The notes under the pieces: model-generated
The model's input: only the letters and a program-made list of their open reading frames with translations
The model's database searches: none
What the model was told of the DNA's origin: nothing
In this document: one piece after another, positions 1 through 64,000 of the stretch
Layout: each line of letters opens with the position of its first letter
Position numbering within the stretch: the stretch's first letter is position 1
DNA from: Nitrosomonas eutropha
GTDB taxonomy: Bacteria > Pseudomonadota > Gammaproteobacteria > Burkholderiales > Nitrosomonadaceae
Assembly: GCF_900116685.1 (NCBI RefSeq)
Contig: NZ_FPBL01000002.1
Location: 310,001 to 374,000, forward strand
DNA length: 64,000 nucleotides
Reading direction: 5' to 3'
Program-made: the position numbers and the translations under genes

Positions 1-31
1 GGGCGTGACATTACAGCGTATTGTTGGCTGA
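1..31 (+). CDS. cas7: Cas7 (Csd2-like), 3' end only
   Basis: Only the last nine codons are inside the window. The frame reads GVTLQRIVG and stops with TGA at 29-31. The identification rests mainly on position, because cas7 directly precedes cas4-cas1-cas2 in type I-C operons. Cas7 is the backbone subunit that coats the crRNA in the Cascade complex. The stop lies 7 bases before the preferred cas4 start, as expected for one operon. The fragment is too short for an independent call. Confidence 0.5.
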   Translation, partial: GVTLQRIVG

Positions 32-38
32 TAGCAGC

Positions 39-665
39 ATGAATGGTGAATCCGACGACCCCATCATGCTTTCCGCCCTCCAGCACTGGAGCTACTGCCC
101 GCGCCAGTGCGCATTGATCCATCTGGAACAGGCCTTTGATCAAAACGTTCACACCATGCGAGGTAACGCCGTCCATGAGCATGTGGACGACCCTGGTTTC
201 GAAACCTTTGAAGGCGTACGCAGCGAACGTTCTTTACCGGTATGGTCCGATCGGTTGGGGCTGATCGGCAAGTGCGATGTCGTTGAATTTTACCCCGACG
301 GGCAGATTCATCCGGTGGAATACAAACATGGGAAAAAACGGGCCAAACTGCATGATGATCTGCAACTCGCCGCTCAAGCAATATGTCTGGAGGAAATGAC
401 CGGCAAACCCGTCACGCACGGTTCAATTTATCACCATTCCTCACGGCGCCGGCGGGAAGTCATCATCACCTCCGCTTTGCGAGCGCAGGTGGAAGAAACA
501 GTTGCTGCCATTCGCGCATTGCTGGCGACCGACACTTTACCACCTCCTGCAAATGACGCACGTTGCAGGGAATGTTCGCTGAAAGACATTTGTCAGCCGG
601 AAGTGTTGGCACAGAAGTCGAATTACCGAACAGCACAGGCAACGTTATTTACCGTCAATGATTAA
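39..665 (+). CDS. cas4: CRISPR-associated exonuclease Cas4 (type I-C)
   Basis: Cas4 is a RecB-family nuclease with an Fe-S cluster that trims prespacers and checks the PAM before Cas1-Cas2 integrates them. The product is about 208 residues. Visible features are N-terminal cysteines in YCPRQC (about 20 and 24), His46 in the RGNAVHEH segment, Asp80 in KCDVVEF, Glu94 and Lys96 in VEYKHGK, the QLAAQA helix, and a C-terminal cysteine group at about 176, 179 and 185. ATG at 39 is preferred over an in-frame TTG at 21, which would overlap the cas7 stop. All catalytic and cluster residues look intact. cas1 follows after 16 bases. Confidence 0.93.
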   Translation: MNGESDDPIMLSALQHWSYCPRQCALIHLEQAFDQNVHTMRGNAVHEHVDDPGFETFEGVRSERSLPVWSDRLGLIGKCDVVEFYPDGQIHPVEYKHGKKRAKLHDDLQLAAQAICLEEMTGKPVTHGSIYHHSSRRRREVIITSALRAQVEETVAAIRALLATDTLPPPANDARCRECSLKDICQPEVLAQKSNYRTAQATLFTVND

Positions 666-681
666 CTGATCAAGACAGACT

Positions 682-1716
682 ATGCGCCAGATTCTCAATA
701 CCCTTTATATCCTGACTCCCAACGCTTACGCACATCTGGAAAACGATACCCTGCGCATCGATGTGGAACGAGAAAAGAAATTACAGGTACCGTTACATCA
801 TCTGGGCTCAGTCGTATGCTTTGGTAACGTGCTGGTTTCCCCGGCTCTGATGCATCGTTGTGCCGATAATGGCATCAGCCTTGTACTGGTGGATGCTAAT
901 GGCCGTTTCAAGGCTCGCCTGGAAGGTTCGGTCAGCGGCAATGTTTTACTACGCCAGGCTCAGCATCGCAAAGTGAACGATAAGAATTTTGTGTTGGCAA
1001 CCACACAGGCAATCATTGCTGGAAAATTGCGCAATGCACGACAGGTACTGCTACGCGGTGCACGCGAAAGTAACGACGAGGCTGACCAGAGAATATTGAG
1101 CGGTGCCTCGGAATCTCTGGCCTTCTCAATCCGAAGCTTGCCACAATCAAGAGATCTTGATCATGTACGCGGGATTGAGGGAGATGCGGCTAAAACTTAT
1201 TTTTCTGCTCTGCCCCATCTGGTCCGCAAAGATATACGTGAATTCTTTACAATGGACGGACGAACACGCCGCCCGCCACGTGATCGTTTCAATGCCATGC
1301 TTTCATTTATTTATTCTATGGTCATGAATGATTGCCGCTCGGCGCTGGAAAGTGTCGGACTGGATCCGCAAATAGGTTTTTTGCATGCAATACGCCCGGG
1401 AAAAGCTGCACTAGCACTGGATCTGATGGAGGAATTCCGTGCATTCCTGGCCGACCGGCTGGTACTGACGCTGATCAACCGCGGGCAGATCACCGCACGG
1501 GATTTGCAGGTACGGGAAGGCGGGGCAATCCATCTGGAGGACAAAGCCAGGAAAGCTGTGGTCGTTGCTTATCAGGAACGCAAGCAGGAAGAAGTTACCC
1601 ATCCGTTACTGGGAACCAAAGTGCCTATCGGCCTGCTGCCGCAACTTCAGGCAAGATTCATGGCCCGTGTTATACGCGGCGAAATGGATGGTTATCTCCC
1701 TTTCCTGACCAGATAG
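682..1716 (+). CDS. cas1: CRISPR integrase Cas1 (type I-C)
   Basis: Cas1 is the integrase that inserts new spacers at the leader end of a CRISPR array, working as a Cas1-Cas2 complex. The product has 344 residues, the usual type I-C length. It shows the N-terminal beta domain ([18 protein letters not shown]) and the catalytic helical domain. The metal-binding residues are visible as Glu in the [12 protein letters not shown] segment, His in FLHAIRPGK and Asp in ALDLMEEFR. The gene lies between cas4 and cas2 and shows no frameshift, so the adaptation module appears functional. Confidence 0.96.
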
Positions 1717-1718
1717 TG

Positions 1719-2009
1719 ATGCTGATTATTGTTACCTACGACGTTTCAACAGAAACCAAAGCTGGCCGCAAACGATTGCGACGAATCGCAAAAGTTTGCG
1801 AAAGCATCGGGCAGCGTGTGCAAAAATCCGTATTTGAATGCCGTGTTGATTTGATGCAATATGAAGAACTGGAACGCCGCCTGCTGGCAGAAATAGACGA
1901 GCAGGAAGATAATCTGCGACTGTATCGGTTAACCGAACCAATTAAACTCCATGTAAAAGAATATGGAAATTTCAAGGCAGTTGATTTTGAAGGGCCACTC
2001 ACCATCTGA
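1719..2009 (+). CDS. cas2: CRISPR-associated protein Cas2
   Basis: Cas2 is the small dimer that bridges two Cas1 dimers during spacer acquisition. The product is 96 residues and begins [11 protein letters not shown], with the family Asp at the end of the first beta strand, followed by a ferredoxin-like fold. The start is ATG at 1719, two bases after the cas1 stop. The frame is open further upstream inside cas1, but that part is not Cas2-like. This is the last cas gene. A repeat array would normally follow, and only one degenerate repeat-like sequence is present. Confidence 0.95.
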
Positions 2010-2189
2010 TACGCGCGAACCTGTAGCATCGGCCAAATGCCGGCCGGTTCGCGCCACATCTAACCACATGATACAGAATAGAAAAATAATTTACCCCTCC
2101 TTTTATCTGTTACATGCAGTCAAGGAAAATCTGATGTTCGCGCAAACTGCTCGAATTTTGATGATGTATCAAGAAGTTGTAACTGTACT
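2010..2189 (+). other. AT-rich spacer after cas2, candidate CRISPR leader
   Basis: This stretch between cas2 and the repeat-like sequence has no convincing gene. It is A+T rich, especially after about 2070, and sits where the leader of a type I-C array lies. It was assigned by position alone. No second copy is available in the window for comparison. Confidence 0.35.
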
Positions 2190-2227
2190 GTAGCGCCCGG
2201 TCACCTGTCGGGTGTGTAAATTAAAAT
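2190..2227 (+). repeat. Solitary degenerate CRISPR-repeat-like sequence
   Basis: A single 38-base sequence begins GTAGCGCCCGGTCACC and contains an eight-pair stem (GCGCCCGG with TCGGGTGT, using three G-U pairs). Its 3' part aligns without gaps to the classic type I-C repeat end ending in GTGGATTGAAAC, and every mismatch seen is a C-to-T or G-to-A transition. No further copies follow up to the next gene at 2340. The consensus is quoted from general knowledge and not from a search. Confidence 0.5.
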
Positions 2228-2339
2228 AGGGATACTCAAATTTGAATAGCGCTAATTATTATATTCAAAAGTAAAATACGTGCAAAAGTCATAGAATATA
2301 AAAAATATCATACGTATTCATGAGACAAAAAAATAGAAA

Positions 2340-3542
2340 ATGAATTGGTACAACTTCAAATATCAGTATCTGGTACGTTTCTGGTCACCCGTGCCCGCAG
2401 TGATTGCAGCCGGTATTCTCTCTGCCTTTTACTTCGGTATTACTGGCACTTTCTGGGCCGTAACAGGCGAATTCACCCGCTGGGGCGGCCATATCCTGCA
2501 ATGGCTGGGCGTGGATGTTTCCCACTGGGGTTATTTTCAGGTCATCGGTCTGCAGGGTTCACTGCTGACACGTATTGATGGAGTGATGATTCTCGGTATG
2601 TTTGTAGGGTGTTTCTCGGCAGCATTGTGGGCCAATAACGTCAAATTGCGCTTACCCCAGCACCGTATCCGTGTGTTTCAGGCCATTATGGGGGGCATTA
2701 TCGCGGGCTTCGGAGCGCGCCTGGCCATGGGATGTAATCTGGCGGCATTTTTTACCGGCATTCCGCAGTTTTCTTTGCATGCCTGGTTTTTTGCTATTGC
2801 TACCGCAATCGGCTCGCTGGCAGGCGCCAAGGTCAGCCTGTTGCCAATATTTCGCATTCCGGTACAGCTGCAAAAAGTATCAGCAGCGCAACCACTTAAC
2901 CAGCATGCAACCCGAGCACAGCGCCACTTTCGCATCGGCATGTTATTGTTTATTACTTTTGTGCTGTGGGCGGTTTCCAGAGCGCTGGATGAACCCAGGC
3001 TGGGTTATGCTGCCCTGTTTGGTCTGGCTTTTGGCCTCATCATTGAGCGTGCGCAAGTGTGTTTTACTTCAGCGTTTCGTGATCTGTGGATTACCGGCCG
3101 CACGCAAATGGCCAAGGCGATTATCGCGGGCATGGCAGTCGGTGCGATTGGTGTTTACAGCTACGTACAACTAGGAATGGATCCTAAAATATTCTGGGCC
3201 GGGCCAAATGCAGTCATTGGCGGATTACTGTTCGGCTTTGGCATTGTGCTGGCAGGTGGCTGCGAAACAGGCTGGATGTATCGCGCGGTGGAAGGACAGG
3301 TGCATTTCTGGCTGGTGGGATTAGGTAACATTATCGGCTCCACACTGCTGGCACTGGTATGGGATGATCTGGCGCCCATTCTTGTCGTAAATTTTGACAA
3401 GATCAATCTCCTTAAGACATTCGGACCACAAGGCGGCCTACTGGCTACCTATACTATGCTGGGTGTGTTTCTGGCACTGGTGCTGTACTGGGAAAAATAT
3501 TTCTTCGCCCGAAAAGCCCGCCAGGCTCTGCAAACGGCCTGA
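2340..3542 (+). CDS. YeeE/YedE (TsuA-like) thiosulfate or sulfur-compound transporter
   Basis: This 400-residue inner membrane protein belongs to the YeeE/YedE (DUF395) family, whose characterised member TsuA takes up thiosulfate. It is very hydrophobic with about nine or more membrane segments. The cysteines that guide the substrate in this family are visible in GARLAMGCNLAAFF, ERAQVCFTSAFRD and VLAGGCETGWMYR. Two similar halves (around residues 60-140 and 220-320) suggest the usual internal pseudo-repeat. A TusA-like gene starts 15 bases after its stop, matching the common TsuA-TsuB pairing. No strong Shine-Dalgarno sequence is seen before the ATG. The substrate is inferred from family only. 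Confidence 0.85.
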   Translation: MNWYNFKYQYLVRFWSPVPAVIAAGILSAFYFGITGTFWAVTGEFTRWGGHILQWLGVDVSHWGYFQVIGLQGSLLTRIDGVMILGMFVGCFSAALWANNVKLRLPQHRIRVFQAIMGGIIAGFGARLAMGCNLAAFFTGIPQFSLHAWFFAIATAIGSLAGAKVSLLPIFRIPVQLQKVSAAQPLNQHATRAQRHFRIGMLLFITFVLWAVSRALDEPRLGYAALFGLAFGLIIERAQVCFTSAFRDLWITGRTQMAKAIIAGMAVGAIGVYSYVQLGMDPKIFWAGPNAVIGGLLFGFGIVLAGGCETGWMYRAVEGQVHFWLVGLGNIIGSTLLALVWDDLAPILVVNFDKINLLKTFGPQGGLLATYTMLGVFLALVLYWEKYFFARKARQALQTA

Positions 3543-3557
3543 ATATAAGCGCCTCCC

Positions 3558-3797
3558 ATGAAATCAACTACCATCATTCCTGATTTTCGCCTCGATATGA
3601 TAGGAGAACCCTGCCCCTATCCTGCTGTAGCAACGCTGGAAGCTATGCCTCAGTTACAGCCGGGGCAGATTCTGGAGGTGATTTCCGACTGCCCACAGTC
3701 AATCAACAACATTCCGATTGATGCCAAAAATCATGGCTACGAAGTTCTGGAGATCCAGCAGGATGGTCCCACCATTCGTTATTTGATCCGCCGTTAA
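3558..3797 (+). CDS. TusA/SirA/YeeD-like sulfur carrier (TsuB-like)
   Basis: This 79-residue cytoplasmic protein has the family signature CPYP in IGEPCPYPAVATLEAM. The cysteine is the thiol that carries a persulfide or receives thiosulfate sulfur. The size and two-layer alpha/beta pattern match TusA-domain proteins. It lies immediately downstream of the YeeE-family transporter, so it probably accepts the imported sulfur compound. The convergent cysG gene (siroheme for sulfite and nitrite reductases) fits a sulfur assimilation theme, although that link is inference. Confidence 0.85.
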   Translation: MKSTTIIPDFRLDMIGEPCPYPAVATLEAMPQLQPGQILEVISDCPQSINNIPIDAKNHGYEVLEIQQDGPTIRYLIRR

Positions 3798-3833
3798 GAT
3801 AGCGCTCGCCACCAGATCAACCGGGGTTTGAAG

Positions 3834-5264
3834 CTAAGGATGTTTCGAGTAAGTAGGCGTATTTTCCAAAGATTTTGAAGTTGAATTGAACCAGGCAAGT
3901 TTCTGACGAAGCTTGACCACTTCTCCCACAATGATGAGTGTTGGTGGTTTCAATGGGTTATCCCGAATGATTGTCGGCAATGTTGCAAGTGTGCCGGTGA
4001 GAACACACTGATTAGGGGTTGTACCCTGCTGAATAATAGCAGCTGGTGTCGTTTCTGGCAGACCATGGGCAATCAACTGCCGACATAACTCGGAGACGCC
4101 CAGCAACCCCATGTAGACGACAATCGTCTGGTTGGGACGCGCCAGTGCCGACCAATCAAGTTGTACCGTGTTGTCTTTCAGGTGTCCGGTTACAAAAACG
4201 CAGGAATGCGCGTAATCCCGGTGGGTCAGAGGGATACCTGCATAACTGGCCACACCGGATGCGGCTGTAATGCCAGGAACAACCTGGAATGGAATCCGAT
4301 GTTGTGACAAAGTTTCAATTTCCTCACCCCCTCGTCCAAAAATAAAAGGATCACCACCTTTCAACCGCAATACACGTTTACCTTCCTGCGCCAGCTTGAC
4401 CAGCAGGTCGTTGATTGATGTCTGCGGCAGGGTATGTTGATTACGTTCCTTGCCAGCATAGATACGGTCAGCATCCTGTCTGACCATATCCAGGATGGCA
4501 GGAGCAACCAGCCGGTCATAAATCACCACGTCTGCCTGCTGCATCAGGCGCATAGCGCGGAAAGTCAACAGATCCGGATCTCCCGGGCCTGCTCCCACCA
4601 GATAAACTTCCCCAACCGGAGGTTGATCCACACTACTATTCAATGTTTCTAATAAATAATCCCGGGCAGCCCGATCTTTGCCAGCAAATACCATTTCTGC
4701 AAACGGCCCCTGCAGCATCTTTTCCCAGAAGAAACGACGATTTTCCTGGTGAGGAAAATGCTGTCTGACTTGTTCACGAAACTGCGCGGCATAAGTTGCC
4801 AGTCGGCCATAGGCAGCGGGAATTAATGCTTCCAGTCGTGCACGCAACAGCCTTGCCAGTACTGGAGAACTGCCACCACTTGATACCGCAACGATAATTG
4901 GAGAGCGATCCAGAATGGAAGGCATGATAAAGGTGCATAAATCCGGATTATCGACAACGTTTACTGGAATACCTGCTTCCCGGGCTGCAATCGAGATAGC
5001 CTGGTTGGTTGCCTGATCATGCGTAGCGGCTATAACCAGCACCCTGTCCTGCAAGTGATCCGGGCGAAAGGTTTCGGCGTTATGTGAGATTGAAGGGAAT
5101 TGCTGCAACAAACCAGCGAATTCAGCACTAATTGCGGGGGAAACGACATGGATGTGCGCCCCTGCTCGCAGCAGCAACCTCGTCTTGCGGGCTGCAACAC
5201 CTCCTCCGCCAACAATCAAACAATTTCGCTGTTTAATGTTGAGAAAAACCGGCAAGTAATCCAT
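3834..5264 (-). CDS. cysG: Siroheme synthase (multifunctional CysG)
   Basis: CysG makes siroheme from uroporphyrinogen III by SAM-dependent methylation, NAD-dependent oxidation and iron insertion. The product has about 476 residues. The N-terminal dehydrogenase/ferrochelatase half has the nucleotide motif LIVGGGGVAARKT, and the C-terminal methyltransferase half starts VYLVGAGPGDPDLLT and contains RLKGGDPFIFGRGGEE. The start chosen is MDYLPVFLNIK at 5264, the usual family N-terminus, rather than an upstream in-frame codon at 5291. Siroheme serves sulfite and assimilatory nitrite reductases. The gene is convergent with the sulfur transport pair. Confidence 0.95.
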   Translation of the reverse strand: MDYLPVFLNIKQRNCLIVGGGGVAARKTRLLLRAGAHIHVVSPAISAEFAGLLQQFPSISHNAETFRPDHLQDRVLVIAATHDQATNQAISIAAREAGIPVNVVDNPDLCTFIMPSILDRSPIIVAVSSGGSSPVLARLLRARLEALIPAAYGRLATYAAQFREQVRQHFPHQENRRFFWEKMLQGPFAEMVFAGKDRAARDYLLETLNSSVDQPPVGEVYLVGAGPGDPDLLTFRAMRLMQQADVVIYDRLVAPAILDMVRQDADRIYAGKERNQHTLPQTSINDLLVKLAQEGKRVLRLKGGDPFIFGRGGEEIETLSQHRIPFQVVPGITAASGVASYAGIPLTHRDYAHSCVFVTGHLKDNTVQLDWSALARPNQTIVVYMGLLGVSELCRQLIAHGLPETTPAAIIQQGTTPNQCVLTGTLATLPTIIRDNPLKPPTLIIVGEVVKLRQKLAWFNSTSKSLENTPTYSKHP

Positions 5265-5426
5265 ACAGATAAAATAGGATTCAATAAACAAAGAACCGTC
5301 TGGCCCGTTAAAGGTTAATCAGAACGATGTATAACCTCTTATTCCGGAATTACATATCCGGGTTCAGTACCTGCTGATTGTGCTATCTCCTGCCCACGAT
5401 CAGAATTCAGGCCATGGATGTGCCGA

Positions 5427-6440
5427 TTATTGAACTCTTTCCCGCTTGTACAGATCCTCAATGGTCATACCCATGCCAGCTTCACCACCAAACACTGTAC
5501 CGAGTGTCTTGCTCTGGAGATGTTTAATATTGAAATCGTAGAATTCCTTTTTTAGCGGGAAGTATCTCACTTCCTCAATCAATTGCTGTGCGTGTTGCAT
5601 ATAAAAGATAACAAATTCATTTATTTCCGGTTTATTTGCTGATTTTGCATTTACATAAATAAAGAGAGGACGCGATAATGGCTTATAACTTCCATTTTGT
5701 ACGGTAAGCATGGAAGGCAGAACACCGCCAGCACCATTATCAATCGCCACAGCTTTCAGTTTCTTCTGATTTTCAATGTAGTAGGCAAAGCCAAAGAAAC
5801 CTAATGCATTTAAATCGCTCGCCACACCCTGAACGAGTACATTGTCATCTTCCGAGGCAGTAAAATCTCCACGACTGGATTTTGCCTTACCGACCACGGC
5901 TTCGGTGAAATAGTCGAATGTACCTGAATCAGCTCCTGCACCGAAAAGTTTGATTTTGGCATTGGGCCAAGCCGGGTTGATTTGATTCCAGTTAAGTATC
6001 TTTTCTTGCGCTGCAGGCTCCCATATTTTTTTTAACTCAGCAATTGTTATGGATTTAATCCAGCTATTTCTGGGGTTGACCGCCACCGTCAATGCATCAA
6101 AAGCAATTGGCATCTCGATGTATTGCACGCCATTCTGCCGACATTGCTCCATTTCAGAAGACAGGATCGGGCGAGATGCATTCACAATATCGATTTCCCC
6201 TCTGCAGAATTTTTTGAATCCTCCACCGGTACCGGAGATACCGGCGGTAACCATAGTGGCCCCTTTTGTGGCAGTCTGAAAATCCTCAGAAACAGCTTCT
6301 GTAATCGGGAAAACAGTACTCGATCCATCTATCTTGACAAGCGATCTGGCTTGAATATATCCACTAATTCCACTCAGAAGGATAAGGGTCGTAATTAAAA
6401 ATCCGGCTCTACTACTGGATTTTAATAAGAACTGTTGCAT
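5427..6440 (-). CDS. PstS-family phosphate-binding periplasmic protein
   Basis: This is a substrate-binding protein of the PstS family, about 337 residues, with an N-terminal signal sequence (hydrophobic run around FLITTLILLSGISGYIQA). The mature part begins near LVKIDGSSTVFPITEAV, and SGTGGGFKKFC and GADSGTFDYF are phosphate-contact segments of this family. The start is ATG at 6440, preceded at good distance by AAGGTGA; an upstream in-frame TTG would include that ribosome site in the gene. No pstCAB transport genes are nearby, so it is an orphan binding protein. A PHO-box-like sequence lies 85-104 bases upstream. Confidence 0.85.
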   Translation of the reverse strand: MQQFLLKSSSRAGFLITTLILLSGISGYIQARSLVKIDGSSTVFPITEAVSEDFQTATKGATMVTAGISGTGGGFKKFCRGEIDIVNASRPILSSEMEQCRQNGVQYIEMPIAFDALTVAVNPRNSWIKSITIAELKKIWEPAAQEKILNWNQINPAWPNAKIKLFGAGADSGTFDYFTEAVVGKAKSSRGDFTASEDDNVLVQGVASDLNALGFFGFAYYIENQKKLKAVAIDNGAGGVLPSMLTVQNGSYKPLSRPLFIYVNAKSANKPEINEFVIFYMQHAQQLIEEVRYFPLKKEFYDFNIKHLQSKTLGTVFGGEAGMGMTIEDLYKRERVQ

Positions 6441-6524
6441 AATAGTCACCTTGATGTTCAAGAATTAAAGAAAAGATATCTGACCTGTATACCCTATGAC
6501 TCTAACTTCAGGTATTCACCAAAG

Positions 6525-6544
6525 ATAAACAAGATATATTACAG
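6525..6544 (-). promoter_or_regulatory. PHO-box-like sequence upstream of pstS
   Basis: On the minus strand this reads CTGTAATATATCTTGTTTAT. The first half matches the PHO-box half site CTGTCAT at six of seven positions and the central ATAT matches the usual spacer. The second half is poor. The location, in the only gap between glmM and the phosphate-binding gene, is what makes it worth listing. Confidence 0.35.
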
Positions 6545-6559
6545 TCTTGTGATGGTAGC

Positions 6560-7936
6560 TCAGTACCCAGCAGTTGAAGCAGTGGCCTGTTGCTGAATTA
6601 TTCCAGCAATTTTCTCAGCCCAGTATTCAATCTGTTGAGGGTCTTTTCCTTCCACCATCACCCTGATTAACGGTTCAGTTCCAGAAGCACGCAGTAAAAT
6701 ACGCCCATCATTTCCCAATGCCTGTTCTGCCTCGTTTTTGCATGTCTCTACTACCTGATCATTCTGAAAATTAAAATCTTTGGGAACTTTTATATTAATT
6801 AATCTTTGGGGAAAGAAAACAACATCACGCATTAAGTCAGCAAACATCAAACCCGTGTCACGTAATGCATATAAAACCTGGAGAGCTGAAACAATTCCGT
6901 CGCCTGTCGTATGTTTATCACGGCAGATAATATGGCCGGAATTCTCTGCGCCCAAGTACCAGTCATTCTGTTGCAGCAATTCAGACACATAACGATCTCC
7001 GACATTTGCCCGTGCAAATGGAATTCCGAGCCGCTCAAAAGCGTGCTCAACAGCCAGATTGGTCATGAGTGTCCCAACCACTCCACCTTGTAGTACACCG
7101 CGCTGCTGTCTATGTTTAGCAATAATGTAGGCCAGGCTGTCACCATCGTATACCACCCCTTCTCCGCTCACCATCAGCACTCGGTCGCCATCGCCATCTA
7201 CAGCAATACCAAAATCTGCACCATGTTGCAAAACTGCACCTTGTAGTGCCTTGATATGGGTTGCACCACATTCATGATTAATGTTGAACCCATCCGGATT
7301 TGCATGAATGGTTACAACATCAGCGCCCAGTTCATGCATCACATGCCCGGCGACCTGGTAATCCGCACCATTGGCACAATCAACCACGATTTTCCAGCCT
7401 CGTAAATCAAGCTGATTAGGAAAGGTACTTTTACAAAATTCGATATACCGGCCTTCTTCATCCTTAAGACGTTGTACTCTACCTAATTTGATAGAAGGCG
7501 CTGTTTCTATAGGAAAATCCAGCTCAGCTTCAATTTGAAGCTCCACACTATCCGGCAGTTTTGAGCCTTCAGAAGAGAAAAACTTAATGCCATTATCATA
7601 AAATGGATTGTGTGAAGCAGAAATAACTGCTCCGGCCTGAATGCGCAGCGCTCGCACAAGGTAGGCTACAGCAGGGGTTGGTAATGGCCCGGATAGCAGA
7701 ACATCTACCCCTGCCGCCGAGAAACCAGCCTCCAGCGCGGATTCCAGCATGTATCCGGATATGCGTGTATCTTTTCCAATCAGGATAGTGGGTCGTTTAT
7801 CTACCGCCAGTTTCCAATCGGACGCCAGCAACACTTTGCCAACAGCATACCCCAGACGCAGGAAAAAATCGGGCGTGATCGGGAATTCCCCCACCTTTCC
7901 ACGAATGCCATCTGTACCAAAATATTTTTTCTTCAT
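6560..7936 (-). CDS. glmM: Phosphoglucosamine mutase
   Basis: GlmM converts glucosamine-6-phosphate to glucosamine-1-phosphate for UDP-GlcNAc, peptidoglycan and lipopolysaccharide synthesis. The product has 458 residues. It starts MKKKYFGTDGIRGKVGE, carries the phosphoserine loop in VISASHNPFYDNGIKFF, the metal loop DGDGDRVLMV, and the C-terminal phosphate-binding RASGTEPLIRVMVEG. The start ATG follows AGGGAAG. The gene lies downstream of folP, the order also known in E. coli, and the two genes are separated by 166 bases. Confidence 0.97.
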   Translation of the reverse strand: MKKKYFGTDGIRGKVGEFPITPDFFLRLGYAVGKVLLASDWKLAVDKRPTILIGKDTRISGYMLESALEAGFSAAGVDVLLSGPLPTPAVAYLVRALRIQAGAVISASHNPFYDNGIKFFSSEGSKLPDSVELQIEAELDFPIETAPSIKLGRVQRLKDEEGRYIEFCKSTFPNQLDLRGWKIVVDCANGADYQVAGHVMHELGADVVTIHANPDGFNINHECGATHIKALQGAVLQHGADFGIAVDGDGDRVLMVSGEGVVYDGDSLAYIIAKHRQQRGVLQGGVVGTLMTNLAVEHAFERLGIPFARANVGDRYVSELLQQNDWYLGAENSGHIICRDKHTTGDGIVSALQVLYALRDTGLMFADLMRDVVFFPQRLINIKVPKDFNFQNDQVVETCKNEAEQALGNDGRILLRASGTEPLIRVMVEGKDPQQIEYWAEKIAGIIQQQATASTAGY

Positions 7937-8102
7937 ATCAGTGTCGCTTCCCTGTTGAATTCCAGATCAAAGTATTTAACAGAATTCACAATATCACAAT
8001 CAATACCCCACAGATGCTAGTGTCTGATAGATCAATAGTAATCAACTACCCAATTGTCATACTCGTATTATAGGGTCTGGGTACTGATTATCGTACAATC
8101 AA

Positions 8103-8957
8103 TTATTGGTCGGGTGACGGGTATATCAGAAAACCTGGATAAATACGATCCATTGCCGCAAACACTGAAAATGCATCACGGGTCGCCTTGACATCATGCA
8201 CCCGTACAATCCTGGCACCCTGTCCCACGGCCAAAAGAGCAGCCGCCACGCTGGCATACACACGATTATCAACTGTATTACCTGTAATCATTCCCAGCAT
8301 TGATTTACGTGAAATACCCGCCATAACAGGCAGATCCATAGCGGTAAAATGGTCCAGATGGTGTAACAAGGCAAGATTGTGCTCCAGTGTTTTACCAAAG
8401 CCAAAACCGGGATCAATAATGATTCGCTCACGTGCAATCCCGGCTGATATTGCCAATGCAACATGTTGTTCCAGAAAAGCCATGACCTCGGCAATCACAT
8501 CCGAATACTGCGGATCAAGCTGCATTGTCTCTGGTCGGCCTTGCATATGCATGAGACAAGCCATAACAGAGCTGTCTGCAACAACTTCCAGTGCACCAGG
8601 AGCTTGCAGCGCATTGGTATCATTAACAAGAACAACCCCGGCATTAATAGCGGCTTGCATCACTTCCGGTTTGGAAGTATCAACCGAAACCGGAATATTC
8701 ATATTCAACGCAAATTCTATGACGGGCATGATCCGTGACAGCTCTTCATCCGATTCAACAGATCGACTCCCGGGACGGGTAGATTCCCCTCCGATATCAA
8801 GGATATCTGCACCTTCCCGAACCAGGCGATTCACCTGTTCAATTGCTTTCCCGGTTGTATCAAAACAGCCGCCATCAGAAAAAGAGTCGGGCGTGACATT
8901 GATCACCCCCATGATCAGTGGGCAATTTTCTTGAAGAATCCTTTGCAGTTTATTCAC
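8103..8957 (-). CDS. folP: Dihydropteroate synthase
   Basis: FolP condenses p-aminobenzoate with dihydropterin pyrophosphate in folate synthesis and is the sulfonamide target. The product has 284 residues. Family motifs are MGVINVTPDSFSDGG near the N-terminus, DIGGESTRPGS for pterin binding, IDPGFGFGKT, and the C-terminal VRVHDVKATRDA. The start appears to be GTG at 8957, with no recognisable Shine-Dalgarno sequence, because a strong terminator hairpin sits just upstream. The gene lies between ftsH and glmM as in many proteobacteria. Confidence 0.96.
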   Translation of the reverse strand: MNKLQRILQENCPLIMGVINVTPDSFSDGGCFDTTGKAIEQVNRLVREGADILDIGGESTRPGSRSVESDEELSRIMPVIEFALNMNIPVSVDTSKPEVMQAAINAGVVLVNDTNALQAPGALEVVADSSVMACLMHMQGRPETMQLDPQYSDVIAEVMAFLEQHVALAISAGIARERIIIDPGFGFGKTLEHNLALLHHLDHFTAMDLPVMAGISRKSMLGMITGNTVDNRVYASVAAALLAVGQGARIVRVHDVKATRDAFSVFAAMDRIYPGFLIYPSPDQ

Positions 8958-8965
8958 TTGAGCAA

Positions 8966-9007
8966 GAAAAAATGGCCTGTACGTTTTATTTATTCGTACA
9001 GGCCATT
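8966..9007 (-). terminator. Rho-independent terminator after ftsH
   Basis: A perfect 13-bp inverted repeat (AATGGCCTGTACG at 8971-8983 and its complement at 8995-9007, 11-base loop) is followed on the minus strand by TTTTTTC. This is a textbook intrinsic terminator for ftsH. The folP start codon begins nine bases beyond the U-tract, so folP must depend on read-through or on a promoter within the hairpin region. Confidence 0.88.
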
Positions 9008-9027
9008 AATTAAGAACAATACAATTT

Positions 9028-10959
9028 TTAGGCTTCTACCTTTTGAGCAGGTGCTTCTTCTGTTGTTGCAGGCTCATCTGCGGGCTGTTTGACCTCACCG
9101 CCGCTGGTGCTGGTTGAACCTTTATCCTGCCGTAGAGAAGAAGAAGGTGATTGCGGTGGACGCGGTGGGCGACCTTCCATAATATCTTTGATCTGGTCGC
9201 TGTCTATTGTCTCCCACTCAAGCAATGCTTGAGTCATCGCCTCGATTTTATCCTTATTCTCCTCGATGATCTTGCGTGCAAGTGCATATTGTTCATCAAC
9301 GATCCGACGAATCTCGGCATCGACCATTTGCATAGTTGCCTCACTCAGATTTCTGTGCGTAGTAACTGAACGTCCAAGGAATACTTCTCCCTCATTTTCA
9401 CCATACACCATCGGTCCCAGCGTTTCGGACATACCCCATTGCGTCACCATCTTGCGAGTGGTATCTGTTGCCCGCTCAAAGTCATTGGAAGCACCGGTTG
9501 TCATCTGGTTCATGAACACTTCTTCTGCAATACGGCCGCCAAACATGACAGCAATCGTCTGCAAAATCTGATCGCGATCCATGCTGTAACGATCCTCGGC
9601 AGGAAGCTGCATAGTTACACCCAGTGCACGTCCGCGCGGGATAATTGAAACCTTGTGAACCGGATCGGTTTTAGGCAGCAAATAAGCCACTACCGCATGC
9701 CCCGATTCGTGATAAGCAGTATTGCGCCGCTCGTTTTCGGGCATAACAACGGAACGACGTTCTGCGCCCATCAGAATCTTGTCTTTCGCACGTTCAAAGT
9801 CATCCATATCAACCAGACGTTTGTTGGCTCGTGCGGCAAACAGGGCAGCCTCATTAACCAGGTTGGCCAGATCAGCTCCTGACATACCAGGCGTGCCCCT
9901 TGCCAAGATACTGGCTTTCACATCAGGGGATATAGGAACTTTGCGCATATGTACCAGCAAAATCTGTTCCCGACCGCGAATATCCGGCAGCGGGACAACA
10001 ACCTGCCTGTCAAACCGGCCTGGACGCAGCAAAGCAGGATCCAGTACGTCCGGGCGGTTAGTAGCAGCAATAACAATCACACCCATATTGCCTTCAAAGC
10101 CATCCATTTCAACCAGCAATTGGTTCAACGTCTGTTCGCGCTCATCATTTCCACCTCCCAGACCTGCGCCACGCTGACGGCCGACCGCATCAATCTCGTC
10201 AATGAAGATAATGCAGGGTGCATGTTTTTTCGCCTGCTCAAACATATCTCTCACTCTGGAGGCACCGACACCGACAAACATTTCGACGAAATCCGAACCG
10301 GAAATACTGAAAAATGGTACTTTTGCTTCACCGGCAATGGCGCGGGCAAGCAGCGTTTTACCTGTTCCCGGATTACCACACATCAGTACACCGCGAGGAA
10401 TACGACCACCCAGTTTCTGGAATCGGGAAGGGTCTCTCAGAAATTCGACCAACTCGGCAACCTCTTCTTTGGCCTCTTCACAACCGGCCACATCCGCAAA
10501 AGTCACGTTGTTACTCTTGTGATCAAGCATTCTGGCTTTACTTTTTCCGAATGAGAAAGCACCACCACTGCGACCACCCCCTTGCATCTGGCGCATGAAA
10601 AAGATCCAGACAGCAATCAGCAGCAACATCGGGAACCATGACACAAGTATGCTCATCAGCATGGAAGGCTCTTCTTCCGGCTTAGCTTCCACTGCCACTC
10701 CAGCCTTTAGAAGATCACTTACCAGCCATGGATCGGAAGGCGAATGGACAATAAACGAGCGGCCATCTGTTTTTGCACCTCTCAAGGTACGACCGTCGAT
10801 TACTACCTTGGCAATCCTGCCTTGGTGCATTTCACTGATGAATTGTGAATATTCCATGGGAGGCTGTGATGGCTGTCGGGTAGAGAACTGATTGAAGACT
10901 GTCATCAGTACTAATGCAATCACCAGCCAGATAGCCATGTTCTTAATCAAATTATTCAT
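9028..10959 (-). CDS. ftsH: ATP-dependent zinc metalloprotease FtsH
   Basis: FtsH is a membrane-anchored AAA+ protease that removes misfolded membrane proteins and regulators such as sigma-32 and LpxC. The product has 643 residues: two transmembrane segments (about 5-22 and 105-122) around a periplasmic domain, Walker [12 protein letters not shown], Walker [14 protein letters not shown], the SRH arginines, and the zinc site HESGH. The tail is rich in Pro, Ser and Glu. The start ATG follows GAGGAG. The gene follows rlmE, from which it is separated by 91 bases. Confidence 0.98.
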
Positions 10960-11050
10960 ATTAGCTCCTCAATTTTGCTTCTCGACGAAACCGAATTTTT
11001 GAAACGCTGCGGTTTATCTGTATCTGTTACAGGACTGTTACCGCAGTCTA

Positions 11051-11671
11051 TCAGATTATTTTTTCCAGTCCCAGCAAATATAACTCTTTACTCCGATCTC
11101 GCGAAGCCTTTGGTTTCCTGATGACGACTTTTGCAAAATCAGCCTGCATTAATTGTCGGAATGTCTCAAAGTCACTCCCCTGAAATACTTTGACAAGAAA
11201 GTTTTCCCCGGGGTTCAAATGTTCGCGACAGAACATCAAAGCGAGCTCTGCCAGATACATGCCGTGAGCCTGATCACTGACACGAATTCCGGTAAGATTG
11301 GGTGACATATCGGAAATTACAAGGTCTGCCCGCTTCCCATCCAAAACTTTCTCCAGCGCGGCCAGAACACCATTTTCACGAAAATCACCTTGAATGAATA
11401 TCGTGCCAGGCAAGGGTTGCATATCCAGCATATCCAGCGCAAAAACCTTTCCAGTCGGCCCGACAGATTCGAGTGCCACTTGTGACCAGCTGCCAGGCGC
11501 TGCTCCCAGATCGACAACCGTCATTCCCGGTGAAAAAAGTGCATCGCGCTCGGCGATTTCCTGTAATTTGTAGGCCGCACGCGAACGATAACCTTCGTGG
11601 TTAGCCTTGCGGACAAAGTTATCATTGATATGCGCTCTTATCCAGGCTCTGCTGGTTTTGGCAGATTTCAT
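11051..11671 (-). CDS. rlmE: 23S rRNA 2'-O-methyltransferase RlmE (FtsJ/RrmJ)
   Basis: RlmE methylates the ribose of U2552 in 23S rRNA at a late step of 50S assembly. The product has 206 residues and starts with the RNA-binding segment RAWIRAHINDNFVRKANHEGYRSR. The SAM site is VVDLGAAPGSWSQ, with the catalytic Lys-Asp-Lys-Glu set including DLVISDMSPNLTG and FLVKVFQGSDF. It is upstream of ftsH on the same strand and divergent from yhbY across only 33 bases, as in E. coli. Confidence 0.96.
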   Translation of the reverse strand: MKSAKTSRAWIRAHINDNFVRKANHEGYRSRAAYKLQEIAERDALFSPGMTVVDLGAAPGSWSQVALESVGPTGKVFALDMLDMQPLPGTIFIQGDFRENGVLAALEKVLDGKRADLVISDMSPNLTGIRVSDQAHGMYLAELALMFCREHLNPGENFLVKVFQGSDFETFRQLMQADFAKVVIRKPKASRDRSKELYLLGLEKII

Positions 11672-11704
11672 CAGGTAAAATCCTGTGTTTTGAGGAAAGT
11701 TTTA

Positions 11705-12079
11705 ATGCTTGAACTTGATATGGCTCTGCGCCGGCAGCTTACGGCCAGTGCGCACCATTTAAATCCAGTAGTAACGATTGGTAAGGATGGCCTGGCAGAA
11801 AATGTTATTAGTGAGTTGGATCGGAATCTTTTGAAGCATGAGCTTATCAAAATTAAAGTGCTTGAAGGCGATCGAGGCCAGAGAACGTCCCTACTGGAAC
11901 AAATTTGCCTTTCTCTAAATGCCGCACCTATCAAGCAGATCGGTAAGATTTTAATTATATACCGGATCAACCCAGATAAAAAAAACGTCGAGACCACGGC
12001 TGTGGATATATCTAAATCTGATTCCAAACCAAAACGCAAACCTGCGCAACGAATGAAGAAAGCTCCACCGAGAAAATAA
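11705..12079 (+). CDS. yhbY: YhbY-type CRM domain RNA-binding protein
   Basis: This 124-residue protein has a single CRS1-YhbY (CRM) domain, which binds 50S ribosomal precursors. The family pattern is clear: LRQLTASAHHLNPVVTIG-like start with GKDGLAENVISELD, followed by HELIKIKV and a C-terminal strand (IGKILIIYRIN). The GxxG RNA loop is GKDG. A basic tail rich in Lys and Pro follows the domain. The start ATG at 11705 is preceded by TGAGGAAAG; the open frame extends upstream into the rlmE gene but that part is not conserved. It is divergent from rlmE. Confidence 0.92.
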   Translation: MLELDMALRRQLTASAHHLNPVVTIGKDGLAENVISELDRNLLKHELIKIKVLEGDRGQRTSLLEQICLSLNAAPIKQIGKILIIYRINPDKKNVETTAVDISKSDSKPKRKPAQRMKKAPPRK

Positions 12080-12177
12080 ACAGCTGAAGAAACTGATTGC
12101 CATTTCTCCCGGACAAGATTCCCTAATACTTAGTGATCTGGTATAACTCAGACCAGTTCACGCATATGGAGATGCTT

Positions 12178-12588
12178 ATGAGCACAAAACTGGAACTGCC
12201 GATTCAGGAATTTACCACCCCCTATCCGGTCACCGCACGCGAGGACAGCTCGATTGATGAGTTACTGGATATCGTCAAGAATCTCAAAGTACGCCACATT
12301 CCCATCATGTCGAATGGAAAAATAACGGGCATCGTCAGCGAACGTGATCTCAGAATCGTTTCGGCATTGAGCGCCCGTGAAAAGTTCCTGGTCAGAGCAG
12401 ATGATCTAATGACACTCGATCCCGTGACTTTTCAGGGCAGCACTTCCATCGAGGATGTGATTCTGGTGATGTCAGAGAAAAAAATTGGCAGTGTGCTGGT
12501 GGCGGATGAAAAGGGAGATCTGCAGGGCATATTTACAGTAACTGATGCACTGGATGTTCTGGTTGAGATATTACGAGGCAGAAAATGA
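12178..12588 (+). CDS. CBS-domain protein (first of a tandem pair)
   Basis: This 136-residue cytoplasmic protein consists almost entirely of two CBS domains (about residues 10-65 and 78-133), a module that binds adenine nucleotides such as AMP or ATP. Typical strings are IPIMSNGKITGIVSERDL and GIFTVTDALDVLVE. The start at 12178 is chosen because GGAG lies six bases before it; other in-frame ATGs lie further upstream. The stop overlaps the start of the next CBS gene by four bases (ATGA). The partner protein is unknown, so the role is probably regulatory sensing. Confidence 0.85.
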   Translation: MSTKLELPIQEFTTPYPVTAREDSSIDELLDIVKNLKVRHIPIMSNGKITGIVSERDLRIVSALSAREKFLVRADDLMTLDPVTFQGSTSIEDVILVMSEKKIGSVLVADEKGDLQGIFTVTDALDVLVEILRGRK

Positions 12589-12968
12589 CACAAGTCCGTG
12601 ATCTGATGACGCCCATGCCTCAAACCATAGGCTTCGATATTTCAGTGGGAAAAGCCCTGGAGATAATGAAAGAATATGCCTGCCATCATCTCCCCGTACT
12701 GGATGGGGGAAAACTGGTTGGCGTACTGAGTGACAGAGATCTGTCAATGGCCAGACATGACTCAGACGGTGTTAAAGCTGAAAATCTTGTTAAGGATCTC
12801 ATGAGCGATGCGCCCATCGTAATTGAACCTTCCGCCGAAATTAATACCGCTATCCGGACAATGCTGGACAATAAAATCAATAGCCTTATCGTCAGAGCAG
12901 AAGGAAACCAGCCGTGGGGTATCCTTACTTCAACTGATCTTTTGCGCCACATCGTAGAAAAAACCTGA
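12585..12968 (+). CDS. CBS-domain protein (second of a tandem pair)
   Basis: A second two-CBS-domain protein of 127 residues, translationally coupled to the first by a four-base ATGA overlap. It begins TQVRDLMTPMPQTIG and shows the core patterns HHLPVLDGGKLVGVLSDRDL and ILTSTDLLRHIV. The two proteins are similar in layout but clearly diverged, so a heteromeric pair forming a CBS disc is plausible. That pairing is inference from overlap and size. No effector domain is present in either protein. Confidence 0.85.
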   Translation: MTQVRDLMTPMPQTIGFDISVGKALEIMKEYACHHLPVLDGGKLVGVLSDRDLSMARHDSDGVKAENLVKDLMSDAPIVIEPSAEINTAIRTMLDNKINSLIVRAEGNQPWGILTSTDLLRHIVEKT

Positions 12969-12989
12969 AGCAAGCCACTCTGATAAGCC

Positions 12990-13027
12990 TTGGAGAAAAC
13001 AAGAAATATCTGCGTTGTTTTCTCCAA
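12990..13027. terminator. Hairpin between CBS genes and the DNA glycosylase
   Basis: A perfect 13-bp inverted repeat (TTGGAGAAAACAA at 12990-13002 and its complement at 13015-13027, 12-base loop) lies 21 bases after the second CBS gene. It has no U-tract, so intrinsic termination is uncertain. It sits between convergent genes and may serve both strands. Confidence 0.5.
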
Positions 13028-13149
13028 TAGAACTTTCAGGCATAAAAATTAAATCAATCGTTTCATAAACATACTTCCAGCTTCCGGTTTATCACAAACT
13101 AAATCAACCCTTACTGACAAGGGCTCGACTCACTCATTTCTGTAGAAAT

Positions 13150-13731
13150 TCAGCGAAATGGACGACTTAGAAAACGCGACCCAGCCAACCCGAAACGCCA
13201 GGGTATTTCTTTTGCTCTGGAAATACCAATACGCGGCCCGGTAACAACTGCTACCGGAGTTGTAATCGGCAGAAGCTGAAACGGAGGAACATCAACCGGC
13301 ATGCCACTATGCGCCATAGTAATTCCGAGCGCCTGGCAAAGCCGCCCGGGACCTGCGCAGAGCAAACGTACATTATCCAGCCCGCGTCGCTTCCGCATAG
13401 TATCCAACCCTCCTGCCAGCGGCTCCAGTGCACGGATCAGCACGCCGGCACCGTGGCCTGGCGGACAGCACACAATATTGAAGCACCAATGTATGCCGTA
13501 AGAGCGATAGACATACGCACGGCACGGCGGCCCGAACATCACCTGATTACGTGGCGTCATTCCGCCAAAACAATGTGAAGCAGGATCCTCACGATCATAA
13601 GCCTCCACCTCCACAATCCGACCACCTACACCATTCAGCATAAGCGTCACGCCTATCAGGGAACGCGCCACTTCGGCAGGGGGCGCTGAGAAATCAATAT
13701 CAAGAGATGAAACCAGACTCATACACGACAA
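13150..13731 (-). CDS. 3-methyladenine DNA glycosylase (AAG/MPG family)
   Basis: This 193-residue base-excision repair enzyme removes alkylated and deaminated purines. Recognisable family segments are [12 protein letters not shown], the catalytic-site strand [40 protein letters not shown], the [11 protein letters not shown] segment, and [14 protein letters not shown]. The start at 13731 gives a short N-terminal extension; an in-frame Met three codons later is also possible. It is on the same strand as the glutathione peroxidase gene 13 bases upstream, so the two may form a small stress-defence operon. Confidence 0.93.
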
Positions 13732-13744
13732 ACATTCAATAAAA

Positions 13745-14221
13745 TTAGAGCAGCTGCTCGATATCCCCGATCAGAGATTCCGGCTTATCAACTGGTGCAT
13801 AACGTTTAACCACTTTCCCGGTTCTATCTACCAGAAACTTGGTGAAATTCCATTTGATACCTTTGGAACCCAGCACACCAGGTTTTTCACCCTTCAGATA
13901 TTGATAGAGCGGATGGGTATTGGTGCCATTCACTTCAATCTTTGCAAATAAAGGGAAGCTGATGCTGTAATCAGATGAGCAGAACGCCTGAATTTCACGC
14001 TCATTACCCGGTTCCTGGTGGCCAAACTGGTTGCAGGGAAAAGCAAGTACAACTAGCCCTTGATCCTTGTATCGTTGATATAACGCTTCCAAACTCTGAT
14101 ACTGGGGTGTAAAACCACATTTACTGGCCGTGTTCACTATCAGCAAGACTTTACCTTTATAATCGCCGAGCAGTTTATTCTGCCCATCAATCGTTTTTAC
14201 GCCATAGTCATAGATATCCAT
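13745..14221 (-). CDS. Glutathione peroxidase family protein
   Basis: This 158-residue peroxidase reduces hydroperoxides with glutathione or thioredoxin. It carries a catalytic cysteine in [12 protein letters not shown] in place of selenocysteine, the catalytic glutamine in [12 protein letters not shown], and the tryptophan in [12 protein letters not shown]. There is no signal peptide, so it acts in the cytoplasm. It is divergent from the carbonic anhydrase-like pseudogene across 29 bases and upstream of the DNA glycosylase. Confidence 0.94.
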
Positions 14222-14250
14222 CGCTATTTATAACGCACTCAGAAATTATC

Positions 14251-14789
14251 ATGATTAGAAAAAACCCCACGGGTGATCAACCGATCGTCCACGAAAGTGC
14301 TTTTGTTGATCCCACTGCCATTCTCTGCGGACGTATTGTCGTACATGAAAATGTGTTTATCGGGCCATACGTTGTCATTCGGGCAGATGAGGTGGATGAA
14401 GCCGGAAATATGGAACCCATTACAGTAGGTGCGCATTCCAACATTCAGGATGGCGTAGTCATTCATTCCAAATCGGGCGCAGCAGTTACTGTCGGGGAGC
14501 GTACCTCAATCGCCCACCGGGAATTGTACACGGGCCTTGTATCGTCGGCCCCGGAGTGTTCATCGGATTTAACAGCGTACTGTTCAACTGCACGGTCGGT
14601 GAAGGATGTGTCGTTCGCCACAATTCAGTCGTTGATGGCTGCGATCTGCCACCAGGCTTTTATGTTCCTTCCACACAACGCATCTGGCCAAAAACCGACC
14701 TGGCTTCTATCAAAAAAAGTAACCCCCAAGGCATCAGAATTTTCCGAGGATATCGCCAGAACCAACAATACCCTTATACAAGGGTATAA
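14251..14789 (+). pseudogene. Gamma-class carbonic anhydrase (Cam-like), frameshifted
   Basis: Two overlapping frames together encode one left-handed beta-helix protein of about 179 residues resembling gamma-carbonic anhydrases. Frame one runs from 14251 (residues 1-90) with FVDPTAILCG, FIGPYVVIRADE and NIQDGVVIHS, then reaches IAHR. At 14521 the protein continues in another frame with IVHGPCIVGPGVFIGF to the stop at 14787-14789. The three zinc histidines of the Cam family correspond to VVIH, IAHR and IVHG, so the break falls between ligands two and three. Loss of one G from a G run (CCGGGA) would explain it. It may be a true mutation or a base-calling error. Confidence 0.8.
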
Positions 14790-14902
14790 ACGTATTCAGA
14801 ATGAACTTTAGGGAACTTCGGACAGCCCGCAGCGTAAATTCATCATTACCCAGATGCTGCTCATACTCCCTCCTTTATTTTAATATCGCTCAAATCCAGC
14901 TT

Positions 14903-15742
14903 ATGAAAAAATCCATATTGATTACCGGTTGCTCCAGCGGCATTGGCTATTGCGTTGCGCATGGATTGCAGGCGTGCGGTTACCGTGTTTTTGCCACCGC
15001 CCGCAGACAGGAAAGTGTGGACATGTTACTTGCTGAGGGATTAGAAAGTTTCCAACTTGATCTGAACGATTCCAGCTCAATTCAACGCGCTGTTGAAGAA
15101 ACCCTGAATCGCAGCAATGGCCAATTGTATGCATTATTTAATAATGGTGCATATGGCCTGCCTGGAGCGGTAGAAGATCTCAGTCGGGAAGCCATGCGCG
15201 CCCAGTTTGAAACCAATTTTTTCGGTTGGGTGGAGCTGACCAATCTGATCTTGCCCGTCATGCGTAAGCAGGGACAGGGTCGTATCATACAAAACAGCTC
15301 CATACTTGGCTTTGCTGCCATGCCGTTCCGTGGCGCGTACAACGCCTCCAAATTTGCAGTCGAAGGCTGGAGCGATACCTTACGGCTGGAACTGAGAGGG
15401 AGCAATATTTTTGTCAGCCTGATCGAACCAGGGCCAATTGCCACGAAATTCCGTGCCAACGCAATGAAAGCGTTTGAACGCCACATCGATATCGAGCACA
15501 GTATTCACCGCGAGAAATACCTCATTGTTCAGGACCGGCTGAACAAGCAGGGACCCACTGTCCCTTTCACTCTGCCTCCAGAAGCCGTATTGAAAAAGGT
15601 GATCTGCATACTTAAATCAAGTACCCCTGATGCCCGCTATTACGTTACCTTTCCGACCCACATGTTTGGCCTTCTCAAGCGCATCTTACCCGTTTCCGTA
15701 CTGGATAAATTATTGGCCAAGGCCGGGCACAGGCATCAGTAA
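14903..15742 (+). CDS. Short-chain dehydrogenase/reductase (SDR family)
   Basis: This 279-residue classical SDR oxidoreductase has the NAD(P)-binding motif TGCSSGIG near the N-terminus, the NNGAYG strand (family NNAG), a catalytic serine in IIQNSSILG, and the catalytic YNASK pair. The start chosen is MKKSILITG at 14903; an open extension upstream overlaps the end of the pseudogene and is not SDR-like. A C-terminal region of about 80 residues follows the Rossmann fold, as in retinol dehydrogenase-like members. The substrate cannot be told from sequence. Confidence 0.88.
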   Translation: MKKSILITGCSSGIGYCVAHGLQACGYRVFATARRQESVDMLLAEGLESFQLDLNDSSSIQRAVEETLNRSNGQLYALFNNGAYGLPGAVEDLSREAMRAQFETNFFGWVELTNLILPVMRKQGQGRIIQNSSILGFAAMPFRGAYNASKFAVEGWSDTLRLELRGSNIFVSLIEPGPIATKFRANAMKAFERHIDIEHSIHREKYLIVQDRLNKQGPTVPFTLPPEAVLKKVICILKSSTPDARYYVTFPTHMFGLLKRILPVSVLDKLLAKAGHRHQ

Positions 15743-15901
15743 AGAAATATAGTGCTCAAGTATTTCCAGACACATAGTTAGATTCTTTTCAATAATTCTG
15801 CATAATGAATGGCTGGTAATTTACCGTTGCGGCCGAAGGGTAAATTATTGATCGGTATGCTACTGATTCTCCCGAAAATTGATGAAAATTAGAAATATTC
15901 T

Positions 15902-17380
15902 ATGACCATCCCTTCCTATCCCCTGCTGTATCAGCTCAACGCCCGCATCAGACAGTACGAGCTTTCACGCGCTGCTATCTCACCTCCCCCACTGAATGAT
16001 TGGCCTGATAGTGAATGGGATCGGTTAGCTGAACTGGGGTTTGACTGGGTATGGCTGCTTGGCGTATGGGAAACCGGAAAAGCTGGTCAGCATGTTTCAC
16101 GCACACAGTCTGGTTGGCAGAAAAGCTTTAAGGCCACCTGCTTACCGGATCTGTCCGAGACAGATATTTGCGGTTCCTGCTTTGCCATTACCCGTTATCA
16201 GGTGGCCGACAGGCTGGGAGGAAACAAGGCGCTGCAGCACCTGCGCCACAAACTCAATGAACGCGGATTGCGCCTCATGCTCGATTTCGTTCCTAATCAC
16301 ACCGCACTGGATCATCCCTGGATGCAGACACACCCTGAGTTCTATATCAACGGGACACGGGAGGATTTACAGCGCAATCCACAAAACTATGTTGCACTTG
16401 TATCGAATTCATCTGGCAAAGATCAGCGAATTTTTGCCTATGGCCGTGACCCTTACTTTGATGGCTGGCCAGATACTTTGCAACTGGATTACAGCAATCC
16501 TGCCGTACAACAGGCGATGCAAGTAGAACTGCTAAACATTGCCAAGCTGTGCGACGGCGTACGTTGTGATATGGCCATGCTGCTGTTACCGCAAATTTTT
16601 GAACGTACTTGGCAGCGCTCCATCACCTCCTTCTGGCCTGCCACCATTCAGGCAGTCCGCAAACAATTTCCGGGTTTCCTTTTTCTGGCTGAAGTGTATT
16701 GGGATCTGGAATGGGCGCTGCAGCAGCAAGGATTTGATTACACTTACGACAAACGATTATATGATCGGCTACTCAGCCAAGCTCCCAAACCTGTGCACGA
16801 CCATCTCACAGCAGATATCACTTATCAGCGCAAACTCACCCGGTTCCTGGAGAATCACGATGAGCAGCGCGCGGCGACTGTTTTTCCGCCGACTGTGCAT
16901 GAAGCAGCAGCCATGATCAATTATCTGGCACCAGGGATGCGTTTTTTTCAGGCTGGACAACTGGAAGGCAAGCGGGTACATATCCCGATGCACTTATGCA
17001 GAAGTCCGGATGAACCGACAGATTCCAGACTCAGTCACTTTTATCAACAACTGCTGCAGATTCTGAAAAACCCGGTATTACGACAGGGAAACTGGGTATT
17101 GCTGGAATGCTTGCCGGCCCAGAAAGAGAACGGGACCTGGAATAATTTCATCGCGTACCACTGGCAAGGGGAAAGCAGTGACTCTCTGCTAATCATCGTC
17201 AACTACGCACCCCATCCAGGCCAATGTCTACTGGAGTTTGCCGATTTACAACCAGGAGAAAGTACCAAGAGCTGGCATGACCTGATGAATTTGAGTGAAT
17301 CGTTACCAGTTCGGATAGAAAATATTACTCAGCTTTTTGTTGACCTGCCCGCTTGGGGTTACCACATTCTGGAAAAGTAA
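15902..17380 (+). CDS. GH13 alpha-amylase family glycoside hydrolase
   Basis: This 492-residue protein has an alpha-amylase-type (beta/alpha)8 barrel. The four GH13 regions are visible: LMLDFVPNHTALDHPW, GVRCDMAMLLL with the nucleophile Asp, FLAEVYWDLEW with the acid Glu, and FLENHDEQRAA with the third carboxylate. There is no signal peptide, so it is probably cytoplasmic and works on glycogen, sucrose-related sugars or maltodextrins. It stands alone between an SDR and the convergent efflux pump. The exact substrate is unknown. Confidence 0.9.
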   Translation: MTIPSYPLLYQLNARIRQYELSRAAISPPPLNDWPDSEWDRLAELGFDWVWLLGVWETGKAGQHVSRTQSGWQKSFKATCLPDLSETDICGSCFAITRYQVADRLGGNKALQHLRHKLNERGLRLMLDFVPNHTALDHPWMQTHPEFYINGTREDLQRNPQNYVALVSNSSGKDQRIFAYGRDPYFDGWPDTLQLDYSNPAVQQAMQVELLNIAKLCDGVRCDMAMLLLPQIFERTWQRSITSFWPATIQAVRKQFPGFLFLAEVYWDLEWALQQQGFDYTYDKRLYDRLLSQAPKPVHDHLTADITYQRKLTRFLENHDEQRAATVFPPTVHEAAAMINYLAPGMRFFQAGQLEGKRVHIPMHLCRSPDEPTDSRLSHFYQQLLQILKNPVLRQGNWVLLECLPAQKENGTWNNFIAYHWQGESSDSLLIIVNYAPHPGQCLLEFADLQPGESTKSWHDLMNLSESLPVRIENITQLFVDLPAWGYHILEK

Positions 17381-17393
17381 CCTTAACCTCAAC

Positions 17394-20300
17394 TCATTCA
17401 GTGGAGGCACGCCGGGAGAGATGCAATTTATCCACTGTCTGCATCACCAGGGAATAAACGGCTGGCACCACCACTAATGTAAGCAGTGTTGAGGAAACCA
17501 TGCCCCCGATAACTGCAACAGCAAGTGGACGATTGGTTTCAGCACCGGCCCCCAACCCCATCGCTGCCGGCAGCAGTGCGAGGATGACAGTCAACGAGGT
17601 CATCAGCACTGGCCGCAGCCGGATCGGGCAGGCTTCCTTAAGAGCTGCATCAATAGACTTGCCCTGTTCACGCAGTTGATTGGTTAGGTCAATCAACAGG
17701 ATGGAATTTTTTGCCACCAGGCCGATCAGCAGCACCAGCCCGATCATGGAAAAGATGTTGAGTGAATTGCCTGTCAGCCACAAGGCAAAAATACCGCCAA
17801 TAATGGCAAGTGGCTGTGCCACCATAACGATAAGCGGCTGCAGAAAGGAATTGAACTGACTGGCCAGCACCATATACAGCAAAATCAGTGCAAGCGTAAA
17901 AATAAATACGGTACTTTTCATTGTTTTGGCCAGCTCTTCCGCCTGCCCGGTGAGCTTTACTGTATAACCTGGTGGCAATAACTCGGCAGCCTGCTGAAAT
18001 ACGGCATTGGTTGCTTTATCCAGCGGTAACGCAGGGTTGATATAGAACATCGCCGCATATAGCAGATCAAATCGCCCGATTAGCGCGGCCCCCAGGGTAT
18101 CCCGGAATTCAGCAACCGCATCCAGTCTTACCAGCTCATTCCCGCTACTCCTCAAATAAATCTTTTTCAGATCATCCAACTGGCTAAACCGATCTTCCTT
18201 ACCTTTAATCCGGATTTCGTAGCGTTGCCCATCCCCCGGATCATCGTTGAACCGGGCCACGTCAACACCACCGGTAAACATATTGATTGCTGTGGCAATA
18301 TCAGCTGCGGATATACCAAGACTGGCGGCACGTGTCCGATCTATATTCACGACCAGCTGCGGCAAATCAAGATCGAGATCAAGATCAACCTTACCCATAC
18401 CCGGAATTTTTCCCAGCCGCAGCTGCATTTCTTTGGCTAACTGGCCCACTTCCTGGAGATTAGGACCAGTCAGGTTGAACTGTAATTTTTCTGAACGTTG
18501 CCCGCGCACAATAGAAACCGGAGCAGGAAATGCCCGGACACCAGGAATTTTATCGAAATGTTCTCTCAGTTCGCGCATCAACACTTTCTGGCTCATATCG
18601 CGGGTATTTCGATCATACAAACGTACATTGACAAACCCTTTGTTCACCTGGCCATCTTGCCCAGCTCCAATCATTCCAAGATAACTGATTATTTCTGAAG
18701 GATAAGTTGCCAATACACGTTCAATCAGCCTGAGGCGTGAATCAGTGTAGTCAATACTTGAACCAAGTGGCGTCCTGAACGTTATCGTAAATACACCTTC
18801 ATCCGTTTCCGGAGAAAACTCCTTATCCACTTTGCCAAAGAAAAAAATACTGCTCAATACCGTGATAACAGTAAGCACGATGACTTTCCAACGGTGCCGT
18901 ATGGAAAGCCCGAGCAGCGAAGCATAACTATGATCCATACGATCAAACCAGTTATCCAGCCAGTAATAGAGACGACCATGCTTTCGATCAACACGTAAAT
19001 AACGCGAACATAGCATGGGTGTCAGCGTTAATGAAACAAGCAACGAAATCAATACACCAAAGGTAACAACTACAGCAAACGATTTGAAGAATTTGCCGAT
19101 GATACCTTCCATAAAGATCACTGGCGCAAAGATACATACCAGTGCCAGTGTAGCCGCCATGACAGCAAATACCACTTCGTGACTGCCTCTGATCGAAGCT
19201 GCCGTCGCATCGACTTTACCGTGTTTTGCCTGATCATGACTCATATGCCGGAAAATATTCTCCAACACTACAATGGCATCATCCACCACCACCCCGATCA
19301 GCAACAGCAAAGCCAGCAACGTCATGGTGTTAAAGGTAAAGCCCGAGAAATACATGACAGCAATGGCACCCATTAGTGATACCGGGATTGCAGTCGCAAT
19401 AATCAACGTCGAACGAACCGAACGCAGAAACAGCCAGACAACCAGCGCAGCCAGTAAGGTGCCTTCGACCAGATGCTCCTGCAGCGCATATACCAGCTCT
19501 TTGATGAAAATTGCATCGCTGGAAGAAACACTGATACGCATCCCGGGCGGCAAGCTCGGATTGATGTCTTCTGCCAGCCGACGCTCAACTTCATTGATGA
19601 TGGCAACTGTATTGGCATTTGAAACCTTGACGATCCCCAGCCCCAGCGTGGGTTGTCCATTGAAACGAGCCACCTGGCGGTAATCAGCCAGATCATCCTC
19701 AATCTCTGCAATTTCCTTCAATCTGATCGGGGCACCTTCACGATAAGCCACAATCAGGTTGCTTATATCCTTCAGATTATGAAATTCCAGATCCAGCTTG
19801 ATCAATCTTTCTGTGTTTTTACCTGTCAGAAAACCACCCGGCAACTGAATATGCTCGCGCCGAAAGGCATTGATTACATCGCTGGCAGTCAAGTTATAGG
19901 TAGCCATACGCCCAGGCAGGACGTTGATTCGTATCGTGCGGTCACGCCGTCCACCCAAACGAACTTCACCGACGCCATCAATGGTTTCCAGCTTTTTCTT
20001 GATGACATTAAACCCATACAGGTTAAGTTGCTGCAAGGTACGATCACCCTGCAGCGATAGCCACATGACAGGCTGGGCATTGGTTTCGATCTTGCGCACA
20101 ATTGGTGGATCAGTATCATCCGGCAAACGCTTCAGGATCTGGCTGATATTTGCCTGCACCTCGTTATAGGCAACATCAATATCCTTATCCAGATCAAAGG
20201 TGATTGTTGTTGTCGAAACGCTCGGGGAAGAACTGGATTGCACATGCTCAATACCAGGAATAGTATTGATGGCGGTTTCAATGATACCGGTAATACTGGC

Positions 20301-20480
20301 ATCAACAATATCCGGGTTTGCTCCAATCAGAGTCGTTGTTACCGAAATGATGGGAAATTCGATATATGGCCAGCGATCCATTCCAATTCGCTGATAACTG
20401 ATAACACCCAGCAACACCAATAACCCTGAAACCATCCACGCCAGCACATGGCGCTTGATCGACAGCTCCGGCAGCGTCAT
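17394..20480 (-). CDS. RND-family multidrug efflux pump, inner membrane subunit (HAE1/AcrB-like)
   Basis: This 1028-residue inner membrane proton antiporter belongs to the AcrB/MexB-type HAE1 group and exports drugs or other amphiphiles through a tripartite pump. Twelve transmembrane segments and two large periplasmic loops are apparent. The proton-relay aspartates are in GVVVDDAIVVLENI. The N-terminus (MTLPELSIKRHVLAWMV) is typical. It is encoded after the adaptor gene with a four-base overlap. No outer membrane channel gene lies next to it, so it must use one encoded elsewhere. Confidence 0.94.
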   Translation of the reverse strand: MTLPELSIKRHVLAWMVSGLLVLLGVISYQRIGMDRWPYIEFPIISVTTTLIGANPDIVDASITGIIETAINTIPGIEHVQSSSSPSVSTTTITFDLDKDIDVAYNEVQANISQILKRLPDDTDPPIVRKIETNAQPVMWLSLQGDRTLQQLNLYGFNVIKKKLETIDGVGEVRLGGRRDRTIRINVLPGRMATYNLTASDVINAFRREHIQLPGGFLTGKNTERLIKLDLEFHNLKDISNLIVAYREGAPIRLKEIAEIEDDLADYRQVARFNGQPTLGLGIVKVSNANTVAIINEVERRLAEDINPSLPPGMRISVSSSDAIFIKELVYALQEHLVEGTLLAALVVWLFLRSVRSTLIIATAIPVSLMGAIAVMYFSGFTFNTMTLLALLLLIGVVVDDAIVVLENIFRHMSHDQAKHGKVDATAASIRGSHEVVFAVMAATLALVCIFAPVIFMEGIIGKFFKSFAVVVTFGVLISLLVSLTLTPMLCSRYLRVDRKHGRLYYWLDNWFDRMDHSYASLLGLSIRHRWKVIVLTVITVLSSIFFFGKVDKEFSPETDEGVFTITFRTPLGSSIDYTDSRLRLIERVLATYPSEIISYLGMIGAGQDGQVNKGFVNVRLYDRNTRDMSQKVLMRELREHFDKIPGVRAFPAPVSIVRGQRSEKLQFNLTGPNLQEVGQLAKEMQLRLGKIPGMGKVDLDLDLDLPQLVVNIDRTRAASLGISAADIATAINMFTGGVDVARFNDDPGDGQRYEIRIKGKEDRFSQLDDLKKIYLRSSGNELVRLDAVAEFRDTLGAALIGRFDLLYAAMFYINPALPLDKATNAVFQQAAELLPPGYTVKLTGQAEELAKTMKSTVFIFTLALILLYMVLASQFNSFLQPLIVMVAQPLAIIGGIFALWLTGNSLNIFSMIGLVLLIGLVAKNSILLIDLTNQLREQGKSIDAALKEACPIRLRPVLMTSLTVILALLPAAMGLGAGAETNRPLAVAVIGGMVSSTLLTLVVVPAVYSLVMQTVDKLHLSRRASTE

Positions 20481-21568
20481 AAATCCGCCTGCCCCAGTAT
20501 TTCCCTTTGTATAGTAACTTTGGTGCCATCGGTGAGAAAGGCGGCGCCATCCAGTACGATCTGCTCACCCGCTTGTACGCCATCAATAATTTCAACCATT
20601 CCATCCTGATTTAAGCCGGTTCGCACAACTCGCTGTTCAACCTGCCCGTCATTGATGGCATAAACCACCCGGCCTGCCGGCCTGAGCACTACACTCTGCT
20701 CCGGCACAACCACTACATTCTCGCGCATACCAAGGATAACCACGCCACTGACACTTGCGCCTGCATGCCAGCCAGGCTGATTCTCAACGTAGGCAAGCGC
20801 ATCAATCGCCCGATTACTAACACCAATGGCAGGTTTCAATTCCCTGATGCGGGAAACAATTTCAGTATCAGAAGTAGGCGTACTCAACCTGACTTCAAGA
20901 TTCGGCCTGATATATGAAGCAATACTTTCCGGAAATGGCAGATGAGCACGTAAGTGCTGGTTATTGATAATTTGCAGTAACGGATCACCAACCTTGACAT
21001 AGTCTCCCTCAACAACGATCTGTGATTCAACTTTTCCATCCATCGGTGAAAACAGGCGTGTTTTGGATTTATTATGTTCAGCTGTGGCCAGACGGGATTT
21101 CGCTCCCTCCAGCTGTCGATTCGATGCTATTTCCTGGGTTTTGACATCATCCAGCACGATCTGGGAAATAAAATTTCGTTCGACCAGCCGGGTATTGCGC
21201 TCGACTGAACGCTGCTGGTTTTCCAACAGAGCCTCCAATCTCGCTACCTCGCTGAGAGCCTCACGTCGCTGTAACTGATGATCAGCCGGATCCAACAAAG
21301 CAATTTCCTGTCCCTTCTTCACATGTTGCCCCTGATGCACCAGTACTTTGAGGACGCGCCCGGATACTTCTGCCGCGATCGTTGGATCCATTATGCCCTC
21401 CAGTGAGCCAATGGATTCCTCGCGCACTTCCATAGACACATTCCGGGCAGTGGTCACACTGACTGATGGCGGATTGGCTACTTTTACAGCCTCCTCCTGC
21501 TTACTGCAAGCAGTAAGTATCAGCACCAAAACGATACATAACAACCTTTCTATTCTATCCAACACCAC
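20477..21568 (-). CDS. RND efflux periplasmic adaptor (membrane fusion lipoprotein)
   Basis: This 363-residue membrane fusion protein links the RND pump to an outer membrane channel. A lipobox (LILTAC, Cys at about 21) indicates a lipid anchor. The biotinyl-lipoyl-like domain is split around an alpha-hairpin (residues about 65-175), with HQGQHVKKGQEIALLDP on the first side and SPMDGKVESQIVVEGDYVKVG on the second. A beta-barrel and membrane-proximal domain follow. It is cotranscribed with the pump. Around 440 bases upstream hold no confident gene. Confidence 0.92.
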   Translation of the reverse strand: MVLDRIERLLCIVLVLILTACSKQEEAVKVANPPSVSVTTARNVSMEVREESIGSLEGIMDPTIAAEVSGRVLKVLVHQGQHVKKGQEIALLDPADHQLQRREALSEVARLEALLENQQRSVERNTRLVERNFISQIVLDDVKTQEIASNRQLEGAKSRLATAEHNKSKTRLFSPMDGKVESQIVVEGDYVKVGDPLLQIINNQHLRAHLPFPESIASYIRPNLEVRLSTPTSDTEIVSRIRELKPAIGVSNRAIDALAYVENQPGWHAGASVSGVVILGMRENVVVVPEQSVVLRPAGRVVYAINDGQVEQRVVRTGLNQDGMVEIIDGVQAGEQIVLDGAAFLTDGTKVTIQREILGQADL

Positions 21569-22009
21569 GGTCAGCGCTCTCCCTGTATTTCACAAGTACA
21601 AACCACGTTATCTGACGTATCAGGATTATCCCTATTGTAAATTTACCGGCCCGCCCAAGGCAAACAGCCATCTCACAAATAAACAATCAGAATGTCATCC
21701 CCAGAGAGGGGTCAAGAGTCAGGAATATTATCAAAATACACCTTCTACCTCCTTAAAAATAAAAAGGATTTTTTCCCGATAAATCTGGAAACAAACGATA
21801 GAGCTGAAATAAGATCTGGATGATTAAACCAAGTTGCTGAAAGAAACAGAACCGGTTAATGATTGAACGCGAGATAGATCAAGATGAAGTTACTATGGAA
21901 TAAATCATTCTTATTGCGATCCATCCCCGCCGAAGAAAAACTGGAGGGGATAGTGTATCGACATAACCAACACAGCGGCGAAATACCGTACTATGTAGTT
22001 GTCAAAAAG
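21569..22009. other. Spacer upstream of the efflux operon, no confident gene
   Basis: This 441-base stretch lies between the efflux adaptor and the small membrane protein gene and would hold the efflux promoter. A 57-codon plus-strand frame at 21884-22057 (MKLLWNKSFLLRSIPAEEK at its start) was seen. It has no clear ribosome site and runs antisense into the better-supported microprotein, so it is not called. Nothing else was recognised. Confidence 0.5.
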
Positions 22010-22141
22010 CTAGTTTACAACAACGGGGGTGAGATGCACAGCCAGTGCGGCGCATGAAGCTAATAGCACCAATAAAAATACAGTACCCAATATCATATTT
22101 TTGGCGGTATCAGCATCGCTACCTTTTCCCACTGTACTCAT
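22010..22141 (-). CDS. 43-residue single-span membrane microprotein
   Basis: This small frame reads MSTVGKGSDADTAKNM at the N-terminus, then one hydrophobic helix (ILGTVFLLVLLASCAALAV, about residues 17-35), and ends HLTPVVVN. It is preceded by AAGGAG nine bases before the ATG. The polar N-terminus followed by one helix is typical of small inner membrane subunits or regulators. The LLASC string resembles a lipobox, but the hydrophobic core is not at the very N-terminus. No homologue is recognised. No neighbour suggests a partner. Confidence 0.55.
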   Translation of the reverse strand: MSTVGKGSDADTAKNMILGTVFLLVLLASCAALAVHLTPVVVN

Positions 22142-22402
22142 TTTTCATAACTCCTTGATCGTATGGATTAGAAATGAAACGATAATGAACTGAATTCACA
22201 TTTTCTTTATTGATTCACATCACAAATAAGATGCGACCAGCTAGAAATATAGCATAAAAGATCTGCCTTTTGTATAACTCGGTAGAGTTGTAATCTTCGA
22301 TCCTCAATTCATAGGATTCACGCAGTCAAATGTACGATCTTCTGGCGAATATCCGAGAATACAAATAAAAATGAATCATGACGACGGGAATGTAAGCATC
22401 CG

Positions 22403-22558
22403 ACGTCACCATCTAAACTTTGTTAGAACCCGCTGTTTGATAAAAGCAGCTACTTCCGATTCAATCACTGCTGCCAGCAGCTTGTGCGCACCTTCCCGCA
22501 AAACTACCTGTAGCGGGTCATTTTGTTCTGAACCGTTCAGTTCTAAAGATCATAGCTC
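22403..22558 (-). pseudogene. IS256-family transposase, N-terminal remnant
   Basis: On the minus strand a frame with no start codon reads LREGAHKLLAAVIESEVAAF in its centre. This matches the conserved N-terminal helix of IS256 (Mutator)-type transposases, where a Leu-Arg-x-Gly-Ala string is followed by an Ala-rich, acidic segment. The frame is closed by stops on both sides, and no DDE catalytic region follows. It is a short decayed fragment. No terminal inverted repeats were identified. Confidence 0.6.
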
Positions 22559-22698
22559 CCAGCAGAATTAGAAAAAGCGTATTATCGTCAACTGGGAAAG
22601 TCAGTCAGAATTGTCTGACTCAAACCTACCGAGTACCCGGAGCGGTTCAGTTTCCGCAGTCGAGTCTATCCCCGCAGCTTCGCTGTGATCAACTTACG

Positions 22699-22715
22699 GG
22701 AGGAATTTCACCTCC
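22699..22715 (+). other. Short inverted repeat just upstream of the desaturase start
   Basis: GGAGG at 22699-22703 pairs perfectly with CCTCC at 22711-22715 across a seven-base loop. GGAGG looks like an ideal ribosome site but lies 24 bases from the GTG start, too far to be used directly. A weaker purine run (AAGAGAG, 22716-22722) is at normal distance. Confidence 0.35.
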
Positions 22716-22727
22716 AAGAGAGCACCC

Positions 22728-23738
22728 GTGCCAGCCCACAAAACAAAAGGGGCAGAAATATTTAGTCCCTCACATGAACAAAATAAACTCCCACTCCCTT
22801 TCAATAATTCCGCGGAATTGAAGCAGCTCTATCAGCATCGTTGGGTACCAAATCTAAAAATCCCTCTTTTCTACGGGATTTGGATTGCACTAGGAATCAT
22901 CGCCTGGAATTCAAGCTATTGGGCGTTGACCTGGGTATGCTACTTAGGAATGGGCTACATACAGATGGGGATTGTGACTTTTATGCACGACTGTACGCAC
23001 AACACTTTATTTAAAGTTCGCTGGAAGAATCAGGTATTCGGAATTTTCGCGATGATTCCACTCATTATTTCATTTACTTCCTTTAAGGAAGATCATCTTA
23101 TTCATCATAGACATAATCGCACTTCGAAAGATCCGGATGCATTCACGATGGGAAAACGTGGAGTAGGCGATTTCATACTTTTCTATGCTTATGCAATCAT
23201 TGGTGTGTTCTTGACTGCAATTCAGTTTACATTAATTTTTCCACTAAAGATTTTGCGTGGGAAAAAAGCGTTGATCCATTGGAGTGAGATAGCGCTTCAC
23301 ATAGCTATAATGTGGGCCGTATTTGATTGGGCAGCCTCCCAAGGTATTACAAATCAAGTATTTAATGTGTGGTTTTGGCCACTTATTTTTTTTGGTTTTT
23401 TTAACAGTATGCGATTCATCGCTGAACATTATGGCTGTCCTTGGGATGCTGGACCATTGGCAGGAACTCGGACGATCATCAGTAATCAATTGAATTCATT
23501 TTTTTGGAATAACATCAATTATCACATCGGGCATCATGCCCGCCCTGGTGTACCTTGGTACAACCTGCAAAAATTACACGCATTGCTGCTTCCTGAAATT
23601 GAGCGAGTCGGGGCACTGATTGATAAAAGCTATTTAGCAATTTTCATTCATGCGCTCTGGCAGGGTCCCGAGACCACAGCCACAACAGAATCCCGGAATT
23701 CGCCTTCATCCAAGTCCTTCACTAGAAATATTGATTAA
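22728..23738 (+). CDS. Fatty acid desaturase-family membrane di-iron enzyme
   Basis: This 336-residue integral membrane protein carries the histidine boxes of the fatty acid desaturase/hydroxylase superfamily: HDCTH at about residue 86, HLIHHRHN at about 124, and HIGHH at about 266, which bind a di-iron centre. Hydrophobic pairs lie near residues 40-90 and 145-225. It would introduce a double bond or hydroxyl into a lipid or carotenoid-like substrate. The only plausible start is GTG at 22728. It is flanked by insertion sequence remnants on both sides and is AT richer than the core genes, so horizontal gain is possible. Confidence 0.85.
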   Translation: MPAHKTKGAEIFSPSHEQNKLPLPFNNSAELKQLYQHRWVPNLKIPLFYGIWIALGIIAWNSSYWALTWVCYLGMGYIQMGIVTFMHDCTHNTLFKVRWKNQVFGIFAMIPLIISFTSFKEDHLIHHRHNRTSKDPDAFTMGKRGVGDFILFYAYAIIGVFLTAIQFTLIFPLKILRGKKALIHWSEIALHIAIMWAVFDWAASQGITNQVFNVWFWPLIFFGFFNSMRFIAEHYGCPWDAGPLAGTRTIISNQLNSFFWNNINYHIGHHARPGVPWYNLQKLHALLLPEIERVGALIDKSYLAIFIHALWQGPETTATTESRNSPSSKSFTRNID

Positions 23739-23915
23739 CCTGGAATGTTAACCCAAAGAAAGACCTGATTTGGGAGAGTATCCGCAACAATGTCTCCGCC
23801 CAACAGTGCGCTACGCGAACATAACTATTTTGCTTGTGCGCACCATGACTCAATCTGAGGCCTCACACAGCGGGATCTACAGAATGCACCTGAATTAGCT
23901 GTGGGAGATGGCACA
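23739..23915. other. Spacer between desaturase and IS481 remnant
   Basis: No gene was recognised. The sequence contains several stop codons in all frames. The recognisable transposase homology begins at about 23916. Confidence 0.4.
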
Positions 23916-24303
23916 CTGGAGTTTGCTTACGCCGAGCTGCTACCCAGGTACGGCAAGATGGAAGCGGCGCAGTTCCTGCGCACTCTCATCACTGCCGTAC
24001 CCTACAAAATCCACACCATCCTGACAGACAATGGTATCCAATTCACCAACCGCAAAAAAGACAGGCGCGCCTTCTTGCATATCTTTGATCGCGTCTGTCT
24101 GGACAACGGTACGGAATATCGCTTGACCAAACCAAATCATCCCTGGACCAACGGCCAGGTCGAGTGTATGAACCGTACCCTCAAGGAAGCAACCGTCAAA
24201 CGATACTATTACGAAAATCATCAGCAGTTGCGAGAGCATCTCTACAACTTCCTGAATGCCTACAACTTCGCCAAGCGACTCAAAACCCTGCGAGGACTCA
24301 CAC
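23916..24303 (+). pseudogene. IS481-family transposase, decayed internal fragment
   Basis: From about 23916 the frame reads FAYAELLPRYGKMEAAQFL, then TILTDNGIQFTNRK with the second DDE aspartate, NHPWTNGQVECMNRTLKEA with the catalytic Glu, and ends at LKTLRGLT. This is the rve catalytic core of an IS481-type transposase. The N-terminal helix-turn-helix and the first catalytic Asp are missing, and the C-terminus after RGLT is replaced by unrelated sequence that runs in frame to a stop at 24422. Cysteine replaces the usual Arg in the VECMN motif. A second, shorter relic of the same element is at 41465-41626. Confidence 0.8.
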
Positions 24304-24329
24304 TGACGTGGTTTAATGAAACCACGTCA
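24304..24329. repeat. Perfect 11-bp inverted repeat at the end of the IS481 remnant
   Basis: TGACGTGGTTT at 24304-24314 and its exact complement at 24319-24329 flank a four-base loop (AATG). It begins immediately where transposase homology stops. It could be a transcription terminator stem without a U-tract or a leftover of the rearrangement. Confidence 0.6.
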
Positions 24330-24447
24330 TTCATCTGGCCTTCATGGCACCGATACTCAGAAGATCATAAACAGACTCTGACAGGATATGATTGGAGCAC
24401 GAACTCTTTGAATCCGATTTAAAAACCAGTTACAAAGGAGCAGCATC

Positions 24448-25464
24448 ATGATTTCTCATCCAGTCAATCCTGCTGTTATTCTTTCTGCCACGCCAACCGA
24501 TACGATTTCACAGACCCGGCCGGTTAGTGCCGTTAATCCGGTGCCGGATGCAACGCAATCCGATACGCCCGCCTTTACGCTGAGTCAGAAATATATGGCA
24601 CAGATGGGTGAACGGCTGGCAAATGGTCATTCTATGGTCAATGTTGCGGGCAAGTGGCTGCAAATGCGTATGCCCACTGCAGTCAATACCGGAGATCTTC
24701 TGGAACTAACACTGATCGAGCAATCTCCGCGCTTAAAATTTCTGTTACACACCGATACACCAGCAGGCAGCAACCCGGCAACACTTAGCCCGGCCGGAAA
24801 ACTCATTGCACAATTACTGAACCAACCTCTGCCCGCCTCTAAAGCTGCAAGTAACTCCGCTCCCCTGCTGCCGACTCCACCCGTTATCAATGCAGACAAA
24901 GCACAAATGCCAGGCCAGTTACGGCAGGCACTGGCAATCAGTGGATTATTTTATGAAGCACATTTGGCAAGATGGCTAAATGGCAAGCGATCACTGCAGC
25001 AACTTCAGCAGGAACCACAAGGCAGATTGCCCGCCCCCGCAGCAACCACTGCTTCAACGTCAACAGCGCCGGTTGCGCCACAGGCAGCCTCACTGATGCA
25101 ACAACAGCTACATACGCTAGAAACTGGAACCATCCAATGGCGAGGAGAAGTCTGGCCGGGGCAGGCCATGGAATGGGACATCACCGAGTACCCCGATAAT
25201 TATCAGGAAAAAGAGCAGTTTGACGGCGAAACAACCGGGAAACCCGGCCGTTGGCAGACTCGTATCCACCTGCACCTGCCGAATCTGGGAAAAATCACTG
25301 CCACACTTATGATTGATCCACAAGGCATACGAATCCAGCTGGATGCTGATTCCAATAATATTACGCAGCAGCTCAAAAAAGAACAGATGGCACTGGCCAA
25401 CGCCATGCAAGTAACCGGGCTAACAATTCGCGCAATGGAGATCCAGCGGCATGAAGAATCCTGA
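24448..25464 (+). CDS. FliK-like protein (hook-length control C-terminal type)
   Basis: This 338-residue protein has a low-complexity, Pro-, Ala- and Gln-rich N-terminal two thirds and a C-terminal domain of about 90 residues (RIHLHLPNLGKITATLMIDPQGIRIQL region) resembling the FliK C-terminal domain. It starts at ATG 24448 after AAAGGAG. The next gene, a FlhB tail homologue, begins inside its last codons (14-base overlap), which supports a role in the flagellar type III export switch, because FliK C-domains act on FlhB. It is distinct from the main fliK at 35302. The assignment is moderate because the domain match is by pattern only. Confidence 0.65.
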   Translation: MISHPVNPAVILSATPTDTISQTRPVSAVNPVPDATQSDTPAFTLSQKYMAQMGERLANGHSMVNVAGKWLQMRMPTAVNTGDLLELTLIEQSPRLKFLLHTDTPAGSNPATLSPAGKLIAQLLNQPLPASKAASNSAPLLPTPPVINADKAQMPGQLRQALAISGLFYEAHLARWLNGKRSLQQLQQEPQGRLPAPAATTASTSTAPVAPQAASLMQQQLHTLETGTIQWRGEVWPGQAMEWDITEYPDNYQEKEQFDGETTGKPGRWQTRIHLHLPNLGKITATLMIDPQGIRIQLDADSNNITQQLKKEQMALANAMQVTGLTIRAMEIQRHEES

Positions 25465-25795
25465 ATTAAACCAGCAAGAAAATCAAAGCGAGCCGATCAA
25501 CTCATCACTCACCACAACGGGATGGGCGGCCACCCCCGGAGCAGTAGCACTCACTTACCTCAACGGCATGACAGCCCCTCGGGTAGTTGCCAAGGGACAA
25601 GGACTCATCGCAGAAGAAATTATCCGCCGAGCGCAAGAAGCCGGGGTATATGTGCATGAATCGCCAGAACTGGTAGCACTGCTGATGCAGGTTGATCTGG
25701 ACGAACACATCCCCCCGGAGCTATACGTAGCTGTAGCCGAGCTGCTGGCATGGCTCTACCGGCTGGAAAACGGCATGGCAACAACATCTGCCTGA
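25451..25795 (+). CDS. FlhB C-terminal-domain homologue (FhlB type), no membrane part
   Basis: This 114-residue soluble protein matches the cytoplasmic tail of FlhB: VALTYLNGMTAPRVVAKGQG, then IIRRAQEAGVYVHESPELVALL and DLDEHIPPELYVAVAELLAWLYRL. The four membrane helices of FlhB are absent and the autocleavage motif NPTH is not present at the expected place (ATPGAVAL instead). Such proteins can replace the FlhB tail in some bacteria. It overlaps the FliK-like gene by 14 bases. Full-length flhB is not in this window. Confidence 0.85.
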   Translation: MKNPELNQQENQSEPINSSLTTTGWAATPGAVALTYLNGMTAPRVVAKGQGLIAEEIIRRAQEAGVYVHESPELVALLMQVDLDEHIPPELYVAVAELLAWLYRLENGMATTSA

Positions 25796-25815
25796 CTACA
25801 CCGGCGGTGCTGGTT

Positions 25816-26625
25816 TCAAAAACCGGATTCAGTTTCAAGTTTTCTTGCCTGCTGCTCCAGTTTTATAATGTAGCGCTGTATCAATATTCTTGATTTCTCG
25901 GGCAGATTGATAAATTCGCAACCAATGCGCGGGCAGGTATTCCCATTATTCAGAATAACTGTACCGACGTACGTGATCTGGATGGAGGCTTCAATTGAAC
26001 CAAACAAGTTACCATCTCCTGGCAAATCAATCCGGCAGTGTTCAAGCCTCGTGCCAGCTTTCAGAAGCGTATCAGTATCTGGTTGATCTATCAGCGCCAT
26101 GCCACCATAGCTGATGTCCAGCAGGCTGTAGGCAACTGGCGTCTCGTCTGGTGCCCGCAATGAAGAAATAGTACAAACCACAGGGTTGGTGATGGGCGTA
26201 GTGACCCGGTAAAAATTGCGCCGCTGCAGACGTTTCAGTGATTCCGGAATATCAGCACTGAATGCATGACGACCTTCAAACTGGACACGCTGCAGATTGT
26301 CGCAATCAAACTCGATCCGAATCCGGTTATGGCTGGTAATACACCGCAGATATCCCCTTTTGAGCGCTATCTGATTGAGCGTTTCATTAATACCGTAATC
26401 CATTATCAACAGCTTCTTCTGCGGATCAATCGCCAGAATGGATGAGAGAATGGCGGAGTGACTGTCCCGCGCAAGGTACAGTGAAATCAGAGATTTTTCC
26501 TGCATGATCCCATTCAGAAAAAAACATATTTCCGGCCGGGAATGCACGCTGTAATCTGGCTCTTGTACATCATCCGCTCTTGCCGAAGAGATCGCCTGCT
26601 CGGAGAATGTCTGGAGTATGGCCAT
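25816..26625 (-). CDS. Flagellar brake protein, YcgR/PilZ type
   Basis: This 269-residue protein has an N-terminal YcgR domain (about residues 25-125) and a C-terminal PilZ domain that binds cyclic di-GMP. The PilZ binding motifs are RRNFYR (RxxxR) at about 135 and DISYGGMAL (DxSxxG) at about 168. In known systems YcgR slows the flagellar motor when cyclic di-GMP is high. The gene follows fliE on the same strand and is convergent with the FlhB-like gene. Confidence 0.88.
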   Translation of the reverse strand: MAILQTFSEQAISSARADDVQEPDYSVHSRPEICFFLNGIMQEKSLISLYLARDSHSAILSSILAIDPQKKLLIMDYGINETLNQIALKRGYLRCITSHNRIRIEFDCDNLQRVQFEGRHAFSADIPESLKRLQRRNFYRVTTPITNPVVCTISSLRAPDETPVAYSLLDISYGGMALIDQPDTDTLLKAGTRLEHCRIDLPGDGNLFGSIEASIQITYVGTVILNNGNTCPRIGCEFINLPEKSRILIQRYIIKLEQQARKLETESGF

Positions 26626-26659
26626 AGTCTGCTCCTTTGTTCTTTATAGCCCGGGATCT

Positions 26660-26989
26660 TTACACTTGTATATTCATTATTTCCTGATAAGCCGTTACCA
26701 GCCGGTTGCGCACCTGAATCATGGATTGAAAGGAAACATTGGCTTTCTGCAGGGAAATCATGACATCGTGCAGTTCGACATCCTGATTACCGCGCACAAA
26801 TTCCTGGCTGAGTTGGCTGGCGGTCTGTTGCACTGTATTAACCTGATCAACCGCAGACTTGAGTAATTGGCCAAAATCCGCCTGGGAAACTGCAGGTGCA
26901 ACCACAGAGGACCTATTGCCGCCTGCCGCCAGATCCGAGGTTGCCTTGAGCTGCGCCAGCACCTGATCCATCCCTGATGCAATATTCAT
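26660..26989 (-). CDS. fliE: Flagellar hook-basal body protein FliE
   Basis: FliE joins the MS ring to the proximal rod. The product has 109 residues, the usual size. It has typical C-terminal strings [33 protein letters not shown] (given here as the last third), with MIQVRNR as the best-known part. It lies after the response regulator gene and before the brake gene on the minus strand. It is separated from fliF by the two-component genes, a split of the common fliEF order. Confidence 0.93.
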
Positions 26990-27017
26990 ATTTGTTCTCC
27001 GCTCTTTGTTAAATTAA

Positions 27018-28331
27018 TCAGCATTCAGCAAGCCGGTATTGCTGCAGCTTGTAACGCAATGTCCGCTCGGAAATACCAAGTTTCTGCACTGCCAGTTTGC
27101 GTGAACCGTTCACAGCCGCCAGTGTTTGCAAAATATGATCTCGCTCAAGTGATTTAATGTCACACAGTGAGGATTCATCTGCTCCATGCACATTCTCCCG
27201 GGAAGTCTTGTTCATCGGCGACTCCGGCAAGTTCAGATGTGCAGCCTCAATTGGCCCTGCTGCCAGAATCATGGCACGTTGCATCACATTCTCCAGTTCG
27301 CGCACATTTCCCGGCCAGGTGTACCGCTCCAGAGATTGCATGGCTGATTTTGTCAGCCTACAACCAGGTTGGGTGGATTTATCCAGAATATACTGCGCCA
27401 ATGGCACGATATCCTGCGCGCGTTCACGCAACGGAGGAATCTCCAGTGGGAAAACATTCAACCGGTAGTACAAATCCTCACGAAATTGGCTTGCCCGCAC
27501 ATACGCCTGCATATCCCGGTTGGAAGTAGCAATCAGGCGAATATCGAGCTTGACAGCTTTATTGCTGCCTACCCGCTCCACTTCACGCTCTTGCAATACA
27601 CGCAATAGTTTTACCTGAAGACTGAGTGGCATTTCCGAAATTTCATCCAGCAGCAAAGTGCCACCATTAGCCTGCTCGAATTTTCCTGCCTGTCCCTGAA
27701 ATGCACCAGTAAACGCTCCTTTTTCATAACCAAACAGAGTTGCTTCCAGCAGATTTTCGGGAATGGCAGCGCAATTGATTGCGACAAAAGATTGAGATAC
27801 ACGCGACGAATGACGATGAATAAACCGGGCCAACACTTCCTTGCCACTGCCACTTTCCCCCATCAGCATGACGGTCGCATCAGTCGCAGCCACTTTTTTC
27901 GCCAATGACAACAATGTCAGGGTACGGGGATCTTCCGCCACAATTTCTGGCTCATCCTCATTGCTGATCGTCAGTAAATAACGTTCGACATACGCCAACA
28001 GGCTGTGCGAATCAAACGGCTTAGGCAGATAATCACTCGCTCCGGCACGCATGGCAGCTACAGCCTTATCTACCTCGCCATAAGCGGTCATCAGCACAAC
28101 CGGAATCCACGGATGACTTCGCCTGATATTTTGCAACAACGTATGGCCATCCATCGGACGCATCTGTACATCGCTGATAACCAGCCCTACCGGATAGCTG
28201 CGTAACAGATCAATAGCCTGCTCACCCCCGCTGGCGGCGAGACTCGTGTAACCCTTCAATTTGAGGGTTGCACACAATGCTTCCAGCAAATCTGGATCAT
28301 CTTCTACAATCAGTACAGGTAAATTTCGCAT
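27018..28331 (-). CDS. Sigma-54 flagellar response regulator (FleR/FlrC/NtrC family)
   Basis: This 437-residue activator has a receiver domain (phospho-acceptor Asp in VISDVQMRPMDG at about 53), a sigma-54 AAA+ domain with Walker A GESGSGKEVLARF, the sigma-54 contact loop GAFTGA and Walker B GGTLLLDEISEMP, and a Fis-type HTH at the end (LAVQKLGISERTLRYKL). Genes of this type next to fliE control middle flagellar genes in Pseudomonas and Vibrio. Its sensor kinase lies directly upstream. No convincing -24/-12 promoter was found nearby. Confidence 0.9.
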   Translation of the reverse strand: MRNLPVLIVEDDPDLLEALCATLKLKGYTSLAASGGEQAIDLLRSYPVGLVISDVQMRPMDGHTLLQNIRRSHPWIPVVLMTAYGEVDKAVAAMRAGASDYLPKPFDSHSLLAYVERYLLTISNEDEPEIVAEDPRTLTLLSLAKKVAATDATVMLMGESGSGKEVLARFIHRHSSRVSQSFVAINCAAIPENLLEATLFGYEKGAFTGAFQGQAGKFEQANGGTLLLDEISEMPLSLQVKLLRVLQEREVERVGSNKAVKLDIRLIATSNRDMQAYVRASQFREDLYYRLNVFPLEIPPLRERAQDIVPLAQYILDKSTQPGCRLTKSAMQSLERYTWPGNVRELENVMQRAMILAAGPIEAAHLNLPESPMNKTSRENVHGADESSLCDIKSLERDHILQTLAAVNGSRKLAVQKLGISERTLRYKLQQYRLAEC

Positions 28332-28391
28332 CTTTTATCTGTCCTCATTTTTAGTTGTTGCCATTTTACTCGTCGGGATAAATTCATTGGT

Positions 28392-29579
28392 TTATACCTT
28401 TGCGGCTCTTGGCAGGCAGATCGTAAATCGGGTTCCAACGCCGAGTGTTGAATCAATCCGGATTTCACCCTGCATCGACTGAATCAGGTTATGTACAATA
28501 GCCAGCCCCAGGCCGGTTCCTTCAGTCCTGGTAGTAAAAAATGGTTCAAACACCTGTTCATGCAACACCGGGTCAATTCCCGGGCCTTCATCGCTGATGA
28601 TCAGCCGCGCTTCATCCATTGTTGTTTCACAAACCAGCGTGATCAGGCTGCCTGCAGGCGCAATCTGCACAGCGTTATCAAGCAGATTCATCACGGCATT
28701 ACTCAGCGCATCCTGATTCACATTCAGGCTGGTCCCAATGCTGTTATCTTCCACCACGAAACGAAGCTGGCGTTGCTGCATCTGGGGTGTCATCACCTGC
28801 TGTAATTTACGTAACAATACGGATAATTTCACTTTCCCCGCAGGCACAGGCTCTCCTTTTACAAACTGGAGCATGTTACGGATCAGATGCTCCAGATGAT
28901 GGAGTCTCTCTATCGTTTTAGCGGCAAAGCTGCTTCGTTCCTGAGTATCAAGTGTTTCAGCGCTCAAGTGTCCGGCATATAGCAATGCGGTTGATAAAGG
29001 CGTGCGCAACTGATGCGCCAGGCCGGCAGCCACTTCACCCATTGCTGCCAGCCGCTGGTTACGGCGATTTTGTTCGCGCAGCGCATGGGCTTCTGTGATG
29101 TCATGCAGCAACAAAATACTTTCTCCAGTGGTTTCCGAGAGGCTGTTTTCGATAAAGATTCTGCATAAACCAGGTGCGGCAGTGACAGTTTTTGCTGCCA
29201 GCCATTCCCCGGCCAGACCAGTTGGCTGCAGACGTTCCTGCTCGATCTGCTGCCACGTCATCCCCAATAATGGCTCTCCCAAAAAACGAACTGCCGCTGG
29301 ATTTACCCGGCTGATACGGCCCTGGTGATCTAGCACAACAACGCCACCCGGCAGTGCTGTCAACAACTGACCCAGCTGTTGCGAAAGCGCTTCCTTGGCA
29401 GCCAGTTCACATTGTAATTCTCCATTGGCCAGCGCCAGCTCCTCAGTCAACCGGGAAACCTGCTGCTGTAATTCGCGATAGATTCCGGAAAGCTGGCTGG
29501 AGGCCTGGCTAAATACAGTAAATGCCTGCCTGAGCTGTTCATGGTTAGCCAGTGATGTAACAGTAACTTCTGTTTTCAT
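28392..29579 (-). CDS. Cytoplasmic flagellar sensor histidine kinase (FleS/FlrB type)
   Basis: This 395-residue kinase lacks transmembrane segments. It has an N-terminal coiled-coil (about 30-75), a PAS domain (about 75-180), the H-box GLAHQLRTPLSTALLY with the phospho-acceptor His, and the ATPase with NLLDNAV, DEGPGIDP and GTGLGLAIV. It is paired with the sigma-54 regulator 60 bases downstream. Lack of membrane anchor means it senses an internal cue, such as basal-body assembly, as proposed for FlrB/FleS. Confidence 0.88.
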   Translation of the reverse strand: MKTEVTVTSLANHEQLRQAFTVFSQASSQLSGIYRELQQQVSRLTEELALANGELQCELAAKEALSQQLGQLLTALPGGVVVLDHQGRISRVNPAAVRFLGEPLLGMTWQQIEQERLQPTGLAGEWLAAKTVTAAPGLCRIFIENSLSETTGESILLLHDITEAHALREQNRRNQRLAAMGEVAAGLAHQLRTPLSTALLYAGHLSAETLDTQERSSFAAKTIERLHHLEHLIRNMLQFVKGEPVPAGKVKLSVLLRKLQQVMTPQMQQRQLRFVVEDNSIGTSLNVNQDALSNAVMNLLDNAVQIAPAGSLITLVCETTMDEARLIISDEGPGIDPVLHEQVFEPFFTTRTEGTGLGLAIVHNLIQSMQGEIRIDSTLGVGTRFTICLPRAAKV

Positions 29580-29809
29580 GGAAAAACAAACCCAATTTCG
29601 ATGTTGCGCAGCTTAGCATCACCCTCTACCCGGATTACGGCTGGAATAGCACAAACAAATGTTCTCTGTTCCGGGATTCGGGTCTGGCGAATATCCTGAT
29701 AATTCCGGTATTCGTTTAACTACGTTCGATATTCATATGCCAAACCAGAATCAGCTCAAATATTCGTCAGGCTGTGTCAATCCCGATCAACCGGGCAGGA
29801 GGTGATTTT
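29580..29809. promoter_or_regulatory. Divergent regulatory region between fleS-like gene and fliF
   Basis: This 230-base gap must hold promoters for both flagellar transcription units. I searched by eye for sigma-54 (GG at -24, GC at -12) and sigma-28 patterns and found none that is convincing. A strong ribosome site (AGGAGGTGA) ends the region just before fliF. Confidence 0.4.
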
Positions 29810-31456
29810 ATGGCAACCGTTCAGGAAGAAATCCAGCAAGAAAAAAAAGCATTCAGCCAGCTGGATAAAATCAAACAACTGCCGACCCAAAAGAAACTGG
29901 GATTGATGGTGGCGGCGGCTGCCGTTATCGCACTGATCGCAGGAACATGGCTGTGGAGCCAGACACCGGATTACCGCGTGCTTTACGCAAACTTATCGGA
30001 ACAGGAAGGCGGCGCAATCATTGATGCTCTGCAGAAGATGAACGTTCCGTATCAGTTCAGCGAGAGCGGTGGCTCGATTCTGATTCCAGTCAATCAGGTG
30101 CATGAGATCCGTCTGCGTCTGGCAGGACAGGGATTGCCCAAGGGCAATCTGTCTGGTTTCGAGATACTGGAAAATCAGAAATTCGGCTCCAGTCAGTTTC
30201 TGGAACAAGTCAATTACCAGCGCGCACTGGAAGGCGAACTGGCCCGCTCGATCCAGTCCTTGTCAGCCGTGCAGGGAGCACGAGTGCACCTGGCCATTGC
30301 CAGACCAAGCGTGTTTGCTCGGGAGCGCCAACAACCAAGTGTTTCTGTACTGCTGAACCTGCACCATGGACGCATGCTGAACCCCGAACAGGTCAGTGCC
30401 ATCGTCCATCTGGTTTCCAGCAGTATTCCCGATCTACCGGTCAAAAATGTCACGGTTGTTGATCAGCAGGGAAATTTGTTAAGCGGCCAGAAAGAGAATC
30501 AGATGGAAACCGGGCTTGACCCTGGCCAGCTTAAATACGTGCAGGATATGGAACAGAATTTCGTCCGGCGCATTGAAGCTATTCTGACGCCTGTCACCGG
30601 CCAGGATAATGTACATGCACAGGTGACTGCAGATGTTGATTTTTCCCGCATCGAGCGTTCCGAAGAAACTTACCGTCCCAACAACAATCCGGCAGAATCT
30701 GCAGCGGTTCGCAGTCAGCAACAATCCGAATCGGTTTCTATTTCACAACCCGAAGGTGGTGTGCCTGGTGCGCTGTCAAATCGCCCTCCTGCCCCGGCCC
30801 AGGCACCAGTAGAATCCAAGGAAAGCCAAGAAGAAACTGCTCAGACAACTCCCTCCGACACCCGGAAGGAATCCACTACCAACTACGAAGTGGATAAAAC
30901 CATTTCACATATCCGTCAGCCAACCGGGCAGATCAATCGGCTTTCGGCAGCAGTGGTAATCAATTACCACACAAGGATGAATGAAGAAGGCAACCCGATC
31001 AACGAACCGCTTACGGGCGAAGAAATTGAAAAGATTACGGCGCTGGTCAAACAGGCCATCGGTTTCAGTGAGACTCGCGGTGATACATTGACCATCACCA
31101 GCAGTCAATTCAGGCTGAAAGAGGACGCACTGGAAGAGCCACCACTCTGGAAAGATCCGGATACCGTTCTGCTCGCCAAAGATATTGGCAAACAGTTGCT
31201 AATTGCTGCCATCGTGCTGTTCTTCCTGCAAAAAATCTTCCGGCCATTTCTGAAAAATCTGTTGCCTCCGCCGCCGCCTGCCCCTGTTCCGGCACTAACT
31301 GCCAGGGATAATTCAGAACAGGACGAAACTGTGATCGATACGATCAGGGTAATGACTCTGGAACAAAATCTGGAAAAGGCCAGATTACTGGCTGCCAATG
31401 AACCGGCCATTGTGGCCAACGTCGTCAAAGGATGGGTATCCGGCAATGAACGATGA
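29810..31456 (+). CDS. fliF: Flagellar MS-ring protein FliF
   Basis: FliF forms the MS ring in the inner membrane, the base on which the motor and export gate assemble. The product has about 548 residues, with two transmembrane segments (about 35-55 and 455-475) around a periplasmic domain containing ring-building motifs (GRIAQSVQ-like ELARSIQSLSAVQGARVHLA). The C-terminal cytoplasmic tail that binds FliG is present. The start is ATG at 29810, five bases after AGGAGGTGA. Its last codons overlap the fliG start by 11 bases. Confidence 0.96.
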   Translation: MATVQEEIQQEKKAFSQLDKIKQLPTQKKLGLMVAAAAVIALIAGTWLWSQTPDYRVLYANLSEQEGGAIIDALQKMNVPYQFSESGGSILIPVNQVHEIRLRLAGQGLPKGNLSGFEILENQKFGSSQFLEQVNYQRALEGELARSIQSLSAVQGARVHLAIARPSVFARERQQPSVSVLLNLHHGRMLNPEQVSAIVHLVSSSIPDLPVKNVTVVDQQGNLLSGQKENQMETGLDPGQLKYVQDMEQNFVRRIEAILTPVTGQDNVHAQVTADVDFSRIERSEETYRPNNNPAESAAVRSQQQSESVSISQPEGGVPGALSNRPPAPAQAPVESKESQEETAQTTPSDTRKESTTNYEVDKTISHIRQPTGQINRLSAAVVINYHTRMNEEGNPINEPLTGEEIEKITALVKQAIGFSETRGDTLTITSSQFRLKEDALEEPPLWKDPDTVLLAKDIGKQLLIAAIVLFFLQKIFRPFLKNLLPPPPPAPVPALTARDNSEQDETVIDTIRVMTLEQNLEKARLLAANEPAIVANVVKGWVSGNER

Positions 31457-32438
31457 AGGAATATTAAAAAGTGCAATCCTGTTGATGTCGCTGGGAGAAG
31501 AAGAAGCTTCCCGGGTTTTTCGCTATCTTGGTCCCAAGGAAGTACAGAAACTGAGTGAGGCCATGGCCGCTCTCAACGATATCAAGCGGGAAAAAATAGA
31601 ACTGGTACTGGAAGAGTTCTGCCAACAGGCTGATGATAGAACCTCACTGGGGCAGGACGGACTAGACTATCTGCGCAACGTACTGATCAAGGCACTGGGA
31701 GAGGAGAAAGCAGCTAATCTGCTGGATCGCATCAGCCGGGGAGATGATACCAGTGGTATAGAAAGTCTGAAGTGGATGGATGCCATTGCTGCTGCAGAGC
31801 TGATCAAGAACGAACACCCACAAATTATTGCCACGATTCTAGTCCACTTGGAGCGTGATCAATCCAGCACAATTCTCGCGCAGTTCACTGAACGGCTACG
31901 TAACGATGTCCTGCTGCGCATTGCCACGCTGGATAGCGTGCAACCGATTGCATTACGCGAATTAAATGGCGTGCTAAGTAAACTGCTGTCAGGTACTGAT
32001 AGCATCAAAAAGCCGCGTATGGGTGGTGTCCGTACCACCGCAGAGATCCTGAACTTCATGCCCACTGCGCTGGAAAACAGTGTTATTGAAAATTTCACCC
32101 AGTACGACGAAGAAATCGCGCAACGCATCATGGATGAGATGTTTGTCTTCGATGATCTGTTAAAGGTTGACGACCAGGGTATACAACTGCTGCTGCGGGA
32201 AATTCAGTCAGATTCGCTCATCACTGCACTCAAAGGTGCAAAAGAAGAACTGCGCAGCAAGATTTTCAGGAACATGTCGCAACGTGCTGCTGAAGTGCTG
32301 CGTGAAGACCTTGAAAGCAAAGGGCCAGTTCGTGTCTCCGAGGTGGAAGCTGAACAGAAGAAAATTCTCAAGACTTTACGCCAGCTTGCCGATGATGGTC
32401 GTGTCGCGCTGGGTGGAGGAGGAGATGGTTTCCTTTAA
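31446..32438 (+). CDS. fliG: Flagellar motor switch protein FliG
   Basis: FliG is the rotor protein that interacts with MotA and sets torque and direction. The product has 330 residues, with N (MNDEGILKSAILLMSLGEEEASRVF), middle (EHPQIIATILVHLERDQSS with the EHPQ motif) and C-terminal domains (MFVFDDLLKVDDQGIQLLLREI) bearing the charged torque helix. The start at 31446 lies inside the end of fliF, which suggests translational coupling. Confidence 0.97.
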   Translation: MNDEGILKSAILLMSLGEEEASRVFRYLGPKEVQKLSEAMAALNDIKREKIELVLEEFCQQADDRTSLGQDGLDYLRNVLIKALGEEKAANLLDRISRGDDTSGIESLKWMDAIAAAELIKNEHPQIIATILVHLERDQSSTILAQFTERLRNDVLLRIATLDSVQPIALRELNGVLSKLLSGTDSIKKPRMGGVRTTAEILNFMPTALENSVIENFTQYDEEIAQRIMDEMFVFDDLLKVDDQGIQLLLREIQSDSLITALKGAKEELRSKIFRNMSQRAAEVLREDLESKGPVRVSEVEAEQKKILKTLRQLADDGRVALGGGGDGFL

Positions 32439-32627
32439 GCGCCTTATTTATTGCGAATAACAGAAAACTGTGCGTCGTTACGAATCCTCTCCCCTTACCC
32501 TGACAAATCTTGAAAAACTGGAATCATCTGGCATCACGACTAAGAGGCGCTGCCATCCACCTGGCCGCACAGGGTAAGCAACAGGTTTTGTCAGATACCT
32601 CATCTATGAAAAAGGAAACGCAAAGCT

Positions 32628-33347
32628 ATGGAAGCAGCCTACGTCATCCCCAAAAAAGATCTTTCTTCCTGGCAGAAATGGGAATTCGGTTCGCTTGATC
32701 CACTTAAATCCAGACAGAAAACAGAATCTTCACAAAAAACACCTCAGACCACAAAACCGATCAGCCAACCTGAAAAGCAGGTGATATCCGATCGGGAAGC
32801 AACCGGACAGGACACTATCGTTTTACCAACTGCCGAGCAGATCGAACAGATTTACCAGCAAGCTCACGAGGAAGGAAAAACAGCGGGTTATCAGGAAGGC
32901 ATGGAACAGGCAAAGCAAACCGTCACAGCGGAAGCACAACGCTTTCAAACACTGGCAGATACGTTTGCACGGGAGGTGAAAGATATTGACCAGACCATGG
33001 CACAGGATTTGCTGGCATTAGCCATTGATCTGGCCAGAAAAATCACCGGCCAGGCATTGCAGATCAAACCGGAACTGATCCTTCCGATTGTTGAAGATGC
33101 ATTACGTCAACTGCCTTCTGTTTCACAGCCAATCCGGTTGACCTTGCATCCTGATGATGCTGCCCACATCCGCACGCATCTGGAAGATTATCCGGCACAC
33201 CCCAAATGGCATGTCCATGAAGACGCACAAATCGAACCCGGTGGTTGCCGGGTTGAATCAGGTGGTTGTGAAGTGGATGCCACACTGGCTACCCGCTGGC
33301 AACGCATCCTGGCTGCTCTCAGTCAGGATCAGGACTGGCTGACATAA
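32628..33347 (+). CDS. fliH: Flagellar export ATPase regulator FliH
   Basis: FliH binds the FliI ATPase and links it to the export gate. The product has 239 residues: a Lys/Gln-rich N-terminus, the GxxxG-type helix (HEEGKTAGYQEGMEQAKQ), and a V-ATPase E-like C-terminal domain ending in PGGCRVESGGCEVDATLATR. The start ATG at 32628 follows AAAAGGAAAC. The gap of 189 bases after fliG is unusual within this otherwise tight operon and contains no confident gene. Confidence 0.92.
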   Translation: MEAAYVIPKKDLSSWQKWEFGSLDPLKSRQKTESSQKTPQTTKPISQPEKQVISDREATGQDTIVLPTAEQIEQIYQQAHEEGKTAGYQEGMEQAKQTVTAEAQRFQTLADTFAREVKDIDQTMAQDLLALAIDLARKITGQALQIKPELILPIVEDALRQLPSVSQPIRLTLHPDDAAHIRTHLEDYPAHPKWHVHEDAQIEPGGCRVESGGCEVDATLATRWQRILAALSQDQDWLT

Positions 33348-33368
33348 CACTATCTGACGGGCACCATC

Positions 33369-34775
33369 ATGGACACCATCGAGTCGGCACATACCTCACT
33401 CTGGCGCGGCTTCATTCAGAACTGCCAACAACTGATCGAGCCTGCCAACCCTCTGCTCGTCAGCGGTACGCTGACCCGCGTGGCCGGGTTAGTGATGGAG
33501 GCAGTCGGCCTCAAGCTGGCAGTAGGAACCAGTTGTATTGTTTTTCTGCCAAATGGAACCAGTGTCACAGCGGAGGTAGTCGGCTTTTCTGGAGAACGGC
33601 TTTTTCTGATGCCATCCGGCGATATCTATGGGCTGACTCCCGGCGCAAAAGTAGTTCCAGTTGAATATACCGGTACCCCACCCCGCATCGGGGCAATACA
33701 GCATCCGCGACGACGTTCAGCTGATCGGGCAAAGCACATCAGTGTTGGCCCAGAACTGCTGGGGCGTGTCCTGAACGGAGCCGGTGAACCACTTGATCGG
33801 CTCGGTCCACTCCAGTGCGGGCACAACGTTCCACTCTACAGTCGTCCGTTCAATCCACTGGAACGCGCTCCGATTGAAAAAACGCTGGATGTTGGCGTGC
33901 GGGCGATTAACACGCTGTTAAGCGTGGGTCGTGGCCAGCGCATGGGATTGTTTGCCGGTAGTGGTGTGGGTAAAAGTGTCTTGCTCGGCATGATGGCGCG
34001 CTATACCAGTGCGGACGTTATCGTGGTGGCACTGATCGGGGAACGGGGTCGGGAAGTGCAGGAATTCATCGAAACTATCCTCGGCGAAGAAGGCCTGGCA
34101 CGCTCAGTGGTCGTAGCTGCCCCGGCTGATACTTCACCACTAATGCGACTGCACGGTGCCGCCTACGCCACCGCGATTGCTGAATATTTCCGCGATGAAG
34201 GCAAGCATGTGCTGCTGATTATGGATTCACTCACCCGCTTTGCCATGGCACAACGCGAGATTTCACTTGCCATTGGCGAGCCGCCTGCCACCAAAGGTTA
34301 TCCTCCCTCGGTATTTGCTCGCTTGCCCCAACTGGTGGAACGCGCTGGTAATGGCCGACGGGGTAGCGGATCAATTACTGCCTTCTATACCGTGTTGGCC
34401 GAGAATGATGATCCAAATGACCCCATCGCTGATAATGCACGCGCCATTCTCGACGGTCATATTGTTCTTTCGCGACGCTTGGCCGACTCCGGTCATTACC
34501 CGGCGATAGATATCGAATCCTCGATCAGCCGGGTGATGGCCAGCCTGGTAACACGCGAACAACTTGGTCAGGCGCAGCGTTTCAAGGCGCTGTACTCTCG
34601 CTACCAGCGCAGCCATGATCTGATCAGCGTTGGCGCATACGCCAGTGGTACCGATCCTCAACTGGATCGGGCTATCACGCTTTATCCGGCACTCGAATCT
34701 TTCCTACAGCAAGGCATGTTTGAACAGGAGAACTATGCTGCAAGCATGGACAAACTAACCACCCTGAATCTGTAA
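33369..34775 (+). CDS. fliI: Flagellum-specific ATPase FliI
   Basis: FliI is the ATPase of the flagellar type III export apparatus. The product has 468 residues with Walker [14 protein letters not shown], the catalytic Glu segment [13 protein letters not shown], and Walker [19 protein letters not shown]. The F1-beta-like fold is complete. It is encoded between fliH and fliJ with short gaps. Confidence 0.97.
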
Positions 34776-34791
34776 CCGGACAAGATGAATC

Positions 34792-35244
34792 ATGGCCACT
34801 TCTCATTCACTCAAACTGTTACTTGAACACGCCCATAAGCAGACGGATGATGCCGCCATTAATCTGGGAAAGTTGAATTTCAAGCAACAGGAGGCTGAAA
34901 AAACCCTGCGACTGCTGATCGAATACCGGGAAAACTACCAGGTACAATTCATGGAATCTGCTGGGAATGGCGTGACACCCACCGAATGGCGCAATTTCAA
35001 GGCATTTATCTGCAAGCTTGATACCGCCATTCAGGCACAGCAAAACCTTGTTGCGGTGACACAACAGCATACAGAAGCAGGCAGCATGCAATACCACCAT
35101 CAGCGGAAAAAACTGAAATCTTATGACACCTTATCGCGACGTGCCGAGCTTCATTATCAACTGCGCCTGCAAAAGCAGGAGCAACATCAGCTGGATGAAC
35201 ACACTTCACACACACTCAGCAAACGGCCAAAGAACGTAGAATAA
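34792..35244 (+). CDS. fliJ: Flagellar export chaperone FliJ
   Basis: FliJ is a small coiled-coil protein that acts as the stalk in the FliI ring and escorts export chaperones. The product has 150 residues and is almost entirely helical and charged (Gln, Lys, Glu and Arg), with the typical LLEHAHKQTDDAAINLGKLN start. The position between fliI and fliK supports the call more than sequence conservation, which is low in this family. Confidence 0.88.
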   Translation: MATSHSLKLLLEHAHKQTDDAAINLGKLNFKQQEAEKTLRLLIEYRENYQVQFMESAGNGVTPTEWRNFKAFICKLDTAIQAQQNLVAVTQQHTEAGSMQYHHQRKKLKSYDTLSRRAELHYQLRLQKQEQHQLDEHTSHTLSKRPKNVE

Positions 35245-35301
35245 TGGCATCAAAATTGCTTGATATTTGTTATACAAGCACAAATTTCTCCGAGGATAGC
35301 T

Positions 35302-36588
35302 ATGCCAAATTTACCCGCCATTCCTGACATGGGTCTGCGCGTCACAACAAGCGATCTCATGACGACCGTTTTGCCGGGTGCTTCTGCCCCTTCTGCTCCC
35401 GGTCAGCCGGTTGAACAGGCATTTGGCAACATCCTGACCAGTATGATGGGAAATGAGCCAACAGCTGAAGAAAACGATACTGAAGATCTGGAGCTTGCAT
35501 TACCAGTTGATGCATTCATGCCGGGCATGATGCCTGTCCCGGTTAACCAATGGATCAATCAACTTCAGCCCGCACCGGATACTCAGACGGCAGAACTATT
35601 ATCCATACTGCCGACAGGTATAACCTCAAATGCCGGGCAGCACTCAGCCGGCTTACTGCAGACAACCGACCCTATTGAGCTGACAGATGAAACCAAGGGC
35701 ATCAGCAATCTGGCATCTACTTCTGCAAATAGCTTTGATCAAGTAATTGATACGGCAAATTTTGCCGGTAGTGGCAAAACCTTGCCGACTTCAATGACGT
35801 ATATGACTTCAAATACCGGGCAACCGGTTACAAGTGAGCCCGATACATTGACGAGAGGCAATCTGTTATCCACCGAGCCAGAAAACAGGATTCCCAATAC
35901 TGGTCAGCACCCAACCAGCTCGCTACAGACGATCAATCAGGTTAATACCACAGCCACTCCCATCGAACTGTCGGACGGAAACAGAAGCATTAGCAATACA
36001 GCTCCTATTTCCACCCCTAATTTTGATCAGGCAATTGATGCGGCAAACTTCGTCGACAGTAGTAAAGCCTTGTCAACTTCAATGACGCCTGTAGCAATGC
36101 ATACCAATATCACTCCATTGACTGATATTGCTACTGCTGATGCCATGAATAATGCCCCGGCTATCGTCGCAGAATTTGGACATCCCGATTGGCCTGAAGA
36201 ATTCGGCCGGAAAATCACTTGGCTGGCAACGCAACGAATGCAGGCAGCAGAATTGAAGTTACACCCGGCGCACCTCGGTCCGATAGAAATCTCACTGCAA
36301 TTATCCGACGATCACCAGCTTACGGCACAATTTGTTTCGCATCATGCTGCCGTACGTGAGGTCATCGAAGCCAATTTACCCAGATTGCGCGAAATCATGG
36401 CAGAAAATGGCATTACGCTGGCAGATACTTCGGTCAGTGCAGATACCCCGCAGCAACAGGCAGAAAACGGAAGGGATAATTCTTCTCACTCATCCAGGAA
36501 TAACCGTTTCCCGCACAACTCCACCGGGGCACATACACCGGCTTCATTGATCACCAAGCACTCGGGAATCATTGACACGTTCGCTTAG
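35302..36588 (+). CDS. fliK: Flagellar hook-length control protein FliK
   Basis: FliK is secreted during hook assembly, measures hook length and switches export from hook to filament subunits through FlhB. The product is about 428 residues. The C-terminal Flg_hook domain is clear (QRMQAAELKLHPAHLGPIEI, then VREVIEANLPRLREIMAENG), followed by a Ser/Asn-rich tail. The central ruler region contains two long similar units (35629 and 35896). The start is ATG at 35302 after GAGGATAG; an in-frame TTG at 35260 is less likely. Confidence 0.93.
   Translation: MPNLPAIPDMGLRVTTSDLMTTVLPGASAPSAPGQPVEQAFGNILTSMMGNEPTAEENDTEDLELALPVDAFMPGMMPVPVNQWINQLQPAPDTQTAELLSILPTGITSNAGQHSAGLLQTTDPIELTDETKGISNLASTSANSFDQVIDTANFAGSGKTLPTSMTYMTSNTGQPVTSEPDTLTRGNLLSTEPENRIPNTGQHPTSSLQTINQVNTTATPIELSDGNRSISNTAPISTPNFDQAIDAANFVDSSKALSTSMTPVAMHTNITPLTDIATADAMNNAPAIVAEFGHPDWPEEFGRKITWLATQRMQAAELKLHPAHLGPIEISLQLSDDHQLTAQFVSHHAAVREVIEANLPRLREIMAENGITLADTSVSADTPQQQAENGRDNSSHSSRNNRFPHNSTGAHTPASLITKHSGIIDTFA
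35629..36108 (+). repeat. Long internal duplication in the fliK ruler region
   Basis: Two protein units resemble each other: one starts NAGQHSAGLLQT at 35629 and the other NTGQHPTSSLQT at 35896, a spacing of 267 bases (89 codons). Shared strings include PIELTDETKGISN versus PIELSDGNRSISN, SFDQVIDTANF versus NFDQAIDAANF, and LPTSMT versus LSTSMT. A third NTGQ start lies at 35815. The second unit has a five-residue insertion. Confidence 0.85.
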
Positions 36589-37206
36589 GGTCTGTTACCG
36601 TTTCAGGCTATTTTCTTGCTTTATAAGAGAAAAATCGTATCGTTGTAGCCCCCACACAACACCAATACGAGTCTGCAATGGCTCGATTATACTCAGCGAC
36701 GAGCACTGGCCGAAACTTTCTGCTGCATAAATTAACCATCCGCAACACCCGCGATTTGCGAATGACTGTCGAAGGTACACTATAAGCGGTTCAACGCCTG
36801 GTCTGCTTCAGACAAGTGGTTTAAGGTCTTCAAGATACTTATCGTGGAGTCCGACATCCCAAAACAGCGTCGATTGCGAGCCCGGCCGGTTTCAAATGTG
36901 AGCTGCTACAACTACCAGGCATCCTGTCCAGAGAAATTGAAGATCCATCCGGATAAAAAATCCGGGATCACCAATGATTGGGCAACAGGAACCCCAGATA
37001 CCCGCTTGAACTCTTCCTTTGTGTCATTACTGCTGGCCTGCAAGATATTTCCAATGTACCCACAAGGTATTTGAGACTCGTGCCAAGATTCTACAGTAGA
37101 TCGGAATACCGGCTTGTATCGGTATCGGCCCGACCAGAACCTTGATTATAAACTTGCTAACCCTATTACCAAGGACACAGACAGAAAAACCCGGATTGTA
37201 TCGCAT
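36589..37206. other. Gene-poor region after fliK with an IS5-like relic
   Basis: This 618-base gap separates the flagellar operon from the convergent PepSY gene. It holds a decayed IS5-family transposase fragment at about 36686-36860. The rest shows only short open frames without family character, and no terminator hairpin for fliK was recognised. Confidence 0.5.
36686..36860 (+). pseudogene. IS5-family transposase, N-terminal relic in two frames
   Basis: One plus-strand frame reads ILSDEHWPKLSAA before a stop, which matches the conserved N-terminus of IS5-type transposases (LSDEQW pattern). About 60 bases later another frame reads YKRFNAWSASDKWFKVFKIL, which matches the next conserved block (YKRFxxWxxxxxWxxIF pattern). 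The frameshift and the missing sequence between them show decay. The catalytic domain is absent. Confidence 0.6.
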
Positions 37207-38427
37207 TCACTTGATCCCTCTGCTCTTGCGTTTCCTGGACCAGATAATGACACCTGTTATGGCCAGTATTGCGGTCAACATTCCCATGATGCATATCAGC
37301 ACACGTCCATACATACCTAATATCTGTCCACTGTGTATTGGGAATTGCCAGGCAAGAAAACGATCCGCCCTGGTACCACTGTCATACCCTCGCTGTCCTG
37401 TTAATGTACCGTTGTCACCGTTAATGAACACTTGCTCCGCTTCGATCGCAAACGCTTTGCTTCCTCTTCCCTTATGATCGAAGGCCACGCGATATACATT
37501 TAGGTCAGGCATGTACCTTACAAACGACAACTCCAGATCATCATTTCCGGCTGGCAACCGCTGACGCGCCACCAACACCGCATCTGAAAAACCCAATACT
37601 GGATCAGCACCTGATTGCAATGTCTTGGGCAGTGTCTTGGGCAGTGTTTTGCGTGGATCAGGTGTCAAGTCCCCGAACAATCCCACGATCGGCCTGAATA
37701 CCTCTGCATTCAGGTTGAAATATGCACCGCTCATTGCCACCATGAAGAGCACAGGCCAGAACCATAGACCGCTTGCCCGGTGCAGATCAAAATTGAATCT
37801 GACCCAGCCAGCCTGTCTCTTGATACCCCATGATGGTTTCCAGCGCGACAACCAATTTCTGCAAGAACTGTTCTTTTCCCTTGATCTCAATGGCGGAGGG
37901 AGTGTCAGATAAAAACCGACGAGACAATCCACCATCCAGATCAGGGCAATGCCACCTAGCAACCAGGTACCCCAACGCCCTGGCAGGTACAGATTGGTAT
38001 GCAACCTGTACACCATGGGAATGACATGTGCCCGATCCATGACAAACGTGCCGCGTACTCTCGCCCCCAGCGCCTCACCACTAAACGGGTTCAGAAATAG
38101 CTCCCACATCGTGCCCCGTTCTGTTTTTAGGTCAACTCTGATACTTTCCCCATGATTACGTTTGATCCGTATCGTGATAATCTCAGCATCAGGATCAAAC
38201 TGTTGCGCATGTCTGGCTATTGCATCCAACGACAATACCGGCGCAGTCTGCTCGGACACGCGAAACAATTCCGGATTTAACCAGGCGTCCAGTTCGTGCT
38301 CAAAAGCAATCACACTGCCAGTCAATCCCAACATAACCAGAAAAGCGGCAATGACCAACCCGATATAACGATGTAGCCTTACCCAAAATGATCTGGATAA
38401 CACACCAGAACGAATAACTGATGTCAT
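37207..38427 (-). CDS. PepSY-associated transmembrane protein (siderophore/iron uptake type)
   Basis: This 406-residue inner membrane protein has four to five hydrophobic segments (near residues 20-40, 150-175, 205-225 and 375-400) and PepSY-like extracytoplasmic parts. Such proteins often sit beside TonB receptors and are thought to reduce ferric siderophores or assist their release. It begins five bases after the receptor stop, on the same strand, so they form an operon. A 12-base tandem repeat encodes LPKTLPKTLQ near residue 265. Confidence 0.85.
   Translation of the reverse strand: MTSVIRSGVLSRSFWVRLHRYIGLVIAAFLVMLGLTGSVIAFEHELDAWLNPELFRVSEQTAPVLSLDAIARHAQQFDPDAEIITIRIKRNHGESIRVDLKTERGTMWELFLNPFSGEALGARVRGTFVMDRAHVIPMVYRLHTNLYLPGRWGTWLLGGIALIWMVDCLVGFYLTLPPPLRSREKNSSCRNWLSRWKPSWGIKRQAGWVRFNFDLHRASGLWFWPVLFMVAMSGAYFNLNAEVFRPIVGLFGDLTPDPRKTLPKTLPKTLQSGADPVLGFSDAVLVARQRLPAGNDDLELSFVRYMPDLNVYRVAFDHKGRGSKAFAIEAEQVFINGDNGTLTGQRGYDSGTRADRFLAWQFPIHSGQILGMYGRVLICIMGMLTAILAITGVIIWSRKRKSRGIK
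37621..37648 (-). repeat. 12-bp tandem repeat inside the PepSY gene
   Basis: TGTCTTGGGCAG occurs twice in direct succession, followed by a partial third copy. Each unit is four codons, so a gain or loss keeps the frame. It encodes the repeated Leu-Pro-Lys-Thr. Confidence 0.8.
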
Positions 38428-38432
38428 TGCAA

Positions 38433-40595
38433 TCAGAAATCCACCGTTGCCGATACCATCAACGTGCGCCTATCCCCTAATGTCAGGCCGCTGGCTGCTG
38501 CAGATGACCAGTACCGTTTGTCGAACACATTCAGAATATTGGCACGGATCGTCACAGGAGTTGCGATGTGTTGTACTGCATATCTCGCACCCAGATCAAA
38601 CCGTACCCATGAAGGAATTTTCTGGGTATTTGCGGCATCCAGATACTGTGCACCCGTGTAGATAGAACGCGCGGTTAACGTCAGGCCGGGAATAATCCTA
38701 ACGTCCCATTCACCCCCCAGATTAGCAGTAACATCAGGTACGCCCGGTGCTGTCTTCCCATCATTGATGGCTCCTGCTGTCTTGGTCAGTTCACCATTGA
38801 GGTACATTACTCCTCCTTGGAAACGAACACCAGAAAATGGCTCGCCAAACACATTCATTTCCACCCCCTGATTCTGTTGCTTCCCGTCCATAGCAAAAAT
38901 AAGCGTTGCAGGATCAGTGAAGCCAATAGGTTGCCTGATTCTGAAGAAGCTTGCCGTTGTCATCAGCTTGCCAAAATCCACTTTGATACCTGCCTCTACT
39001 TGCCTGGTCTTGGATGGCGGAAAAATATCGTTGATATTAATTGCCCCGGCAGTAGGCGTTGATCCTTGGGTAAGCGCCTCGATGTAGTTGGCATACAGCG
39101 AGACTTTCTTCCACGGCTTGATCAACAACCCCACCGCGGGAGTTACCGCTGCTTTGTCATAATGTGTTGTCCTGGAACCGGTAACCGGACTATAACCATT
39201 CACCTGCACCCGTTGCACGCGCGCACCTAAAGTCAATTGTGCTTGCTCGTCCAATATGGACAAGGTATCGCTCAGTGCAATGCTTGATAGATGTGTTTTA
39301 TTCACAATCGGTAAATGATGAGACAAGCCGCCTTGCATTGGCTCAGGGTACTCAACCGGGTTGAAAACATTGGATCGGATATTAGCAAAGTTCTGTCGCG
39401 CATTTCCATATTCCAAACGGAAATCACTCACACCCAGATTGGTCGCATGTGCAATGGGACCAGTCTCAAATTTAGCATGCAACCCAGCCTCTGCTGACAG
39501 CGCATTTTCCTTGTACAAATACCGAAAGGGTTGCGTAATGAAATCTCCATTGGCATTTCTCATGCTCACTGCTGCCCGCATAAAGTCGTAATCTCCTCGC
39601 CGCGCACCAATGGCTGCATAAGCATTGAGGATTGGGGATATATCGTATTCTGCTCTGAACACACCATAAATATCTTGGCCATTTGCGTCAGTCCATGAGG
39701 GTGTCATGCCAGAATCGATGTGCCTAGCTGAGGGAGGTCTTACTCCGCGGATCACTCCCACTCGTTCCAATGGAGCTTCCACGCGGCGCTCCTGGTAGGC
39801 AACATCTGCAAACAAACGTAGCGCTTCTCCACGAAAATCCAGCGCGAGGTTATGAACGTTACGCCGTATGGATTGACGCCTGAATGGAGTATTGCCATCC
39901 TGATAAACACTGTTGAGCCGGACACCAAAACTGTTATCCTTGCCAAAACGGCGCCCGATGTCCGCATGGCCGCCAAATTGACTATTGGACAGATAAGAGC
40001 CGGTCAGCTGGATTACTGGCCTGTCATCTGACCGTTTAGGCACGATGTTGATCGTTCCGCCAACACCACCGCTTGGCGCCATACCATTCAGTAATGCATT
40101 GGGTCCTTTGATGATTTCCACTCGTTCTATCGCTTCTACCGGTACGGAATAAGTCGGAACAATGCCATATAACCCACCAAATGCTATTTCGCTATTAAGC
40201 ACCGTAAACCCACGGATACTGAATTGCTCGAAACGCCCGGATGGAGGATTGATGGATCTGACGGAAGCATCATTCAAAGTTACATCTGTCACTGTACGTG
40301 CTTGCTGATCCTTGATTGTTTGGGCCGTATAATTTGTCACGCTGAAGGGTGTATCCATCAGATCCTTATTACCCAGCAACCCGACGCGCCCACCTCTGGC
40401 CTGTTGTCCTCCCGCATATGCATCAGGCAATTCATCCGGCCCCTTCTCGGTACTTCCCTGCACCTTGATCACGGGTAACTTTGTTACTGTTCCTGCCTTT
40501 CCACTCTCATCCTCTGTAGCCAATCCCTCCATCGGCATAGCGCCCAGCAAGGCGCTGACCATGATGCTGACTCTATATATTTTATTGTTCAACAT
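38433..40595 (-). CDS. TonB-dependent siderophore receptor
   Basis: This 720-residue outer membrane receptor imports a ferric siderophore using TonB energy. It has a signal peptide (VSALLGAMPMEGLA region), a TonB-box-like start of the plug, the plug domain (DTPFSVTNYTAQTIKDQQA, FSIRGF, and VERVEIIKGPNALLNGMAPSG without breaks) and a 22-strand type barrel ending in LMVSATVDF with the final Phe needed for assembly. It is followed by the PepSY gene. Directly upstream are remnants of siderophore biosynthesis genes, so the natural ligand may once have been made locally. Confidence 0.94.
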   Translation of the reverse strand: MLNNKIYRVSIMVSALLGAMPMEGLATEDESGKAGTVTKLPVIKVQGSTEKGPDELPDAYAGGQQARGGRVGLLGNKDLMDTPFSVTNYTAQTIKDQQARTVTDVTLNDASVRSINPPSGRFEQFSIRGFTVLNSEIAFGGLYGIVPTYSVPVEAIERVEIIKGPNALLNGMAPSGGVGGTINIVPKRSDDRPVIQLTGSYLSNSQFGGHADIGRRFGKDNSFGVRLNSVYQDGNTPFRRQSIRRNVHNLALDFRGEALRLFADVAYQERRVEAPLERVGVIRGVRPPSARHIDSGMTPSWTDANGQDIYGVFRAEYDISPILNAYAAIGARRGDYDFMRAAVSMRNANGDFITQPFRYLYKENALSAEAGLHAKFETGPIAHATNLGVSDFRLEYGNARQNFANIRSNVFNPVEYPEPMQGGLSHHLPIVNKTHLSSIALSDTLSILDEQAQLTLGARVQRVQVNGYSPVTGSRTTHYDKAAVTPAVGLLIKPWKKVSLYANYIEALTQGSTPTAGAININDIFPPSKTRQVEAGIKVDFGKLMTTASFFRIRQPIGFTDPATLIFAMDGKQQNQGVEMNVFGEPFSGVRFQGGVMYLNGELTKTAGAINDGKTAPGVPDVTANLGGEWDVRIIPGLTLTARSIYTGAQYLDAANTQKIPSWVRFDLGARYAVQHIATPVTIRANILNVFDKRYWSSAAASGLTLGDRRTLMVSATVDF

Positions 40596-40652
40596 GATTC
40601 TCTGACTTTGATAATGCTGCGAAATAATGAAATAAACGGGGAATACGCTAGT

Positions 40653-40871
40653 CTAGGCTGGCAAATAGATATGCTCAGGATGAGCATGGCGCAGAAAATC
40701 GTGATGGGATATATGCCAGGCATATGCCCCTGCATGTGAAAACAGAACAATATCCCCCACCCGAACTTCACTCACCATTTCATCGAAAGCTAACAAATCC
40801 TTAGGGGTACACAATTGCCCCACGATATTGACTTTCTTATGCTTGAGACCGGGTCTGGAATATGATTTTCT
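40653..40871 (-). pseudogene. Type III PLP-dependent decarboxylase, C-terminal remnant
   Basis: A minus-strand frame without a start codon reads VNIVGQLCTPKDLLAFDEM, then VRVGDIVLFSHAGAYAWHIS and ends in HIYLPA before a TAG stop. This is the C-terminal signature of the ornithine/diaminopimelate decarboxylase-like fold-III PLP family (GxLCTPxD, then GDxV...GAY). The family includes siderophore enzymes such as SbnH and PvsE. The N-terminal PLP barrel is missing, and a stop lies just upstream at about 40872. Confidence 0.72.
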
Positions 40872-40872
40872 T

Positions 40873-41172
40873 CAGATTTGAATTGAATCTTAATGCTTCC
40901 GCATCTTTCACAACTGTATTGTTCAACTCAGAGATAAAAAAACTGTATTTATTCTCTTCCCCATCAATTTCTGATGCGATCTCTCCAAGGAATAAGGCAA
41001 CCGATAGTGCCTCACCTCTCGATTGTTCCGATATTCTGGTGACTGGATCTTGTAACCTTATTCTGCCGTAACTGACAGATTTGCCATTGGTACCCACCGC
41101 TTTAATGGTGTACTCGGAACAACCTGTTGAAAGCGATCTCTCCGAATACTCAAGAATATTCTCGAACAGCAT
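40873..41172 (-). pseudogene. IucA/IucC-like siderophore synthetase, N-terminal remnant
   Basis: The frame begins MLFENILEYSERSLSTGC at 41172 and continues with YGRIRLQDPVTRISE, then ALSVALFLGEIASEI and ISELNNTVVKDAEALRFN, the N-terminal pattern of NRPS-independent siderophore synthetases. In-frame codons upstream of the ATG (QLLES) also fit the family, but a stop lies just before them. The homology ends at about 40876 and is joined to the decarboxylase tail by a deletion. Full-length enzymes are near 600 residues. The family call is by pattern. Confidence 0.6.
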
Positions 41173-41285
41173 GGATTCAAGAAGCTGTCATAAAGTCCGG
41201 CGACGTGCGGCAAGATAATTGGAGTTTGGTGCCTGAAGCATGTCCATCCTTAATTAAATCCTTTTTAATTTTTTATGACTCATAT

Positions 41286-41304
41286 AATAATGATTATGCA
41301 AATA
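41286..41304. promoter_or_regulatory. Fur-box-like sequence upstream of the siderophore relic
   Basis: AATAATGATTATGCAAATA matches the 19-base Fur consensus at 12 positions, mostly in the left half. It lies about 115 bases upstream of the synthetase relic, where an iron-regulated promoter would be expected. AT-rich background makes chance matches likely. Confidence 0.3.
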
Positions 41305-41464
41305 ATAACCACTTCCATTTACAAACTCAAGCGCCAACTTATTACTGACGTGACACGCTGACAGTAAAAATCACTACCACCTACCCTGTTCCCTAGAGAG
41401 AGTTGTTTAGTCCCGCTTTGTGAGCGTGTACTGTATGATTCGCCACCAACACAGGAGGAGTTAG

Positions 41465-41626
41465 AGGACAGGTATGCCTGTTTGCATATCTTCGACCGCG
41501 TCTACCTGGAAAATGATATGGAACATCGCTCAACCAGACCGAATCATCTCTGGATCAGTGGCCAGGTCGAGTGCATGAACTGCGCCCTAAAGGAAGCAAC
41601 CGTCAAACGCTATCATTTGTGGTAAA
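41465..41626 (+). pseudogene. Second IS481-family transposase relic
   Basis: The frame reads CLHIFDRVYLENDMEHRST, then GQVECMNCALKEATVKRYH, and stops. This aligns with the catalytic core of the copy at 23916-24303 (LHIFDRVCLDNGTEYRLT and GQVECMNRTLKEATVKRYY). It is shorter and more diverged than the first copy but shares the unusual VECMN cysteine. Catalytic Glu is retained but the rest of the element is gone. Confidence 0.8.
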
Positions 41627-41634
41627 ACTGATCA

Positions 41635-41654
41635 AAAAAATGGAGCCATTTTTT
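41635..41654. terminator. A/T-flanked palindrome upstream of the phosphoribosyltransferase
   Basis: AAAAAATGG at 41635-41643 and CCATTTTTT at 41646-41654 form a perfect nine-pair inverted repeat with a two-base centre. The run of six T residues on either strand resembles a bidirectional terminator, although the G+C core is only two pairs. Confidence 0.4.
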
Positions 41655-41803
41655 AATCTATGGAAAGAGGCACGTCATCTTTTTCACCCCCACCGTTATT
41701 GTCACCATCATCACGACTGATCAGCAAGCCAAGGTAGCAGCTATCGCCAATCAACATCTGCCGATGTAGGATACAAAATCAGTGTACTGTGGAGGTGCAA
41801 AAG

Positions 41804-42430
41804 ATGTTTGAGGATCGTACAGCAGCCGCTATCCAGCTGGCAGAGCAGCTCAAAGTTTATCAGGGACAAAATCCGCTGATACTGGCAATTCCACGGGGCG
41901 CGGTGCCCATGTCCCGCATCATCGCAAACAAGTTGGAAGGTGAACTGGATGTTGTGCTGGTTCGCAAGCTGCGTGCACCAGGAAATCCAGAGTTTGCAAT
42001 TGGCGCCATCGATGAAAATGGACAAGTTTATCTGGCTGACCATGCCGCCCGGAGTGGCGCCACTCGCGAATACATTGCAACTGAAAAAGCCGCACAGCTC
42101 GAATTACTACATGAACGGCGGATACGTTATACGCCTGTTCGTCCGGCAATTAATCCGCATGACCGAATCGCAATTGTGGTAGATGATGGCTTGGCGACCG
42201 GATCCACTATGATTGCAGCATTGCACGCTGTCCGCCTCCAGCAACCGCGCAAACTGATCTGCGCTGTTCCGGTCGCGCCAGCCAGAACACTGACTGATAT
42301 TACTCCACTCGCAGATGAGGTTATCTGCCTGGAAACACCAGCAATATTTTATTCAGTCGGCCAGTTTTATCACTTGTTTCCGCAGATCAATGACGATGAA
42401 GTCATCGCTGCACTGGAAGCCTCATCGTAA
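41804..42430 (+). CDS. Phosphoribosyltransferase family protein
   Basis: This 208-residue protein has the type I phosphoribosyltransferase fold, with the PRPP-binding loop VVDDGLATGSTMIAA and the N-terminal LAIPRGAVPMSRIIAN segment typical of the stand-alone family found next to erythromycin esterase or dienelactone hydrolase-like genes. The true substrate is unknown. The start is ATG at 41804 because GGAGGTG lies six bases before it. Its last 61 bases overlap the end of the convergent nadC gene. Confidence 0.85.
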   Translation: MFEDRTAAAIQLAEQLKVYQGQNPLILAIPRGAVPMSRIIANKLEGELDVVLVRKLRAPGNPEFAIGAIDENGQVYLADHAARSGATREYIATEKAAQLELLHERRIRYTPVRPAINPHDRIAIVVDDGLATGSTMIAALHAVRLQQPRKLICAVPVAPARTLTDITPLADEVICLETPAIFYSVGQFYHLFPQINDDEVIAALEASS

Positions 42431-43266
42431 AAACGCATCGATAAATCCGCCGCCTGTATATCCTTGGTCAGGCTACCGATTGAGATCCGGTCCACACCTG
42501 TTTCAGCAATCACTCGCACCGTATCAAGCGTAACGTTGCCGGAGGCTTCAAGTACAGCAGGCTTGCCCAAAAATTGCCGGTTATAGGTGACGGCATCCTG
42601 CAGATCGGGCAGATCAAAGTTATCCAGCAGAACCATACGTGCCCCGGCAGACAGGGCTTGTATAAACTCATTCCGTGTTTCTACTTCAATCTGGATGAAT
42701 ACCCCTGGAGGTGCAATTTCAGCAGCGCTGCGTAGAGCAGCTTCAATACTGCCAGCCGCAATAATGTGATTTTCCTTGATCAGAATCCCGTCATACAACC
42801 CGGTGCGGTGATTGACTCCCCCTCCGCAGCGCACGGCGTATTTTTGCGCCAGGCGCAACCCTGGCAAGGTTTTGCGGGTATCAACAATCTGCACACCTGT
42901 ACCTTCGACCACATCGACAAACCGCCGGGTACGTGTCGCCACTGCAGAGAGCATTTGCAAAAAATTCAAGGCAGTGCGCTCTGCTGTCAACAAGGTTCGC
43001 GCATTGCCATTGAGTACACACAACAATTGATCACTGCCAACCTGCTGCCCCTCACTAACACGCCAGTCAATCCTGATAGCCGGAGATAGTTGATGGAAAC
43101 TTTCATCAAACCACGGAATGCCACAAATGGTAACGGCTTCCCGGGCGACCACCTGCGCACGCAGACACTGATCAGATTGGATCAGGGTGGCTGTCAGATC
43201 ACCGGTGCCAATATCTTCATCCAGCGCTTGTCGAACCTGCTTGCTGATTGCTTCACTTTGCAACAT
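42370..43266 (-). CDS. nadC: Quinolinate phosphoribosyltransferase (decarboxylating)
   Basis: NadC converts quinolinate and PRPP to nicotinate mononucleotide in NAD synthesis. The product has 298 residues with DEDIGTGDLTA, the substrate arginines in VDTRKTLPGLRLAQKYAV, CGGGVNHRTGLYDGILIKENH, and the phosphate loop SGNVTLDTVR. Normal NadC proteins end near LSMRF; here about 18 extra residues (DEASSAAMTSS and after) run into the opposite gene, so the stop was probably lost and replaced. Confidence 0.95.
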   Translation of the reverse strand: MLQSEAISKQVRQALDEDIGTGDLTATLIQSDQCLRAQVVAREAVTICGIPWFDESFHQLSPAIRIDWRVSEGQQVGSDQLLCVLNGNARTLLTAERTALNFLQMLSAVATRTRRFVDVVEGTGVQIVDTRKTLPGLRLAQKYAVRCGGGVNHRTGLYDGILIKENHIIAAGSIEAALRSAAEIAPPGVFIQIEVETRNEFIQALSAGARMVLLDNFDLPDLQDAVTYNRQFLGKPAVLEASGNVTLDTVRVIAETGVDRISIGSLTKDIQAADLSMRFYDEASSAAMTSSSLICGNK

Positions 43267-43305
43267 GCTTCACACTCATCTATTTAAAACATCATTCCAG
43301 ACACC

Positions 43306-44799
43306 ATGCCAGACAGCCTGATCAATCTGATCATTTTCAGCACTGCCACTATTTTGGGGCTGATTATCGTGGGTGCCATCGTTATCTTTTTTATCCGCGA
43401 TACCACCCAGAAAAAGCACACCATATTGCGCAATTATCCCATCATCGGACGATTGCGTTATTTTTTTGAAACCCAAGGGAAATATTTCCGCCAATATTTC
43501 TTTACCGGGGATCGTGATGAAATGCCATTCAATCGCGCTACCCGGAGCTGGATCTATAAAAATGCCAAAAATATGGAAAGCACCGTTGGTTTTGGCTCCA
43601 CATACGATCTGCGCGAGCCTGGGGCGCTCATTTTCGTCAATGCCGCTTTTCCCATACTGGAAGAAGATCAGCTGCCCACCCCCTCCCTGTCCATTGGCGA
43701 GGGTTACTGTGATCAGCCTTTTCTGGCGCAATCCATCATCAACATCAGCGGCATGAGCTATGGTGCCATTTCCGCACCAGCTGTGCGTGCGCTCTCGCTT
43801 GGTGCAGCCAAAGCCGGGTGCTGGCTAAGTACAGGTGAAGGGGGATTGGCTCCTTTTCACCTGGAAGGGGAATGCGACATCATCATGCAGATCGGTACAG
43901 CCAAATACGGTATCCGGGATGAGCGGGGAAAGTTCTCCGCCGCCCGTGCACGGGAAATTGCCCAATCCGTTAAGGCGTTTGAAATCAAGCTTTCCCAGGG
44001 AGCAAAACCAGGTAAAGGCGGTATGCTACCGGCATGCAAAGTCAGTCCGGAAATTGCCGCTATCCGGGGTATCCCCCCCTGGCAAGATTCCATCAGTCCC
44101 AACCGACATCACGATATTGGCAATATTGAAGAACTGCTGGATCAGATTGCCTTTATCCGGGAGTTGACCGGGCGACCGGTCGGTGTCAAAACAGCGATTG
44201 GCGGCTGGCATTTTATCAATGAATTGTGCGATGCCATCTTGCGTCGAGGACCGGAATATGCCCCCGATTTCCTGACGATTGATGGTGGTGAAGGTGGCAG
44301 CGGCGCGGCTCCACAAGCACTGATCGATTATGCCGGGCTGCCGATTATCGAGGCGCTACCGCGGGTGGTCGATGCCCTGATCGAATCCGGCCTGAGACAG
44401 CGTATCCGCGTGGTTGCAGCAGGCAAACTGGTTACCTCTGCCAAATGCGCATGGGCATTGTGTGCAGGTGCGGATTTTGTCAACACCGCTCGCGGATTCA
44501 TGTTTTCCCTGGGTTGCATTCAGGCCATGCGCTGTCACCTGAACACCTGCCCAACCGGTATCACCACCAATAACTCACGCCTGCAACGTGGCCTGGTAGT
44601 GGAAGAGAAATATCTGCGAGTGGCCAATTACGCCATCAACGTTAATCACGAAATCGGCATGATTGCTCATTCCTGCGGATTGCGGCATGCCCGTGAACTG
44701 CGGCGGGAGCATATCCGTATCGTGGAAACCGCCGGAAAAAGTATTGCGTTGAACATGCTGCATCCCTATCCGGAGATAAGAAACCAACGCTCCAATTAG
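43306..44799 (+). CDS. FMN-binding glutamate synthase-like protein (GltB2 type)
   Basis: This 497-residue protein has one N-terminal membrane segment (about 4-28) and the glutamate synthase FMN/iron-sulfur domain. Visible motifs are SGMSYGAIS, TGEGGLAPFH, KPGKGGMLPACKV and GGEGGSGAAPQAL for FMN binding, and cysteines around CHLNTCPTGI for a cluster. The glutaminase domain of GltB is absent. Its physiological reaction is not established. It is divergent from nadC across 39 bases. Confidence 0.88.
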   Translation: MPDSLINLIIFSTATILGLIIVGAIVIFFIRDTTQKKHTILRNYPIIGRLRYFFETQGKYFRQYFFTGDRDEMPFNRATRSWIYKNAKNMESTVGFGSTYDLREPGALIFVNAAFPILEEDQLPTPSLSIGEGYCDQPFLAQSIINISGMSYGAISAPAVRALSLGAAKAGCWLSTGEGGLAPFHLEGECDIIMQIGTAKYGIRDERGKFSAARAREIAQSVKAFEIKLSQGAKPGKGGMLPACKVSPEIAAIRGIPPWQDSISPNRHHDIGNIEELLDQIAFIRELTGRPVGVKTAIGGWHFINELCDAILRRGPEYAPDFLTIDGGEGGSGAAPQALIDYAGLPIIEALPRVVDALIESGLRQRIRVVAAGKLVTSAKCAWALCAGADFVNTARGFMFSLGCIQAMRCHLNTCPTGITTNNSRLQRGLVVEEKYLRVANYAINVNHEIGMIAHSCGLRHARELRREHIRIVETAGKSIALNMLHPYPEIRNQRSN

Positions 44800-45127
44800 T
44801 ACCCTGAAAATGAAATCATCCACCATAAGAGATGTAGCCAAGAAAGCATTTGTGAAATATTGATAGTACAAGCATTTCCGATTACAACACTTTTTATGAT
44901 ACCGTTCTGAAGATTATGACCCAAAGGAATCTTTGATCTCCCGAACCTTTCAGGATCTCGATCAAGGGATGCAGTTCAATTTCAACGCCGTAATGCGCCC
45001 TTCAGTGAGATATTGAACAGATTCTAAGAGTCTGATCAACGTGAAACACAATCCATCACCAGCAAACAATCAACTTGAGTGAGGTATTCGTAACTCAACA
45101 AAACCCAATCACACAGGAGTAGATAAA
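44800..45127. other. Spacer with a LacI-like N-terminal fragment
   Basis: This 328-base gap holds a 17-codon frame at 44810-44863 (see separate entry) and the promoter side of the small secreted protein gene. Nothing else was recognised. CAGGAG ends the region as the ribosome site of the next gene. Confidence 0.5.
44810..44863 (+). pseudogene. LacI-type helix-turn-helix start, 17 codons
   Basis: The frame reads MKSSTIRDVAKKAFVKY and stops. TIRDVAKKAGVS is the hallmark first helix of LacI-family repressors, and the match breaks exactly where the recognition helix would begin. It is either a leftover of a deleted regulator or a chance match in a short frame. Confidence 0.4.
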
Positions 45128-45391
45128 ATGAAATTTTTATATTTATCAGTAGCACTGATTATGTCCTTATCATTCTCCGGAGCATTTGCGGAAGAATCTC
45201 TCATTGAAAAACTCGATACACAGACAGACAATATGAAACGATCCACCAATAAGGCAATTAATCGCGCCAAAGAAGCAGCATGCACGGACAGCGAAGCTGA
45301 ATGCCTGAAACAGAAAGCCAAAAATCGAGCAAATGAAACCTATGATGCGGCCAAAGACAAGGCTTCTGAAATCAAAAATAAAATTGATTAA
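45128..45391 (+). CDS. Small secreted helical protein, unknown function
   Basis: This 87-residue protein has a clear signal peptide (LYLSVALIMSLSFSGAFA, cleavage near residue 21). The mature part of about 66 residues is charged and helical (IEKLDTQTDNMKRSTNKAIN and KQKAKNRANETYDAAKDKAS), with two cysteines ten residues apart or fewer (AACTDSEAECL) that could form a disulfide in the periplasm. A good ribosome site (CAGGAG) precedes it. I do not recognise the family. It is followed by a terminator-like hairpin, so it is a single-gene unit. Confidence 0.75.
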   Translation: MKFLYLSVALIMSLSFSGAFAEESLIEKLDTQTDNMKRSTNKAINRAKEAACTDSEAECLKQKAKNRANETYDAAKDKASEIKNKID

Positions 45392-45406
45392 ATCTATCCA
45401 TCACCA

Positions 45407-45434
45407 GCTCCACTGCTTCCAGCAGTAGTGGAGC
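45407..45434 (+). terminator. Hairpin after the small secreted protein gene
   Basis: GCTCCACT at 45407-45414 pairs with AGTGGAGC at 45427-45434 with a 12-base loop, and part of the loop (GC with GC) can pair further. It is followed by GATTTCTTTC, a weak U-rich tract. It lies 15 bases after the stop codon. Confidence 0.55.
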
Positions 45435-45643
45435 GATTTCTTTCATCTGGATCGGCAGCAATCTCATCAAGAAACACGCTTAGAATTAAGGGATACCTCT
45501 CCCGGCTAATTATCAAATAGCCACCATTTCAATTTGAATTGAAGGGACGATCACTTCCGCCCCCCGTAATCACTAGCTAGCCAACCAGCAACCAATACTT
45601 CACCAGCTCATCCCCAGTTTAAAAATCAAATCGCGCTACCGGG
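45435..45643. other. Spacer upstream of clpB
   Basis: No gene was recognised between the small protein terminator and the clpB promoter. The sequence is unremarkable with stop codons in all frames. Confidence 0.5.
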
Positions 45644-45668
45644 TTGAAATTTCGCCACCACGCCATAT
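45644..45668 (+). promoter_or_regulatory. Sigma-32 (heat-shock) promoter of clpB
   Basis: TTGAAA at 45644-45649 and CCATAT at 45663-45668 with a 13-base spacer match the sigma-32 consensus (CTTGAAA, then CCCCATNT). The clpB ATG is 41 bases beyond the -10 element. This agrees with heat induction of clpB in proteobacteria. Confidence 0.7.
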
Positions 45669-45709
45669 AGTAAGGGCATTCCAATCTTTACTTCACTTCA
45701 GGAGATGAC

Positions 45710-48301
45710 ATGCGGTTCGACAAATTTACCACCAAGTTTCAGCAGGCTCTCGCCGATGCGCAAAGCATGGCGCTGGGGCAGGATCATCCCTATATCGAAC
45801 CGCAGCATCTTCTGCTCGCGCTGATGCAGCAGGAAGACGGTAGTATTGCCTCGCTGCTGCAACGTGCCGGAGTGAATGTTCAGCCATTGCGCCAGGCATT
45901 GACACAAAGCCTGAAACTGTTGCCAAAAGTGGAAGGAGCAGGTGGAGAGGTCAATATTTCTCGTGATCTGGGCAATCTGCTCAACCTGACCGACAAGGAG
46001 GCACAGAAAAGAGGAGATCAGTACATTGCTTCAGAAATGTTTCTGCTGGCTGTACTGGAAGATAAAGGTGAGACCGGACGATTACTGAAACAATACGGTG
46101 TTACACGCGCTGCACTGGAGCAGACGATCGATTCTGTACGCGGTGGAGAACAGGTAACCGATGCTGAAGCAGAAGGCAGTCGGGAAGCCCTGAAGAAATA
46201 CACACTGGATCTGACCGAACGTGCCCGCTCAGGCAAGCTGGACCCCGTGATTGGACGAGATGACGAAATCCGGCGGACAATTCAGGTATTGCAACGGCGC
46301 ACCAAGAACAACCCCGTCCTGATTGGTGAACCGGGCGTCGGCAAAACAGCCATTGTGGAAGGATTGGCACAACGTATCATCAATGGCGAAGTACCCGAAA
46401 CACTGAAAAACAAGCGAGTGTTATCGCTGGACATGGCAGCGCTGCTGGCTGGCGCCAAATATCGTGGCGAATTTGAAGAACGGTTGAAGACTGTACTGAA
46501 AGAGCTGGCGCAAGATGAAGGTCGCACTATCGTGTTCATTGATGAGCTGCATACGATGGTCGGTGCTGGCAAGGCAGAAGGCGCGATGGATGCCGGTAAT
46601 ATGCTTAAACCTGCACTGGCGCGCGGTGAACTGCATTGCGTGGGTGCAACCACGCTGGATGAATACCGCAAATACGTTGAAAAGGATGCCGCGCTGGAAC
46701 GCCGTTTCCAGAAAGTGCTGGTGGACGAACCCGGCGTCGAGGCGACGATCGCTATCCTGCGCGGGCTGCAGGAAAAATATGAGTTGCATCATAAAGTCGA
46801 AATCACCGATCCGGCCATTGTTGCGGCAGCTGAACTGTCTCACCGCTACATTACCGATCGCTTCCTGCCAGACAAGGCGATTGACCTGATCGACGAGGCG
46901 GCCGCACGCATTCGCATGGAGCAGGATTCCAAGCCGGAAGTCATGGATAAACTTGATCGACGCCTGATTCAGCTGAAGATTGAACGTGAAGCTGTCAAAA
47001 GAGAAAAAGATGAGGCTTCAAAAAAACGTCTGGCACTGCTAGAAGAGGAAATCGAAAAACTGGAGCGTGAATACGCCGATCTGGACGAAATCCTGAAAGC
47101 AGAAAAATCCCGCGCGAAAGGTTCACAGGAAATCAAGGAAGAGCTTGAAAAACTGCGTCGGGAAGAAGAAGCCGCACGGCGTAAGGGGGATTTGCAAAAA
47201 GCATCGGAGTTACTATACGGCCGTATTCCACAACTGGAAACACAGCTTGCAGAGCAACTGCATCACGATGAATCAGTCGAAGAGACCACACAGCCAAAAT
47301 TATTCCGCACCCAGGTAGGCGCTGAGGAAATCGCTGAAGTTGTTTCGCGTGCAACTGGTATCCCGGTTTCCAAAATGATGCAGGGCGAGCGTGAAAAATT
47401 GTTGTTCATGGAAGATAAGTTGCATGAACGGGTTATCGGTCAGGATGAGGCTGTCCGGCTGATTTCCGACGCAATCCGGCGCTCCCGTTCCGGGCTGTCC
47501 GACCCCAACCGACCCTATGGCTCTTTCCTGTTCCTGGGACCGACCGGAGTAGGTAAAACTGAGTTGTGCAAGGCATTGGCAGGATTCCTGTTTGATTCCG
47601 AGGAACATCTCATCCGGGTGGATATGTCTGAATTCATGGAAAAACATTCAGTCGCGCGTCTGATTGGCGCGCCACCGGGATATGTTGGCTATGAGGAAGG
47701 CGGTTATCTGACTGAACAGATACGACGCAAGCCTTATTCTGTCATTCTGCTTGATGAAGTAGAAAAAGCACATCCAGACGTGTTCAATGTGTTGCTGCAG
47801 GTGCTGGACGACGGTCGGATGACGGATGGCCAGGGGCGCACCGTGGATTTCAAAAACACGGTTATCGTCATGACTTCCAACCTGGGCTCGCAAATGATCC
47901 AGCAGATGAGTGGCGATGATTACCAAGCCATCAAGCAAGCAGTAATGGGGGAAGTTAAAACCTATTTCCGACCAGAGTTTATTAACCGTATTGATGAGGT
48001 GGTTGTTTTCCATTCGCTGGATGAAGCGCACATCAAGTCGATTGCCCAAATTCAGTTGAGTAATCTGGGAGCCAGATTAGTACAAATGGAGATGAAACTG
48101 GTGGTTTCAGAATCAGCTCTGGCAAAACTGGCTGAGGCTGGTTTTGATCCGGTATTCGGCGCACGGCCCCTAAAACGTGCCATTCAGTCTCAGATCGAAA
48201 ATCCACTTTCCAGAGAGCTGCTGGAGGGTAATTTCTCTGCTGGAGATACTATCCTGGTTGAATATGGCGACGGCTGTATGCAGTTCTCGAAACAGTATTA
48301 A
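45710..48301 (+). CDS. clpB: ATP-dependent disaggregase ClpB
   Basis: ClpB is a hexameric AAA+ chaperone that rescues aggregated proteins together with DnaK. The product has 863 residues: N-terminal Clp domain, AAA-1 with Walker [14 protein letters not shown], the middle coiled-coil (about 410-520), AAA-2 with [13 protein letters not shown] and the pore tyrosine GYVGYEEGG, and the C-terminal D2-small domain. The ATG follows TCAGGAGATGAC. It is preceded by a sigma-32-type promoter. Confidence 0.97.
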
Positions 48302-48355
48302 GCCTGACTTATGGCTAATCGCTGAAATTGAATGAAAGCAGACTGTTTCGGGTAG

Positions 48356-48374
48356 AATAATGATTATTATTTTT
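48356..48374. promoter_or_regulatory. Fur-box-like AT-rich sequence upstream of dapA
   Basis: AATAATGATTATTATTTTT agrees with the 19-base Fur consensus at about 14 positions. It lies 18 bases before the dapA start, where it could equally be the AT-rich promoter. Iron control of dapA is not expected, so this is listed as a weak sequence match. Confidence 0.2.
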
Positions 48375-48391
48375 TATATGGACAAAGTGCC

Positions 48392-49270
48392 ATGTTCAAA
48401 GGCAGTCATGTAGCGATTGTTACTCCCATGCTGGAAGATGGGGCATTGGATCTGGATAGATTCTGTGCCCTGATCGACTTTCATATCGAACAGGGAACGG
48501 ATGGCATTGTTGTAGTCGGTACCACGGGGGAGTCTCCCACCGTAGATTTTGATGAGCATGATCTGCTGATTCGAACAGCCGTTTCCTATGCAGCTGGACG
48601 TATTCCGATCATCGCCGGTACCGGTGCCAATTCGACACGGGAAGCAATCGAGCTCACCGTATTTTCGAAAAATGCCGGCGCGGATGCCTGCTTGTCCGTT
48701 GCACCCTACTACAACAAGCCGACTCAGGAAGGGCTGTATCGGCATTTCAAAGCGATCGCTGAGGCAGTCGATATCCCGATGATCTTATATAACGTACCGG
48801 GGCGGACTGTGGCAGATATCAGTAATGAAACCACATTACGGCTGGCGCAGATTCCCGGTATCGTTGGCGTCAAGGACGCCACTGGCAACATTGCACGTGG
48901 ATGTGATTTGGTGCAACGTGTACCGGATAATTTTGCCGTTTACAGTGGAGATGACGCCACCTCATTGGCTCTATTGCTGCTGGGTGGACATGGTGTTATC
49001 TCGGTTACCGCCAACGTCGCCCCGCGACTGATGCACGAAATGTGTACTGCAGCCCTGTCCGGCGATCTGGTTCAGGCACGGGCAATCAATGCCCGATTAT
49101 TCAAACTGCATATTGATTTGTTTATTGAGGCCAATCCCATCCCGGTCAAATGGGCGGTAGCAAAAATGGGATTAATCAACGAAAACATACGCCTGCCATT
49201 GACAGCTTTATCCAGCCAGCATCATGAACTGATCAGAAAAGCGATGCAGCAGGCTGGTATCACGGTTTAA
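48392..49270 (+). CDS. dapA: 4-hydroxy-tetrahydrodipicolinate synthase
   Basis: DapA condenses pyruvate with aspartate semialdehyde at the first committed step of lysine and diaminopimelate synthesis. The product has 292 residues with the threonine pair in [12 protein letters not shown], the tyrosine in [11 protein letters not shown] and the Schiff-base lysine in [11 protein letters not shown]. It is followed after nine bases by bamC, the same order (dapA-bamC) as in E. coli. Confidence 0.97.
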
Positions 49271-49279
49271 AGGTTTACC

Positions 49280-50440
49280 ATGTTTAAGAAGCGTCCGAAC
49301 AGACGTCTGAGAAAATTTCTGATTGCAAATATTACGCTGGCGATCCTCGTTTCAGGCTGCAACCTGCTACCCGAAAATAAAAAGATTGATTACAAGTCGG
49401 CAGGAAAACTTCCTCCACTTGAAGTCCCGCCTGATCTGACCAGTCCCGAAACAAACGAACGATTTGCCATTCCGGATGTTGATGCATCCGGCAGTGCTAC
49501 GTTCTCGACTTACAACAGCGCCCGGAGCGGACTATCAAGGGAGCGGGCAAATTTACCTGTACTCTCTGCCACTGCGCTGCAGAACGGAATTCATATCGAA
49601 CGCTCCGGTACTCAGCGCTGGCTGGTTGTGCCACGCGAGCCCGCCGCAGTATGGCCAGTTATCAAGGAATTCTGGCAAGATATGGGATTCCTGCTCAAGG
49701 TGGAAGCACCCGATCTGGGAATCATGGAAACTGACTGGGCAGAAAACCGGGCCAAAATACCCCAGGATCTTATCCGAAGTGCGCTATCAACTTTCCTTGA
49801 CAGCCTTTACTCCACCGCCGAACGTGACAAGTTTCGTACCCGCCTGGAGCAAGATCAATCCGGTGCAACCGAAATTTTTATCAGTCACCGGGGCATGATT
49901 GAAGTGTTGGCAGATCGCAATACCAATCGCACTATCTGGCAGCCACGCAAATCAGATCCCGAACTGGAAGCAGAGATGCTGAACCGCCTGATGCAACGTT
50001 TCGGCGTGGATGAAGAACGTGCAACGGCTGAAGTTGCTGCAAGCGGTGCAGTTGAAGAACGGGCATTCCTGGATAAAACCCGGAAAGGTATATTGATCAT
50101 AAAAGAACCGTTTGACCGCGCATGGCGTCGGGTTGGCCTTGAGCTTGATCGGATCGGCTTTACGGTGGAAGATCGGGATCGTTCGAGCGGGATTTACTTT
50201 GTCCGCTATATCAGCCCCAGTGAGGAAATCCACAAAGCGGATAAGGGGAAAGGCTTACTTTCCAAGCTAGCTTTCTGGTCCAATGACACTAATAAAGATT
50301 CTACAGCAGAGAAATATCAGATCAAGATAAGTGAAGTCAGTTTAAATAGCGAAGTTAGTGTACTTAACACGGATGGAATCACTGAAGAATCAGAAACAGC
50401 TAAACGTATTCTTAATTTGTTATACGAACAACTTAAGTAA
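49280..50440 (+). CDS. bamC: Outer membrane assembly lipoprotein BamC (NlpB)
   Basis: BamC is a lipoprotein subunit of the beta-barrel assembly machine. The product has 386 residues, with the lipobox LVSGC (Cys27), an unstructured N-terminal stretch of the kind that binds BamD (KLPPLEVPPDLTSP), and two helix-grip domains. The dapA-bamC order supports the call. The sequence is longer than E. coli BamC (344), which is common in betaproteobacteria. Confidence 0.92.
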   Translation: MFKKRPNRRLRKFLIANITLAILVSGCNLLPENKKIDYKSAGKLPPLEVPPDLTSPETNERFAIPDVDASGSATFSTYNSARSGLSRERANLPVLSATALQNGIHIERSGTQRWLVVPREPAAVWPVIKEFWQDMGFLLKVEAPDLGIMETDWAENRAKIPQDLIRSALSTFLDSLYSTAERDKFRTRLEQDQSGATEIFISHRGMIEVLADRNTNRTIWQPRKSDPELEAEMLNRLMQRFGVDEERATAEVAASGAVEERAFLDKTRKGILIIKEPFDRAWRRVGLELDRIGFTVEDRDRSSGIYFVRYISPSEEIHKADKGKGLLSKLAFWSNDTNKDSTAEKYQIKISEVSLNSEVSVLNTDGITEESETAKRILNLLYEQLK

Positions 50441-50557
50441 AGTAAGCTGATCGCGCCGCTCGTCCTATACGAATGGGCAGCGAGCATAACAAATAGGTAT
50501 ATATTTACTTACCCCATACTTGGTTGGCTTGACTACAACTGGTGCAGTACATCTCTT

Positions 50558-50596
50558 TATTCTCCACGAATTTAATCCCCCTTCTCGTGGAGAATA
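50558..50596. terminator. 12-bp hairpin downstream of bamC
   Basis: TATTCTCCACGA at 50558-50569 and its exact complement at 50585-50596 enclose a 15-base loop. No U-tract follows on either strand. It is the first of a cluster of hairpins in this spacer. Confidence 0.5.
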
Positions 50597-50620
50597 AAAT
50601 ACTTACATAGCGAATATCCG

Positions 50621-50650
50621 AAAATACCACGATACTTGTAGGTATTTTTT
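50621..50650 (+). terminator. Weak intrinsic terminator in the bamC spacer
   Basis: AAAATACC at 50621-50628 pairs with GGTATTTT at 50641-50648, with a 12-base loop, and the right arm ends in a run of T. The G+C core is small, so strength is uncertain. Confidence 0.35.
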
Positions 50651-50676
50651 CACCACAATTTTTTCATGGTGAAGTT

Positions 50677-50728
50677 TGTATCTGTACAAAAAAACCGCCT
50701 AAAAAGGCGGTTTTTTTGTACAGATACA
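50677..50728. terminator. Perfect 23-bp hairpin, likely bidirectional terminator
   Basis: The left arm starts at 50677 with TGTATCTGTAC, runs through AAAAAAACCGCC to 50699, and is perfectly complementary to 50706-50728, with a six-base loop. The core ACCGCC/GGCGGT followed by seven T is a standard terminator in both directions, extended by a further ten matched pairs. It lies between bamC and the small lipoprotein gene, which converge on it. Confidence 0.85.
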
Positions 50729-50737
50729 TTTTTTAGC

Positions 50738-50938
50738 TTAGTGCGCTTCTGGGATACCAGTATCACCTTCTTTCAAGCACTTGCCATTTGCGTCAACCCC
50801 ATGTTCGCATTCTATTTTTTGGCCGGATATGATTTTTTCATAGTTCTCTCTTTCCGACTCTTGAACAGCTTGATGAGGACGTCCGCACGCCACCAACAGA
50901 ACTGCGGTAGCGATAACAGCTGCGTAAGCAAATTTCAT
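50738..50938 (-). CDS. Small lipoprotein, unknown function
   Basis: This 66-residue protein has a signal peptide with a lipobox (LLVAC, Cys17 from the preferred start) and a short mature part ([20 protein letters not shown], then [17 protein letters not shown]). Two further cysteines in [11 protein letters not shown] could form a disulfide. The start at 50938 gives a standard signal sequence and has AAAGGA upstream; an in-frame Met nine codons earlier is possible. I do not recognise the family. Confidence 0.75.
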
Positions 50939-51150
50939 TATTAAAGTTCCTTTAAAAAATTTCATAAACCTTGCTGCGAACGGCAGTATATAACAGAAAT
51001 ATCTCTCAGCTCAAGCAGTAGAATAAAACTGTTATTGCTTGAGTCGAATGGGTTAAAAGCATCTCCTTCTTACGCATCTCATAGAGGGGATGTCTATTGA
51101 AACACCGTCCCTACAAACAAAACAGGGTATGTCAGCGATACATCGAGTTA

Positions 51151-52677
51151 TTACCGCGAGAAATCATGTAACCGAAATCCCAATACCCATAGACACGCAA
51201 AATAGCTGATGCCACCCTGCACTACCATTAGCCCCAATTTCACCACTCGCTCAGTTGCTGTAAGCACAAACCACTCGGTATTACTCCCGGCTGTCAACCA
51301 TAGCCCCACACCCATCACGATTATGGCAATCAGAATTTTGAGTATGAATAATCCCCATCCAGGTAAAGGCTGATAAATTCCGTGGGAACGCAATTTGGCA
51401 TAAAGCATGCCCGCATTAAGACATGCACCCAAGCCGATCGCCAATGCAAGTCCGGCATGTTTCAGTGGAATAATGAACGCAAGGTTCATGAGCTGTGTAG
51501 CAACAAGCGTCAAAATCGCGACCTTGACCGGAGTTCTGATATTCTGCCGAGCATAAAAACCTGGCGCCAGCACTTTTACCAGTATCAACCCGAGCAAACC
51601 AATGCTATAGGCAATCAGCGCTTCCCGGGTCATCCAGACATCCTCCATGGAGAAGGCGCCATAGTAAAACAATGTCGTTATAAGGGGTATGGCAAGCAAC
51701 GCTAGTGCTACAGCGGCTGGCAGTGTTAATAAAAAAGTCAGACGCAGCCCCCAGTCCAGCAGGCGGGAAAACTCCTCTGAGCTATTCTCCGTATAGTGAC
51801 GTGATAGTGAAGGCAAAATAACGGTACCCAGTGCCACACCCAGCATGCCTGCCGGAAATTCCATCAGCCGATCAGCATAGTACAGCCATGAAACACTCCC
51901 GGTTATCAGCAATGATGCAAAGATGGTATTGATTAACAGGCTGATTTGCCCAATGGAAACACCAAATACCGCCGGCCCCATAAGTTTGAGCACACGCCAT
52001 GCCCCGCTGTCACGAAACCTGAAACGCAATCGTGGCAGTCTTTTCAAGCGCAGTAGAAAGGGTATCTGAAAAGCCAGCTGTAAAATGCCACCAATGAATA
52101 CCGCCCAGGCTAGTGCCAGCACAGGAGGATCCATCAACGGCGCAAGCCATAACGCACAGCCGATAAAGGAAAGATTCAGCAAAACCGGTGTCAGAGCAGG
52201 TACAGAGAAATGGCCGTAGGTATTCAGGATACCGCCCGCCAATGCCACCAGCGAAATAAACAGAATATAAGGAAAGGTAATCCGGAGCAATTCGACTGTC
52301 AGTTCAAATTTATCCGGCGCTGTCGTAAATCCTGGAGCACTGATATAGATGATCAGTGGCGCTGCCAGAATACCCAGCAATGTCACTACAAACAATGCCG
52401 CGCCGAGCAAAGTGGCCACGTGATCGATGAGTTCACGGGTCTGTTCATCGGTGCGGTTATTCTTGTACTCCGCTAGAACAGGAACAAACGCCTGGGAGAA
52501 AGCGCCTTCTGCAAACAAGCGCCTAAGCAGATTTGGAATACGAAAAGCCACGAAGAAAGCATCAGTCGCTATCCCTGCGCCAAATATCCTTGCAATGATC
52601 AGATCTCGTACAAAACCGAGAATACGCGAAACCAATGTCATACCACTGACAGTGGCAAGTGCTTTGAGTAGGTTCAA
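51151..52677 (-). CDS. murJ: Lipid II flippase MurJ (MviN)
   Basis: MurJ flips lipid II across the inner membrane for peptidoglycan synthesis. The product has 508 residues with about 14 membrane helices and the MOP-superfamily pattern. It begins [20 protein letters not shown] and contains the conserved [18 protein letters not shown] and [14 protein letters not shown] segments. It stands alone, with the small lipoprotein gene downstream and a gene-poor gap upstream. Confidence 0.96.
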
Positions 52678-52831
52678 TTGTCAGAATGTTTCCAGGATTG
52701 ATAGTACTAGAGAGTCTGAGTCTCGAAAATGATTCCAGGTAACCAGGCAAGATTAACTTTGGCCGATTATCCCGGATTTTATGTGAAGGTACCAGAAATT
52801 TACTGACACATGAATGAAGGATCGTTAGAGA

Positions 52832-52854
52832 AGCCCTGCTATTTTTTCAGGGCT
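52832..52854. terminator. Hairpin downstream of flhC (first)
   Basis: AGCCCTG at 52832-52838 pairs with CAGGGCT at 52848-52854 around a nine-base loop. It sits between flhC and murJ and may end flhDC transcription, although the U-rich part lies in the loop. Confidence 0.35.
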
Positions 52855-52867
52855 GGTCTTGAAGTAA

Positions 52868-52900
52868 AGCACTTGGCCCCATTCAGAAAAACCAAGTGCT
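52868..52900. terminator. Hairpin downstream of flhC (second)
   Basis: AGCACTTGG at 52868-52876 is perfectly complementary to 52892-52900 with a 15-base loop. It lies 57 bases after the flhC stop. Only a short T-rich tail follows on the minus strand. Confidence 0.45.
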
Positions 52901-52956
52901 GCTGACTATTTGTGGTAAATCAATGAAACCGGATCAGAAAACGCTGTCAAAAGATA

Positions 52957-53532
52957 TCAGACCGCACACACTTCTCTGATTTTGACTTCCTGAGCCTCTT
53001 TGGCCTTCTGCGCAGCTGCTCGCTTGGTTTTACCAGCACGTGAAGGAACATGACAAAGCCCGCATACATGGTTGGATTGAATATCCAGGCTGTGCACCAG
53101 GAAATTCCCGGTACATTTAACGCAGGATGTAACGGAAAGTACCTTACTCTCCATAAAACGCACCAATGTCCATGCGCGTGTAAAACTCAATATACACTGT
53201 AGGTGGTTAACCTCGATATGCTCCAGATACAGCTGATAGCTCTTGATAATGGCATCAATATCCCGAACATTCGTGTACTGAGTAATGTAATTGTAAATAT
53301 TGACAAATAATGATGAATGCATGTTAGGTTGCCAACCTGTAAACCAGTCTTCGGAATAGGGAAGCATGCCCTTGGGAGGAGAAACGCCTTTAACTTCCTT
53401 ATACAGCTTCACCAGGCGTTCGCGACTGAGTGTGGTAGATACTTCGAGCACTTGCAGCCTTGCACCCAGCCGAACCAATTCAGTGGCAAGCTGAATCTGT
53501 TTACCTTCGGATAAAATACTTTTTACTTTCAT
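52957..53532 (-). CDS. flhC: Flagellar master regulator subunit FlhC
   Basis: FlhC binds with FlhD as FlhD4C2 to activate class 2 flagellar promoters. The product has 191 residues. The family core is clear: LGARLQVLEVSTTLSRERLVKLYKE in part, then SPPKGMLPYSEDWFTGWQPN. Four zinc-binding cysteines are in two CxxC pairs (CVKC and CGLC). It follows flhD after 26 bases. The Lys-rich tail (KTKRAAAQKAKEAQEVK) is longer than in enterics. Confidence 0.95.
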   Translation of the reverse strand: MKVKSILSEGKQIQLATELVRLGARLQVLEVSTTLSRERLVKLYKEVKGVSPPKGMLPYSEDWFTGWQPNMHSSLFVNIYNYITQYTNVRDIDAIIKSYQLYLEHIEVNHLQCILSFTRAWTLVRFMESKVLSVTSCVKCTGNFLVHSLDIQSNHVCGLCHVPSRAGKTKRAAAQKAKEAQEVKIREVCAV

Positions 53533-53558
53533 GATTGCTTCCTCCTCTATACGGGTGC

Positions 53559-53876
53559 TCAGGAAATTTTTTCAGCAGGCTGCCCTGCCATGAGTATTGC
53601 AGCGTGGGATTGTGTCAGTGCACGATCCTGTTTATGACTTGTAAGTATTTCTGCAATCAGGCTGTCATCAAAACGGAACCGGCACAACAACATGTTGGAT
53701 CCAGCCATTTTCAGTAACTGGCTGTTAGTCAGTTTGATCAGAATATCCGCTATATCCTCGTCAATACCTAAACGGTACATTGCAGCAACTCTGTCTTCAC
53801 GCAGCATTTGTTGAGCCAGCAGCAAATAACTGAGATTGACTTCCCTGATTTCGTCTAAAATCTGATTTGTCCCCAT
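53559..53876 (-). CDS. flhD: Flagellar master regulator subunit FlhD
   Basis: FlhD is the partner of FlhC in the master flagellar activator. The product has 105 residues from ATG 53876, which has AAGGAG at a proper distance. The pattern DEIREVNLSYLLLAQQMLRED and LTNSQLLKMAGSNMLLCRFRFD matches FlhD, including the cysteine that forms the dimer disulfide. An open frame extends upstream to 54077 but overlaps comEC and is not conserved. Confidence 0.95.
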   Translation of the reverse strand: MGTNQILDEIREVNLSYLLLAQQMLREDRVAAMYRLGIDEDIADILIKLTNSQLLKMAGSNMLLCRFRFDDSLIAEILTSHKQDRALTQSHAAILMAGQPAEKIS

Positions 53877-54049
53877 TTTCACTGCTCCTTCTGATCTCAA
53901 AAATGATGTAAGCATTTTTAACCAGAGAGCAAATTGAGGAAAGCGGGCTGTTACCATATCAACCGTAGGAATTTGGCCTAAAAATTTGTAGGAGTTTTTC
54001 CTACAAACAGAAGCAGTAAGTTTCAGACGCTTGTTGCGAGGGATAATGC

Positions 54050-56473
54050 TCAGTCTACTTCGCCTACCGCAGGCCACTTGTCATGCCAGAAACGGCGATT
54101 AAGCTTTCTCCAGGTATCAACTTCTATAGTGCCCCGGACAAAACGCATCAACACCGCTCCATCATGATCACTGCGCTGTAACTGGCTACCTTGCGCCTGA
54201 TAGCGCCCTATTATTTCCGGGTGCGGGTGCCCAAACCGGCTTCGGTAACCCACTGTAAAAATGGCATAGTCAGGATCAACTTGTCGTACAAAAGCTTCTG
54301 AAGATGAAGATCGGCTACCATGATGCGGCACAATCAACACGCTGGAAGCAAGCGAAGTACCAGCATATTGCAGCAGACCTGCCTCTGTTTTCTGGTCAAT
54401 ATCTCCCGGCATTAATACACTGCCATGAAGCGTTGTTACTTTGAGCACACAACTCAATTCATTAGTCTTGTGTTTCTGTAGCAAAGACTCCGGTTCCAGC
54501 GGATGCAGGATTTCGAAATGTACCTCGTCCCACCACCACGAATCTCCTGCAAGACAATAGCGATTATCAGGAACAGCCTGCCGTATCGGATGGTCAGCTG
54601 CAATTGATGCCAGCAACGTTCCGGTTTTTATGCTCGCCAATATCGACAATGCCCCGCCACTGTGATCCGAGTCCGCGTGGGAAACGATCATCCTATCCAG
54701 CGTCTGAATACCCTCTCCACGCAGGAATGGTAAAACCACATACTTTCCGCTATCACTGTCACCATACCTTGGCCCGGTATCGTAAAGCAGGGTGTGGTTG
54801 CGGGTACGTAACACCACAGACAACCCCTGCCCCACATCCAGCACAGTTAACCAGAGCTCTCCCGCAGCTGGCTTTTCAGGAGAGACCAGAAATAACGGTA
54901 AGCCTGCCAGTATGCCCAACCATCTTGCAGGAAAACCAGCTGATACACCCAGCCCTGGCCCGCCTGGCAGCAGTAGCCATATCACCCCGATGGTCGCTGC
55001 AATCACCGCCCATAAAGGCGGTGCATGCTGTTGCCAGGTGGCTAGAGGAAGCTCCCCCAGCCACTGCAACACAGCCATCGTAATTTGCAGAAAGGGATAT
55101 GCAACCAACAGCAGAAATTCCAGCCCGGGAATAGTAGCCAGCAATGCCAGCGGAACGATGATAAGGGTAATCACTGGTATCGCTACCGCATTGGCAACAG
55201 GTGATATCAATGAAATCTGCTGAAACAGGATCAGCAGCAGCGGAAACAAACCAAGCGTAATCGCCCACTGTATGCGCACCCAGCCGGTTATTGCACCTGA
55301 TCGACCAATCCGGCCGGATACTACCAGGCAGATTAACGCCACTGCTGCAAACGACAACCAGAAACCTGGCGCAATGACCGACCACGGATCTAGCACCACA
55401 ACCAGCAATAGCACCCACCCCAACACAGGCAGTGTACGCACGCGCTGGTTACCCCAGAATGCCGCCACGATGATGATCATCATGAATAACGCACGCTTTA
55501 CTGGCACAGCAAAACCAGCCAGTAATGCATAACCGATAGCAACGATCAACCCACACATCAGCGCAAACTTGCGGGCAGGCAACCACAGTGCAAGACCAAT
55601 ACGACGCCATGCCCAATAAGCCAGCAAAAACACCAGCCCGGCCACCAGCGTAATATGCGAACCGGAAATTGCCATGAGATGACTGGTGCCGGTTCGGGTA
55701 AAAATCTCCCACTGCTCCGACGGAATGGCATGTTGATCACCCACTACCAGCGCGATTAGCACCCCTGCATACGGATGATCAGTCAGATAATGCTGAAAAT
55801 GACTGCGAATTTCATCACGTTTACGCTCAAAGAAATATCGTGGATCACTGCCCCATACTTCAAGTCGCCTGTTATCCTGCCCTGCTCGCACATAACCTGT
55901 TGCACGCACGTTACGCTCAAGTAACCTGGCTTCATAATCCAGCACATGCGGATTGGCGCTGCCATGCGGACGCTTTAACCGGACGGTTAACTGCCAACGC
56001 TCTCCCGCTGTGATATGAGGCAAAGCAGCTCCCTCACGCCTGTTATCCCGATACCAGGAAAGCTGAATGCGGGCAGGCACCACCGCATCCGGCGTCAGCA
56101 CCTGCTCCACATCAAACCGGAAACGCATGCTGTACCGGGCAAACTGCGGCATTTCCGGAACAACACCGGTAACTACAATATCTTTCCCTTCCCATTCATA
56201 CGGCAGACTGTCTGCCAACCTCATCTGCGCCCATAACGCTGTCCAGCAAAAGCCAGCACCCAGCATAACGGCAAGCAATAGACACCTGCTTATCCACACG
56301 GAAAAACGGAATTGGAGTCGGGGAAGAATTGAAGCTGCCAGCACTACCGGAATCAGCCCAATCGCCCAATAAATTTCGGGCAAAACGGGCTGTTGCAGTA
56401 ACCAGACTGCACCGAACACAAATGCAAGACTGTAAATTCCGATCAACACTGATTTGATGTCAGAGAATGACAA
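54050..56473 (-). CDS. comEC: ComEC/Rec2-family DNA uptake channel
   Basis: ComEC carries single-stranded DNA across the inner membrane during natural transformation. The product has 807 residues: an N-terminal DUF4131/OB-like part (about 25-170), the competence domain with many membrane helices (TGTSHLMAISGSHITLVAGL at about 235), and a C-terminal metallo-beta-lactamase-like nuclease domain with SHADSDHSGGAL and VPHHGSRSSS. All three are complete, so uptake may be functional. No pilus genes are in the window. Confidence 0.92.
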   Translation of the reverse strand: MSFSDIKSVLIGIYSLAFVFGAVWLLQQPVLPEIYWAIGLIPVVLAASILPRLQFRFSVWISRCLLLAVMLGAGFCWTALWAQMRLADSLPYEWEGKDIVVTGVVPEMPQFARYSMRFRFDVEQVLTPDAVVPARIQLSWYRDNRREGAALPHITAGERWQLTVRLKRPHGSANPHVLDYEARLLERNVRATGYVRAGQDNRRLEVWGSDPRYFFERKRDEIRSHFQHYLTDHPYAGVLIALVVGDQHAIPSEQWEIFTRTGTSHLMAISGSHITLVAGLVFLLAYWAWRRIGLALWLPARKFALMCGLIVAIGYALLAGFAVPVKRALFMMIIIVAAFWGNQRVRTLPVLGWVLLLVVVLDPWSVIAPGFWLSFAAVALICLVVSGRIGRSGAITGWVRIQWAITLGLFPLLLILFQQISLISPVANAVAIPVITLIIVPLALLATIPGLEFLLLVAYPFLQITMAVLQWLGELPLATWQQHAPPLWAVIAATIGVIWLLLPGGPGLGVSAGFPARWLGILAGLPLFLVSPEKPAAGELWLTVLDVGQGLSVVLRTRNHTLLYDTGPRYGDSDSGKYVVLPFLRGEGIQTLDRMIVSHADSDHSGGALSILASIKTGTLLASIAADHPIRQAVPDNRYCLAGDSWWWDEVHFEILHPLEPESLLQKHKTNELSCVLKVTTLHGSVLMPGDIDQKTEAGLLQYAGTSLASSVLIVPHHGSRSSSSEAFVRQVDPDYAIFTVGYRSRFGHPHPEIIGRYQAQGSQLQRSDHDGAVLMRFVRGTIEVDTWRKLNRRFWHDKWPAVGEVD

Positions 56474-56717
56474 CCTGGGAAAACCCGGTTAGCCAGATAC
56501 CTCTGATAAATAAAAATGAAAGTATTGGTGATGTTAACGTCAGGTATCGCCATTATCTGAAATCATGATCTACTTTTAAGTGCCATTAGAAACACTGCCG
56601 CCTCACGATCAAAACACTATCTACTACATAGCATTCTCTCTTATTTCCTCATTTTCTCAATTCAGTAGAAAAAGAGCCGTTTAAAAGCAATACCAAATTC
56701 TCGAAGGAGATTTATCG
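56474..56717. other. Spacer between comEC and the BamE-like lipoprotein
   Basis: This 244-base divergent gap is AT rich. It marks the left edge of an AT-rich island that continues to about 60 kb. No gene or tRNA was found. Confidence 0.4.
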
Positions 56718-57122
56718 ATGAAAAAGATCACCCATATGTTCTTAACCGTGATCACCCTAACTGTTTTATCCGGGTGCTCAGTCGGAATGGCATTGTCCGG
56801 AAAACAGGATCCCAATCTCGGGGCAATCAGGGTTGGTGCCACACGTGGAGAAATAGAATTACATCTTGGATATCCCATTACTACGACAACACTGGAAGAC
56901 AGAAAACGACAGGATACTTATGAATATGAGCTTGGTAACGAAGCAAGTGCTGGACGGGCCATCGGGCACGGAGTAATGGATGTTCTCACTCTTGGACTTT
57001 GGGAAGTTGTCGGTACGCCCATAGAAGCAACGCAAGGACATAAAAGACAAATCACTATTACGTATGACGAAAAAGATCACGTTCAGTCAATCGTAGGTAC
57101 TACTCCTAAAAGACAGCTCTAA
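56718..57122 (+). CDS. BamE/SmpA-like small lipoprotein
   Basis: This 134-residue lipoprotein has a lipobox (LSGC, Cys about 20) and a mature part with the pattern LGAIRVGATRGEIELHLGYP, which resembles the SmpA/BamE-like fold (a start that recalls GMTRAEVxxxLG). Its middle contains a Gly/Ala helix-like stretch (RAIGHGVMDVLTLGLWEVVG). The ribosome site GAAGGAG is strong. It is likely an envelope protein of unknown role and precedes the Zorya-like operon by 110 bases. Confidence 0.7.
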   Translation: MKKITHMFLTVITLTVLSGCSVGMALSGKQDPNLGAIRVGATRGEIELHLGYPITTTTLEDRKRQDTYEYELGNEASAGRAIGHGVMDVLTLGLWEVVGTPIEATQGHKRQITITYDEKDHVQSIVGTTPKRQL

Positions 57123-57232
57123 TTAAAATAACCTCCGAGATCTACTGGAATAGTTGTAGCAGAGAAATCTAAAGTTTCTGCCGAATAAGCAGTTTATTTA
57201 ACCAAGAAAACTATTTTGAATTTTTCTAAACT

Positions 57233-58465
57233 ATGTCATTTTTTACTACACTACCCATCCATACTCTGTTATTTCTCGGATTTATATCAATTCTGATCCT
57301 ATATTTCCATATCAGATACGATGATAAAACTTTAGTCTACGGTCCTACAATTCTTACAACCACAGGAATCTTTGCTACTTTCTTTGGTATTGCTCTTGGA
57401 CTAGCTGATTTCGATGCTGCCAACATCCAAGCCAGTATCCCTATGCTATTAGCCGGGTTAAAAACAGCTTTTTGGGCTTCTGTTGCCGGAGTGGGGGGCG
57501 CGCTGACTATCAAGTTTCGCCATTTTTTTACCAATACGGAACAAAAAACCACCGACTCCGAAAATCAGGAAAAAGCCACCTCTGCGGATCTCGTGGAATT
57601 GTTACAAAATATTCAGCAATCCTTGGTCGGCAATAACGACTCAACACTAGTTTCACAGTTAAAGTTGACAAGACAAGATACTAATGATCGCCTAGATACG
57701 ATAAAAAATATACAACTAGAATCCCTGCGAAAGCTCTCAGAAATAGGATCCAAGCCTTTGGTTGAAACCTTACGGGATGTTATCAAAGATTTCAATTCCA
57801 AACTAACAGAACAATTCGGAGATAACTTCAAACAACTCAATGAGGCTGTAGGAAAGCTGCTGATCTGGCAAAGCCAATACAAAGCCCATATTGAAGCCAC
57901 AACTGAACGTCATACAAAAATTGTAGATTCAATGGGGACAGCTTCAGATAATTATCAAAAGCTGGTGTCAGAAGCAGAACGTTTCACTACGATTACAGCC
58001 AATCTATCAAAGCTCTTGACTGCTCTGGAAACACAAAAACAACAATTGACCAACATGTTGGGATCTCTGGCTGGTTTGCTCAAATCAGCCTCTGGTAGCC
58101 TGCCTGAAGTAGAAAAGAAAGTATTGGAACTAACCGAGCAGCTTACAAGATCGGTCACTGCCAACCAGAAAGAAGTGGGAGAGGCACTTACAAAAAACAC
58201 CCAGTTGATCAGATCTTCGATTGAAAACGTTGGGCAAGATTTCTCCAGAATTAATCAAGCGTTCAACGATCATTTAGGTGATATGGCAGAAAAAACTAAT
58301 AAGCAGATCTCCATTCTGGATGCTGCCTTAACAGAAGAATTGAAAAAATCCCTAGAAAGTTTGGGACGACAGCTAGCCGCATTATCGGAGAAATTTGTTG
58401 ATGATTACGGCCCCCTCACTGATAGGCTCCGGGACATTGTTCATTTAGCCAGGCAATCATCATGA
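57233..58465 (+). CDS. zorA: ZorA-like MotA/TolQ-family membrane protein (Zorya)
   Basis: This 410-residue protein has three N-terminal membrane segments (about 7-25, 38-57 and 78-95) with GIFATFFGIALGLADFDA and SIPMLLAGLKTAFWASVAG, the MotA/ZorA proton-channel core, followed by a cytoplasmic tail of about 300 residues that is strongly helical and rich in Gln, Lys and Leu (coiled coil). ZorA is the stator-like partner in the Zorya anti-phage system, and its long tail is the proposed signal rod. The gene overlaps zorB by four bases. No obvious ribosome site precedes it, and the region is AT rich, which fits horizontal gain. Confidence 0.85.
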   Translation: MSFFTTLPIHTLLFLGFISILILYFHIRYDDKTLVYGPTILTTTGIFATFFGIALGLADFDAANIQASIPMLLAGLKTAFWASVAGVGGALTIKFRHFFTNTEQKTTDSENQEKATSADLVELLQNIQQSLVGNNDSTLVSQLKLTRQDTNDRLDTIKNIQLESLRKLSEIGSKPLVETLRDVIKDFNSKLTEQFGDNFKQLNEAVGKLLIWQSQYKAHIEATTERHTKIVDSMGTASDNYQKLVSEAERFTTITANLSKLLTALETQKQQLTNMLGSLAGLLKSASGSLPEVEKKVLELTEQLTRSVTANQKEVGEALTKNTQLIRSSIENVGQDFSRINQAFNDHLGDMAEKTNKQISILDAALTEELKKSLESLGRQLAALSEKFVDDYGPLTDRLRDIVHLARQSS

Positions 58466-59190
58466 CATTTCATAGTGCTTTTACTCAGCAAAACAACGCC
58501 ACCAACTCTGCCAAGGAGGAGCACTGGATACCTCTGGCAGATTTAATGGCTGGGTTGATGATGATATTTATGCTGATTGCCATTATTTTTATGGTTAAAG
58601 TCGAGAGCGATGCAAAAAAGGTAAAGGATATTGCTCTTGTCTACAATGAGATGAAGGCAAAGCTTTACCAGGATTTGCATTCCGAATTTAAAGAAAATCT
58701 ATCCGATTGGGGAGCCGAGCTGGATCAAGATTTAACATTTCGCTTCAAAGAACCCAGCGTGTTGTTCGATATGGGAAAAGACAATTTAAAGCCCAAGTTT
58801 ATTCAGATTTTGGACAATTTCTTCCCGCGCTATATCCAAATTCTTGATGCTGATAAATATAGAGATTCAATTGAAGAAATCAGGATAGAAGGTCACACCT
58901 CAAGCATTTGGAACAACAGCACAAACTCAGATGAGGCTTATTTTCTTAATATGACATTGTCGCAATCAAGAACCCGTAGCACCTTGCAGCATGTACTCGC
59001 ACTCCCTCAAGTGCAAAAAAAACAGCCTTGGCTCAAAGCACACCTGACAGCAAACGGACTTTCCTCTTCAAGGCTCATTTACCATACAGATGGAACTGAA
59101 AACAGAGAAGGTTCGCAGCGTGTTGAGTTCAAAGTTAGAACGAACGCAGATGCCCGTATTTCAGAAATTCTTAAAACGGCACAACAATGA
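58462..59190 (+). CDS. zorB: ZorB-like MotB/OmpA-domain protein (Zorya)
   Basis: This 242-residue inner membrane protein has one N-terminal helix (about 25-47) with the ion-binding Asp27 in WIPLADLMAGLMMIFML, which aligns with MotB Asp32, and a periplasmic OmpA-like peptidoglycan-binding domain with IEEIRIEGHTSS and LSQSRTRSTLQHVL. With ZorA it would form a 5:2-type ion-driven motor anchored to the cell wall. It overlaps zorA and zorE by four bases each, so the three are translated together. Confidence 0.86.
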   Translation: MTFHSAFTQQNNATNSAKEEHWIPLADLMAGLMMIFMLIAIIFMVKVESDAKKVKDIALVYNEMKAKLYQDLHSEFKENLSDWGAELDQDLTFRFKEPSVLFDMGKDNLKPKFIQILDNFFPRYIQILDADKYRDSIEEIRIEGHTSSIWNNSTNSDEAYFLNMTLSQSRTRSTLQHVLALPQVQKKQPWLKAHLTANGLSSSRLIYHTDGTENREGSQRVEFKVRTNADARISEILKTAQQ

Positions 59191-60041
59191 AACTACCGGA
59201 TTTCTTTGAATTCAAGCCATTGAATTTCGTTAAAGCAAAAATGGGGATTCCACAAGATGTTTATGGCGACTTAACAGTATCAATTGATCCGGCTCGATTA
59301 ACCAGGCAGGAATTAGAAAAATTAACTTCTCAAGATGGTCTCGATATATCACTTGATAAGCTGGCCATTCTTTCAGATGGCACATTAGCCTATAAAGACA
59401 GTCGCGTTATCCTCTATATTAGAGATGTCTCAGTTATGGGTGAAAGAGAAATCCAGCCCAAATTCCACTTGGCAAACTGTAGAACTCTTCTGCAGATGCG
59501 GGAAAATAATCGGTTTGAACGCTATGTTGTCTCAATAAGGACTGACGGGCATTTTAATCTGAATATTATTCAAGGCAAAAATATCAGCTCTGGATTGTAC
59601 AAACTGGACGTTTGTCAAAATTGTCTAAATTTCCTTACCTTTAATGGTTTTATGATGTCATGGCCACGACAAAAAAGGAGTGAAGTCGTAAGAGAGTTCA
59701 AAATAGACGATTTTTTTGAGCAATATCCGAAATCTCTTCATTCCAGATTACCCGGAAATACATCAAACAACGCCCCACTAAATATATATCCAGAAAATTT
59801 TGCAAAGATAAGCCAAAAACTTAGAGGAGATTTAGGCTGGATCTGCCAAAGCTGTAGAAGTGATTTTTCTGCACCTTCAAAAAGGAAGTGGCTTCATGTC
59901 CACCATATAAATGGCCTTAAGCATGATAATAACAAGAGTAATCTTGCTGTCCTTTGTATCAGTTGTCATGCGCAACAACCAAATCACGAACATATGATAA
60001 ACAACACAGGTTATAGAAAATTTGTAGCCAGATCCTTATAA
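59187..60041 (+). CDS. zorE: ZorE-like HNH endonuclease effector (Zorya type II)
   Basis: This 284-residue soluble protein carries a C-terminal HNH nuclease (about 218-267): zinc pairs CQSC (220, 223) and CISC (257, 260), the catalytic histidine in LHVHHINGLKH (237-240) and Asn249 in NNKSN. A separate CQNC lies near residue 138. The first 200 residues form a domain I do not recognise and may sense the motor signal. HNH protein downstream of zorAB is the defining feature of Zorya type II, whose ZorE is thought to nick phage DNA. It starts inside the zorB stop. Confidence 0.82.
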   Translation: MKLPDFFEFKPLNFVKAKMGIPQDVYGDLTVSIDPARLTRQELEKLTSQDGLDISLDKLAILSDGTLAYKDSRVILYIRDVSVMGEREIQPKFHLANCRTLLQMRENNRFERYVVSIRTDGHFNLNIIQGKNISSGLYKLDVCQNCLNFLTFNGFMMSWPRQKRSEVVREFKIDDFFEQYPKSLHSRLPGNTSNNAPLNIYPENFAKISQKLRGDLGWICQSCRSDFSAPSKRKWLHVHHINGLKHDNNKSNLAVLCISCHAQQPNHEHMINNTGYRKFVARSL

Positions 60042-60064
60042 CAACCCCAATACCAGGTAATCGT

Positions 60065-60403
60065 ATGAAACTATTTCTAAAATATTTTATCCTCTTCTCG
60101 CTACTTGCGACCCTGGCATCCTGCACACCGCTAACACCCCCCAGCCCCACGACTTCAATCATCAGCTCGGTAACTTTTGTTTCAGATTCCAGGCAGGCAG
60201 TACGGGCGGTTTATCGGGATGATGATACGGTCACGCTTACTTTTCCCGATGGCAGAACAGAGATTCTTGTTCTTGCGGTATCTGCATCAGGTGCGCGTTA
60301 TGTCCTGGAAGAAAATGAATGGTGGGAACATCAGGGCGAGGCAACTTATTCCACCAGCAATCAAATAATTTTCGCAGGAAAATTGCAGGCACCTACCCAA
60401 TAA
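60065..60403 (+). CDS. MliC-like lysozyme inhibitor lipoprotein
   Basis: This 112-residue lipoprotein has a lipobox (LASC, about Cys20) and a C-terminal beta domain with DDTVTLTFPDGRTEILVL and SASGARYV, then EWWEHQGEATYS, which resembles membrane-bound inhibitors of C-type lysozyme (MliC). It lies 23 bases after zorE, on the same strand and before a strong terminator, so it may be cotranscribed. A link to defence is speculative. Confidence 0.72.
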   Translation: MKLFLKYFILFSLLATLASCTPLTPPSPTTSIISSVTFVSDSRQAVRAVYRDDDTVTLTFPDGRTEILVLAVSASGARYVLEENEWWEHQGEATYSTSNQIIFAGKLQAPTQ

Positions 60404-60419
60404 ATCAGCAACCCTCCAA

Positions 60420-60459
60420 AATCAGTCCGATTTGCTCCATCGGACTGATTGTTTTATTT
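60420..60459 (+). terminator. Rho-independent terminator after the Zorya operon
   Basis: AATCAGTCCGAT at 60420-60431 is perfectly complementary to 60439-60450 (12 pairs, seven-base loop) and is followed by GTTTTATTTA. It ends the rightward transcription unit and overlaps the stop end of the convergent thiolase gene. Confidence 0.85.
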
Positions 60460-61660
60460 ATAGCGCTTCAAATACGCCTGCCGCTCCCATTCCGCCGCCA
60501 ATGCACATGGTGACCATGCCATATTTGAGTTTGTGACGACGTAATCCGCTCAGTAATGTTGCCACACGAATCGCACCGGTTGCACCCAGTGGATGACCCA
60601 GTGCAATCGCTCCACCCAGTGGATTGACTTTTGCCCGATCTAATCCGAGATCATGGATAACAGCCAGACTTTGCGCAGCGAATGCCTCGTTCAATTCGAT
60701 CCAATCGAGTTCATCCTGTTTGATGCCGATTTGTTTCAGCACTTTAGGAATCGCCTTGACGGGGCCCACTCCCATGATTTCCGGCGGTACGCCAGCAACC
60801 GTGTAGCCAATGAAACGCCCGATCGGTGTCAGATTAAAACGCTTTAACGCTGCCTCGCTCACTACCACTACTGCACCGGCTCCATCCGACATCTGTGAGC
60901 TGTTACCCGCCGTGACAGATCCGTGCGCTGCGAATACCGGGCGTAACCGGGCAAGTGCTTCCGGTCCGGTGTCCGCCCGTGGCCCTTCGTCGGTATCCCT
61001 GGTAATGGAGGAACTATGGATTTCATGCGTACCCAGATCCGAGCGGTTTTCCTGAACGGGATAAGGTGAAATTTCATCCTTGAATTCACCTTGTTCAATG
61101 GCACGAATCGCTCGATGATGGCTTTCCAGGGCAAATTCATCCTGTTCCTCGCGGCTGACTTTCCATTGCTCTGCCACTTTTTCGGCAGTAATCCCCATGC
61201 CATAGGCAATGGCAACCTGTCCGCCCTTCTTGAATAACGCCGGGTTCATCGCCACCTTATTGCCCATCATGGGTACCATACTCATACTTTCGGTGCCGCC
61301 AGCAATGATGACATCCGCTTCACCTAACCGAATCCGGTCAGCTGCCATGGCAACCGCCTGCAGACCGGAGGCGCAAAACCGGTTGACTGTCACTCCTGGC
61401 ACACTCACCGGCAAACCCGCCAGTAACAACGCCACCCGCGCAACATTGATCCCCTGCTCCGCTTCCGGCATGGCGCAACCGGCAACCACATCCTCGACAG
61501 CTGCCGGATCCAACCCTGCACACTGTTTCAATGCTGCCTGCAACACATGTACCAGCATGTCATCTGGCCGCACATCCTTGAACATACCCCGTGGCGCCTT
61601 GCCTACCGGTGTGCGTGTGGCGGCTACGATATAAGCATCCTGCACTTGCCTGGTCATCAA
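60458..61660 (-). CDS. Acetyl-CoA acyltransferase (thiolase, FadA type)
   Basis: Thiolase cleaves 3-ketoacyl-CoA in the last step of beta-oxidation. The product has 400 residues with the nucleophile Cys in [15 protein letters not shown] (about 90), His in [15 protein letters not shown] and the second Cys in [16 protein letters not shown]. It is 46 bases downstream of the FadN-like gene on the minus strand, so the two form a beta-oxidation operon. In an autotroph this may serve lipid turnover, which is inference. Confidence 0.94.
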
Positions 61661-61706
61661 CTTCTCCTTTAATACTTGAATGTTATTCCATCGTACCTGC
61701 CACAGC

Positions 61707-64000
61707 TCAATTACGCAGCGGTTTACCGGTTTTCAGCGTATGCGCAATGCGATCCTGCGTCTTCTCAGTCGCCAGCAGCTCGATGAATGCTGTACGCTCC
61801 AGCTTCAGTAACCATTCTTCATCCACCCGGCTGCCTGCGACAATATCACCGCCACACATAACATGCGCAATCTTGCTGCCAATCAGATAATCATGCTCGG
61901 AAATAAATCCACCTTCCAGCAGATTGACCATATTGCTTTTGATCGTAGCGGCTCCCGTTGCCCCTGCCACCACGATTTCACGCGGACGCAATGGTGGACG
62001 ATAACCGGCCTCGGCCAGCACAAGCGCTTGTGCCTTGGCAACATACAGTAATTCAAAACGATTCATGACAATCACATCAGCAGGTTGCAGATAATGTAAT
62101 ACCTTTGCATGCTCTGCACTTTTCGCCAGTTGCGCCATGGCTACCGTCTGAAAATAATGCTTCAGATAAAGGAAAGGGTCTCCATCAATCGCATTGCGCG
62201 CGGCACGCAAGGCAAACTCCTTACATCCACCTCCGGCTGGTAGCAGCCCTACACCCGCCTCAACCAGGCCGATGTAGGTTTCCAGCGTTGCCACCGCGCG
62301 ATCACAGTGCATGGCAAACTCGCATCCTCCGCCCAGCGCCATGTTATCGACCGCAGCAACCGTCGGTATCGTGCTGTAACGGAGCTGCTGCGAGATTTGC
62401 TGAAAATGGGCAATCATCACTTCCACTTCAGCCAGCTTTCCGGCCATCAGCTTGTCAGCCATATCCAGGCTGCGCGCCGCCTGCAGGATAGTGGATTGTG
62501 CCGATTTTTTAAATTTTTTGATGAACCTGTCAAACGCAGAAGGTGGTGTCGGGGGTACTGGTGGCACCGATGGTGCTGCTGAAGAGACTTCGGTTTTTGG
62601 TTTCTCGGTTGCCTTTTGCAGGTTAGCACCCAGTGAGAACGGCGGTTCGGTTTGCCAGATCACCAGTGCGCGAAAATGGCGCTCGGCTTCGGCAATCACC
62701 TGCTGCATCCCCTGCAGCACCAGATTATCAATGGTATGTTTCTTGGTTTTGAAACTGACGATGGCAATCTGATCCCCGGTATGCCACATGCGCAGTGCGT
62801 CTGTTTCCAGAATCGTTTCACCATAAATAGTTTCCTCGCCAACCAGTCTGTCCGGGAATGGCTGACGCTGGTACACCGGCAACTGTGAACGCGGCTGTAA
62901 ATTGTCTGCCACCGGCGCATAGGAACCTTCCTGCGCGTGTACTCCCCGAGCAGCACTCTGTCCAACTACCTGCACCCAGGCTGGTAGCGGCGTTGCAGCC
63001 ATGGCTTTGCCCGCAGCAATATCCGCTGCTATCCAGCCGGCAAGCGTATTCCATCCCGCCGCCTGCCAGATCTCGAAAGGGCCCCGTCGCCAGCCAAATC
63101 CCCAACGTATCGCCAGATCAAGGTCACGCGCATTATGAGCAATTGATTCCAGGTGAACTGCGCAATAATGAAACAAATCACGATGAACTGCCCACAGGAA
63201 TCGAGCCTGCGGATGGGGATGATCGTGCAGCGCCACAAACCGGGCTACAGGATCTTGCTGTTTCAGCAGCGCTTCGATTTCACTGTCAACCTCACTCTGT
63301 GCCAGTTGATACGTATCCGTATCCGGATTCAATACATGGATTTCCTTGCCCTGCTTCTGATAAACCCCCTTGCCACTCTTCTGTCCGAGTGCACCCTGAT
63401 CAACCAATCTTTGCAACCAGTCCGGAGCTGTGTAATAGCTGTGCCACGGGTCATCCACCAACCCATCCCACATGGTTTGTACGACATGCGTCAGCACATC
63501 CAGTCCGACCAGATCGGCAGTGCGAAACGTCGCACTTTTCGGTCGTCCGATCAGCGGGCCAGTCAATTTATCCACCAGATCAAAATTCAGACCGAATTGC
63601 CGGGCATGATGCATAGTCGCCAGCATGGAAAAGACCCCCACTCGGTTGGCAACAAAGTTGGGCGTATCCTTGGCGTGGATAACACCTTTACCCAGACTGG
63701 TCACCAGAAAACTTTCCAGCGCGTCAAGTACGCCTTGATCACTGTGTTTGCCAGGGATCAATTCCACCAGATACATGTAACGGGGTGGATTAAAGAAATG
63801 AATGCCGCAAAAGCGCGGCCGCAGAGCTTCAGGAACGGCTACAGCCAGTTGGTTGATGGAGAGACCGGAAGTATTGCTGGCCAGAATGGCCTGATTATTT
63901 AGATAGGGCGCGATTTTTTCGTACAGTTCCGATTTCATCTCCAGCCGTTCGGTAATTGCCTCGATCACGAGATCACAATCCCCCAGCTTTTCCAGATGCT
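61707..64000 (-). CDS. FadN-like 3-hydroxyacyl-CoA dehydrogenase / enoyl-CoA hydratase, 5' end outside window
   Basis: About 764 residues are visible, starting in HLEKLGDCDLVIEAITE, the NAD-binding fold of 3-hydroxyacyl-CoA dehydrogenase. The motifs NTSGLSINQL, HFFNPPRYMYLVELI and NFVANRVGVF follow. The C-terminal third is an enoyl-CoA hydratase with oxyanion segments PFSLGANLQ and MALGGGCEFAMHCD. Dehydrogenase-first order matches FadN rather than E. coli FadB. A Pro-rich stretch (VPPVPPTPPS) lies inside the hydratase part. The gene continues past 64000. Confidence 0.9.
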   Translation of the reverse strand, partial: HLEKLGDCDLVIEAITERLEMKSELYEKIAPYLNNQAILASNTSGLSINQLAVAVPEALRPRFCGIHFFNPPRYMYLVELIPGKHSDQGVLDALESFLVTSLGKGVIHAKDTPNFVANRVGVFSMLATMHHARQFGLNFDLVDKLTGPLIGRPKSATFRTADLVGLDVLTHVVQTMWDGLVDDPWHSYYTAPDWLQRLVDQGALGQKSGKGVYQKQGKEIHVLNPDTDTYQLAQSEVDSEIEALLKQQDPVARFVALHDHPHPQARFLWAVHRDLFHYCAVHLESIAHNARDLDLAIRWGFGWRRGPFEIWQAAGWNTLAGWIAADIAAGKAMAATPLPAWVQVVGQSAARGVHAQEGSYAPVADNLQPRSQLPVYQRQPFPDRLVGEETIYGETILETDALRMWHTGDQIAIVSFKTKKHTIDNLVLQGMQQVIAEAERHFRALVIWQTEPPFSLGANLQKATEKPKTEVSSAAPSVPPVPPTPPSAFDRFIKKFKKSAQSTILQAARSLDMADKLMAGKLAEVEVMIAHFQQISQQLRYSTIPTVAAVDNMALGGGCEFAMHCDRAVATLETYIGLVEAGVGLLPAGGGCKEFALRAARNAIDGDPFLYLKHYFQTVAMAQLAKSAEHAKVLHYLQPADVIVMNRFELLYVAKAQALVLAEAGYRPPLRPREIVVAGATGAATIKSNMVNLLEGGFISEHDYLIGSKIAHVMCGGDIVAGSRVDEEWLLKLERTAFIELLATEKTQDRIAHTLKTGKPLRN

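Follow-up and report, generated by a model that had tools for sequence, protein, structure and literature searches.

A truncated siderophore biosynthesis operon beside intact uptake genes in a Nitrosomonas genome suggests loss of production with uptake probably retained

The stretch of DNA analysed here (64,000 nt, referred to as the window) lies on one contig of the draft genome (2.34 Mb, 31 contigs) of a Nitrosomonas closely related to N. eutropha. It carries an island with two uptake genes and the remains of two biosynthesis genes, flanked by fliK on one side and by a phosphoribosyltransferase gene adjoining nadC on the other. The features of the island are as follows, in coordinates of the window:

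37207 to 38427, minus strand: PepSY_TM inner-membrane protein, intact, 406 aa, presumed ferrisiderophore reductase (PF03929, E 2.5e-62); collinear with N. eutropha Nm57
38433 to 40595, minus strand: TonB-dependent siderophore receptor, intact, 720 aa, with a signal-peptide-like N-terminus, plug, barrel and terminal Phe
40653 to 40872, minus strand: remnant of a fold-III PLP decarboxylase (SbnH-like), codons 329-400 of 400 plus the stop, that is, the last 72 codons
40869 to 40873, minus strand: deletion junction GAAGA, a 5-bp microhomology common to both ends of the missing block
40869 to 41247, minus strand: remnant of NIS synthetase A (IucA/IucC-type, SbnF-like), codons 1-140 of 603, including the original start codon
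41188 to 41190, minus strand: nonsense codon TGA in the original frame of the synthetase remnant; Nm57 has CGA (Arg)
41248 to 41400, minus strand: upstream region conserved with Nm57, presumed promoter (aligned to about 220-363 of the Nm57 locus)
41430 to 41625, plus strand: island boundary, containing an IS481-type transposase relic (41467-41612); the core genome resumes at 41612

The synthetase and decarboxylase fragments are both real, far beyond chance. The minus-strand frame 40837-41172 (111 aa) aligns to residues 18-128 of the 577 in the NCBIfam SbnF model NF033586, with an E value of 2.6e-10. Against the N-terminal region of an intact NIS synthetase from Nm57, the frame shows 81% identity across 101 aa. 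These matches bear out the proposal of an earlier note on this DNA that the N-terminal piece of an IucA/IucC-like synthetase lies here. When 84,980 species genomes were scanned with the synthetase fragment, the one confirmed relative was again Nm57 (81% identical). The start at 41172 assumed in the earlier note has to be corrected: the original ATG is at 41247, and the in-frame TGA at 41190-41188 masks it. Translated from that ATG, the remnant gives MDMLQAPNSNYLAARRRTL before it runs into this TGA. Compared with Nm57, it also lacks 12 nt at one point and 30 nt at another, both in frame; a short direct repeat flanks the longer of these deletions.

The second piece had been taken for the C-terminal tail of a fold-III PLP decarboxylase, and this was confirmed. 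The minus-strand frame 40653-40823 (56 aa) matches TIGR03099 (model 346-396 of 398, E 1.9e-8) and, slightly under the curated cut-off, PF00278, the C-terminal domain of Orn_DAP_Arg_deC (E 6e-4). The longer stretch, which begins at the junction at 40872, shares 88% identity with the C-terminal end of the Nm57 PLP decarboxylase. Its frame is open and lacks both a start codon and the PLP-binding domain. Of the two families expected in an HMM search of 40653-41172, the decarboxylase was thus found through its C-terminal domain; PF04183 (IucA_IucC) gave no match in the fragments, because the kept residues 1-140 precede this domain, which starts at residue 151 of the intact protein. For the same reason, we rejected the PF04183 blank as evidence against a relic.

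An undeleted version of the locus exists in Nm57 (L017, NZ_QICQ01000011.1). There, six genes run in one direction: a NIS synthetase (A, 603 aa), an MFS exporter (396 aa), a second NIS synthetase (B, 604 aa) overlapping a PLP decarboxylase (400 aa), a TonB receptor and a PepSY protein. The window is collinear with this operon on both sides of a single deletion, with receptor and PepSY gene downstream. It aligns to L017 190-784 (80% over 604 nt) and 6194-9978 (84% over 3,802 nt), and the two stretches meet at 40869-40873. Relative to Nm57, one block of 5,411 bp (L017 784-6194) is missing. The earlier claim of two gene pieces joined by a deletion therefore holds: both match different genes of one operon, with order and orientation kept around the missing block. 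The catalytic parts (IucA_IucC, FhuF-like and PLP-binding domains) are gone, and the frame is broken by the TGA and by one additional nucleotide just after the junction, which puts the synthetase and decarboxylase parts out of frame. Beside its intact operon, Nm57 harbors a second metallophore-like cluster (L058 11517-19934) with genes for a TonB receptor, a SAM methyltransferase, a 647-aa protein whose C-terminal half is PLP (cysteine-synthase-like) and whose N-terminal half is unassigned, an asparagine synthetase and an MFS exporter.

The relic still carries a coding signature. It differs from Nm57 at 14, 8 and 35 sites in codon positions 1, 2 and 3, respectively (chi-square P 2.5e-5). Most of the divergence therefore arose while the genes still worked, and the loss is young. 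The dN/dS values of the remnant parts against Nm57 were 0.21 and 0.12 (NG86), and a test for an excess of nonsynonymous changes in the relic, compared with the receptor, found none (Fisher P 0.53). At the old promoter we searched for a strong Fur box; the best consensus match (13/19) lies in an A+T-rich stretch and was equalled by 26 of 500 shuffles, so that the claim of a Fur box, at a match level reached by 5% of shuffles, was dropped.

Both uptake genes are full length, with no internal stop or frameshift, as had been noted before. The receptor matches TIGR01783 above its cut-off (E 8e-106) as well as PF07715 and PF00593, and it is 85% identical at the amino acid level to the receptor of the Nm57 operon. 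Against Nm57, dN/dS (NG86) is 0.11 for the receptor and 0.19 for the PepSY gene; core genes gave 0.06-0.12. A large share of the low receptor value accumulated before the deletion. The nearest solved relatives of the receptor are FemA and BauA. This likeness does not name the ligand; membership in the intact operon would be the better pointer and points, by association, to the siderophore of that operon.

The genome shows no sign of a second NIS or NRPS route to a siderophore. Searches of the whole genome for IucA_IucC (PF04183), for a homologue of synthetase B and for an NRPS condensation domain were all negative, and the decarboxylase query picked up nothing but the relic itself and three paralogues at 26-31% identity. 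The same family searches gave matches in control or relative genomes, and the blanks are therefore meaningful. Thus, neither of the findings named in the earlier note as speaking against its view turned up: the matches to both enzymes are genuine, and we found no functional copy of the pathway elsewhere in the genome. Loss of production, as the note had proposed, is strongly supported. NIS synthetases are patchy in the genus; among the relatives searched, six other genus genomes have them. The genome encodes 11 TonB-receptor plugs. Besides that of the window receptor, three such plug domains lie within 9 kb of one another just right of the window (contig C19, 377799-386004).

What the intact operon makes can be narrowed down from its enzymes. 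In Pfam, NCBIfam and PDB comparisons, synthetase A of Nm57 is nearest to SbnF and AsbB, synthetase B to AcsD, which we take to be an SbnE-type synthetase, and the decarboxylase to 6knh, presumably SbnH. The first synthetase resembles staphyloferrin B enzymes more than vibrioferrin ones, and the parts of the operon would be of the SbnF, SbnE/AcsD and SbnH types. The best match of synthetase A is to the SbnF model (E 1e-140); at 470 bits it does not reach the curated cut-off of 900. The operon also differs from the staphyloferrin B (sbn) system in having two NIS synthetases, not three, and no sbnA, sbnB or sbnG. Vibrioferrin-type clusters (pvsABCDE order), such as that on pHG1 of Cupriavidus necator, share with it the order NIS synthetase, MFS exporter, NIS synthetase and PLP decarboxylase. 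In the pHG1 cluster synthetase B is 47% and the decarboxylase 57% identical, but the receptor only 26%. However, vibrioferrin-type clusters have an ATP-grasp gene in front and a first synthetase of another type. A homologue of the ATP-grasp ligase PvsA was absent from the window genome and was represented in Nm57 by a weak, isolated match (27%). Vibrioferrin as the product, which the gene order had suggested, was rejected on these two grounds, the missing PvsA and the type of synthetase A.

The gene order and direction of the Nm57 operon are the same as in the window on both sides of the deletion, but Nm57 keeps all six genes and has them at another genomic place. The core genes flanking the window locus are about 92% identical to Nm57 at the DNA level, and collinearity of the core restarts at 41612. 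In Nm57 the fliK/phosphoribosyltransferase site is occupied by an MBOAT acyltransferase gene with its neighbours, and the siderophore operon is on another contig. The locus has therefore moved. The cargo of this gap (window 36590-41612, Nm57 L057 8771-11941) differs among Nitrosomonas: the uptake island in the window genome, MBOAT acyltransferase genes in Nm57 and almost nothing in a third genome (G012). The gap is thus a small insertion hot spot. The transposase relic at the island boundary is 81% identical over 146 nt to window 24060-24205, within the transposase fragment 23901-24422; the two fragments belong to one family, which we take to be IS481. A different, multicopy element of the IS481 type borders the Nm57 operon upstream, at the contig end.

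Taken together, these data make it very probable that production was lost by a 5.4-kb deletion and that import of the ferric siderophore is kept via the intact genes. The ancestor would have had a six-gene operon encoding synthetase A (SbnF type), an MFS exporter, synthetase B (AcsD/SbnE type), a decarboxylase (SbnH type), the receptor and the PepSY reductase. Judging from the enzyme types, this operon probably served to make, export and take back up a citrate-based carboxylate siderophore. Comparison with Nm57 shows what a single event, probably slippage or end joining at the 5-bp repeat GAAGA, then took out: the exporter and synthetase B entirely, and synthetase A and the decarboxylase almost entirely. 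The distance of the intact receptor and PepSY genes from the former start of the operon has shrunk from 6.1 kb to about 650 bp, so that they are probably still expressed and probably still take up the same ferric siderophore from a producing neighbour. At the level of the sequence, production is lost; retained uptake and a 'consumer' behaviour are likely.

Vertical descent with a deletion in place is not proved, because the island sits at a different site than in Nm57 and the receptor dS (0.72) exceeds that of the flanking core genes (0.22-0.30); the island may have arrived separately. It is possible, though we would not favor it, that the island was acquired horizontally in an already broken state, or that related islands were acquired independently, in which case the strain was never a producer and there was no change from producer to consumer. 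Besides the differing insertion sites and the high receptor dS, the IS481-type sequence that borders the locus upstream in both genomes and the restriction of the receptor ortholog to two of 85 genus genomes (the window genome and Nm57) would fit such an origin. However, the dS of the synthetase remnant (0.23) is similar to that of core genes, and the kept coding signature with few lesions indicates that the break is young relative to the split from Nm57.

The youth of the remnant also bears on the idea that receptor and PepSY gene are neutral leftovers that are decaying as well, since it makes their intactness only modest evidence for working uptake. We regard this idea as improbable nevertheless. 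The uptake genes have no disabling lesion in 3,384 nt, compared with at least 1-2 in the 595 nt of the remnant (P 0.003 to 1e-5 for finding none if lesions fell at that density), which we consider moderate evidence that they remain under selection; their dN/dS is low, and a receptor can function without an own siderophore, in a genome that keeps 11 TonB plugs. A misjoin in the draft assembly could in principle have removed the middle of the operon, given the 31 contigs. However, the junction is internal to a large contig, the missing genes are found nowhere else in the genome, and the nonsense codon, the +1 frameshift and the small deletions represent independent damage in the remnant, so that an artefact seems very unlikely. 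A new functional gene made from the fused short ORFs can practically be dismissed: an ATG does open a frame of 111 aa, but that frame includes no catalytic domain, closes with a tail that is out of frame and is preceded by a nonsense codon.

The preferred reading, a deletion of biosynthesis beside kept uptake, follows a mechanism that is already known. A large deletion affects the staphyloferrin A cluster (sfa-hts) of Staphylococcus lugdunensis, with the transporter kept and siderophore use shown experimentally; this species also lacks sbn yet keeps sirABC (PMC3996567). The sfa-hts case is like the window locus in its biosynthesis deletion beside kept uptake genes; it differs in its Gram-positive ABC uptake, its staphyloferrin A cluster and its proven function. 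Closer in lifestyle is Nitrosococcus oceani, likewise an ammonia oxidiser with receptor and PepSY gene and without biosynthesis: strains other than AFC132 keep a TonB receptor and a PepSY gene, the biosynthesis genes are absent, and the authors propose cheating (PMC7285500). This species is a gammaproteobacterium with an NRPS-type pathway, and the passages considered here describe no relic. Receptors without biosynthesis are widespread in Vibrionaceae (PMC5812596), and N. europaea makes no siderophore and devotes about 4% of its genes to iron acquisition (PMC3050691).

The locus is therefore an instructive example and not a new principle. What is new is an unusually clean case, in which the intact twin is known and the relic is still readable. 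Nm57 and the window strain might even form a natural producer/consumer pair within one nitrifier genus, with the deletion favoured since the receptor, formerly 6.1 kb behind the operon start, came to lie about 650 bp from it, raising uptake and ending production at once, but this remains a doubtful suggestion. With the loss caught half-decayed and the intact operon present in the nearest relative, it becomes possible to test directly, with two defined gene sets, whether a nitrifier depends on siderophore made by a neighbour.
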